A stretch of 37,170 nucleotides of DNA, from the IMG/VR virus record IMGVR_UViG_3300034344_000006, positions 1 through 37,170 of that record. One strand, given 5' to 3'. The stretch is from a virus. The position numbers and the translations under genes are program-made. The notes below the pieces were generated by a model. It saw only the letters and a list, made by a program, of their open reading frames with translations, was not told where the DNA came from and ran no database searches. Position 1 is the stretch's first letter. Each line of letters begins with the position of its first letter. Below, piece by piece: positions 1 through 37,170 of the stretch.

Positions 1-1896
1 ATGGCAAAAGCCCGGCGGTACAGTCTGGCCGGTAAGCTGGCCACTAACACTAAAATCCTCGGCACCCCGCAGAAAGACCCGGCGGGCGATACCCTGGTGC
101 GGAAGCTTACGCGGCCGCAGACGCCCACCAAAAACCGGGCAGAGCATCGCCATACGCCGCAGAACGCGTGGGAGGATTTCTTGGCACTGTACGCGTATTG
201 TGATCAGGATACCGTCGCCGAGGATAACGTCAGCGCGCACATTCCCGATCTGACGCCGGATGAGCTGGCCACCTGGCAGCTCGATCAGACGATTAACGCC
301 CGCGGTGTGCAGGTCGATATCGTGACGCTCGACGCCGCCATTGATATCCTCGAACAGACCGAGATCAGCTATAACGAAGAGCTTAAACAGATTACCGGCG
401 GACGGGTGCTGGCGGCCAGTGAACTGCCCGCAATGCAAGACTGGCTATCCGCCGTACATGGCGTCGGTATGCCCAACATGCAGAAAGAGACCATCGCTGA
501 GACCCTGAAATCAGGACGCATGCCGCCGGAAGCCCGTCGCGTTCTTGAGATACGGCAGACACTCGGCGCGGCCAATGTCAAAAAGCTGCGCACGCTCAAG
601 CTACAAGTCAGCAATGACGGACGGTTGCGCGACCAGTACATGTATTGCGGGGCGGATCGGACAGGCCGCGCATCGGCCGGCGGCGTGCAGCTGCAGAACA
701 TTACGGCCAAGGGGCCGAAGACGGCCTGCTGTGAGGATGTCACCTGCGGAAAGATTTTCGGCCGGGATGCTCTCCGGCTGCAGCCGCCAGATGGTGGCAT
801 ACCCCACTGCCCCCGTTGCGGGTCGTCGCTATGGCGTGACCTCTCAGACTGGACCATCGAAGCCGTCGAGCAGGCCATCGAGGACATTCAGCTCCGAGAC
901 CTGGCACATATTGAACGGGTATGGGGCGACCCCATAGCGCTGCTCTGCGGCTGCCTGCGCGGGCTGTTCATCGCCAAGGAAGGGCACAAGCTGGTGTGTT
1001 GCGACTTCTCCGCCATCGAGGCGGTTGCGGCGGCCTGTCTCGCCCGCTGCCAATGGCGCATCAAAGTGTTCAGCACGCACGGCAAGATATACGAGGAGAG
1101 CGCCGCCAATGCTACCGGCATCCCGTTCGAAGAGATCCTTGAGTACAAGCGGGCTAACGGCATGCACCACCCCGCCAGAAAGACGATCGGGAAGGTTCGA
1201 GAGCTCGCCGGAGGTTATGGCGGGTGGGTCGGGGCGTGGAAAAACTTCGGCGCCGATGAGTTCATGACCGACGATGAGATCAAAGTCGACGTGCTTAAGT
1301 GGCGCAACGAATCCCCGGAGATAGTCGAGATGTGGGGCGAGCAGTTCCGCTGGTGCGGCCCCGGTAAGTGGGACTACCGGCCGGAACTGTTCGGATTGGA
1401 AGGCGCAGTGATTAACGCCATCCTGCACCCCGGCCAGTGTTTCAGCCATATCGACATTACGTACGGCGTCTGGGATGACATACTGTTTTGTCGCCTGCCG
1501 TCCGGTCGATACCTGCACTACCACCGCCCCCGCCTGTCGAACGCCCAGGACAAGCTCAAACGCGGCCCGAGCTACCAGATAACCTTCGAGGGGTATAACT
1601 CCAATTCGGCGAAGGGGCCTGTCGGGTGGCACCGTATGGAGACATATGGGGGACGGTTGTTCGAGAACGTCGTTCAGGCGGTCAGTGCCGACATACAGTT
1701 CGAGGCGCTTAAGCGCTGCGAGGCACGCGGATACCCGATCGTTATGCACACCCACGACGAGGGGTCTGCCGAGGTGCCGGTAGGCTTCGGTAGCGTCGCA
1801 GAGATGGCGGCGATCATGTCCGAACGGCCCGCGTGGGCAAGCTGGTGGCCGCTACGAGCTGCGGGCTGGGAACATAAACGATATCAGAAGGATTAG
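1..1896 (+). CDS. Family A DNA polymerase (phage PolI type), 5' truncated by window edge
   Basis: This is the replicative DNA polymerase of the phage. Polymerase motif A is CDFSAIEA with D335 and E340. Motif B runs from R393/K394 through K398 to the GYGG at 405-408. Motif C is HTHDE with H585, D586 and E587. Near the start, Y66-x3-D70 (YCDQD) fits the last motif of the 3'-5' exonuclease, but the first two exonuclease motifs are missing, so the gene almost certainly begins upstream and the ATG at base 1 is internal. An unusual cysteine-rich insert (C243, C244, C249, C270, C273) lies just before motif A and could bind zinc. The next ORF follows after 2 bases. Family assignment is firm; the true start is not visible. 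Confidence 0.93.
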   Translation: MAKARRYSLAGKLATNTKILGTPQKDPAGDTLVRKLTRPQTPTKNRAEHRHTPQNAWEDFLALYAYCDQDTVAEDNVSAHIPDLTPDELATWQLDQTINARGVQVDIVTLDAAIDILEQTEISYNEELKQITGGRVLAASELPAMQDWLSAVHGVGMPNMQKETIAETLKSGRMPPEARRVLEIRQTLGAANVKKLRTLKLQVSNDGRLRDQYMYCGADRTGRASAGGVQLQNITAKGPKTACCEDVTCGKIFGRDALRLQPPDGGIPHCPRCGSSLWRDLSDWTIEAVEQAIEDIQLRDLAHIERVWGDPIALLCGCLRGLFIAKEGHKLVCCDFSAIEAVAAACLARCQWRIKVFSTHGKIYEESAANATGIPFEEILEYKRANGMHHPARKTIGKVRELAGGYGGWVGAWKNFGADEFMTDDEIKVDVLKWRNESPEIVEMWGEQFRWCGPGKWDYRPELFGLEGAVINAILHPGQCFSHIDITYGVWDDILFCRLPSGRYLHYHRPRLSNAQDKLKRGPSYQITFEGYNSNSAKGPVGWHRMETYGGRLFENVVQAVSADIQFEALKRCEARGYPIVMHTHDEGSAEVPVGFGSVAEMAAIMSERPAWASWWPLRAAGWEHKRYQKD

Positions 1897-1898
1897 CC

Positions 1899-2102
1899 AT
1901 GCAACCGGATAACTTAAGGGTCACCGCTGAGATTACCCGGGTGATCGGTAGTCGTGAGGAACGTCAACTCGCCAAACTCTACGAAAGCGGCGAGAAAATG
2001 TACGGCCTTATCGATCAATTTCAGTGGATGCCCTGCATCGTAACGGGAAGGACGGTAGATACTGAATCGGTTACGTACGACCTGTTGATGGTCAGTAAGT
2101 AG
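1899..2102 (+). CDS. Small hypothetical protein, 67 aa
   Basis: I do not recognise this protein. It starts two bases after the polymerase stop and has an AAGGA Shine-Dalgarno inside the polymerase 3' end, so it is probably translated from the same message. The product is charged, has no membrane segment or signal peptide, and includes a REERQLAKLYESGEKMYGL stretch that looks helical. Small phage proteins of this kind, beginning with residues like IGSREERQ, often accompany replication genes, but no function can be given. Base composition matches the polymerase, not the AT-richer island that follows. Confidence 0.7.
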   Translation: MQPDNLRVTAEITRVIGSREERQLAKLYESGEKMYGLIDQFQWMPCIVTGRTVDTESVTYDLLMVSK

Positions 2103-2140
2103 TACTACGTACGTAACGGTTGGCTTAACTCAGGCATACA

Positions 2141-2210
2141 CATAACGACCAAGCTCAGTTGTTGCGCAGGAGCGCAGCGACGGAGCAATCAACTGGAGCT
2201 AAGTGTTATG
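2141..2210 (+). mobile_element. attC-like integron recombination site (imperfect palindrome)
   Basis: The 70-base stretch folds as an imperfect palindrome with attC layout. The outer arms CATAAC and GTTATG match the R''/R' simple sites. The inner arms AGCTCAGTTG and CAACTGGAGCT match L''/L', and one arm has an extra G as an unpaired base. The stem continues with TTGC/GCAA past another unpaired base, and a GC-rich centre separates the halves. Unpaired bases on one arm are a hallmark of attC sites recognised by IntI integrases. The GTTATG end overlaps the ATG of the methyltransferase gene, as expected at the front of a cassette. Structure is seen directly; integron origin is inferred. Confidence 0.6.
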
Positions 2211-2702
2211 CCATTTCCTAGAATTTTAGACCCTTGTTGTGGGAGCCGTATGATGTGGAAAGACCGGGACAACAAAGACGTAGTGTTTGGCGATTGCAGG
2301 ACTGAGACAATAACTGTTACTGACCGTAGCAACGGGAAACAGGACGGGACAAGGACTCTCAAAATTGAGCCAGACACATTGATGGACTTTAGAGAGATAC
2401 CTTTCCAAGACGGAACTTTTAAGCTTGTGGTTTTTGACCCTCCGCATCTGCATACCGCTGGACCAAAAAGCTGGCTCGCGGCAAAATACGGCAAACTGTC
2501 GGAAAACTGGAGAGAAGATCTAAAGCGTGGGTTTGATGAGTGTTTTAGAGTCTTAGAGTCAGGCGGGGTGCTGGTGTTTAAGTGGAATGAAACACAGGTA
2601 AAACTGCAAGAAGTAGTTAAATTGGCACCGCAACAGCCTCTTTTTGGGCATTTGTCTGGGCGGAAAGGGCTAACCCACTGGCTAGTTTTTATGAAGGCAT
2701 AA
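2208..2702 (+). CDS. Class I SAM-dependent methyltransferase
   Basis: This 164-aa protein has an N-terminal DPCCGSRM, which fits the SAM-binding glycine-rich loop (motif I), and a central FDPPH that fits the catalytic DPP-type motif IV of N6-adenine or N4-cytosine amino methyltransferases. The C-terminal FRVLESGGVLVFKWNE is the usual strand of a Rossmann methyltransferase. There is no target recognition domain, so substrate is uncertain: DNA or small RNA are both possible. The ATG lies inside the R' arm of the attC-like site and the stop lies inside a second CATAACG. Sampled base composition is lower than the polymerase (28 of 60 against 36 of 60 G+C), which suggests recent acquisition. It may protect phage DNA from host restriction. 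Confidence 0.85.
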   Translation: MPFPRILDPCCGSRMMWKDRDNKDVVFGDCRTETITVTDRSNGKQDGTRTLKIEPDTLMDFREIPFQDGTFKLVVFDPPHLHTAGPKSWLAAKYGKLSENWREDLKRGFDECFRVLESGGVLVFKWNETQVKLQEVVKLAPQQPLFGHLSGRKGLTHWLVFMKA

Positions 2703-2708
2703 CGACCA
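2698..2708 (+). repeat. Second copy of CATAACGACCA overlapping the methyltransferase stop
   Basis: The 11 bases CATAACGACCA are identical to the left arm of the attC-like site at 2141-2151 and include the stop codon of the methyltransferase gene. In integron cassettes the R'' end of attC commonly overlaps or closely follows the stop codon. I could not find a matching L'/R' right half downstream, so this may be a truncated site. A third CATAAC, without the ACGACCA extension, overlaps the stop of the next gene at 3170-3175. Confidence 0.45.
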
Positions 2709-2754
2709 GCATGTGCCGCCTGCGGGCCGAGCACGCGAAACCTTGAGAGGATAA

Positions 2755-3174
2755 ATGACAATGAACGAAACCACCGTAAACACCGAAGTAGCAGGTCGGA
2801 ACAATGCACTTGTTATGCCTATTCAGCCTATTAGGACTGATGAACGAGGCGTGCAACGCTTCGTGCCAAACAGGATAGTAGAGAAGCTTTTAGAAACCTC
2901 TACCCTTGACTTGAATAGCATCGCCTGCATGGATTTTACACAGGCAGAACATGAACAGCTTGCCCAACTTATCGGCTACTCAGTTTCTGGCTTTGGCAGC
3001 TTAAGTTACGTGAGCGACGAAACCTACGCGACTGCTGAAAAAATGGCTGAAGGCAAAAGCGAACTCGAAGCCAGGAACGAACACTTGAGAGAAACCCTTG
3101 ACCAAGTTCGGGGCGGAGTGAAGGAGGCAGCTACGGTTCTCTTTAGAATCCACCCGGATGATCTTGAGGCATAA
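2755..3174 (+). CDS. Conserved phage hypothetical protein, 139 aa
   Basis: The start has a GAGAGG ribosome-binding site at 2745-2750; the ATG at 2755 is taken, and the second ATG at 2761 is nearly as good. The central stretch QLAQLIGYSVSGFGSLSYVS followed by a helical, charged, probably coiled-coil region resembles a family of uncharacterised small proteins found in phages and prophages; I know no function for it. It has no membrane segment. It lies in the AT-richer island with the methyltransferase and is the last rightward gene before the convergent junction. Its stop codon is also inside a GCATAAC. Confidence 0.72.
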   Translation: MTMNETTVNTEVAGRNNALVMPIQPIRTDERGVQRFVPNRIVEKLLETSTLDLNSIACMDFTQAEHEQLAQLIGYSVSGFGSLSYVSDETYATAEKMAEGKSELEARNEHLRETLDQVRGGVKEAATVLFRIHPDDLEA

Positions 3175-3181
3175 CATCTGA

Positions 3182-3204
3182 ATAGACGGAAAATCGCCGT
3201 CTAT
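3182..3204. terminator. Perfect 8-bp hairpin at the convergent junction, possible bidirectional terminator
   Basis: ATAGACGG and CCGTCTAT are perfect inverted repeats around a 7-base loop, 8 bases after the stop of the last rightward gene. There is no clear T-tract on either side, so it is not a textbook intrinsic terminator. Its place between two converging transcription units makes a termination or mRNA-end role likely. The rest of 3205-3276 shows nothing I can name. Confidence 0.45.
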
Positions 3205-3276
3205 CATGATAAATCTGAGATACATCTTTAGCGCATACCAGGCAGGGTAACGGTGGGACTCGAGGGTCTAATTATA

Positions 3277-3843
3277 TTATTTTAACACTCCCAATAACTG
3301 AGCGATCCCGCCGATAGGCTGGCCAGCGGCGGCGGTGTAGCGGGCTTTCTTTTCCGCTGATCGTTTTCCGAAATAATACCGGAGTAACTCTGTAGGCGTA
3401 GCGATTATGGCCAAAGCCAAGGGCCACGAATCGGCCAGCTCTTTCAGCGTTGCGGTAGCTTCCGTCACGATGGCGTACGCCCACACCGAAACGAACACTA
3501 CGATAACGAAAGCAACGATACACGCCATCAGTTTAGCCACCCAGGGCCGCGTACTGTTCCCCGTGGCGTCGGCTTCCGATAACGATTTCTGTATGCTCGC
3601 CCAGCCGTTAATCTCTGCGATCTCAACGTCGAGTTGTTTTTCCATCAGAGACCCGCGCTGTTCCGGAGGCAGACGGCCGACCGCATTGCGCATCTCAGCA
3701 CCGGTTGCAGTTTCCGGCAACTGTTCGCTGTCAGGTAGGACGGCGTTAATCGCCCCGAGAATAGCCGGGCCGCCGGGAATGAGTGTCGACGCCAGGGTGA
3801 GCGCCGGGCCTTTGATTGTGTCGAACAGTTTGCCGAAGTCCAT
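3277..3843 (-). CDS. Holin-like protein (3TM GTA-type holin family)
   Basis: This 188-aa protein has a long hydrophobic segment at about 102-126, a second at about 139-155, and then the basic RYYFGKRSAEKK, a signature I associate with the family called holin of 3TMs for gene-transfer release (PF11351). The N-terminal third is glycine/proline-rich and amphipathic. It would sit in the inner membrane and release the endolysin. The start is placed at MDFGKLF, which has the strong SD AAGGGGGG, instead of an ATG 20 codons upstream with no such site and inside the preceding gene. It starts 1 base after the stop of the 80-aa membrane protein and is the last late gene. Family call is good; holin activity is inferred. 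Confidence 0.82.
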   Translation of the reverse strand: MDFGKLFDTIKGPALTLASTLIPGGPAILGAINAVLPDSEQLPETATGAEMRNAVGRLPPEQRGSLMEKQLDVEIAEINGWASIQKSLSEADATGNSTRPWVAKLMACIVAFVIVVFVSVWAYAIVTEATATLKELADSWPLALAIIATPTELLRYYFGKRSAEKKARYTAAAGQPIGGIAQLLGVLK

Positions 3844-3844
3844 G

Positions 3845-4087
3845 TTATCCCCCCTTAACTTTGAACACCGCAACAGCGGATAATATGATCGCGCCAAGAA
3901 CAACCAGACCGATAAATGCTTTGGTAAATATGCCTCTGGCGGTGGTCCAGGACCCCACTACCTCCCGCATCGCTAAATGATCCTGGTAATGTGTCTCGGG
4001 ATCAATCCAGAAATTATGATGTGTCGACTGGATGTGCTTGACCATCTCGTCGGCAATTTGTTTCGTCTCTTCAGGAGTTAAGGACAT
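3845..4087 (-). CDS. Small membrane protein of the lysis cassette (candidate second holin or holin regulator)
   Basis: This 80-aa protein has a soluble acidic/histidine-rich N-terminal half (QSTHHNFWIDPETHY) and one hydrophobic segment at about 57-76 that ends in a short basic tail. That layout matches small proteins often found next to phage endolysins. Its start overlaps the endolysin stop (TAATG) and its stop is 1 base from the holin start, so the three genes form one translationally coupled lysis cassette. It lacks the N-terminal anchor and long periplasmic part of an Rz spanin and has no lipobox, so it is not a spanin. Holin regulator or pinholin are possible; neither is shown. Confidence 0.72.
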   Translation of the reverse strand: MSLTPEETKQIADEMVKHIQSTHHNFWIDPETHYQDHLAMREVVGSWTTARGIFTKAFIGLVVLGAIILSAVAVFKVKGG

Positions 4088-4614
4088 TACGACACCCTAT
4101 TCTTAAACCAGCCATAGATAAAGCGCTCGTCTTTCTCGCGACGTTCTGCGAGTTCAACGTAAAACGCACCTTGTAAACAGTTCAACATCTTGACCAGCAC
4201 GCTCTCATCGCGTTCCAGCAAGCAGGTTTTCAACCGGGCCACCGTAACGGGGCCGACGTTACCGTCGACAGTGATGTCGTCATACAGCCGACCCCGATCA
4301 TTCAGAGCATTGAGCGAACGTTGTAGGAATTTACCGGCACGCTTTACGCCCATATTGACGGCGGTGTCGACGACCTCAGCCGCTACCGCTTCCGACAGTG
4401 CCAGGAGATCGTCGCCCCGTACTGAGTTCCAATATTTATCGGCGTAGATGACGAAGGCCGTGTCGCGGGAGAGCTCTTTCATCGAGTCGAAGTAGCCGTA
4501 CGCGCGGGCCACGTTCTCAGTGATGCCGAATCGTGTGGCTCCGCCCGAGTCGGTCGGATCGTTGGTGTAACCGCCCTCAGCGGCGAGGATTGCGTTAATG
4601 ATTTTAGTTTTCAT
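4087..4614 (-). CDS. Endolysin, glycoside hydrolase family 108 (N-acetylmuramidase)
   Basis: This 175-aa enzyme would cleave the peptidoglycan glycan chain at the end of infection. The N-terminal AEGGYTNDPTDSGGATRFGI fits the GH108 signature, with E13 as the likely catalytic glutamate, and the C-terminal half (ITVDGNVGPVTVARL) fits the PG_binding_3 domain that accompanies it. There is no signal peptide or N-terminal membrane anchor, so export depends on the holin. It is followed by two membrane protein genes. The 69-base gap upstream, toward the tail spike, contains no gene; its leader has no clear SD, so this start rests on the protein match. Confidence 0.92.
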   Translation of the reverse strand: MKTKIINAILAAEGGYTNDPTDSGGATRFGITENVARAYGYFDSMKELSRDTAFVIYADKYWNSVRGDDLLALSEAVAAEVVDTAVNMGVKRAGKFLQRSLNALNDRGRLYDDITVDGNVGPVTVARLKTCLLERDESVLVKMLNCLQGAFYVELAERREKDERFIYGWFKNRVS

Positions 4615-4683
4615 GGTTCAATCGTCATTCATCCATGTGGATAGCCTAATCATTATTTAGCTCTGTAGTGGTTATGGCTTTCA

Positions 4684-6582
4684 TCATAATGAGGTATAGT
4701 CAGACATTCTTTCGATAATTACATTAAGAGTTTTGCTGGTTACAGTTATATCTGATCCTGTTGTATTGGTTGCTAAAACGCAGAAATAGCTTTGGCTTGC
4801 GGCGGTGGAAACAGTTACATCTAGTAATAATCCTGGTGTATATGAATCAGAAAAAGAAGCTTTGCCTACAGTCCCAGCCTGCCAGAAAGCAAATCCTATA
4901 GCTTGATCTGAAATAAGTGCAGATGTTGTCCCTGCTGTGACGGTTGCGGTTATTGTTTTTGTGTATGCTCTTTTCTGGAATAAAGCATTACCTTGAGCCG
5001 CTGAACCATCCCAATTACCATAAGCAGGAGTTAGAGAGCTGAAGTAAGAGTAATATGTTCCATTAATCGTTGAGTCAACAATGGTTAATAAAGTTCCTGA
5101 CGCAAACACGCAACCACTTAAATTAGATTGCTCAATCCGAATCCTCTGGGTTGTCCCTCCACCTGTACTTTTAATTCCGTCATTTGTAGAAGCCCCGGTA
5201 CATTGCGTCAGTGTAAGTGCAACAGGATTAGAGGCTATATTTATTCCACCCGTCCCATTTAAGTACATGTTTCGGATATCTAAAGTGCAATCATTTAACT
5301 CTAATGCGTAGGTGCTGGCAGACCCTTCAAAGTACGCAGTATCCATCGTCCCCTGCACATTCTCCATATAGGCCTGATATGTACCTGATACAGTATTGTT
5401 ATCCTGAATATTGAGATTCTTAAACGAAAATGTTCGTGAATTTAGTGGAGGCGCAATATATAAACCATAAGTATCATTACTTTGACTAGCAAAATCTTCA
5501 AATTGAAGCGTTGTGTAATATCCATTATCACCCGCATCATTAGGCGCTACCATGTAAACGCCCTTAACACAGTTTCTTACGATAATACTTTGAAGATCAG
5601 AGCCCCATATATTGTCTACATCAATTCCTATATTAAACCCTTCAACTTCTATCTCCCTTAATCGGTATAGGGCAGAAAAGATATTATCCGCAGTGCTGGC
5701 TAATCTTAATCCTGCTCCCGCAGTAGAACTGCTTGAGAATATATGCAATCCTTCAATAATATTCTGACCAATAGCATGGATAAAAGCGTCAGTCGAGGCC
5801 CAACCTGAAGCTGCTGTGGTTAGTTTTGTCGGGTGCTCTGATGTTCTACGGCCATCTCCTTTTACCTCTTTACCTACAGGAATAGTTAATACTTTCCCTG
5901 AAGCTGGCGCATCAGATATTAAATACTCCCCCTCTGAAACATGTACTGGCTTATCACCTGCAAAAGCAGTTTTGATGGCCGTAGACATATCTGTAGTGCC
6001 GGGAGTTGTATTAGTTCCTCCCCGTAAAGCCTCACCCCATTCATACTCGTAATTTACAACCCCTGTCTCGCCGGAATAAGGAGGATGGGAAACAAGATGA
6101 AACCCCTTAGTCCCATCATCTGTAGCAGTAGAGGCTAGATTCGCCTTTAATTGGTCAGAATCCACAAACCCCACGCCATCAAACCAAAACCCGTATGACT
6201 CACCCGCGACGAGGTACCCCGCCAGCAGTGCGACGCCGTTCGCATCCTTAAGACTCACCACCCCCAAACCCGCAATATTAACCGTCGACGCGCCGGTGTT
6301 CGTATTGCCCGCAACGAACCGGATCCGCATACCGTTAAAGTAGGCCGGTGGCGCACTCTTCGCCCCAACGGTCGACAGTACGTAGGCGTCCGCCGCACCG
6401 GTGTCGAGGTAGAAGTCACCGCCCGCAGCGTAGGCCGCGATAGCCTTCCCGAGCTGATTGAGGTCAGCGCCCGACAGCGTGATGCCGGTGCTCTCGATGA
6501 CATTCTGGATCTCGCTCGCCACCTCGTCCCACTCTGCGGCGGTGAGGACGTTACCGGTGACTTTATCGTTTAAGTCTTGCAT
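4684..6582 (-). CDS. Tail fiber/spike with phage-binding N-terminus and probable beta-helix receptor domain
   Basis: This 632-aa protein starts with about 140 residues closely similar to the N-terminus of the second fiber (shared SEIQNVIE, DLNQLGK, ADAYVLSTVG, GNTNTG). This part is probably the virion attachment domain. The remainder is rich in Asn, Thr, Ser and Gly with repeated short strands (for example around residues 250-500), as in right-handed beta-helix tailspikes that bind or cut surface polysaccharide. Base composition changes sharply: a sample from the N-terminal part is 41 of 60 G+C, one from the body 20 of 60. This fits replacement of the receptor-binding body by horizontal transfer. 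No catalytic residues could be assigned. Confidence 0.85.
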   Translation of the reverse strand: MQDLNDKVTGNVLTAAEWDEVASEIQNVIESTGITLSGADLNQLGKAIAAYAAGGDFYLDTGAADAYVLSTVGAKSAPPAYFNGMRIRFVAGNTNTGASTVNIAGLGVVSLKDANGVALLAGYLVAGESYGFWFDGVGFVDSDQLKANLASTATDDGTKGFHLVSHPPYSGETGVVNYEYEWGEALRGGTNTTPGTTDMSTAIKTAFAGDKPVHVSEGEYLISDAPASGKVLTIPVGKEVKGDGRRTSEHPTKLTTAASGWASTDAFIHAIGQNIIEGLHIFSSSSTAGAGLRLASTADNIFSALYRLREIEVEGFNIGIDVDNIWGSDLQSIIVRNCVKGVYMVAPNDAGDNGYYTTLQFEDFASQSNDTYGLYIAPPLNSRTFSFKNLNIQDNNTVSGTYQAYMENVQGTMDTAYFEGSASTYALELNDCTLDIRNMYLNGTGGINIASNPVALTLTQCTGASTNDGIKSTGGGTTQRIRIEQSNLSGCVFASGTLLTIVDSTINGTYYSYFSSLTPAYGNWDGSAAQGNALFQKRAYTKTITATVTAGTTSALISDQAIGFAFWQAGTVGKASFSDSYTPGLLLDVTVSTAASQSYFCVLATNTTGSDITVTSKTLNVIIERMSDYTSL

Positions 6583-6583
6583 G

Positions 6584-6850
6584 TTATTTGACCCTATACT
6601 TGAAACCGATCAGATTAAATCCGCCGCCCTGTTCCGTTTTCGTAAAGCCGCTGTTGTGCCGGAAGAATATTTTAGTCCGGTCGTATTCAAGACCGGCCTC
6701 TACTTCAAAAATCGATTGCCCCAGGTCGATCTCGGGCGCGTCTAGCCGGATAGAATGAACGGCCGCCCCAACTTCGACATATCCGTCATCATGATACGCC
6801 GCACCGGAAAGCATTAAAGACATGCCTATGATCAGATCGGTGGCGTTCAT
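6584..6850 (-). CDS. Small beta-rich hypothetical protein between the two fibers, 88 aa
   Basis: The start is set at MNATDL because its ATG overlaps the stop of the upstream fiber gene by four bases (ATGA); a longer reading adds ten residues inside that gene. After a weakly hydrophobic N-terminus (DLIIGMSLMLSGAAYH) come alternating strands typical of beta-barrel or beta-sandwich proteins, ending in GGGFNLIGFKYRVK, an outer-membrane-like C-terminus. I have an impression of similar small proteins beside phage tail fibers, but no function is known to me. A virion surface protein or an exported protein that alters the host surface are both possible. Confidence 0.68.
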   Translation of the reverse strand: MNATDLIIGMSLMLSGAAYHDDGYVEVGAAVHSIRLDAPEIDLGQSIFEVEAGLEYDRTKIFFRHNSGFTKTEQGGGFNLIGFKYRVK

Positions 6851-7761
6851 GCCGTCCAGCCCTCCAGGTATAGTGTGCAAAAATCACCTGCGCCGCCATT
6901 AGGGCCGTAGTACACCGAGAATACTTTTGACGCGTTAAGAGGAATCAATACCAAGCCATTAAGATAAGCCACGCTTTGGCCCGCAGCGGAGGCATACCCC
7001 TGTACCGCGGCCACTTGATCGAGTATTGATCCCGAGGCCACTACATCGCCGTCAATTGCCGAGAGATACGATGACATCGGCCCCGCGGCGGTAGCATCGG
7101 CCCGCATGAAGATATTAACAAGTATCGCGTTTATCCCACCCGGGAGCGCGTCAAGTTCACTCCAGATATGGGTAGCGCCCGAACCCGTCGGCCCGATTGT
7201 TTCGGCTGTGATTGGCGTAACGGCGGCGTCGATATCAAAAGGTACCGGGGCGGACACTGCGCCGACGTTACTGAGATATGTTTTCGTACTGGCAGAATAC
7301 CCGGCTATTGTTGCCGGTGGCGATGCAGCGGCATCGATATTGAAGCGCGTATTCGCTGCGTCATACCGTATCGTGACGCTATTGCCGCTTACAAATTCGC
7401 CGCCGACACATGCCGCGCCTTTATTGAATACGTTAACGACGCCAAGGCCGCCCACATTTACCGTCGTCGGCCCGGTATTTGTGTTGCCTGCTGTGAATAC
7501 CGCCGTAAACCCATCCGTATACGCTGGTGCCGATTGCTTGAGCCCTACCGTCGACAATACGTATGCGTCCGCCACGCCAGAGTCAGTATAGAAATTACCG
7601 TTCGCCACGTACCCCGCAATGCCCTTGCCGAGTTGGTTAAGGTCGCCGCCTGAGAGCGCGATCCCCAGCGCCTCGATGACGTTCTGGATCTCACTCGGGA
7701 GCTGGTTCCATTGTGCGGCGGTTACTGTTCCGCCTGTGATTTTATCGTTTAAGTCTTCCAT
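6847..7761 (-). CDS. Second tail fiber protein
   Basis: This 304-aa protein shares its first 125 or so residues with the 632-aa fiber (DLNDKITG, SEIQNVIE, DLNQLGKGIAGY, ADAYVLSTVG, AGNTNTG) and then diverges into a different 180-residue C-terminal part rich in Gly, Ala and Val, ending CTLYLEGWTA. It lies directly after the gp48-like baseplate gene, the position of the Mu fiber gene, so it may be the fiber attached to the baseplate or an adapter for the longer spike. An AAGGAAAA SD precedes the ATG. Unlike the other fiber, its base composition is uniform. Confidence 0.82.
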   Translation of the reverse strand: MEDLNDKITGGTVTAAQWNQLPSEIQNVIEALGIALSGGDLNQLGKGIAGYVANGNFYTDSGVADAYVLSTVGLKQSAPAYTDGFTAVFTAGNTNTGPTTVNVGGLGVVNVFNKGAACVGGEFVSGNSVTIRYDAANTRFNIDAAASPPATIAGYSASTKTYLSNVGAVSAPVPFDIDAAVTPITAETIGPTGSGATHIWSELDALPGGINAILVNIFMRADATAAGPMSSYLSAIDGDVVASGSILDQVAAVQGYASAAGQSVAYLNGLVLIPLNASKVFSVYYGPNGGAGDFCTLYLEGWTA

Positions 7762-7770
7762 CGATTTTCC

Positions 7771-8370
7771 TTAAACCTGCTCAAATATCAATCTGCAATT
7801 TTCCGGCTTTAGCCTATTAAACAGGCATTCGAGGATCACGACAACATCCGAACCGAAAGTAAATGGGAAAATCATCGGGAACCGGCTACTGTCCGGCACG
7901 GTAAAGGTGACGAATATCGTGAATCTGAGATCGGTTGCTGGGCCATCCAGGATGAAGGGAAACGTCAGCGGAAAGACGGACGGTGTTCGTGTATCCGCGC
8001 CGGGAGTAACCGAGACGATCACACCGAACAGCGCCGCCAGGTCAATGAAATCCTGCGCGGTCTGGATGCCCAGCGACGCCAGTTTGACGAGGATATGCGT
8101 TCGTCGGGTTTCCGCCGATCCAGTGCCGCTGAAGCAATCGTCCGGAATGCCGAGTACTCGCTCCCACTCGTCCAGGAACAGTGTCGTATTGTCCGGGAAG
8201 TACTCAGCTTCAAGAACGGCGAGATGTTCTTGCGCACTACGCATCTCACCTGCCAGCCCTCGCAATAGCTGATTGAAATTCGATCCGAGAATATTCTTCG
8301 CCTCGAACGTTTTACCGTTCGGCAGATACGCCGCCAGCGCTCGCGTGTGCTCTTCTAAGCTACGCGCCAT
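7771..8370 (-). CDS. Baseplate wedge protein, Mu gp48/YmfQ family (DUF2313)
   Basis: This 199-aa protein has the hallmarks of the DUF2313 (YmfQ, Mu gp48) family: an N-terminal helical region with LPNGKTFEAKN, then AVLEAEYFPDNT and LDEWERVLGIPDDCFSG, then a domain that begins ETRRTHILVKLASLG. In Mu this protein joins gp47 in the baseplate wedge and links to the fibers. The ATG at 8370 overlaps the stop of the baseplate J gene (TGATG); a GTG one codon upstream is less likely. The fiber gene follows 9 bases after its stop. Confidence 0.9.
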   Translation of the reverse strand: MARSLEEHTRALAAYLPNGKTFEAKNILGSNFNQLLRGLAGEMRSAQEHLAVLEAEYFPDNTTLFLDEWERVLGIPDDCFSGTGSAETRRTHILVKLASLGIQTAQDFIDLAALFGVIVSVTPGADTRTPSVFPLTFPFILDGPATDLRFTIFVTFTVPDSSRFPMIFPFTFGSDVVVILECLFNRLKPENCRLIFEQV

Positions 8371-9923
8371 CACGGGAACGCCACCGTGCCCTTCACCGCT
8401 ATTTCGCCCGCATTGATCGTTATGTCGCCGGTAGGTGCAGACAATACGAAGGTCTGAACAATGTCGCCGGTATCCGGATCGACGGTGTTCTTAATGGCGG
8501 CGCGGTAGGCATCCTCATCGACATTAACGCCGACCGACACTTGCTCGTCGTGAAACTGCTGCAAGTTCGCATTTAATGCCGCCCGCATAGTCGTTGTGTC
8601 GGGGGCCAATGCGGTGAAAGTGTAGTCAACCGTTACCGGTGACGGCGCGCTGACAAAGTTATCGGCCGTGGACGTATTGGCCGGGAGAATGCTGTCGATC
8701 GCCGCTTTAACGACCAATACTTCCGACGCGACAGGGATCGGGTCGGCGTCATTATCCCGCATAAAATACGTACTGACCTGGCCGAGGGGGATCGACGTGG
8801 CCGCTGTCAGGCCGGTACCCGTCGCCGGTGTGGACGGCGTACCGACAACGACATAGTGGAACGTACTCGCGTCTTCCACGATTATGTGTTCATCCGTTAC
8901 GTTATATTCAGGTTCAACAGCGCCCAGAATCGAGGTAGTCTGGCCACCCTCAAAGCCGTGCGGGACATCGGTGATCACCGTGGCCACGTTACCGCTGCGC
9001 GTTATGCTGGTGATTCCGACCGTTCCGACCTCGGTACCTGCGGCCTGCACGAATACGCGGGTGACGCCAGGCACCTCTTTGGCCTTTGCGATAATATCGG
9101 CAGCGTTAAAATGCGCCACGGGGTTGCGGATCTTGTCCAGGTAGCGGGCGACGTAGTCCTCGGTCGCTTCCGCATCCGTGCCACCACCTACCGCCCCGTA
9201 GGTGACGTACAAGGTATTATCTACGCTAACGATAGGGCTCTGTAGCGCCACTGGCGTATCGACGGCAAGATTCGTATCCGCACCGAAATCAACCGACGCA
9301 ACCGTTACATTTGCGGTAGTGAATCCGGCGAGCAATGTGCCGGTAGCGGGCGTTGACGGCGAACCGGTTACCGGATAGGTGAACGAATCGGGACCGGTGA
9401 CCGTTATGGCCGCGTCGACCGCATTGTATTCAGGTTCTACCGCGCCGCTAATCGTAACGGGCACGAAAGAGGATAGGTTATGGTCGGCGACTGTCGTAAC
9501 CGTAGCTATTCCACCACTGCGCGTAATCGAGGATATGACGAGTGATTGGAGTGTAATCGTACCGCCGAGGGTCACTGTGAATTCTTTACCGCCAGCGGTA
9601 AGCGAGGCACCGATAGGAACGGCACCGCCCACAGTACCCGTCGCCACAAGTTGCCCGGACGAATTGGCCGCGGCATTCGCGGGGCCGACAAAGATATTAC
9701 CCCAACGCGGCGCGGTCTCGGCGTCTGCGGTGTCGGGCATCAGGCGAGTTTCAGTGCGGGAGAGATCCAGATAGAAATCGAATATACGACGGGCCACACC
9801 GGCGATAAGAGACCGCAGCCAATGGACGGCAAGGTAGGGGTTCGAATCTGGCGCTTCGCGTTGAACGTCCGCTTTAATGCGATCCTCAACTTGTGTGGCG
9901 CTATCTGGTGTTCCGACTGCCAT
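8370..9923 (-). CDS. Baseplate protein J-like (Mu gp47) with two FCCH-like inserted modules
   Basis: This 517-aa protein belongs to the baseplate J family (Mu gp47, P2 gpJ), which forms the baseplate wedge. Its core is seen in residues 30-125 (LRSLIAGVARRIFDF, AETAPRWGNI, AAGG-type strand) and 235-300 (GGGTDAEATEDYVARYLDKI, VPGVTRVFV). Two copies of a roughly 72-residue module interrupt it, at about 129-200 and 303-374; both carry SITRSG, GAVEPEYN and a G-SPSTPATGT-like end. The module resembles the E1_FCCH-type repeats often found in phage structural proteins. It overlaps its neighbours by TAATG and TGATG. Mu gp47 is shorter, which fits the two insertions. Confidence 0.92.
   Translation of the reverse strand: MAVGTPDSATQVEDRIKADVQREAPDSNPYLAVHWLRSLIAGVARRIFDFYLDLSRTETRLMPDTADAETAPRWGNIFVGPANAAANSSGQLVATGTVGGAVPIGASLTAGGKEFTVTLGGTITLQSLVISSITRSGGIATVTTVADHNLSSFVPVTISGAVEPEYNAVDAAITVTGPDSFTYPVTGSPSTPATGTLLAGFTTANVTVASVDFGADTNLAVDTPVALQSPIVSVDNTLYVTYGAVGGGTDAEATEDYVARYLDKIRNPVAHFNAADIIAKAKEVPGVTRVFVQAAGTEVGTVGITSITRSGNVATVITDVPHGFEGGQTTSILGAVEPEYNVTDEHIIVEDASTFHYVVVGTPSTPATGTGLTAATSIPLGQVSTYFMRDNDADPIPVASEVLVVKAAIDSILPANTSTADNFVSAPSPVTVDYTFTALAPDTTTMRAALNANLQQFHDEQVSVGVNVDEDAYRAAIKNTVDPDTGDIVQTFVLSAPTGDITINAGEIAVKGTVAFP
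8802..9017 (-). repeat. FCCH-like module, copy 2 (baseplate J residues ~303-374)
   Basis: This module contains SITRSGNVATVITDVPHGF, GAVEPEYN and GTPSTPATGT. The HGF/HGL turn after the second strand is typical of E1_FCCH-like repeats in phage proteins. It lies inside the second half of the J core. Confidence 0.75.
9324..9539 (-). repeat. FCCH-like module, copy 1 (baseplate J residues ~129-200)
   Basis: This module contains SITRSGGIATVTT, an HNL segment, GAVEPEYN and GSPSTPATGT. It matches the second module of the same gene almost residue by residue, and a looser version in the gp37-position gene. At DNA level the two in-gene copies keep identical short runs such as those encoding GAVEPEYN. 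Confidence 0.75.
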
Positions 9924-10369
9924 TAAAAGTTCCCGGAGTTATTCCACAATTCAAAGAATCGCTTATCGACGGGAGAGCCGTCTCGACCCAGATTGATAAA
10001 AACACATATCGTACCGTTCCGCAAGAATGGTGTCTCGACTTCGACGCTGGTGGCGATACCGTCATCGATAAGGCGCTGTAGGCTGTTCCGAACCACCACG
10101 CCCAGTTCGGCCAAAACCGTACCGGTGACCCGCTCCTGTTCGAACAGCCACACTTTAGAACCCTGCTCGAAATCCGGTGTCGATTCATTGCCGACCCAGC
10201 CGCGGCGGCGATGTGATTCCGGCATCTCGGCGGGAGTGGCGCGAACCTCCTCGAAGATCGACATCAGAATGAAGGTGTCGAGACTCTGCTCCGTCGAGAT
10301 ATCCCCTGAGACAGTCCAGTCGAAGTCATAATAACCTCGGTCAGTATTGAGTATTACGTCAGTCGTCAT
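9923..10369 (-). CDS. Baseplate protein, Mu gp46 family (gp25-like)
   Basis: This 148-aa protein fits the Mu gp46 family (PF07409), the counterpart of T4 gp25 and P2 gpW at the inner baseplate where sheath assembly starts. The features seen are DFDWTVSGDISTEQSLDTFI near the N-terminus, RRRGWVGNE in the middle and GSKVWLFEQERVT followed by the helical EVETPFLRNG region. Its length and place between the spike and baseplate J genes are as in Mu. The ATG overlaps the gp45-like stop (ATGA) and the stop overlaps the next ATG (TAATG). Confidence 0.92.
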   Translation of the reverse strand: MTTDVILNTDRGYYDFDWTVSGDISTEQSLDTFILMSIFEEVRATPAEMPESHRRRGWVGNESTPDFEQGSKVWLFEQERVTGTVLAELGVVVRNSLQRLIDDGIATSVEVETPFLRNGTICVFINLGRDGSPVDKRFFELWNNSGNF

Positions 10370-10956
10370 GTGACACCGTTCGTCTCTGCCTGGGTATCGC
10401 CTCGGCTATCCGTGCCCTGCGAATGCGTATGCGTAAGGTAATCCTTACCGCCAATCGACCCGCCTGTCGTTATCGTCAACGTCGCACCCTGGACCAATAG
10501 CCCCGCGATAACATTGGCCAGACCGGTGATGTCCCCATTAACATTCAACGGACCATCGATCTGGACAGCACCCGTGAACGTACTCTGCGGTGAGTCGATC
10601 GTCACTGAGCTGCTGGCGGTGATATTAGCAGTAACCGTGTCAATATTCACGTTACCACTACCGTCCGTTGTCGAGATATCCAGATCGCCGTTATTCCGGG
10701 CCACGATCCGCGTATTGGTGGCGGGGTGGAAAAATACCGGCTCGCCCTGTTCGGTATCCGTAGGGCGCGTTTCCGTCATCGAGGTGAACACACCGGGGCC
10801 GATCTCTCGTAATAGCGCACCGTCAGGGAGATCCGCCCACAGCCCGTACGGCGAGGCTATGTTCGCATCACTGAGGGCGCCCAGTGCCGTGGCGGGCTGG
10901 CTGGGACGGCGCAGACCCTTATCCGCGCCCCTAATTCGTGCCCACAGCCCGGTCAT
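10366..10956 (-). CDS. Baseplate central spike, Mu gp45 family
   Basis: This 196-aa protein is the membrane-puncturing spike. The N-terminal half (ASPYGLWADLPDGALLREIGPG, EPVFFHPATNTRIVARNNGDL) fits an OB-fold of the Mu gp45 type, and the C-terminal half is a run of short beta strands (VTIDSPQSTFTGAVQIDGPL) as in a trimeric beta-helix needle. The end carries HTHSQG, the His-x-His motif that binds an iron ion at the tip of Mu gp45 and P2 gpV spikes. It lies between the hub and the gp46-like gene exactly as in Mu. Confidence 0.92.
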   Translation of the reverse strand: MTGLWARIRGADKGLRRPSQPATALGALSDANIASPYGLWADLPDGALLREIGPGVFTSMTETRPTDTEQGEPVFFHPATNTRIVARNNGDLDISTTDGSGNVNIDTVTANITASSSVTIDSPQSTFTGAVQIDGPLNVNGDITGLANVIAGLLVQGATLTITTGGSIGGKDYLTHTHSQGTDSRGDTQAETNGVT

Positions 10957-10958
10957 CT

Positions 10959-12104
10959 TTACACCCCCGGAGCCGCAAAGGCATCGAAGGAGTCTCCGAC
11001 AGGGCGTTGCGCGAGAACCTTTTCGTTAATGGTGTAGACGTTTCGTTCTACAAATTCGAGGGTTGTCGTGCTGGGGCGCCCTTCGCCCTGTGAGAACGTG
11101 ATCGTGTTGGCCAGCATCTTGCGGGTGATGTTGGCGGTGTCCGAGTTAATTTGTACCAGAGTGTTAGAGCCCCATACACCCCCCTGTGGCATCTGGTGCC
11201 CCGGCATAGTGCAGGTATACCGAGTCGCTTTAGCCTTGGCTAGTTGCGACGCCCATTTTGCCCGATCTTTGAGCTGGGCCGAGCTATAGGATAACGAGGC
11301 TTTCGTGCCGAATTCGTCCGTGCCCGAGACACTTGATTCGACTTTAACGCTCTGCCGTCCGGTCCTGATCGAACCGTCGATCGCCTCCCCGCCCTGATCC
11401 TCGATGGCTGCCGAGTCAGATTCCCCGCTATAATTCAACGCGCTGGGGTCGAGTTGCCCGCGATGGATATACTTATTGAACCGTTCAGAGGCGTTAATCG
11501 CCCAGCGCTGGGTAAGAATATTATTATCGTTCGCGCCCTGTAGTCGTTGAACCACCGCACCGGAGTCAACGGGAGAGGCCTGCGTAATCAGGATATCGCC
11601 AGCGGGGGTCGAACTCAGCAGTGCTTGACGTTTAGCGGCGAACACCGATATGAACTCCATGGCGTCCTGCCCGACTTTTGGCTTAATGATGTCCTCGGCT
11701 TTATTGAATGGCGCCGGATTTAGGTCATCCACGACTTTCAGTGAGAGCCCCAGGTGATCGATAACAATTTCGATGATCCGTTTTAGCGTCAGACTGTCGC
11801 TGGCCTTTATTTCATCAATGATATTGATCTGCGAATCGATAAGGTCGCCGGTTTTATCGCGGCCGGTATACGTGACCATGTGGCCGCCTTCCTGATCTTG
11901 CCCGGAAACCTCGTCAATAAAGCCCGTCAATTGGGTGACGCCGTCGACAGATATTACGACCTCATCGCCCTGCCGTAACGGCGGGAAGTCGCCCACTGCA
12001 CTGGCGCTGAAGCTGAAATCGTTGGCAAGTGTTTCCAGCGATACGGTGACCTTCGCTTCGACGAAATCCACGTACGGGGTGCCGTTAACGGTGATGCCGA
12101 TCAT
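10959..12104 (-). CDS. Baseplate hub protein, Mu gp44 (gpP)/P2 gpD family
   Basis: This 381-aa protein is the hub to which the spike attaches. The N-terminus (ITVNGTPYVDFVEAKVTVSL, LRQGDEVVISVDGVTQLTGFIDE) is the first beta-barrel of the gpD/gp44 fold, and VGQDAMEFISVFAAKRQALL with GDILIT fits the LysM-like and later barrel domains. Its size matches Mu gp44. The start overlaps the gp43-like stop (ATGA), and the spike gene begins 2 bases after its stop, so expression of the two is likely coupled. Confidence 0.9.
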   Translation of the reverse strand: MIGITVNGTPYVDFVEAKVTVSLETLANDFSFSASAVGDFPPLRQGDEVVISVDGVTQLTGFIDEVSGQDQEGGHMVTYTGRDKTGDLIDSQINIIDEIKASDSLTLKRIIEIVIDHLGLSLKVVDDLNPAPFNKAEDIIKPKVGQDAMEFISVFAAKRQALLSSTPAGDILITQASPVDSGAVVQRLQGANDNNILTQRWAINASERFNKYIHRGQLDPSALNYSGESDSAAIEDQGGEAIDGSIRTGRQSVKVESSVSGTDEFGTKASLSYSSAQLKDRAKWASQLAKAKATRYTCTMPGHQMPQGGVWGSNTLVQINSDTANITRKMLANTITFSQGEGRPSTTTLEFVERNVYTINEKVLAQRPVGDSFDAFAAPGV

Positions 12105-13282
12105 GCGGTAAGGATCTGCAGCTCGCCTTCGACAAAAGCGTTCTGGTTTATGCCGTTTAAATCGGCAATCGTTTCGACTAGATCCGTGGCGCCATAATAC
12201 TCGTACACGAGAACAGTCAGCGGCTTGAGGGGCGTTTCTACCGTAATGATGGACCGGGTGTTCACCCGCACCACTTCGAGGGCTTCCTGCGCCTGTACGC
12301 GCAACCGGTCGAGTTCTTCCATAGCTTCATTAGAAAGCAATTGATTATTGCGGGCGTCAAGATATTGCGTTTCGAGATCCGCCTGCACCCGCTCCAGGTC
12401 TTCGGTGGTGCTGTAGGTGGCCGAGGCTGCATTCAAATAGCTGTAGCTCAACGCCACGACGCGAAGTGTGGCGCGCATCAGATCGCGGTTCCGCTTACGC
12501 TGAATCCGCCCCACCGTATTGGTCTGGATAGTCAGATCGTTTGCGCCAAAAAGCGCGATCGATTTCAACGCAGTTAAGAGCGTTTCGGGTGCAGCGTAGA
12601 GATCGTTTAAGTCGTCAAACAGCCCCTGAATATTCGAGGCGAGTTCTGCCGGCGCCTGGATCAGGCTGCCTATTTTGGTTGAAAAGCCGTTAATAGAGGC
12701 GCGGAATGCCGCAATGTTTGCGGCTTTCGGCTCCGCGACTTTCGATGCGGTATCAAACACCGTCGACACGTTACCGATATTTTCCTGCGCGTCCGAAAAA
12801 TTACCAGATGCGCTGAGATCGATCTTATAACCGGCACCGAGATCGGCGGTAAGCTGGGTATTTAAAATATCGCTTTGGGCCTGTACCTGAGAAGCCAGTG
12901 CACCGGATTGCTGCGGGATGCCTGGCGCATCGTTTACCTCGAAAGGGATGACGATCTGTCCGCGCCCCAGCTCGGTTATCTTCTCGGTGAGGGTGTACCG
13001 CCCGTTGATAACATTCTCGATATCACCGAACGTGGGGTGGGTGAGCACACCCGATACGCCATCTTCCAGGACGCGCAGGAGATTGTCGCGCTGCTGAAAA
13101 TAGTTTTCGTGCGGGATGATCGCAGTGATGTTGAATGTGCGCGGGGCCTTACCCTGACGTTCGATAGATTGCTTGTCCGAGCCGGGGAAATTAAATTTTA
13201 CTAGCCGGTTGCCGCCCGTTGTCGGCATATCAGTGAACAGGAATTCGACGCCCTTATAGCGTGCGGTCTTTAGCTCAATCAT
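12101..13282 (-). CDS. DNA circularization/baseplate protein, Mu gp43 (gpN) family
   Basis: This 393-aa protein has the N-terminal domain of the Mu gpN family (PF07157, named after DNA circularization but also a tail component): YKGVEFLFTDMPTTGGNRLVKFNFPG, then ITAIIPHENYFQQRDNLLRVLEDG and GVLTHPTFGDIENVINGRYTL. The middle is mainly helical. The C-terminal VYEYYGATDLVETIADLNGI resembles a LysM-like or gpX-like segment that may aid baseplate binding. It overlaps both the tape measure stop and the hub start by four bases. Confidence 0.88.
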   Translation of the reverse strand: MIELKTARYKGVEFLFTDMPTTGGNRLVKFNFPGSDKQSIERQGKAPRTFNITAIIPHENYFQQRDNLLRVLEDGVSGVLTHPTFGDIENVINGRYTLTEKITELGRGQIVIPFEVNDAPGIPQQSGALASQVQAQSDILNTQLTADLGAGYKIDLSASGNFSDAQENIGNVSTVFDTASKVAEPKAANIAAFRASINGFSTKIGSLIQAPAELASNIQGLFDDLNDLYAAPETLLTALKSIALFGANDLTIQTNTVGRIQRKRNRDLMRATLRVVALSYSYLNAASATYSTTEDLERVQADLETQYLDARNNQLLSNEAMEELDRLRVQAQEALEVVRVNTRSIITVETPLKPLTVLVYEYYGATDLVETIADLNGINQNAFVEGELQILTA

Positions 13283-14934
13283 CGCGCCATCGCCCCCACA
13301 TCCGCCCGGCGTGCGCCCGGGCCAGCAATACTGGCGGCACCCATCTGCGCTAAACCCTGATCGAGGCCGACGTTAACGCCAACGTCAACGCGAGTCTGCG
13401 CGAGTAGTGGCTCGGCTTTGGCCCCTAAGAATTCCGCTTTAATGGCTTCGATATCGAATTGGCTGAAATCCATGGTCGTGACTGCACCGATTACCTGTCC
13501 GATAATCATGCCCACCCCGGCGAGCCCCCGCAGGATGACATCTAAGGTACCGCCAATAATGGCGCCAACAAGTTCACCGAGATTGCTGAACTCGGTCAGG
13601 CTTTTTGCCGCATCGGAATCGCTGCTGAACAGCCCCGCGATGATCGACGCCGCCTCACTAAACTTCGCCACCAGGTGCGAGATCGTGGGGCCAAACGTAG
13701 ACGAGATACCCGAAGCGAATCCGCTAAAGAACGCGCTCACCTTATCCCAGTTAGCGATGATAAATGCGGCGGCGTAGGCGATGGCCAGAGCAATAGGTGC
13801 TATCGGCGCCAAGGCGGCGAGAGCCGCAGCGCCAAACGTGGCGAATCCTGCCACCAGTATCGGCCAGATGAGGATCAATGAGCCGAGGATCAATAGTAGC
13901 GGCCCCAGGATAGCGATTAGGGCACCGATGACGAGAATGACTTTTTTGGCGCCCGGACTTAATGCGGTAAGCCAAACCGCCACCCCACGGATTGCTTGGG
14001 TGATCTTCAAGGCGACAGGTAGCAGAAGACGACCGAATGACTCCTTGAGGTCTTGCATTCGCGACGAGGTAATGCGTTCCTGATTGGCGAGCTGCTCTTG
14101 TGTTCGGGCAAAGTCACCGATCGCATTTTTGGATTGCTCCACGGCTATGGCGAGCGTCGCATAGGCTTTAGCCTGGCGCATTGACCCGAAGTGTTGACCC
14201 TTCGCGAGCAACTGCGAGACTTTCGTCTTCACATCTTTTTCGAGGATAGCGATGCCGAGAGATTTTACCGATTCACGCTCGCCGAGTAGCGCTTTCGTCA
14301 ATGCCTTGCTGGCGCCCTCTGCCCCGCCTTCAAAGTTTGTGAATGATGCCAGATCCACGGCGAGTTCGTTAACCTGTCGTGACAGATCGAGTGCAGATTT
14401 CTGCGTAAACCCGAAACCGGTAAGAATGTCACCTGTGTCGCCCATGAGCTCGCGGGACTTAGTGCCGGCAATGCCGTAGCTATTCGCCAACATATCAGCC
14501 ATCTTTTCGGCGCCCGGTCCGATATCCTTAAATACTGTGGCGAACTTCGACCGAGTTTCTATCGCGTCACGGGCGGCGTCCTTTAATGATCGGGCCATCA
14601 ATGCCGCAGGCAGCGTCACGAAAGCGGACATCATCGCGCCCGTATTCCTGATCTTTTTGCCGATAAACGATATGCCTTCGAATCGATTCTCGATGCCTTT
14701 TAGGGTCGCCTTGAGGCGCAAGCCTTGGTCATTAAGGGCCGACATCGAGGGTACAATGGCGCGTATTTTGTTCTTCAAGATTACGGATTTAGCGGATAAC
14801 TCAGTGGAGGTTTTCTTAACGCGGGTGAGCTCTTCCCGCATCTTCTTTGAGGATTTACGTGTCTTATCGGCGGCGGCGCTGAAATGATCGCGTGCCTTGA
14901 TGAGGTATTGAACAACAAAAGATTTATTTGCCAC
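13279..14934 (-). CDS. Tail tape measure protein
   Basis: This 551-aa protein sets tail length and occupies the tail tube before DNA ejection. It begins with a charged helical region (20-90), continues through a segment typical of tape measure families (FGFTQKSALDLSRQVNELAVDLASF, ALTKALLGERESVKSLGI at about 174-230), and carries a long hydrophobic stretch at 331-394. It starts with GTG, overlapping the 3' end of the second chaperone frame by 11 bases. At 551 residues it is short for a tape measure, so the tail should be fairly short. A plausible SD is present within the chaperone coding sequence. Confidence 0.9.
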   Translation of the reverse strand: MANKSFVVQYLIKARDHFSAAADKTRKSSKKMREELTRVKKTSTELSAKSVILKNKIRAIVPSMSALNDQGLRLKATLKGIENRFEGISFIGKKIRNTGAMMSAFVTLPAALMARSLKDAARDAIETRSKFATVFKDIGPGAEKMADMLANSYGIAGTKSRELMGDTGDILTGFGFTQKSALDLSRQVNELAVDLASFTNFEGGAEGASKALTKALLGERESVKSLGIAILEKDVKTKVSQLLAKGQHFGSMRQAKAYATLAIAVEQSKNAIGDFARTQEQLANQERITSSRMQDLKESFGRLLLPVALKITQAIRGVAVWLTALSPGAKKVILVIGALIAILGPLLLILGSLILIWPILVAGFATFGAAALAALAPIAPIALAIAYAAAFIIANWDKVSAFFSGFASGISSTFGPTISHLVAKFSEAASIIAGLFSSDSDAAKSLTEFSNLGELVGAIIGGTLDVILRGLAGVGMIIGQVIGAVTTMDFSQFDIEAIKAEFLGAKAEPLLAQTRVDVGVNVGLDQGLAQMGAASIAGPGARRADVGAMAR

Positions 14935-15091
14935 TGGCTTTTATCTCGTCGGCGATAGCTTTTGAATGTTCGGAAAGTTCTTTAATGCGATTCGCGCCAA
15001 CTCCCTGTAGGTACTCCATTCCAATGGAGCCCTTAAAGCTGAAAGCAAGCCGACTTAGATTTAATTGATAGCTCTTGTCGCCTACGACCAT
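14924..15091 (-). CDS. Second tail assembly chaperone frame (C-terminal part of a -1 frameshift fusion)
   Basis: This 55-codon reading frame lies between the chaperone and tape measure genes, where lambda gpT and the Mu gp41' extension lie. It has an ATG in a TGATG overlap with the upstream stop but no SD. Its frame is -1 relative to that gene and stays open back through the heptamer AAATTTT, so slippage would fuse it to the first 147 residues of the chaperone to give about 206 aa. The product is mixed charged and helical, ending with SEHSKAIADEIKASGK. The stop is 11 bases inside the tape measure gene. Confidence 0.75.
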   Translation of the reverse strand: MVVGDKSYQLNLSRLAFSFKGSIGMEYLQGVGANRIKELSEHSKAIADEIKASGK

Positions 15092-15109
15092 CAACTGAGA
15101 ATAAAATTT
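15065..15109 (-). promoter_or_regulatory. Programmed -1 ribosomal frameshift signal
   Basis: On the minus strand, A AAT TTT sits in the zero frame of the chaperone, which is the canonical X XXY YYZ arrangement, 4 codons before its TGA. After an 8-base spacer there is a two-part hairpin: outer stem TTGAT/ATCAA (15094-15090 with 15069-15065) and inner stem GTCG/CGAC (15088-15085 with 15080-15077). The heptamer occupies 15109-15103. Spacing and structure fit a stimulator. Such shifts are a conserved feature of tail chaperone genes. Confidence 0.72.
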
Positions 15110-15543
15110 GCTGCGTATACCCCGATCATCTTACGGAAGTCGGCGTGACTCATGTCATCCATGCGGGCGGAAGTGATCTGCTTCTCGCCACCCATCCAGG
15201 CGACCTGTTTGAACAGCTCGCGGAAGTGCAGCACGAGCTTGTTCATGTCCGCCCCGCCGCTTACCATGAGCGCCAGGACAGCGTCGCCATCCTTCTCACC
15301 CCCGTCGTCATCGCCTTCGAGATTCGGCTGTGCAGCGGCCTCCTTGGCCTCTTCGAGCATGCCCGCGTCAAGATGATCGGACATCTGCAACAGGCTAGAT
15401 TGGATCAGCCCTTCAATCGCGCAACAGATGTGAGATACCTTACCGGTCGGCTCGCGCAGTTCGATATGGCTGCATTCGATAGGACTGCCCGTGCCGTTGG
15501 CGTAGCTGATCGTTTTGGATAGCTCAAAATTAATCGGATTCAT
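15091..15543 (-). CDS. Tail assembly chaperone (Mu gp41-like, lambda gpG role)
   Basis: This 150-aa protein lies between the tail tube and tape measure genes, the standard place of the chaperone that coats the tape measure during tail assembly. It is acidic in the middle (PNLEGDDDGGEKDGD) and ends with a helical MSHADFRKMIGVYAANF. Residues like PIECSHIELREPTGK near the N-terminus (about 20-34) resemble the phage tail assembly chaperone family of Mu-like phages (gp41, E/E'). Its 3' end carries the slippery site that gives the longer fusion. A second product would share residues 1-147. Confidence 0.86.
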   Translation of the reverse strand: MNPINFELSKTISYANGTGSPIECSHIELREPTGKVSHICCAIEGLIQSSLLQMSDHLDAGMLEEAKEAAAQPNLEGDDDGGEKDGDAVLALMVSGGADMNKLVLHFRELFKQVAWMGGEKQITSARMDDMSHADFRKMIGVYAANFILS

Positions 15544-15554
15544 CGGTACGGCCT

Positions 15555-15962
15555 TTAGCTAGCGGTTAACGGGGCGCCGGAAAACTCGATAGCGATCTTC
15601 CCTTCGTTCTGGATGGCTTTCTCGGGATCGTTGGTCATGATCGCCTGTGTCAGTGTTCGACCCAGACGATTGCCCTGTGCGTCGGTACCCGAAACCCGAA
15701 CGACTCGCCCGGCCCCCAGGGCTTTGACGTCACGCGCAAAGTTCATCGAGGCGACCGAGGCGGGCATCTCAAACTTGATCATGCCGACCTTAGCGGTCAC
15801 GTCCTCTGAATGCACCATGACGACCTTACCACCTTTCGTAGCGGCTTTGGTTGACGTGGTGCCCTGTCCTTCGACAAGTACCAGCGTGTTGCCTTCGACG
15901 GTTACTGCTTCGTCGTCGACTTCCACCGAAGCGCTGACAAGTATGAGTTCCTGATCGGACAT
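15555..15962 (-). CDS. Tail tube protein (Mu gpM position)
   Basis: This 135-aa beta-rich protein follows the sheath gene by 11 bases and precedes the chaperone gene, the position of the Mu tail tube gene gpM (118 aa). The length suits a tube monomer, and alternating strands such as LILVSASVEVDDEAVTVEG and KVGMIKFEMPASVASMNFA fit the single beta-barrel of tube proteins. A good SD (AGGAGTCTT) precedes the ATG, as expected for a protein made in many copies. I rely mainly on context; similarity to Mu gpM itself is not obvious by eye. Confidence 0.82.
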   Translation of the reverse strand: MSDQELILVSASVEVDDEAVTVEGNTLVLVEGQGTTSTKAATKGGKVVMVHSEDVTAKVGMIKFEMPASVASMNFARDVKALGAGRVVRVSGTDAQGNRLGRTLTQAIMTNDPEKAIQNEGKIAIEFSGAPLTAS

Positions 15963-15973
15963 AATAAGACTCC

Positions 15974-17530
15974 TTAAACTTCGAACGCGATGGCGAGATC
16001 GTATGTCACGCCGCGGAATTGGACAACAATGTAAAGTTTAGCCGCAACAAGGAATTTGCCCGTGACGGGGTTAAGCGAAACGGTCAAGTTCTGGCGAAAC
16101 AGCTTATCGAAATCGATCGGTACACCGTCGATAGATCCGACGCCAGTATTAACCAGACCCAGATCACCAAGTTCAGCGTTCAGACCGGCGACAAACGATG
16201 CCAGCGAGGCCTCGTTAGCGGAGTCCACGCCGTTAATCAGCGCGCCGCTGGTCGCCCGATACTGCGGGTACTGAGCGCGAGTATTGTTGACAATGTACTC
16301 GCGTGCCGCAGTGGACGTGTCGACATAGTTCAAGAAGCCGAAGGTCGGATCGGGGTTGCCCGCCGAATCAGTTTTGTATGTCGTCACAACTTCGCCCGCG
16401 ATGACCGCAGTGAATGGGCGGTTAGCGTCAATCACCCAGCCGCCGGCATCAAGTAACTGCTCGATTTCGACGTCAGTGAAAGAATCGCCCGCGTCCGGTA
16501 CCAGCAGATCAGGAAACGGCGTGTTGAAATAAGGCTTCGAGTTTTGCCACGGGCCACCGAATGAGTCGCGAGTGGAACGTGAGATGATCAGGTCGCCGAG
16601 TACGGCGTCTTCGGTGCGGCGTAATGCTCGCGTACCGGCAAACTCCGCCACTTTAACGAAAGGCAGATCCAGAATAGCCGGGCCGCGATGGTCAGCGGTA
16701 TCGATCAGCTTATCGACATTGATCGACAGGCTCTTGCTGTTTTCTGCGGCCAGCGTGACCAGATGGTTGGCGAACGTATCGGTAATGCCGACAAAGCCAC
16801 GGCCGTCCAGTACGTTATTCGTGACGTTAAACCGGGGATCGAGGAAGTCGGTAAGCTCAGCCAGGTCCTGCTCGAACTGCCACACGATGCCCTGATAACG
16901 CTCGTTACCCACGACGTCGAATACGCCGGTAAGTACGGGGTCGAGTGCGCCACTTGCCATAGCGGTGATCGCGACAGTAACGCCGCCTACTGCCCCGTCA
17001 ACCTTGAGGCCGATCGTGTTGCCGATCGTGCCCGCATTCTTGGCCGTCAAGGCTACTGAGCCCGCAGTATTCACGGCGGTCACCATGACCTCGGTATCCG
17101 CTGCGATGGCTGCGGCGATGGCGTCGCCGATGATCGTGGGCGTGTCCAGGTTCGTCACCGCGATGGTGTAGGCGTTGAATTTCTTGGAACCGATGTACAC
17201 GGTAAGCGTGCCGTCTTCCGTGGCCGCGCCACCGATGAGGATGACGCCGGTAGCGTCGACGCCCGTGCCACTGTCGTCCAGGCTGATGAAGTCGAACTGC
17301 GTCTCGCCGTTACGGCGGCGCGCCCGTTTGATCGCCAAGCCGATCGGGGAGTCGGCGCCGACCAGACCGTTAATGACCGTTTCGTCAGAAAGTACGTTCT
17401 GGACTAGGGCGCCACTGACCGCAGTACCGCCGTTCTTCTGGCCAACAAAGAGTAGTTTTTCTGGCGTTAATCCGGCGGTGACACCTGCGGCGCGTAGCGA
17501 GGCAGTAACTTCGGGCTGTGCGATAGGCAT
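15974..17530 (-). CDS. Contractile tail sheath protein (Mu gpL-like)
   Basis: This 518-aa protein forms the contractile sheath. It begins with a short N-terminal arm and an AAGVTAGLTPEKLLFVGQ segment, contains an inserted beta domain at about 85-190 (GTLTVYIGSKKFNAYTIAV), and ends with the conserved sheath core: DLLVPDAGDSFTDVEIEQL, a segment near RAQYPQYRATSGAL, and the final LVAAKLYIVVQFRGVTYDLAIAFEV, which packs on the tube. It is slightly longer than Mu gpL, and its place between DUF2635 and the tube gene is as in Mu. The start follows the DUF2635 stop directly. Confidence 0.92.
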   Translation of the reverse strand: MPIAQPEVTASLRAAGVTAGLTPEKLLFVGQKNGGTAVSGALVQNVLSDETVINGLVGADSPIGLAIKRARRRNGETQFDFISLDDSGTGVDATGVILIGGAATEDGTLTVYIGSKKFNAYTIAVTNLDTPTIIGDAIAAAIAADTEVMVTAVNTAGSVALTAKNAGTIGNTIGLKVDGAVGGVTVAITAMASGALDPVLTGVFDVVGNERYQGIVWQFEQDLAELTDFLDPRFNVTNNVLDGRGFVGITDTFANHLVTLAAENSKSLSINVDKLIDTADHRGPAILDLPFVKVAEFAGTRALRRTEDAVLGDLIISRSTRDSFGGPWQNSKPYFNTPFPDLLVPDAGDSFTDVEIEQLLDAGGWVIDANRPFTAVIAGEVVTTYKTDSAGNPDPTFGFLNYVDTSTAAREYIVNNTRAQYPQYRATSGALINGVDSANEASLASFVAGLNAELGDLGLVNTGVGSIDGVPIDFDKLFRQNLTVSLNPVTGKFLVAAKLYIVVQFRGVTYDLAIAFEV

Positions 17531-17743
17531 TTACTTGTCCCCTTCGGTGGTCTTAGCGGGTTTTTTGCTATTCTGGGCGATACTCACGCAGCCGTCAATC
17601 TCTGCGTCCTTGAAACGATTACGCCATTCCCGGGAGACGGGCACGCCCTGTTTGCAATCAACCGAAACAATGTCGCCGGGTTTGACGCCCAATAACGCCG
17701 CAAGCGGGGCATTATGGACGGTGACTTTTACTTTCGTGGTCAT
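17531..17743 (-). CDS. DUF2635 family protein (Mu gp38-like)
   Basis: This 70-aa basic protein fits the DUF2635 family found just before the sheath gene in Mu-like tails. The N-terminal VKVTVHNAPLAALLGVKPGD and VPVSREWRNRFKDAEIDGCV segments are typical of the family. The tail is lysine-rich and disordered. The function of gp38 in Mu is not known. Its ATG overlaps the stop of the upstream gene, and the sheath ATG follows its stop with no gap. Confidence 0.85.
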   Translation of the reverse strand: MTTKVKVTVHNAPLAALLGVKPGDIVSVDCKQGVPVSREWRNRFKDAEIDGCVSIAQNSKKPAKTTEGDK

Positions 17744-18867
17744 GGTATCGGTTCCTCATCTAAGTTAATCGCGGCATCAAGCGTGCCGGTGCCTAAGTCA
17801 GTTGTCAGCGCGTAGTCTACGTCACGCATGGCGACGTTATCGTCCGGTCCGACAGTATCCACCCGGGTCAATTGGGCCAACTGCTCGAACGTGACCTCAT
17901 GCGCATATATGGCCTTATTCTTGCCGGTTATGTCGGAATAAGCAAATACTCCGTGCCCGGTGAATGTTGCGCGGTATTGGTCGTACGAAAAGCCGGTATC
18001 GAATTTCGCCCGAAGTACCGAATGGAATATAGCGGGGACGTACTCGCTCTCGACTTTATCGCGCGCCTGCGCACCGGTGAGATCGTCCGTCACGTTCATT
18101 ATCACGTAAACGGCAAAGGGTTGGATCAGTAATGGCGTAAAGGAATACTCGCCCGCCGTAGAACTGGCCGCGTCGGATTCCTCGTTGCGCTTCTTGCTTT
18201 GAGTTACATCGCCTAACTGCACGACGAGGACGTCCTTGGTCAGGCTCTTACTAGTGTAAACGTCCTGTAGGTACTGCTCAATGTCCAGCACGGACAGTAT
18301 CCGGATGCTGACCTGTACGCTGGCGCCACCCACCACGGCATCAAGGGGGTATGCCACCGGGAGTGTGTAGTCGAAAGTCGTCGGGGTGACATTCGCGGCC
18401 GGAAACAGACCGTTGAACACTCCGCCATTGGCGTCTTCGATGATCGGCGAGCCACTTATCGTCGTCGGGCCGCTGTCCGTCACAGCGATAATGATCTTGC
18501 GGCGGTTCACGATCTGCGCGAGTTGAAACGTACCGGTAAACTCTGCCTCAACCGCACCGCTAAGCGTGATCGTTTTGCCGCCCGCAGCCTTATCGCGCTC
18601 GGATAGCGTGAGGTCGTGATCCTGGAGCGTTTCAAATACGGCGGTGCTGCCTGTCCGTAAGAACGTCGCGGTGTCGATCTGGACAGGTGCTTCGGCGCCC
18701 AGAATAGCGACGTTTTGGCCTTCCACTAAACCGTGCGCCACGTCAGTGGTGGCTGTGGCGGTAGTTCCGGCGACAGTGATTGAGGTTACGCCGACGGAAT
18801 TGCTGAAGCCCGCCGTGTGTAGCGGGATAAGGGCGGAGAGTTTATCTACGACGTCTTGTGCTCTCAC
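17740..18867 (-). CDS. Probable tail completion/terminator protein (Mu gp37 position) with inserted repeat modules
   Basis: This 375-aa protein is in the position of Mu gp37, between the HK97 gp10-like gene and DUF2635. The core seems split: an N-terminal helix (RAQDVVDKLSALIPL) and a C-terminal part from about 180 (VSIRILSVLDIEQYLQDVYT, LLIQPFAVYVIMNV, ARDKVESEYVPAIFHSVLRA) that looks like a gp37/terminator fold. In between, residues 26-145 hold FCCH-like material: VTSITVAGTTATATTDVAHG and a second unit with SGAVEAEFTG. It starts with GTG in a GTGA overlap. Mu gp37 is much shorter, consistent with the insertion. Confidence 0.75.
   Translation of the reverse strand: MRAQDVVDKLSALIPLHTAGFSNSVGVTSITVAGTTATATTDVAHGLVEGQNVAILGAEAPVQIDTATFLRTGSTAVFETLQDHDLTLSERDKAAGGKTITLSGAVEAEFTGTFQLAQIVNRRKIIIAVTDSGPTTISGSPIIEDANGGVFNGLFPAANVTPTTFDYTLPVAYPLDAVVGGASVQVSIRILSVLDIEQYLQDVYTSKSLTKDVLVVQLGDVTQSKKRNEESDAASSTAGEYSFTPLLIQPFAVYVIMNVTDDLTGAQARDKVESEYVPAIFHSVLRAKFDTGFSYDQYRATFTGHGVFAYSDITGKNKAIYAHEVTFEQLAQLTRVDTVGPDDNVAMRDVDYALTTDLGTGTLDAAINLDEEPIP
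18433..18792 (-). repeat. FCCH-like inserted region in the gp37-position gene (residues ~26-145)
   Basis: The unit SIT-x-G-x-x-ATATTDVAHGL followed by VAILGAEAP parallels the baseplate J modules, and the later SGAVEAEF and GSPI segments suggest a second, more diverged unit. The same motif set therefore appears in two different virion proteins of this phage. Confidence 0.6.
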
Positions 18868-19334
18868 AGTGCGTCCTCAACCAGGCCCGCGAGATTCCGG
18901 ATAATATCGCGCTCACTCGCTTTAATTGAATTGGCTAAACCGGGGCGCGCTTTCATGCGGCGGGTTCCGACTTCCAGCCAGAGGGGTACTTCCTTCGGAC
19001 GGTCACTCGCACCGGCCACGCCGATGGTTAACTGGTGCGCCCCGTCGACACTAAACCCGAAACCTTTACGGTACGCGCCGGTACGATTGGCGGGCGTTTC
19101 GCCGGGAGCCGATGCGATATGCCGCCGTCTGGCACCACCCTTAATGCGGCGGACATAAAGCCTGCCGGTCTTATTCTTAGCCAATACCTGGCGATTGAAC
19201 TCGGCGTGGATATCTTTGGCTGAGTACCACAACGCCTTTTCAACACCGAAGCGGGTGCGGGCGGCGATATTTTCAGCCGATTCAAATACCCGACCTTCGC
19301 CGCCGGGGCAAACAATATCGAGTTTAATGGCCAT
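18864..19334 (-). CDS. HK97 gp10-type neck/tail completion protein
   Basis: This 156-aa basic protein fits the HK97 gp10-like family of minor virion proteins at the head-tail joint. The signs are an N-terminal helix (SAKDIHAEFNRQVLAK), a central GRLYVRRIKGGARRRHIASAPGE, then NRTGAYRKGFGFSV and the WLEVGTRRMKARPGL segment, which corresponds to the usual Y-E-x-GT-R-x-x-ARPFL signature. Its neighbours on both sides are connector and terminator genes, which supports the role. The start has the sequence ATG GCC ATT AAA after the small ORF. Confidence 0.85.
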   Translation of the reverse strand: MAIKLDIVCPGGEGRVFESAENIAARTRFGVEKALWYSAKDIHAEFNRQVLAKNKTGRLYVRRIKGGARRRHIASAPGETPANRTGAYRKGFGFSVDGAHQLTIGVAGASDRPKEVPLWLEVGTRRMKARPGLANSIKASERDIIRNLAGLVEDAL

Positions 19335-19357
19335 ATGACGCTATGCTCTGTCGAGTG

Positions 19358-19615
19358 CTACATTCCGTCTGGTCGTTTATCTAGGCCTTTTTCTGCCAGA
19401 ATGACCGCTAGATCGTCGACGTGCAGACAATCACACATGCATGCAATAGGGTCGCTACCGCTCGGCTCAAACCCCTGCTGGATAAATCCGTTGCAGTAAT
19501 CATTGCCGGGAGTAGCGTCACGCAGGACGCCGACAGCCATCGCCTCCCCTGGCATCCCGTTAAATGACACGATCTTGTCGCCGTTTACCGCTTCACGTCC
19601 GTTTCTGTAGTGCAT
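19358..19615 (-). CDS. Small conserved phage protein in the neck region, 85 aa
   Basis: This 85-aa protein has a clear GAGGA ribosome-binding site 8 bases before the ATG. HYRNGREAVNGDKIV, a GNDYCNG and the CLHVDDLAVIL end match a small protein that I have seen in many phage head/tail clusters, with no known role. Four cysteines (two in MCDC) may bind metal. Function is unknown. It lies between the head closure and gp10-like genes, 40 bases below the stop of the former, with intact coding in between. Confidence 0.72.
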   Translation of the reverse strand: MHYRNGREAVNGDKIVSFNGMPGEAMAVGVLRDATPGNDYCNGFIQQGFEPSGSDPIACMCDCLHVDDLAVILAEKGLDKRPDGM

Positions 19616-19655
19616 CTCATATTCCTCACGCCGTCAAAGGTGGCGCGTACCTATC

Positions 19656-20018
19656 TTATGCCCTGTTAACGACTTTCGAGTCGTCCCCGCGTTCTGTGCA
19701 TACCAAAACTAGCACGGAGTCGTTCTCGCAACAATTCTCGGCGGTAAGTATTTTCAGCCGCTTAGTTGTGCCTTTCCGCTTTACCCATTGTTCGGCACTG
19801 ATATCACTCCGCCAATTCAAGCGCAGTTCATGAGTCGCCACGCGTTCGGTGTTGGTGCTGTCGAATACAGATTTGCCGCGCAGCGTTTTCATTATGGCCC
19901 GATCATCGCGCGCGTTAGTGAACACCTCGGCGGACTGGCCGTTGATAATACTCTCGTCGCGATCCTCGAACGTGACCGGCTTGCCGTACTTCGCCAAGCT
20001 GCGCGCGAAGAGGCTCAT
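19656..20018 (-). CDS. Head closure/head-tail joining protein (Phage_H_T_join family)
   Basis: This 120-aa protein fits the SPP1 gp16/HK97 gp7-like family (PF05521). ATHELRLNWRSDISAEQWV corresponds to the typical R-x-x-x-DI-x-x-x-x-WV, and KRLKILTAENCCENDSVLVLVC TERG (shortened here to KRLKILTAENCCEND) to the final beta strands of the family. It seals the connector and links head to tail. It overlaps the DUF4054 gene by ATGA, a normal pairing of adaptor and closure protein genes. Confidence 0.88.
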   Translation of the reverse strand: MSLFARSLAKYGKPVTFEDRDESIINGQSAEVFTNARDDRAIMKTLRGKSVFDSTNTERVATHELRLNWRSDISAEQWVKRKGTTKRLKILTAENCCENDSVLVLVCTERGDDSKVVNRA

Positions 20019-20413
20019 ATCAGGTCATCACCATGCGTACCGATCGAGAACAGATTAACCGGTTGCTTATCAAACTCGGCAAGGCATCCGCCGGAGAGCG
20101 TGTTCGCCATCTGGCCGAAAGGCGTACCCTTCACCCCCTCCCCGAACTGAAACCCGTAGACAGCTTTACCACCGCCACAAGGGTCGCTTTCTGACGACAG
20201 TGAGAGCGTGTTTTCAGTCGCGGCGGCGTAATGCGCGGACAGGTAGAGCTCGACCTGTTTCAGGCAATCTGTCGTTAAGTCCTCGCCGCACCCGCCCGCA
20301 ACCTGATCGACAAGGCATGTGGCCGCAGCGATGGCGGCACTAAGCTGCGGATCGGTAAGCGTGGTGTATGACGGCAGTGTTGCCCGGACTTCTGATGCGA
20401 CTACTCTTGGCAT
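20015..20413 (-). CDS. Head-tail connector/adaptor, DUF4054 family
   Basis: This 132-aa protein is mostly helical and matches the DUF4054 adaptors that sit under the portal: TLTDPQLSAAIAAATCLVDQ near the N-terminus, then LKQVELYLSAHYAAAT and, at the C-terminal end, GTPFGQMANTLSGGCLAEFD. Its gene is followed directly by the head closure gene (ATGA) and preceded by the 360-aa beta-rich protein. The family role is established for connectors; here it is inferred from motif and order. Confidence 0.87.
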   Translation of the reverse strand: MPRVVASEVRATLPSYTTLTDPQLSAAIAAATCLVDQVAGGCGEDLTTDCLKQVELYLSAHYAAATENTLSLSSESDPCGGGKAVYGFQFGEGVKGTPFGQMANTLSGGCLAEFDKQPVNLFSIGTHGDDLI

Positions 20414-20414
20414 T

Positions 20415-21497
20415 CTATTGACCCTCTAAGTGCCCTTGTATCTTCATGCCGAAAAAACCCAACGCGGTAATGTCGTCCTGCACCAATACCTGAAACTCGT
20501 CGCCCTGGCCACCGTCAAGCCTGAGTATAGCACCCGTTGCGTGAAAATCGCCTCGCCCCGAGGTGCCGTAATTGCCCTGGCCACCCGATCGCGGGTCAAA
20601 CTCAACATCGAACATGTCCGTCTTGATGTCAGCGTTGGTCTTCCAATTTGTCAGTGTGCCGTATTGCCCACTTATTTTAGCACGCAACACCACCCCGTTC
20701 GTTAGTTTGGTGAGATTGCCGAAGAGGCCTAAGTCACCCGCCGTGCCGTGAACCATCGAGAATAGCAGACGTGTGATATGCCACACCACCCCCGCCGGTG
20801 GGCCGCCAGAGTATATCTGCGGCGCTGCGAGCGTACCGACCTGTCCGGTTAGGGCCATGTCGACGATGGCTTTATGCACTACGTCTCCAATAAGGTGCGC
20901 CTTGTCGAGAGGACGGTCTACGGTAATAACGTTGCTCACTACGCTGATAATCTGCGGGAGGGTTGTTTCAACTTCCGTCGTGTTTATGTGAACATAATCG
21001 TTAGCGGCGAATCCCGTGGCGTCCACAACGGTGAAACTGCGGTCGCCAACGACGGTCGCTATCGCTATCGTGGTGCTCGGCGCCGCGTCCTGGTGGATGT
21101 ACTGATTAACGACGACAGTGTGCACGTCCGCGACGTGGACATTGACGGCACCGCTCAACGAGGCTATCGGGTTACCGCTACCGTCATGCAGCGCGGATTT
21201 TAGCAGCGGTTGAAAGCCTTGCTGCTCCGCTACGCTGATCCGCCCTATGCCGTTACCGCTGAAGGCCCATGCGCCCGCATCGCCCAGCATATTGGACAGG
21301 CGGATGTCGTCATCACGTTTGAGGATGTTGTATGAGGTGTGGTCCGGCGCCGGTTGAGCCGCCTGTACTGCCAGTGATATATCGCAGACGCCAACGTTTT
21401 CGACAACAATGGGCTGGCCTACAGTGATACCGGATAAAGCGTAGAGATTCACCCACGTATTGCGGGGAATCGGAATATAGGGAAGGTTATCGGGCAC
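20415..21497 (-). CDS. Beta-rich putative virion protein, 360 aa
   Basis: The N-terminus (YIPIPRNTWVNLYALSGITVGQ) resembles a small domain I associate with phage virion or accessory fiber proteins, and most of the sequence alternates strands and turns with no helices of note. The middle (VVGDRSFTVVDATGFAANDYVHI) again resembles FCCH-like structural repeats. No enzyme motif is visible. It may be a head decoration or head fiber protein. The start is GTG without a clear SD, and the intrinsic terminator of the upstream gene ends only a few bases before it, so expression would need read-through or antitermination. The TAG stop is 1 base from the DUF4054 start. Confidence 0.72.
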   Translation of the reverse strand: MPDNLPYIPIPRNTWVNLYALSGITVGQPIVVENVGVCDISLAVQAAQPAPDHTSYNILKRDDDIRLSNMLGDAGAWAFSGNGIGRISVAEQQGFQPLLKSALHDGSGNPIASLSGAVNVHVADVHTVVVNQYIHQDAAPSTTIAIATVVGDRSFTVVDATGFAANDYVHINTTEVETTLPQIISVVSNVITVDRPLDKAHLIGDVVHKAIVDMALTGQVGTLAAPQIYSGGPPAGVVWHITRLLFSMVHGTAGDLGLFGNLTKLTNGVVLRAKISGQYGTLTNWKTNADIKTDMFDVEFDPRSGGQGNYGTSGRGDFHATGAILRLDGGQGDEFQVLVQDDITALGFFGMKIQGHLEGQ

Positions 21498-21500
21498 GGT

Positions 21501-21527
21501 AAAAAGTGGGGGCCGTTCAGACCCCCA
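21501..21527 (-). terminator. Rho-independent terminator after the capsid genes
   Basis: On the minus strand TGGGGGTC pairs with GGCCCCCA (8 pairs, one G-U) around a 5-base loop, and is followed by CTTTTT. This is a clear intrinsic terminator. It lies 7 bases after the stop of the 111-aa protein and ends 3 bases before the GTG of the next gene. Confidence 0.82.
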
Positions 21528-21534
21528 ACATTAC

Positions 21535-21870
21535 CTACTTCTTTTTTGCCGCAGCTTTGAGTCGTGCGATCTCTTTATTAGCTGCGTCAAGATCGGCTGC
21601 GGTTTTGACCAGCGCATCCTGCGCTTTCTGCGTCTCAGCCTTTGCCGCCTCAAGAGCTGCCGTTGAGGCATCACTTTCCGGCGTACCGTCCTTGGTCGTG
21701 GTGTCCACCCGTTTAATCTTCGCGGGATCGACCAGCTTAGCGCCCTTGCCGGCTTCCTCGGTCGCGACAACCACGACCTCAGTGCCCTTTACGACGTGTT
21801 GCATCTTGCCCCCTACGTGCATATACACTTTGGGGTGAGCGACGACACGCGTTACCTTTTTCTCTGCCAT
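21535..21870 (-). CDS. Small coiled-coil protein downstream of the major capsid gene, 111 aa
   Basis: The ATG at MAEKK is chosen for its AAGGAG ribosome-binding site; a reading 13 codons longer has no such site and lies over the capsid gene end. The N-terminal half is a small beta-type domain with VVAHPKVYMHVGGKMQHVVKG. The C-terminal third (EAAKAETQKAQDALVKTAADL) is a regular Ala/Lys-rich heptad coiled coil ending in KKK. I do not recognise a named family. Its place between capsid and connectors fits a capsid accessory or minor virion protein, and it is the last gene before the terminator. Confidence 0.72.
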   Translation of the reverse strand: MAEKKVTRVVAHPKVYMHVGGKMQHVVKGTEVVVVATEEAGKGAKLVDPAKIKRVDTTTKDGTPESDASTAALEAAKAETQKAQDALVKTAADLDAANKEIARLKAAAKKK

Positions 21871-21881
21871 GGTGTTACTCC

Positions 21882-22937
21882 TTAGAAGACCGACGCATAT
21901 GATGCGCAAGTATTGCCGGCAAAATCCGTGCGGACCTCAAAGCCGATCGCACCCCAGACAGCGAACTCATAATTCGAGTTGTACACTGGGCGGGGCATGG
22001 CTACCGTGTTGATCCCCATACCGGAAACCGGGCGGATCTTGTTGGTATCCAACGGGAACGCCATCAGCTGATTGCCGGACAGTTTCGAGGATGACTTGAT
22101 CGTCGCCACACCCTGCATGCCTTCCAGCTCCTGCAGAATCGACTTCGAGTCGTACGTATCGGAGAGACGACGTTCAAAGTTGGACATCACCTCGCGGCTC
22201 ACGTAGTACGTCGCGTCCATACCGCAGTTGTTGGTGATGTACAGCACGTCACGCACCTGGATGAAAGCGGCCCGAACAGCGGCACCGGTTTGCGCGGTAT
22301 CAGTGAAGTCGAAGTTCACGCCGGCGGCGCCCAATTGAATCTGAGCTACGCGGGAATCACCGCGAATGCCGCCCCAAGACAAACCGTCGACCACAATGGC
22401 GTTACCGTCACCATCGACATGGCCATCCAGGAACTGGTCAGCGATATGAGCACGCAGGCTGGCCACGGACTCACGTTGGTCATCGATCAGCGCATCAAAA
22501 CCCTCGGAGCCCTGTGCATTCCATTCACGCCAGTTACGGCTAAAGCCGGTGTCGTGGATCGGGATGATCGAACCGTCGTACGTGAACTCAACCTGATCCA
22601 TCAGAACGCCGATCTGTCCGGTCATCGATGTTTTTGCGATACCCGCGTCGGAAGCCTGGCGGAATTTGTGTACCAGCTTACCGATGCTCACTGAACGGGT
22701 CAGGGGCAGCAAGTCATTCAGGAACGTGTCGCCGTCATCCGAACGCATGCGCTCGACGGTTACGTTGTCGAATTCCTGGTACACATCTTGCGGGATCAGA
22801 CCGGCGTTAACCTGCATCTGGCCCAGACTCGCAAACATGCGCTCCTGTTGGTTTGCGGCTTGACGTGCACGCAGCACCTCGTTCCACTGTTCCGCACCAG
22901 CTCGGCTGTTACGGACAATTTCCTGTTGAAAAATCAT
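21882..22937 (-). CDS. Major capsid protein (HK97 fold inferred)
   Basis: This 351-aa protein lies right after the decoration gene and before the connectors, with a strong AGGAG SD. It starts with a helical N-arm (SRAGAEQWNEVLRARQAANQ), and the later FNLxDLLPLTRSVSIGKLVHKFRQ, PIHDTGFSRNWREWNAQ and the EFAVWGAIGFEVRTDFAGN end resemble a major capsid family in phages with DUF1073 portals and DUF2213 proteases. The N-arm looks too short for a cleaved delta domain, and the separate protease-scaffold gene supplies the scaffold. HK97 fold is expected for the family but not proven from the sequence. Confidence 0.86.
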   Translation of the reverse strand: MIFQQEIVRNSRAGAEQWNEVLRARQAANQQERMFASLGQMQVNAGLIPQDVYQEFDNVTVERMRSDDGDTFLNDLLPLTRSVSIGKLVHKFRQASDAGIAKTSMTGQIGVLMDQVEFTYDGSIIPIHDTGFSRNWREWNAQGSEGFDALIDDQRESVASLRAHIADQFLDGHVDGDGNAIVVDGLSWGGIRGDSRVAQIQLGAAGVNFDFTDTAQTGAAVRAAFIQVRDVLYITNNCGMDATYYVSREVMSNFERRLSDTYDSKSILQELEGMQGVATIKSSSKLSGNQLMAFPLDTNKIRPVSGMGINTVAMPRPVYNSNYEFAVWGAIGFEVRTDFAGNTCASYASVF

Positions 22938-22949
22938 AGTAATTGCTCC

Positions 22950-23414
22950 TTAAGCGACGCGAACGCGGACAAGCGTTGTTGCGGTGGTGGTGATGGCCTC
23001 ATCGGCATAAGCAATGATCTCTTCACTGGTGACGCCGACAGTTGCCGGAGTAACAGCCAGCTTGCCGAGACCGGCGCCGTTGCGGGCGATTGGATCGCCT
23101 TTGATCAGCGTCTGGGTAGTGGCGATGAGCATATTAATGAACTCGCCAGAGCGCGGAACGATGGCGACCATATTCTCGTTGATCGTCCAGGCAGTATCGA
23201 CACTCTTCGACCGCTGTTGGTCTTTGTCAGCGACGATAAGCTGTTCGCCGAATGTGGTGGCCGCGATGTCATTGGCCGCCAAACCGGTTGCAAGGCGCTT
23301 CATGATCGTGCCGGGAGCCGTTGCGGCAACGGCAACACCTTCGATGTTCAGCGGCTTATGGTTTGAGCCATCAGCGGGGCCGACATAAATTACGCGTTTT
23401 CCTTTAGCAGACAT
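22950..23414 (-). CDS. Probable capsid decoration protein
   Basis: This 154-aa protein lies between the protease-scaffold and major capsid genes, the usual place of a head decoration protein. It is made of short strands with many Ala, Thr and Val, and its C-terminal half (LIKGDPIARNGAGLGKLAVT, then GVTSEEIIAYADEAI) resembles the DUF2190-like or head-fiber-type beta-tulip proteins with a GDPL-x-x-x-GKG motif. It ends in TTLVRVRVA, a typical last strand. The capsid gene follows 12 bases later. Confidence 0.75.
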   Translation of the reverse strand: MSAKGKRVIYVGPADGSNHKPLNIEGVAVAATAPGTIMKRLATGLAANDIAATTFGEQLIVADKDQQRSKSVDTAWTINENMVAIVPRSGEFINMLIATTQTLIKGDPIARNGAGLGKLAVTPATVGVTSEEIIAYADEAITTTATTLVRVRVA

Positions 23415-23427
23415 TTTTCAGCCCCCC

Positions 23428-23859
23428 TTATTTAGGCATTTCGTAAGTAGCGGCGTCGTCACTCTTGCCGCCGTTTACGATGGTGAGCGGGACGCCATAG
23501 GCAGAACCACAATTAGCCGCCATGGACTTGAGCGTATCAACGCTCAGCTTCTTGGCGCCTTCGACATCAAGACCAGGGAACTTATCACTGTTCCCGACGA
23601 TCTCCGCTAAGCGATCGTGCTCGGCGGTATCGTTCTGGTTGATCTTTGCTTCCAGGCCGTCCAGTTTCTCAACGACAGGCTTAAGAGCGTTAGCAACGAC
23701 ATCGGCTAGGCCAGTGTCGTCGCCGCCGGCAGCGCCTTTGTCGTCGGGTTTCTGGGTGGCTTGGAGAGCGTTGTACTTCGCGAGCAGATCGTCGTCAGAA
23801 ATATCGGCGTTAACCGTTACCCCGGCGTCGGCCAGCAGCTTAAGCATTAACTCTTTCAT
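23428..23859 (-). CDS. Nested scaffold protein from an internal start
   Basis: Within the protease gene an in-frame ATG (MKELMLKLLADAGVTV) has AAGGTG five bases upstream, after an A-run. Translation from it would give a 143-aa acidic, helical protein identical to the C-terminal part of the fusion. Lambda makes its scaffold Nu3 from a nested start in gene C in the same way. The domain change in the protein coincides with this ATG. This is an inferred second product. Confidence 0.6.
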   Translation of the reverse strand: MKELMLKLLADAGVTVNADISDDDLLAKYNALQATQKPDDKGAAGGDDTGLADVVANALKPVVEKLDGLEAKINQNDTAEHDRLAEIVGNSDKFPGLDVEGAKKLSVDTLKSMAANCGSAYGVPLTIVNGGKSDDAATYEMPK

Positions 23860-25116
23860 AGCATCACCTTTTTGGTTGGTTTTGGGTACATACGCCACAT
23901 CACGATCCACAGGGGTCGGGATGCCGACGATTCGGGCTGTTTCTCTGTCCATAACGTACGGGGCGGAGAACAATAATTCATCTGAGTAGAATATTACTCG
24001 GTCCTCAAAGACCTCGACGATCCAATCGCCGCGCAAAGGTGGGCGGCGGACGGCCTCTTCAAGCGCTTCACGGATGTCGCCGTGGCTCATCTCTGTGCCG
24101 GGGTTGCCTTCAACAGTGACCATCGTGTTGGCGCGCAGTTTATCGAGATACTTGGTGATAATACCGCGAATCGTTGTTTTTTCCTGCGCACTCGGACCCT
24201 GCGTTTGGCTAAGGCGAGCGGCGGCGTTGCGTAGTGCGGCGGGCACCGCCTTGGGCGTACCGTCGACAATGTCGACGAACGGTAGCTTGTAGCCGCCGAA
24301 TTCGTCAGCGTTCTCGCTATCAACCCACAGATGGTACCGACCGAAGGTAGCGTTCGGCGCGTCTTCCGCACCGATGTGTGCCTTGACGCGTTTCAGCGCC
24401 GCGCCTTTGTCCCACTTCGCGTCACTGCTGGCCAGCGGTAAGCCCTTCGCGGCCTTGACTGTGTTGATCTCGAACCGTTGCACTTCCAGCTCGCTTCCGT
24501 CGCGATTAACGCCCATGCCAACACCTTGATGCGGTTGAGCAGCTGCCACAGATTCTAGCAATATGGCGTCATGGTCGAACATCATGTTGCGCGCTATCCA
24601 GGTGTACTCCAGGCCGTCCGCGTTGGTTTGCGGGCTGTCGAGCACTTCCACTTCAAGGAACACGCCAGTCGAGGTATGCACGGGGCGCGGATTGCTGTTG
24701 GTCTCCAGCTCTGCGATACGGTCCAGGAGGCGCTTACCGCGATCGGTTTTTAACGCCTCCTGTACGTTGATCACTTTATCGATAGCGATGCGGCCGTCTT
24801 CCTGACGCACGTTCTCGTTGAACGCGCCCGCGTAATAGTTATGGATCGCGATAGGGTCGGTCGCCGAAATGAAATTCCCGTCCGCGTCCTGCGGGTGCTC
24901 TACTGGCGCGAGGGTGCGTTCAAGAGATGAAAAACTGGCGGCGATCTCGTCAGCAGGGTATAAACCGCCGTTCATAACGATATCATCGGGTAGAGTGCGC
25001 GAACTGACGACAATGTGCTCAACGCCGCCGATAGACTTGCGTGACACGGCGTTACGGTCGACCAATGTGGAGCACTGGACGAGTACGCGTTTACGCTTAT
25101 TATTCTTTAGTGTCAT
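23428..25116 (-). CDS. Prohead protease and scaffold fusion (DUF2213 family)
   Basis: This protein of about 562 aa pairs an N-terminal protease with a C-terminal scaffold region. The first 180 residues (VVSSRTLPDDIVMNGGLYPA, LAPVEHPQDADG, HNYYAGAFNENV, RPVHTSTGVFLEVE) fit DUF2213, a putative prohead serine protease; conserved His and Ser are seen in HP and HTSTG, but I cannot assign the catalytic pair. A middle part (PLASSDAKWDKGAALKRVKA) follows, and the final 143 residues are acidic and helical like scaffolds. ATG 25116 is chosen; an upstream TTG at 25143 has no SD. It precedes the decoration gene. Confidence 0.85.
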   Translation of the reverse strand: MTLKNNKRKRVLVQCSTLVDRNAVSRKSIGGVEHIVVSSRTLPDDIVMNGGLYPADEIAASFSSLERTLAPVEHPQDADGNFISATDPIAIHNYYAGAFNENVRQEDGRIAIDKVINVQEALKTDRGKRLLDRIAELETNSNPRPVHTSTGVFLEVEVLDSPQTNADGLEYTWIARNMMFDHDAILLESVAAAQPHQGVGMGVNRDGSELEVQRFEINTVKAAKGLPLASSDAKWDKGAALKRVKAHIGAEDAPNATFGRYHLWVDSENADEFGGYKLPFVDIVDGTPKAVPAALRNAAARLSQTQGPSAQEKTTIRGIITKYLDKLRANTMVTVEGNPGTEMSHGDIREALEEAVRRPPLRGDWIVEVFEDRVIFYSDELLFSAPYVMDRETARIVGIPTPVDRDVAYVPKTNQKGDAMKELMLKLLADAGVTVNADISDDDLLAKYNALQATQKPDDKGAAGGDDTGLADVVANALKPVVEKLDGLEAKINQNDTAEHDRLAEIVGNSDKFPGLDVEGAKKLSVDTLKSMAANCGSAYGVPLTIVNGGKSDDAATYEMPK

Positions 25117-25160
25117 TCCTGTTCCAGGCAGCTCTTTGGGCAATCTAACGACATTATAAC

Positions 25161-26105
25161 TTACTTGTCAAAAAATTCTCTTTCCGCCTGAATCTCCTGC
25201 TGTAGCTCCACGTCGATAACGTTACCCGCCTGATCGATCAGTGCGGAACGCGTGGAGCAGTGACAGCGGATACGGTTTGTTCCCGAATCCCACCATTGGC
25301 GCTGCTGTGCTGTGGTGTAGGCGTTGCCGTGGCGGTCACCGTGCTCCGCGCGCGTTGTCGGGAGCAGCGCCGACAGGTGGATTACGCCAGCACGCAGGCC
25401 GGTTTGTGCTGCGGCGACGTTTGTGGCATCAAGCCTGGCATTGTTGTACGCCTCATTGATCGACGTGTGCGCGATGCCTTCCGCTCGGGAACGGGATACG
25501 TCAAAGCGTTCCGTGATCGTCTTCACGATATCGGTCGGCGAGTTGCCAGCCCCGATGCCACGGTTGATGGCGCCGACGACTTGCGACGCCGTCACTTCGT
25601 CCAGCGATTTAATCTTATTGAAATCGGCAACGTGTATCCGGTCGAGCGCCGCCAAGTATTCCGATGACTGCAGCACCTGACCGATCTCAAGCCGTTGTGT
25701 CGGTATGCCGCGCTCGGTTCGTATGCGGATTATCTCGGCGGTGATCATCTGGTTAAATTCGACGATCTCTTCAGCGGTACCTTGGCGGTATGGGCCTTCG
25801 ATGACGCTCTGCCACCACCAGTTCGGCGGCATGCGGTTAAATTGTGTCTCCAGCAGCTCATCGTCGAGTATTGCACCGATGCGCCGTTCTAGTTCTTCCA
25901 GCTCTGCGGCGGTAATCTGATAATCGTAAACCGGTATGATCTTGGCGTTAGGGAGTACCGCCTCGCGCCTGCGCGTGCGCGGGATAATACGAAACAGCTG
26001 CTTAACTCGGCGCTCAGCGAATGAGAGGCGCGTTTGCAATCGACTCGTGGCTTTCTTGCGGTTCGCTGCCTGGCCGGTGGGGTCTTGCTTGGTTTTCTTA
26101 GTCAT
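25161..26105 (-). CDS. Head morphogenesis protein (Mu gpF / SPP1 gp7 family)
   Basis: This 314-aa protein fits the phage head morphogenesis family (PF04233). The family signature is the final region: ITERFDVSRSRAEGIAHTSINEAYNNARLD, then TTRAEHGDRHGN and GTNRIRCHCSTRSALIDQ, written here in parts. The N-terminus is basic and probably disordered (TKKTKQDPTGQAANRKK). Members are minor head proteins bound to the portal and often ejected with DNA. The gene overlaps the portal 3' end by 8 bases, the usual pairing. Confidence 0.88.
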   Translation of the reverse strand: MTKKTKQDPTGQAANRKKATSRLQTRLSFAERRVKQLFRIIPRTRRREAVLPNAKIIPVYDYQITAAELEELERRIGAILDDELLETQFNRMPPNWWWQSVIEGPYRQGTAEEIVEFNQMITAEIIRIRTERGIPTQRLEIGQVLQSSEYLAALDRIHVADFNKIKSLDEVTASQVVGAINRGIGAGNSPTDIVKTITERFDVSRSRAEGIAHTSINEAYNNARLDATNVAAAQTGLRAGVIHLSALLPTTRAEHGDRHGNAYTTAQQRQWWDSGTNRIRCHCSTRSALIDQAGNVIDVELQQEIQAEREFFDK

Positions 26106-27495
26106 CAGCAGCCGCGGCGATCTCTTCCGGCGTCAACGTCTCGTCGGGTAGGCCTTCCGGCATCTCCTCTGGCTCATACCCAGCCGCCTCGCGGATCTCG
26201 GCACCGGTGAACGGTACGTCACCACCCGACTCGTACTGCGTCTTGTTGATTGTGGCCAATTTAACGGCGTTATCGGCTTTCTCATCGGCGGAAGGTGCCA
26301 TAGCGTCCGGCCACTCGACCTCGTAGTCTGCGGCGGGCAGGATACCCCACGTAATCATCCAGTCGAGTGTCGATGTCACCATATCGGTACCAAAGTCCGT
26401 ACGGCGGGCCTGTACCTGGGAGAGGAAGCCTTTAGTGTCCTGGTCGCCAGCCAGCCGGCCGGTCTGATTACCGATGAGCAATGCGGTAGGGATATTTGAG
26501 CCTGCCGCGATATCCATGAGAGAGTTAGCGGCGAACTCTTTCGGGTTAATAAGGTTGGAGTCCAGCACTTTCGTGTCCATGCCGGGCGTCCATATGGCGC
26601 GACGGCTGCGGTTCTGGCTGAACTCGTCATATTGCTCGTTGAATTTAGTCAGCAGGGCACTATTCGCCTTGGCACTCGCGGCGTCTTTAAGATCAAATAC
26701 GACCGACTGGGCGGCGTTCTTGTAGAAGCCCTCACCACCACCACCCAACACTTTGCGCAGATCCATCAGTGAGTTGTAAATGCTCTCCAACACCGGGATG
26801 CCGTAGATGCCGCTATTGTCAGAATCTTCCGAGGCAATGATGATGCGGCTCGGGTGGATCTGAAACGATGAGGCGGCCTTTTCGTTACGGTTTCCGGCTA
26901 CGCCCGAGTTGAATTGGTACATCTTAGGCATGCCGAAGTCGTCAGCAAGTGGGTCGTCTTGAACCGACGCGACCTTAAGCTGTGACTCGTACAGTGGCAC
27001 CATATCAACCAGCGCCTCGGGGCCGGGAAGGCGGCCCGCTATCGGCTTGTCTGGCGAAAGGTTATCGCGCACGCGCATGAATAGCCCGGCGTAACGACCA
27101 ACCCGCTGGCGGGTATCCAGGCCTTTAAGGCGTCGCCACAGGCCGAGGTTCTGGTTTAGCTTTTCCAGTGCGGCATCGAAGGCGGTGCCGCCTTCCACTT
27201 CCGGGTCGTCTAGCCAGGTTTGATCGGGGTAGAGCTCCACGACCCGTCGCGCTATGCCGAAGCGGCGGTACATGTTCCAGAAATTAGAGAAATCAAGGCT
27301 CAGCGGGTAGCCGAAGTCCAAGTAGATGTTGTGCAGGGTGTCTGCGAAATCGTACCCACCACTGATGGCTGCAGCAAGGCGCTGGCGTATCCCTGAATCA
27401 GTCGTCGCGTTCGCATGCGGCGACAGTCCTGTTATCGCGCTCTCAACAGAGGTGTGGACGATGGCGTTGAGTTCGGCCTGCGTGTAGTTTTTCAT
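26098..27495 (-). CDS. Portal protein (DUF1073 family)
   Basis: This protein of about 465 aa forms the DNA entry ring. It fits DUF1073 portals: LDFSNFWNMYRRFGIARRVVELYPDQTW near the N-terminus (in two parts), RVGRYAGLFMRV, then FQIHPSRIIIASED, GIPVLESIYNSLMDLRKVLGG, and the central NIPTALLIGNQTGRLAGDQD, with acidic PEEMPEGLPDETLTPEE at the end. The ATG at 27495 is chosen with GAG upstream; a TTG at 27507 that would overlap the preceding stop (TTGA) is also possible. Unusually, six genes separate it from the large terminase. Confidence 0.9.
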   Translation of the reverse strand: MKNYTQAELNAIVHTSVESAITGLSPHANATTDSGIRQRLAAAISGGYDFADTLHNIYLDFGYPLSLDFSNFWNMYRRFGIARRVVELYPDQTWLDDPEVEGGTAFDAALEKLNQNLGLWRRLKGLDTRQRVGRYAGLFMRVRDNLSPDKPIAGRLPGPEALVDMVPLYESQLKVASVQDDPLADDFGMPKMYQFNSGVAGNRNEKAASSFQIHPSRIIIASEDSDNSGIYGIPVLESIYNSLMDLRKVLGGGGEGFYKNAAQSVVFDLKDAASAKANSALLTKFNEQYDEFSQNRSRRAIWTPGMDTKVLDSNLINPKEFAANSLMDIAAGSNIPTALLIGNQTGRLAGDQDTKGFLSQVQARRTDFGTDMVTSTLDWMITWGILPAADYEVEWPDAMAPSADEKADNAVKLATINKTQYESGGDVPFTGAEIREAAGYEPEEMPEGLPDETLTPEEIAAAADD

Positions 27496-27503
27496 ATCGC
27501 TAC

Positions 27504-27788
27504 TCAAGTGATAGTGATGTCGAATTTCTGACAGAACGTATAGCCCAGCGACGCGATAACGATCGTGTTTTCCAGCGTGGCGGCCGTCCCGATTGTACCC
27601 CCAGAGATGAGCGCCGTCGTGATAAGATCTGTGAACGAATCGGCACCAACCGTAAGGCCTGCGCCCGACCAGCTGCTGGCGGTTATCGGATCGGCTACCG
27701 CATCAAGCCCGAGCTGCTGGTATACATCAGCCCAGTCCATCGTGAACGGCTCAACTGCGCAATCGTTTTTCGTCGTTTCGATAATCAT
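27504..27788 (-). CDS. Small beta-rich protein, possible fiber-tail adaptor-like
   Basis: This 94-aa protein overlaps the repeat protein gene by ATGA and ends just before the portal. DCAVEPFTMDWADVYQQLG, then ITASSWSGAGLTVG, and the ENTIVIASLGYTFCQKFDITI end resemble a small Ig-like protein I associate with phage fiber-tail adaptor annotations (pattern D-x-x-L-x-Y-x-x-DW near the start). The resemblance is from memory and not strong. It may bind the repeat protein encoded just upstream. Confidence 0.6.
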   Translation of the reverse strand: MIIETTKNDCAVEPFTMDWADVYQQLGLDAVADPITASSWSGAGLTVGADSFTDLITTALISGGTIGTAATLENTIVIASLGYTFCQKFDITIT

Positions 27789-28996
27789 GCCGCCGCCTTG
27801 AATGTGCGTATCGGTATTGAGGCTCTGTACGTGCGCACGGGAAGCGATGCTTTAAACGTACGCCCGGGTACCAGCTCAAGAACCCCCGCCACTCCGGCCG
27901 CAGCCTGCACGTCGTCCGCGTTAATCGATGCGGCGGTGCCCGAGAGGGCCAGTCGACCAGCGGCGGATTGAGTATCGGCCGTGTTGGCGGCCGCTCCCGT
28001 TCCGAGTATAGCCAGCGTCCCGCTTGCCACCTGCACATCGGTACTGTTCGTCGTTGCCGCCGTGCCGATGATTCCGAGTGTACCAGCCGCAGCCTGCGTA
28101 TCGCTAGTGTTCGTCGTGGCGCTGGCGCCGGAGGCCGAGAGCACACCGGCTGCGGCTTGCGCATCGTTGGCGTTCGTTGAGGCGGCAGCGCCCGCTATGC
28201 CGGAAGCGACGACGGTGCCGCTGGCCGTCTGCGTGTCGTTGGCGTTGGTTGTTGCGCTGGTGCCGCTGTTGGACAGCGTGCCGATGGCGGATTGAGCGTC
28301 GTTGGCGTTGGTTGTTGCCGAAGTGCCCGTCATCCCTACCGTACCTGCGGCCGCTTGCGTATCGGTCGCGTTGGTCGTTGCGCTGGTGCCGGTTATGTTG
28401 CCGCCAGCCGCATGGGTCACACTTAAATATGGCCTATCACCATCGGTAGCGTCTGAACTGTGGCAATATTCATAGGCTGTAGTTACATCGTCGCGGCCAA
28501 AATGCCACCCATAATTACTTAGGCCACCGTCAATGAAATTCTGAATATCAGAAATTAATTGTGCGCCTGTACCTGATATGTAGACGCCGTTTGTTACGCC
28601 GCTCGCAATTGTACTGGATATCGTCGCCGACCTATCATTTCCGTCTGATTGTGCACCGGCGGTTGTCCAATTGTTTCCCGTGGACCAAACATTCCACGAT
28701 GCTTGTAACTCAACCCAATTTCTTAATAAGAGCCTAAGAATTATGTTCTGATCACCGCCGGACAATGATTTCGTTTTAATATTAAAAGACGCATCGCTAA
28801 CGATATCAGATGCTGAAATATTCGATAGTCCGCTGAACGCAATACATGACGCGCCCGTAAGTACACCGCCCGACACACTTGCGCGATTCTCTATATGTGT
28901 TCCGAAATTAGACGTGGCCGATGCTGACCACAATAGGGCATCTTCAGTACCGGCAAAATCATCACCGGTATTATCACCTATAACCGTAATGGTCAC
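27785..28996 (-). CDS. DNRLRE-type protein with eight 21-residue tandem repeats, 403 aa
   Basis: Residues 1-200 resemble a DNRLRE domain, a beta-sandwich of surface proteins: WVELQASWNVWSTGNNWTTAG in the middle, then DATDGDRPYLSVTH at its end. Residues 203-373 are eight repeats of 21 aa (one of 24), consensus GTSATTNANDTQAAAGTL, low in charge and probably fibrous. The end has three RTFKAS-type units (RTFKASLPV, RTYRASIPI, RTFKAAA). The N-terminal part is AT-richer than the repeats. It starts with GTG in a TAGTG overlap. No enzyme motif is seen; a head or surface fiber that binds carbohydrate or host cells is likely. Confidence 0.75.
   Translation of the reverse strand: MTITVIGDNTGDDFAGTEDALLWSASATSNFGTHIENRASVSGGVLTGASCIAFSGLSNISASDIVSDASFNIKTKSLSGGDQNIILRLLLRNWVELQASWNVWSTGNNWTTAGAQSDGNDRSATISSTIASGVTNGVYISGTGAQLISDIQNFIDGGLSNYGWHFGRDDVTTAYEYCHSSDATDGDRPYLSVTHAAGGNITGTSATTNATDTQAAAGTVGMTGTSATTNANDAQSAIGTLSNSGTSATTNANDTQTASGTVVASGIAGAAASTNANDAQAAAGVLSASGASATTNTSDTQAAAGTLGIIGTAATTNSTDVQVASGTLAILGTGAAANTADTQSAAGRLALSGTAASINADDVQAAAGVAGVLELVPGRTFKASLPVRTYRASIPIRTFKAAA
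27881..28390 (-). repeat. Eight tandem 63-bp coding repeats
   Basis: The units encode residues 203-223, 224-244, 245-265, 266-289 (with a 3-residue insertion), 290-310, 311-331, 332-352 and 353-373 of the DNRLRE protein. Each starts with Gly, has a conserved N-x-x-D-x-Q near the middle and A-x-G after it. Copies near the N-terminal end are most alike, which suggests growth by unequal recombination from that side. Confidence 0.85.
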
Positions 28997-29424
28997 TAGA
29001 AGTCGTCCACGTATCCGCCGGGAATCGGTGCCGATTCGTCCTGATCGATATCCGCACGATTTGCCTCAATATCCGCAGCTATTTGCTCTTTCGTCCAGCC
29101 ACCGATTTGATAATGGTTTTTGAGAGTGTCTGAATACGCTTTTAACGGGTCAAGTTCTGCCTGTAAATCAGCCAGAGTTAGCGTAGATACCGTGGCAAGC
29201 GCTGCGTTAACGTTCGCCGCGCCATACTTGGCGACCAGCGCCTGTGCGCGTGCCTCAATCCGATAAGGTAGTCGTGCCGCACGCTTTAGCAGCTCAAGCG
29301 CCTCAGCCGGTGATTGCGCATTCCGATAATAGATAACGCCCTGTTTCATCCCCGCATCGCATTCATGAACTGCTTTAATCAGTGCCTGAGCCATCCGTCG
29401 TTTCTTTTCGCTTGCCAATGCCAT
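28996..29424 (-). CDS. Hypothetical helical protein, 142 aa
   Basis: I do not recognise this protein. It is almost entirely helical and charged (KKRRMAQALIKAVHECDAG, then SPAEALELLKRAARLPYRIE and LTLADLQAELDPLKAYSDTL), has no signal peptide and ends with a short acidic/proline segment, APIPGGYVDDF. It lies in the insert between the large terminase and the portal. Its stop overlaps the GTG of the repeat protein, so the two are likely made together; it might be a chaperone or partner for that protein. Confidence 0.68.
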   Translation of the reverse strand: MALASEKKRRMAQALIKAVHECDAGMKQGVIYYRNAQSPAEALELLKRAARLPYRIEARAQALVAKYGAANVNAALATVSTLTLADLQAELDPLKAYSDTLKNHYQIGGWTKEQIAADIEANRADIDQDESAPIPGGYVDDF

Positions 29425-29440
29425 TTGTGTATCTCAACAA

Positions 29441-29884
29441 TTACTTAATAACGGGATTCATCACACTCGCGTTCGGCACGGTGACATCTGCCGCGAATGA
29501 ATCGGAGGAGAAACTTCCGGCCAACTTTTTTGCGTAGCCACCAATGGAGTATTCCGATTCCAGACCTCCGGCGTTTACGGCCGTCATTGCGAAATAGTTA
29601 TCGCCGAACGCCACGCAAGGTACATCTTTCAACAGTATTGACGTTGCGAGAGGGTCGCTTATCAAGTGACTTGTCGGGTCACCGAATTGACCCGCAACAC
29701 TACTGCAATAGACCTTGAATCCGGCCAGATCGGTTAGCGGTGTTCCATCCGTATTTTCTGTTGGTGCAGTCCATGACAGCATGGTGACCTTTGTGTATAC
29801 GATAGGTTTGTATGGGTCAGCCGTGGCAGCCTGCGCCATACCCAGCCCAATCAATACCGCGATAAATATCATCAAACGTTTCAT
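29441..29884 (-). CDS. Secreted protein with a fibronectin type III-like domain, 147 aa
   Basis: The N-terminus is a clear type I signal peptide: MKRL, a hydrophobic IFIAVLIGLGMA core and AQA-like cleavage around residue 20. The mature part has the fibronectin III pattern: KVTMLSWTAPTENTDGTPLT, DLAGFKVYC, and NYFAMTAVNAGGLESEYS. The product should go to the periplasm or the outer surface, which is unusual for a gene in a virion operon. There is no lipobox. It could change the host surface to block superinfection or help release; neither can be shown. The start overlaps the upstream stop (TAATG). Confidence 0.75.
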   Translation of the reverse strand: MKRLMIFIAVLIGLGMAQAATADPYKPIVYTKVTMLSWTAPTENTDGTPLTDLAGFKVYCSSVAGQFGDPTSHLISDPLATSILLKDVPCVAFGDNYFAMTAVNAGGLESEYSIGGYAKKLAGSFSSDSFAADVTVPNASVMNPVIK

Positions 29885-30285
29885 TATGGGTTTCCTTCAG
29901 TGATTGCCAGTGATGTGACCGCAACATTCAGACCGATGCTGAACGTCACGGAGTTAAGAATCAGATCCGCCGCAGCGAGACCCACCGTGCCGTCGTATAC
30001 CACCACGTTGTTGCTGTCGACAACGCGCATCCATGTGGCCGTTCCGGCCGCATCGGCACTGATATCATCGGCGATGGCGTTAGCGGTAAGCACACCAGCC
30101 GCAGCGGCTGCGAAAGCCGGGTCGCTCATCACCAGTTCGGCTAGTAGCACAGTAGCCGCACCGCCAGTAGCGGGCTGTACGCCGTCATAGATACGCAGTT
30201 TGGCCGCACCGGCACCAGCATCAGCAAAGGTGGCGATCTGGTTCAGCATGGCATTACGCAATAACGTTACATATCCAAGAGCCAT
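29884..30285 (-). CDS. Conserved phage protein, 133 aa, possible virion component
   Basis: This beta-rich, Ala-rich protein has the pattern of a small family often seen in phage structural clusters: an N-terminal helix RNAMLNQIATFADAGAGAAKL, then RIYDGVQPATGG, LLAELVMSDPAF and TATWMRVVDSNNVVVYDGTV, ending in strands. I know no function for it. It overlaps both neighbours by TAATG and so belongs to the same coupled set. A virion surface role fits the composition and the neighbours. Confidence 0.72.
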   Translation of the reverse strand: MALGYVTLLRNAMLNQIATFADAGAGAAKLRIYDGVQPATGGAATVLLAELVMSDPAFAAAAAGVLTANAIADDISADAAGTATWMRVVDSNNVVVYDGTVGLAAADLILNSVTFSIGLNVAVTSLAITEGNP

Positions 30286-30581
30286 TAGCTTATCTCCCCT
30301 TCGGCTGGTGCAGGGCGGATGTACTCGTCAGCCACTGCGTCGATCTCAGCTGTGGCGTCAGCGATAGCCTGCTCGCGTGATGCGGCGGTGCCCTTGCCCG
30401 CTCCCATCGTTTTGCCTTCCTGAGACAGGATGCGTGCGACCCACGGATAGACCGTCTCGACTTCCGCGCCAATCGGTACGGCGTTGGGGTTGCCGACCTG
30501 TCCGGTGCGGCCCTCTAACGTCCAATCGAACGTCTGGCTGACCTGAATCTCAGGATAAGCGGTGTGTGTTTTTAAATTCAT
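30285..30581 (-). CDS. Hypothetical protein following the large terminase, 98 aa
   Basis: I do not recognise this 98-aa protein. The first half is beta-like (FDWTLEGRTGQVGNPNAVPI, then EVETVYPWVARILSQEG); the second half is a helical, acidic stretch (SREQAIADATAEIDAVADEY). It starts in an ATGA overlap with the large terminase gene and ends in TAATG with the next gene. No membrane segment or signal peptide is present. Confidence 0.65.
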   Translation of the reverse strand: MNLKTHTAYPEIQVSQTFDWTLEGRTGQVGNPNAVPIGAEVETVYPWVARILSQEGKTMGAGKGTAASREQAIADATAEIDAVADEYIRPAPAEGEIS

Positions 30582-32074
30582 GATGTTGTGTCTCCCATGG
30601 CCATATTAAGTAACTCTTCGAGGCTTGCTTCACCGCCTGACAATTCGGTCAGCGCCCAGACTATCCAATCCACCCGGTTCGGCGACTTGCCGTTGCTTTT
30701 ACCGGTCAACGGGTCGAAGTCTAGCATCTCTTCCTCAGCGTCGCTAAGCCCGGTCTTGTGCTGAACATACCCCAGCTCGTACAGGGCGGCAATAGGCTCG
30801 GCGCGTATCGTCTTACCCTTGGTAGCGCGCACACGAATAACACGGCCGATGAAACCTGCGTTGCGCAGCGTGTCTTCGCACATATCGCCGCCTTGGTTGA
30901 TCTCGATAACGATAGCGTCAGCGTCGTGCTTCTCGTAGGCCATGATAGCCCGTTCGGCCCAGTCCTTGGGTGAGCCTTTGCACGTATAGTCCGCATCGAT
31001 GCTGTACTGGTTCGGCTGGTCGTAAATCGACGCCGCACCGATGCCGTGCTCGTCGCTGTCTGGCTTGTTGGTTGTGGCGGGATCCACTGCGATGACGGTG
31101 CGCACCGGCACGGTGAACACCAGCTCCCGGGCCTTGGCGATTGTCTTCTCAGTCCAGAGCGCCGTCTCGTCGTCCCGCTTGATAGGCCGCTGCATGTACT
31201 GCGCCCAGAACCGTCGCCGGTGCGCCTTGAGGGCCACCTCATGCTTCTCGTTGTGTTTGAATGGCCATAACCATCCGTCGGGCAGGCCGTGCTCGATCGG
31301 GATGCCGTGTGTGTACTCTTCGGGGTACGGCTTGGAGCTGTCCAGGATGACGGGCAGGTCCAAGTGATGCCACTTCTCGCCGCTACCGCCTGTCAGCAGA
31401 TAGCCAGCCAAATCATGCCAGTGAATCCGCTGCATGATCAGAATGATCGGGTTTTCCTCAACGGCTACGCGGGAGGCGATCGTCTCGTTGTAGTTTGTGT
31501 TGACGGCTTCGCGCTTCACCTCGCTGTACGCGTCGTCAGGCTTAACCGGGTCATCAATCTGCAGGGCGCCGGTGAACTTGGTCTTATCCATCTGCCCGGC
31601 ACGGAAGCCGGTCACCTGCCCGCCTGCTGACGCTGCTGTAACACCACCGCCCGCTGTGGTGTGCCACATTTCTTTCGAATCGACGTCAGCCTTGGTGGTA
31701 ATAGGCCACATCTGCTGAAACTCTTTCGACTTGACGATAGCCCGGGACGTGGTGGAGTTGAGCAGGGCCAGTTTGTCGGAGTAGCTGAGGTGCAGAAAGC
31801 GCGCCATCGGATTAATCGCCAGCCCGCGCGCCTGGTAGTTAATGCTCGCCATCTCGGTCTTGGTATAGCCGGGCGGCACGGTGATGATCAGCCGGGAGAT
31901 GAACTGCGGATCGTCAGGAGGCAGCATCGTGCGATCGAGTGCGTCCTGCATGACGCGGTGATGCGGGGCGATGATCATCTTGGCGTCGAACCGCTGCTTG
32001 AAAAAATAGCGGCTGAAATACAGCCCGTCCTCCTCGCATTCGATCTTGCGGGCGAAGATTTTGGCGAACGTCAT
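30578..32074 (-). CDS. terL: Terminase large subunit
   Basis: This 498-aa packaging motor has an N-terminal ATPase and a C-terminal nuclease. The Walker A-like loop is VPPGYTKT (residues 66-73), LQIDDP (171-176) is the Walker B region, and LIMQRIHWHDLAGYLL (212-227) is typical of the psiM2-type TerL family (TIGR01630). The RNase H-like nuclease has D331 (AVDPAT), E391 (VIEINQGGD) and D469 (RVDWIVWAL). The start at MTFAKIF overlaps the Dam gene by ATGA; the reading 33 codons longer lies over Dam and is rejected. Packaging by headful is likely but not shown. Confidence 0.95.
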   Translation of the reverse strand: MTFAKIFARKIECEEDGLYFSRYFFKQRFDAKMIIAPHHRVMQDALDRTMLPPDDPQFISRLIITVPPGYTKTEMASINYQARGLAINPMARFLHLSYSDKLALLNSTTSRAIVKSKEFQQMWPITTKADVDSKEMWHTTAGGGVTAASAGGQVTGFRAGQMDKTKFTGALQIDDPVKPDDAYSEVKREAVNTNYNETIASRVAVEENPIILIMQRIHWHDLAGYLLTGGSGEKWHHLDLPVILDSSKPYPEEYTHGIPIEHGLPDGWLWPFKHNEKHEVALKAHRRRFWAQYMQRPIKRDDETALWTEKTIAKARELVFTVPVRTVIAVDPATTNKPDSDEHGIGAASIYDQPNQYSIDADYTCKGSPKDWAERAIMAYEKHDADAIVIEINQGGDMCEDTLRNAGFIGRVIRVRATKGKTIRAEPIAALYELGYVQHKTGLSDAEEEMLDFDPLTGKSNGKSPNRVDWIVWALTELSGGEASLEELLNMAMGDTTS

Positions 32075-32544
32075 GTCCGGCGTGCCTGGAATGTCTCTAC
32101 TCTCACTAAATGCCCCGGCAATCCGCTTAAAACGACTCGGTGTACCGCTTCCTCGCCGAATAGGAATAGACAACTACCGACGCTATTGCTACTTGAGCCA
32201 CCGATAAAATTAATCCTCTTGCCCATCACCCAGTACCGCCCCGCCGCTGCGGCTATCGGCCCAAACCAAGGCGCGCTACCCCGCTCAGGCAGTAGCAGAA
32301 TGCCGCATCCATGCGCCTGCGCTTTTTCAGCCCACGCTTCTTTTTGGGAAAAAGGCGGATTGCAGTACGTAAATCCGCGCCAGTCACGTTCTAACCCATC
32401 CTCTCCCCGCTCGATCGCCCAATTATCGACGCCGATGCGAGTATCGACACCGGCGCAAGGATCTAAGTCTATGCGCCCCAAGGGCGCCATAACCCACGCT
32501 GGCGTCTGCAATACATCATTCTTTTTCATCCTTTTAGCAGCCAT
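32071..32544 (-). CDS. DNA N6-adenine methyltransferase (phage Dam family)
   Basis: This 157-aa protein fits the phage DNA N-6-adenine methyltransferase family (PF05869). The parts are LQTPAWVMAPLGRIDLDPCA near the start, YCNPPFS with the catalytic NPPF motif, the GILLLPERGSAPWFG segment, and INFIGGSSSNSVGSCLFLFG. It would methylate adenine in phage DNA. Lying between the terminase subunits is unusual. ATG 32544 is chosen (11-base overlap with the small terminase); an ATG at 32529 is preceded by AAAAGG but too closely. Confidence 0.88.
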   Translation of the reverse strand: MAAKRMKKNDVLQTPAWVMAPLGRIDLDPCAGVDTRIGVDNWAIERGEDGLERDWRGFTYCNPPFSQKEAWAEKAQAHGCGILLLPERGSAPWFGPIAAAAGRYWVMGKRINFIGGSSSNSVGSCLFLFGEEAVHRVVLSGLPGHLVRVETFQARRT

Positions 32545-33118
32545 CGTCCGCCAGCATCTCGCGCCTGGCTTGTTTGAACTCTTCGGCATTGAGCTGGGTA
32601 AACGCCATGGCGCCGGTATGCTCGATCTGTTCCTTGAAAGCCTGAACGTCCGTGTGCGTGCCGACCAGCTTCAGGGCCTGCAGCTTACACGTCCCTTTCA
32701 ATTTCACCCTGTCGACCTCGTAGGCGTCCTCTCCACGACCTTTCGTGATGGTGTCGACGGTATATTCGCTGATGCAATACCAGTCGTCATCCGTGGCGGT
32801 GCTGAAGTCATAGATCGCCGTCCCGTCGTCTTGCTTTTTGATAAATCTATTAATATTAAAATCTGCTAATAAAGCGGCACGCTTGAGCACCCAGGCGGCG
32901 TCGATCTTCACCTGGACGGCGGCGGTGGCGAGTAGCTGAGACACGGCCTGCGCCATAAGAGGGTGTTTAAAGAGTTCTGTCGCTTTGACGGCGATTGTCT
33001 GCGGCTGCATGTTCTCGCAGTCATAGGCGTGCTTATAGGCGTCTGCCTTACAGCGCGACTCATCCCGGGCGTAGTAGGCCAAGGCTTTCTGCATTTTGGC
33101 TGTGAATTGATAATCCAT
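32534..33118 (-). CDS. Terminase small subunit (Terminase_2-like)
   Basis: This 194-aa protein is the first leftward gene after the control region and would recognise phage DNA for packaging. The N-terminal half (FTAKMQKALAYYARDESRCK, then AYDCENMQPQTIAVKATELF KHP, given in parts) follows the helix-turn-helix of Terminase_2 proteins: growth of N-terminal helices, then the conserved A-x-x-L-x-x-HP turn. The C-terminal part has DFNINRFIKKQDDG and the helical oligomerization segment. ATG 33118 has an AAGG site; a longer reading is not supported. Confidence 0.82.
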   Translation of the reverse strand: MDYQFTAKMQKALAYYARDESRCKADAYKHAYDCENMQPQTIAVKATELFKHPLMAQAVSQLLATAAVQVKIDAAWVLKRAALLADFNINRFIKKQDDGTAIYDFSTATDDDWYCISEYTVDTITKGRGEDAYEVDRVKLKGTCKLQALKLVGTHTDVQAFKEQIEHTGAMAFTQLNAEEFKQARREMLADDGC

Positions 33119-33162
33119 ATTAGTGAACCTTAATTTACCGCCTGTTAACCGTTTCGCCACTA

Positions 33163-33191
33163 ATTCTGTGCCACAAAACCCGCCACGTCAA
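33163..33191 (-). promoter_or_regulatory. Possible leftward sigma70 promoter for the late operon
   Basis: On the minus strand TTGACG and CAGAAT are 17 bases apart, and transcription would begin some 30-40 bases before the small terminase ATG at 33118. The -10 match is moderate. Late phage genes often need an activator, so this may not be used alone. Confidence 0.4.
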
Positions 33192-33222
33192 TCCGACAAT
33201 AACCGTGCGTTTTACTGGGTTT

Positions 33223-33239
33223 TGTAACGCTTGTAACGC
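33223..33239. repeat. Two TGTAACGC copies, 9 bases apart
   Basis: TGTAACGC occurs at 33223-33230 and 33232-33239, as a direct repeat with a 9-base period. It lies upstream of the leftward promoter candidate, and may be part of the same operator family as the copies near 33400-33500. Confidence 0.6.
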
Positions 33240-33385
33240 TTCAAACCCTATTGTAGGTGATACCACAGTACTATGTTATCTATAGCACCCTATATGTTAT
33301 ATAACTACATTTTCAGGGTTATAGTAAATTTAGTGTTACAACCGTCACAACGTAGACGGGGCGGGGCTTTAGGCCAGTTTTAGGA

Positions 33386-33499
33386 GCGTTACAGAAACCG
33401 TTACAAGCGTTACATGCGTTACACCGTATCGGCGCAAAGCCCGTATGCTTTATAGGTGTAACGCATGGCGTAACGCTTGACATCGGTGCGTGCGTTACA
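33386..33499. repeat. Operator/iteron-like cluster of GCGTTACA and its complement
   Basis: GCGTTACA is at 33386, 33407, 33416 and 33492, CGTTACA at 33399, TGTAACGC at 33457 and GTAACGC at 33470. TGCGTTACACC (33415-33425) and GGTGTAACGCA (33455-33465) form a perfect 11-bp inverted repeat with a 29-base gap. Clusters like this bind a repressor, activator or replication initiator. The sites are seen directly; the protein is unknown, with the HTH protein at 33541 as the first candidate. Confidence 0.7.
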
Positions 33500-33506
33500 C
33501 TAACAT
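33477..33506 (+). promoter_or_regulatory. Rightward early promoter overlapped by operator repeats
   Basis: TTGACA (33477-33482) and TAACAT (33501-33506) are 18 bases apart. One GCGTTACA lies within the spacer and one GTAACGC touches the -35 box, so binding would block RNA polymerase. Transcription would start about 20-25 bases before the ATG at 33541, which has GGAGG. Confidence 0.68.
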
Positions 33507-33540
33507 AGTTAACACAGACAACACGTAGGATGGAGGTATT

Positions 33541-33963
33541 ATGCTAAACCTTGAAATCACCCCCAAAACGGCAGCCAACATATTGCGCGTATCGACGATG
33601 ACTATCTCCCGGTGGATGGCCAACAAAACGATACGCGAGTTCAAACGATACGGCGTCCGTAAAGTCCGCATACCACGCACCGAGATCGATCGTATTCTTC
33701 GAACCCCAGGCCGCACCGCGTTGGTCACACGCCTGTATGACCTCATAGCGGAAGCCATTGACGAGGTGATACTGACAGGCGATGGGGAGAGCATCCAAGA
33801 CTTACAGCACGCCCTGCAGTACGCACGGGACGCGTACTTCGCCCCGTACGATACATGGGGCCGAAACATCGACGGGATGCGGTATCACTTAGTGACGCCT
33901 CGCCTCAAACACCCCGGGATTGCTTGTTTGTGCGAAGCGACGGGATTGCTCTGCGCCGCATAG
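33541..33963 (+). CDS. Helix-turn-helix DNA-binding protein, 140 aa
   Basis: The N-terminal part (ITPKTAANILRVSTMTISRW, then RKVRIPRTEIDRIL) resembles an HTH_17/excisionase-type domain: a helix-turn-helix followed by a short wing and a basic, arginine-rich strand. The rest (VTRLYDLIAEAIDEVILTGD) is helical and may dimerize. It is the first early gene, directly downstream of the operator cluster and GGAGG, so it may bind those repeats and regulate its own promoter. It is not a classical CI-type repressor. Two cysteines lie near the C-terminus, with unclear role. Confidence 0.75.
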   Translation: MLNLEITPKTAANILRVSTMTISRWMANKTIREFKRYGVRKVRIPRTEIDRILRTPGRTALVTRLYDLIAEAIDEVILTGDGESIQDLQHALQYARDAYFAPYDTWGRNIDGMRYHLVTPRLKHPGIACLCEATGLLCAA

Positions 33964-34025
33964 TTGCATAGTGTGTGGAAGTGTACTATTGTTCCCTCCC
34001 CGGTAGCCCACAATGAGAGCATGGT

Positions 34026-34355
34026 ATGGAACGCGAGACCCGTTATACCGTATTGAAAATATCAGATATTGACGGGGCGCTGAGTACCGTTGAGAAGGAA
34101 GTACTCGTCATTCTGGAAGAGAAAATAGATACTTTCCGGCGTGTCCGGGGTAAGCAGCCTCTTAAGTGCGTGGTGGTCGAGCACGATTGGCCGGAGTACG
34201 AGCCGACGTGGGCGGCGATAGAAAAGCGCGTCGCCCGAGAAGCGCTGCCTGAGTGGTTCTGCAGCGGCCTTCCTGGCACGGAGACATGCGAATACCGCAG
34301 AGACCACTATACCTGCCTCAAAACGACAGATTGCGACGACCAGGTACCGTTCTAA
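34026..34355 (+). CDS. Conserved phage hypothetical protein, 109 aa
   Basis: This 109-aa acidic protein matches a small phage family with the pattern RYTVLK-ISDI near the start, KCVVVEHDWPEYEPTW in the middle and WFCSGLPGTETCEYR at the end. No function is known to me. Four cysteines in the C-terminal part could bind a metal. A GAGAG ribosome-binding site precedes the ATG. Its TAA overlaps the next ATG (TAATG), so it is translated with the second HTH protein. The 62 bases before it hold no gene or visible terminator. Confidence 0.72.
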   Translation: MERETRYTVLKISDIDGALSTVEKEVLVILEEKIDTFRRVRGKQPLKCVVVEHDWPEYEPTWAAIEKRVAREALPEWFCSGLPGTETCEYRRDHYTCLKTTDCDDQVPF

Positions 34356-34543
34356 TGACAACAGACCGCCTACTCACCCCCGCCGAGGTAGCCGCCGAGC
34401 TTAGAATCGACAAGCGCTCGATCTATGCGCTACTGCGCGAGGGTACACTCCCCCACATAGACCTCGGCCACCGCACCAAACGCATAAAACGCTCGGCTCT
34501 CGATCAATACCTATCCGATCGGGAGGCCGGCACATGCAGTTAG
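34355..34543 (+). CDS. Small HTH protein (HTH_17/excisionase family), 62 aa
   Basis: This 62-aa protein is a nearly complete HTH_17 (excisionase-like, MerR-type) domain: LLTPAEVAAELRIDKRSIYA, LLREGTLPHIDLG and RTKRIKRSALDQYL. The ATG overlaps the preceding TAA; a reading 34 codons longer covers the upstream gene in another frame and is not supported. Its stop overlaps the primase start by 10 bases. Such proteins serve as excisionases or small regulators; beside a primase, a role in replication control is possible. Confidence 0.82.
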   Translation: MTTDRLLTPAEVAAELRIDKRSIYALLREGTLPHIDLGHRTKRIKRSALDQYLSDREAGTCS

Positions 34544-37020
34544 CGGCACAACTCAAAGCCGCCGGCGTCCACTCATTCCCCTGTGCGGTTAACTACAACT
34601 ACAGTAAGTTGAAATGGGAGAAGCACCCGCTCACGGTCAATCATGAGTCGTGGGCAGACACGGCGCTGCGTCCACTTAACGACCCCGCCATTCAGTGGGC
34701 CAACTGTAAGGTACTAGGTATCCCGATCCCTGCCGGCATCGTCGTCATCGACCTGGATACCTACCGGCCCGGCTGCTCTACCGAGAGTGCTGACGTCATC
34801 CTTGGAGCCCAACTGCCATGGGCGCAAGCGTTCATCCAGACCACCATCAGCGGGGGCAGCCACTACGCCTTCAGGCTGCCCGCCTGGCCGGTACGGCAGG
34901 GCGACAACTTCGGCGGCCCTGGTAGTGGCATCGACACTCGGGTCGCACAACGCGGCTTCATCTGCAGCGGTGAGGGCTATGGACAGGCCGCACCGTTCGG
35001 CGTGATGCGCATGGCATACCCCGAGAGCCTGCCGGTATTGCCGGACGCCTGTCGTGTACTACTCGAACAGCACGTCGATGAACAGCCGCAACGTGCCGAG
35101 CTTCCGGGTGACAGCGATCGGGATGTCGCCAGCGTTCAAGCCGCCCTGCGCCACATCGACCCGACTGAACGCGGTACGTGGCGCGATATAGGTTTCGCCC
35201 TTAAGCATTATTTCCATGATGATGAGGAGACCGGTTTCGCGCTATGGGACGCATGGTCGGCAGGTGAATACGGCGACGGGTGCCCGCCGACATACGCTGC
35301 GGAGACCCAGCGCGGTCAGTGGAACAGCTTCAGGGCGGTGCGCGAAGGCGCGACAATCACCGTCGGCACGCTGTTTCACATGGCGCTGCAAGGTGGTTGG
35401 GTGCCGCCTGCCCGGTTCGATACCTCGGTGGCCTTCGGTGATGGCGCCGCCCCGATCGAGGCGTTCAACGACCTGATCACCCGCATCATGGAAGGCGGCG
35501 GAGATAGCCGTAAGACCGAAGAGCTGATGACGGCGATCGCTACGTCAGGCTGTAATGAGGTTCAGGCGTTGCTACTGCGCAACGAGCTCAAAGCCGAGAT
35601 GAAGTCCGCCAAGATACTGGACAAAGACCTCGCTGCCGCCATTGACCGGAAGATCACCCCGCAGATCCGCACCGTGGCATCTGGCGCGTACACCAAGAAC
35701 CACACCGAGAACGCCCAGCTGTTTGTCCAGGCGAACTACCCCGACGGCGTGCTGATTCGCGTTGACGAGATATGGTACATCTACGACGGCAAGAGCTGGG
35801 TCGAGCGGCAAGACGCCACCATCCTGCATCAGCTCACCGTAGCGATGAGCCCCAGCCTGCCTCAGAGCGGGGACATTAGCGGAACGTACCAGATAATGGC
35901 GAACACCGCCTACCGTACCGACGTCAAGATGAACGAAGACGGCCCGAGTGTCGTGCTGTTCCAGAATGGCGCACTCGACCTGTTCTCCGGCCAGGTGCTG
36001 CCCCACGATAAGCGCTACATGATCACCAAGATCCTGCCGTACGATTTCAACCCAAATGCCACGGCGCCGAACTGGCTGGTGTTCCTGAACGAGGTGCTGG
36101 AAGGCGACCAGGAACGCATCGCCCTCCTGCAAGAGTGGTTAGGTTACATGGTGTCGCCCTCCTACCAGTACCAGAAGATCATGATGCTAATCGGCCCGCG
36201 CCGGAGCGGTAAAGGCACCATCGGGCAGATCCTGCAGCAAATCGTCGGCGTGCAGAACTACAGCGGGGCGTCGCTTGAGTCGTTCGCCGATGATGACTTC
36301 CTGGACAGCCTGCGTGGCAAGACGATCGCGTTCAGTGGTGATACGGCCAAGAACGTCAGCCGCAATAAGGTGGAGAGGGTCATCGAGCGCCTTAAGAAGA
36401 TCAGCGGCGGCGACGTGGTGGACTTCGGCCGTAAATACAAGTCGCGCATGAGCTGCAAGCTGCCGACCCGCATCATGCTGTCGGCCAACCATGTACCGCG
36501 GCTGTTCGATGACTCCGAGGCCCTGTCTCACCGCATGCTGGTGATACCGTTTGAGGTCAGTTACGCCGACCGGGAGAATCCCTACCTGATCAACGCCCTG
36601 TCCGCTGAGATCGAAGGTATCGCACTGTGGGCGTTGCAAGGTTTGGCCCGGCTCAATGCAAACCAACGCTTCACGGTACCTGCCGCCAGCCGCAACGAGA
36701 TGGAATTCATTGCCGAGTCGTACAGCCCGATGCGAGGTTTCATTGACGCCTGCTGTACGCTGGGCGACGGCGCACAACGGATCAGCGGTAGCGACCTGTA
36801 TGAAGCGTACCGGGCATGGGCGTTGTCCGAGCAAGAGGCGCACATCCTGTCCAGGAAGGTATTCGTCAGTACGTTTAAGGACGCCTCACGCGGCCATGGT
36901 TGCCGATATGGCCCCCAGCGCATAGGCGAAGAGATCGTCCGGGGGTTCAACGGCATAGCTGTTAACACCACCGCGCTGCCTGTGACGGCGAGTGCATTCC
37001 AACCGAAGATTGTTAAATAG
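34534..37020 (+). CDS. Bifunctional primase-polymerase / SF3 helicase (phage primase-helicase)
   Basis: This 828-aa protein makes primers and unwinds DNA. The N-terminal prim-pol domain has D73 and D75 (VVIDLDTY) and the GGSHYAF motif with S109 and H110. A PriCT-like part follows near 205-290 (ALRHIDPTERGTWRDIGFAL). The C-terminal SF3 helicase has a D5-type N-domain (TKILPYDFNPNATAPNW), Walker A GPRRSGKGT (554-562), a Walker B-like TIAFSGD (D603) and the SANHVPRL sensor (N652). It overlaps the small HTH gene by 10 bases. Size is typical for fused P4-like primase-helicases. Confidence 0.92.
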   Translation: MQLAAQLKAAGVHSFPCAVNYNYSKLKWEKHPLTVNHESWADTALRPLNDPAIQWANCKVLGIPIPAGIVVIDLDTYRPGCSTESADVILGAQLPWAQAFIQTTISGGSHYAFRLPAWPVRQGDNFGGPGSGIDTRVAQRGFICSGEGYGQAAPFGVMRMAYPESLPVLPDACRVLLEQHVDEQPQRAELPGDSDRDVASVQAALRHIDPTERGTWRDIGFALKHYFHDDEETGFALWDAWSAGEYGDGCPPTYAAETQRGQWNSFRAVREGATITVGTLFHMALQGGWVPPARFDTSVAFGDGAAPIEAFNDLITRIMEGGGDSRKTEELMTAIATSGCNEVQALLLRNELKAEMKSAKILDKDLAAAIDRKITPQIRTVASGAYTKNHTENAQLFVQANYPDGVLIRVDEIWYIYDGKSWVERQDATILHQLTVAMSPSLPQSGDISGTYQIMANTAYRTDVKMNEDGPSVVLFQNGALDLFSGQVLPHDKRYMITKILPYDFNPNATAPNWLVFLNEVLEGDQERIALLQEWLGYMVSPSYQYQKIMMLIGPRRSGKGTIGQILQQIVGVQNYSGASLESFADDDFLDSLRGKTIAFSGDTAKNVSRNKVERVIERLKKISGGDVVDFGRKYKSRMSCKLPTRIMLSANHVPRLFDDSEALSHRMLVIPFEVSYADRENPYLINALSAEIEGIALWALQGLARLNANQRFTVPAASRNEMEFIAESYSPMRGFIDACCTLGDGAQRISGSDLYEAYRAWALSEQEAHILSRKVFVSTFKDASRGHGCRYGPQRIGEEIVRGFNGIAVNTTALPVTASAFQPKIVK

Positions 37021-37094
37021 CCGACGAACGGTAGTAGACAACCGTCAGCCCCTGACCTATAGTTACCCCAACATCAACGGAAAGGAACGAGACA

Positions 37095-37170
37095 ATGAGT
37101 TATAGCCAACGAATACTAGACAGAGCGCAAATCGCTGCCGAGTTACGCCCGATCGCGCATCGCCTTAACG
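37095..37170 (+). CDS. Start of a further rightward gene (25 codons, cut by window end)
   Basis: An ATG with AAGGA eight bases upstream opens a frame with no stop up to the window end; the first residues are MSYSQRILDRAQIAAELRPI. The strong SD and the position after the primase make it a real gene, probably of the replication region. Too little is visible to name it. The 74 bases before it hold no other gene; a GTCAG-CCC-CTGAC mini-hairpin lies in them. Confidence 0.65.
   Translation, partial: MSYSQRILDRAQIAAELRPIAHRLN

Follow-up and report, generated by a model that had tools for sequence, protein, structure and literature searches.

The analysed window, which is the whole 37,170-nt stretch of the viral record IMGVR_UViG_3300034344_000006 (IMG/VR), opens with a family A DNA polymerase gene followed by a palindrome, a DNA methyltransferase gene and an open reading frame of unknown function (ORF4). 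The features are given below with coordinates, strand and supporting evidence; R1 and R2 denote two attC covariance models, and L106 and L107 are contigs used for comparison.

1..1896, + strand: gene for a phage DNA polymerase of family A, next to the cassettes (phrog_17, E=3e-71)
2140..2211, − strand: attC of the methyltransferase cassette (R1 51.4 bits, R2 24.9 bits, fold z −3.8/−3.9, 94% identical copy in L106)
2140..2146, − strand: R′ box, + strand ACATAAC followed by G2147 (sequence; predicted cut AA^C between 2145/2146)
2152..2161, − strand: L′ box, + strand AGCTCAGTTG (sequence)
2190..2200, − strand: L″ box, + strand CAACTGGAGCT; carries the extrahelical base (extra G at 2195/2196 on +) (sequence)
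2205..2211, − strand: R″ box, + strand GTTATGC; the start codon of the methyltransferase gene falls in it (sequence)
2146..2702, + strand: predicted mobile cassette of 557 bp, attC plus methyltransferase gene, inverted (end repeats, R″ closure, end of L107 homology)
2208..2702, + strand: DNA methyltransferase gene, 164 aa, TAA stop inside the far R′ box (phrog_954, E=1e-69, residues 5-163 of 164)
2696..2703, no strand assigned: cassette boundary GGCATAAC, AA^C between 2702/2703 (L107 comparison and sequence)
2697..2818, − strand: probable second attC, long and divergent, overlapping the ORF4 start, R″ 2812-2818 (paired arms)
2703..3174, + strand: probable second inverted cassette with ORF4 (2755-3174, 139 aa, unknown function; boundary match, homologues in other phages)

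A preliminary description, made without database searches, had read the palindrome as an attC layout of outer arms and of inner arms with one extra base, and had placed the methyltransferase ATG within its GTTATG end. All of these elements are present, with the ATG (2208-2210) lying inside the R″ box. The − strand reads GCATAAC-ACTT-AGCTCCAGTTG ... CAACTGAGCT-TGGTC-GTTATGT, where the L″/L′ arms are AGCT-C-CAGTTG / CAACTGAGCT, the extrahelical base being present on the R″-L″ arm. The R boxes GCATAAC/GTTATGT fit the complementary RYYYAAC/GTTRRRY type with an intact TAAC/GTTA core; the middle base of their YYY/RRR triplets is non-consensus, as in several bacterial sites (alignment A1). On both strands the palindrome folds much better than its shuffled versions (z −3.9 and −3.8, 0/200 shuffles as good). 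A GGAG motif located in the L″ arm, 9 nt 5′ of the ATG, is a possible ribosome binding site. The claim that the downstream segment is richer in AT than the polymerase gene also held (G+C 46.5% vs. 61%), while that of a weak second L′ arm at 2121-2131 failed, as neither R1 nor R2 lists a site there.

Extrahelical bases are by definition situated on the R″-L″ arm, and in most attC sites a G follows the AAC of R′ (PMC2727003). Read in the gene sense, the window site shows AACG at its 5′ end and the extra base on the 3′ arm, and by these definitions its top strand is therefore the − strand, opposite to the methyltransferase; the gene does not follow the top-strand direction that is the usual bacterial form. 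We infer from sequence alone that the + strand, which is the coding one, serves as the recombinogenic bottom strand.

Two covariance models support the identity of the site. R1 was built of 28 bacterial attC sites, found in part via a 16-mer of the window and thus partly circular; when the whole window was scanned without filters, it gave 51.4 bits (E=5e-13) at 2140-2211 on the − strand, with 10.4 bits as the next best score. Because R1 had been partly selected by similarity to the window, we made R2 of eight trimmed sites adjoining IntI genes, chosen by IntI and geometry. It also ranked the palindrome first (24.9 bits, E=7e-4; next 13.3 bits), with a weaker score from this small number of trimmed sequences. 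We found that a pattern derived from the palindrome matches contigs of three bacterial metagenome-assembled genomes (MAGs), two of which encode an IntI above the curated cut-off and the third a lower-scoring, interrupted IntI. In a relative of one of these MAGs, the 16-nt core CTGAGCTTGGTCGTTA is present in 25 copies pointing one way and 3 pointing the opposite way, most of them on a single contig. This array adjoins a complete IntI (462 bits), and one of the 26 bacterial attC sites extracted shares 19 nt, CTGAGCTTGGTCGTTATGT, with the window. A 69-bp copy of the palindrome, 94% identical, was detected in the viral contig L106, where it is found with a different gene. Rfam, searched at gathering and relaxed thresholds, contains no match to the palindrome, and a search of plasmids and phages for similar DNA returned chance matches only.

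The limits of the methyltransferase cassette are marked by the direct repeat CATAACGACC at both ends (2141 and 2698), and AA^C cuts on both sides (G^TT crossover points) bound the segment 2146-2702, whose last bases are the methyltransferase stop codon. The far boundary was corroborated by L107, a contig of a related phage, which encodes an ORF4 homologue of 89% protein identity: DNA homology (84%) begins at 2699, at most 4 nt from the predicted cut, and beyond the cut L107 carries another gene and attC. Moreover, R″ matches the far boundary over a longer stretch than it does the present neighbour in the window (8 vs. 6 nt), L107 (11 vs. 8) and L106 (9 vs. 5). No exact empty site was found: in L107, another cassette is present and the left flank is not that of the window; polymerase relatives from IMG/VR and isolated phages provide no clean empty site either, the post-polymerase region differing from the window in the relatives compared.

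ORF4 is likely to constitute a second inverted cassette, as 9 nt of R″ GTTATGCCT are matched by AGGCATAAC at 3167-3175. In the window, L107 and L109, the arms of its putative attC (2697-2818) include a single extra base, on the L″ side; in L109 the sequence differs and is still paired (shuffle p 0.006 vs. 0.066 in the window). The R1 and R2 scans list no site at 2697-2818. As for the methyltransferase, five relatives (L043, L046, L055, L078 and L088) are accompanied by an inverted attC, located at the gene or no more than about 15 bp from it, and the family is therefore a recurrent cassette cargo; its role is inferred and is probably protection from host restriction.

We determined that inverted polarity prevails among viral sites. 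An orientation-neutral pattern scan of viral contigs provided 79 further loci and 261 usable sites, which are positioned opposite to the gene in 220 cases, agree with it in 17 and were unscored in 24. In the set of methyltransferase and ORF4 loci (window and L106 included), mostly not chosen by attC, 29 sites are opposite, none agrees and one is unscored, so that 249 of all 266 scored viral sites are opposite and 17 agreeing. The first bacterial set comprises 0 opposite, 50 agreeing and 7 unscored sites and the second 4, 32 and 9, respectively, i.e., 4 opposite vs. 82 agreeing when pooled (Fisher's exact test on sites, p about 2e-57, relatedness ignored). Counted per viral sequence cluster, 64 of 70 are opposite and 6 agreeing. 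At methyltransferase-related loci not chosen for attC, every R1 match with E <1 lies on the − strand, and the matches in L106, L107 and L108 do likewise. Gene strands were taken from our own codon-usage gene finder, applied equally to all sets and checked by eye against two annotated phages; it was used instead of naive longest-ORF calls, which misjudged strands in G+C-rich arrays.

In the virulent phage PH101, attC matches are opposite to the annotated genes, while in phage TJE1 the sites agree with the genes; thus, inversion is not universal in phages. Ordinary polarity was also observed in the viral-contig loci L216, L179, L190, L214, L223 and L187. As the L216 record encodes a complete IntI, some of these loci could consist of bacterial integron DNA at the edge of a provirus. 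In turn, four attC sites in gammaproteobacterial genomes (L258, L260, L265 and L274) scored as opposite to the gene; errors in the gene calls, prophage arrays or cassettes that are truly reversed could each account for them.

The expected partner of R″ in an integron is the start of the cassette to which it belongs, and these first bases are found at the previous site. Such closure across whole cassettes reaches a mean of 2.60/3 in viral arrays (shuffled 1.90; adjacent R′ 2.15) and 2.59/3 in bacterial ones (shuffled 1.58; adjacent R′ 1.68). The viral boxes match across cassettes as in bacteria, and the inverted units therefore look recombined, although this remains an inference. A Shine-Dalgarno-like motif in gene sense occurs in the arm of 54/223 viral vs. 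3/101 bacterial sites. Supply of such a motif was considered as a reason for inversion and ruled out as a general one, given the small proportion of viral sites that possess it.

At the level of sequence, attC identity, cassette boundaries and inverted polarity are shown. We regard it as very likely that the window palindrome is a genuine attC with the methyltransferase as its cargo, and that both belong to a pool of gene-inverted phage cassettes, recombination by an integron integrase being inferred from the junctions only. The initial proposals of an attC-like site and of cassette uptake by the phage are thus supported by both covariance models and by the comparison with related phages. Two points need correction: the site is not the attC of a cassette preceding the methyltransferase gene but the methyltransferase cassette's own attC, inverted; and uptake had been called rare in such phage regions, yet these cassettes are widespread in viral contigs.

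The window record, whose completeness is not known, contains no match in the TIGR02249 search for intI and only one strong attC. It fails the requirement of a complete integron for intI and attI, which is met by L286, L291 and other related phages. Among 50 viral records examined, IntI above the cut-off was present in two and a broken IntI in one. In the viral record G045, which has an inverted array, intI is neighbored by a tail-protein gene and a phage integrase gene. Its product scores as a TIGR02249 member (428 bits vs. a cut-off of 265) and, used as a query, retrieved 28 viral contigs with IntI. We found attC in 20 of the 28, and all matches (39/39) are opposite to intI; with respect to the neighbouring gene, 32 of 34 sites are opposite and 2 agreeing. 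The gene 5′ of intI is co-directional with it in 16/18 phage loci vs. 3/22 bacterial ones. Upstream of intI, most aligned phage loci share the block AAC-nnn-AATTCGACCGC-n-GCGGCGTAACACC, which we termed attI-like. R″ of the nearest attC matches the boundary before intI in eight of the nine loci checked (two being near-copies), including rare variants, e.g., GTTGGGC/GCCCAAC.

In the phylogenetic tree, 17 phage IntIs form one supported clade (100/99) among gammaproteobacterial IntIs. The L308 and L309 proteins fall outside it on long branches and are also accompanied by inverted sites; the L308 gene order is cassettes, intI, terminase, portal and protease. The clade and its attI-like site are shown by sequence. 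A methyltransferase relative at an inverted attC (L068) and a phage intI (L292) are located on one contig, IMGVR_UViG_3300049489_000585. In L286, L291 and L292, the phage intI is directly followed, in the same direction, by another tyrosine recombinase gene, this one belonging to the ordinary family of phage integrases (phrog_1). A terminase (phrog_2) search was positive in 18/44 viral records; negative results, including that of the window record, are uninformative, because a record may be only a fragment and terminases of other families exist.

We propose that an integron integrase, which may come from the host or a co-infecting phage or be encoded by the phage itself in some relatives, and which here would be supplied in trans, would recognize the folded attC bottom strand, in the window the + coding strand, and cut R′ at AA^C on that strand. 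Insertion would take place at attI in phages carrying intI, or beside an existing phage cassette site, here upstream of ORF4. The inverted gene would then enter in the direction of the phage operon and be readable without a cassette promoter, and the L″ arm of some sites, that of the window included, may also supply the Shine-Dalgarno-like GGAG. Where the operon of a phage includes intI, genes of ordinary polarity would be antisense, which is our proposed reason for inversion. Both the action of IntI in a living phage and the benefit of inversion are inferred.

Of the alternatives, the single capture of an ordinary bacterial cassette with a gene reversed by chance, without any special phage system, survives best, though we consider it very unlikely. 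In its favour, reversed genes seem to occur occasionally in bacterial loci (4/36 scored sites of the second set) and the window record lacks intI. Yet, inversion is the rule in viral contigs, every site beside a phage intI is opposite to it, and L106 combines the 69-bp palindrome with a different gene. It is even less probable that the palindrome is an RNA hairpin resembling attC (a terminator, processing site or translation control element). The strong fold on both strands, the GGAG before the ATG and the more frequent Shine-Dalgarno-like arm motif in viral sites would speak for it; however, the attC models score the palindrome while Rfam does not match it, the R boxes and extrahelical base are conserved, the L107 boundary falls at a box, and R″/R′ matching spans whole cassettes and attI. 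Phage genomes often contain short inverted repeats, but the E-values of both models, the L106 copy and the repetition of the 16-nt core in an intI-linked array all but exclude that the palindrome arose by chance or is a phage repeat with no relation to integrons.

It was already known that phages contain attC sites, that methyltransferases are among the cargo and that IntI1 acts on phage sites (Qi et al., 2023; PMC9892861), and the tested sites of PH101 recombine with IntI1 (PMC9892861). The CALINs and attC sites reported there in virulent phages resemble the window, with cassettes including methyltransferases in phages devoid of intI. However, polarity between gene and attC is not described in the relevant sections, where arrays are termed typical, while inversion is the feature here. 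Likewise, the complete integrons in that study belong to temperate phages, and it is to chromosomal or class 1 integrons, rather than the phage IntI clade found here, that they are linked. With sedentary chromosomal integrons (array in G013, C315) the phage systems share attC architecture, the 16-nt core identical to that of the window, G^TT boundaries and an intI with its array. Yet, bacterial genes have the direction of the attC top strand and usually lead away from intI, whereas phage genes run against that strand and mostly toward intI. In contrast to their TIGR02249 relatives, the phage IntIs constitute a clade of their own, mostly run with the preceding gene and in several loci have an ordinary phage integrase next to them. 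IntI targets are named as attI, attC and attG (PMC12901181). The attG sites serve as insertion sites for cassettes; the window shares with attG insertion the presence of single cassettes outside an integron platform and differs in that the neighbour site, which precedes ORF4, resembles a divergent attC.

Neither inverted phage cassettes nor a phage IntI clade were found in the open-access full-text literature searched; since only open-access sources were covered, novelty is provisional. With this reservation, the inverted architecture and the phage IntI clade probably represent a widespread and apparently undescribed viral version of the integron. Phages would then be owners of an integron system with methyltransferases among its cargo, rather than occasional carriers of bacterial cassettes. 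Gene-inverted cassettes bear on the open question of cassette origin, with phages as a possible source; polarity offers a simple marker separating phage from bacterial cassettes in sequence data, and phage IntI and attI are open to assay by existing conjugation tests. A bolder reading, which we also find likely, is that phages own an integron class with a distinct IntI clade, attI directly upstream of intI and inverted arrays transcribed with intI, the pool being shared by phages without intI, such as the one analysed here. If so, phage and bacterial pools could recombine, and a cassette that crossed over would be antisense to its new promoter; the pools would therefore be kept apart by expression, not recombination.

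Three further regions may be mentioned. The intergenic window segment 33197-33514 contains repeated, partly inverted GTAACGC motifs with weak attC-model matches on both strands and is probably a phage repeat. Five attC sites at an exact 316-bp spacing occur in L172 (629-1958; IMGVR_UViG_3300009945_000063), a record with a broken IntI, and could reflect tandem amplification of one cassette. Finally, in L104 (1-2682), from a Spirochaeta MAG, translations inspected by eye suggest C5-methyltransferase-like and Vsr-like endonuclease genes between two attC matches, conceivably a restriction-modification cassette.
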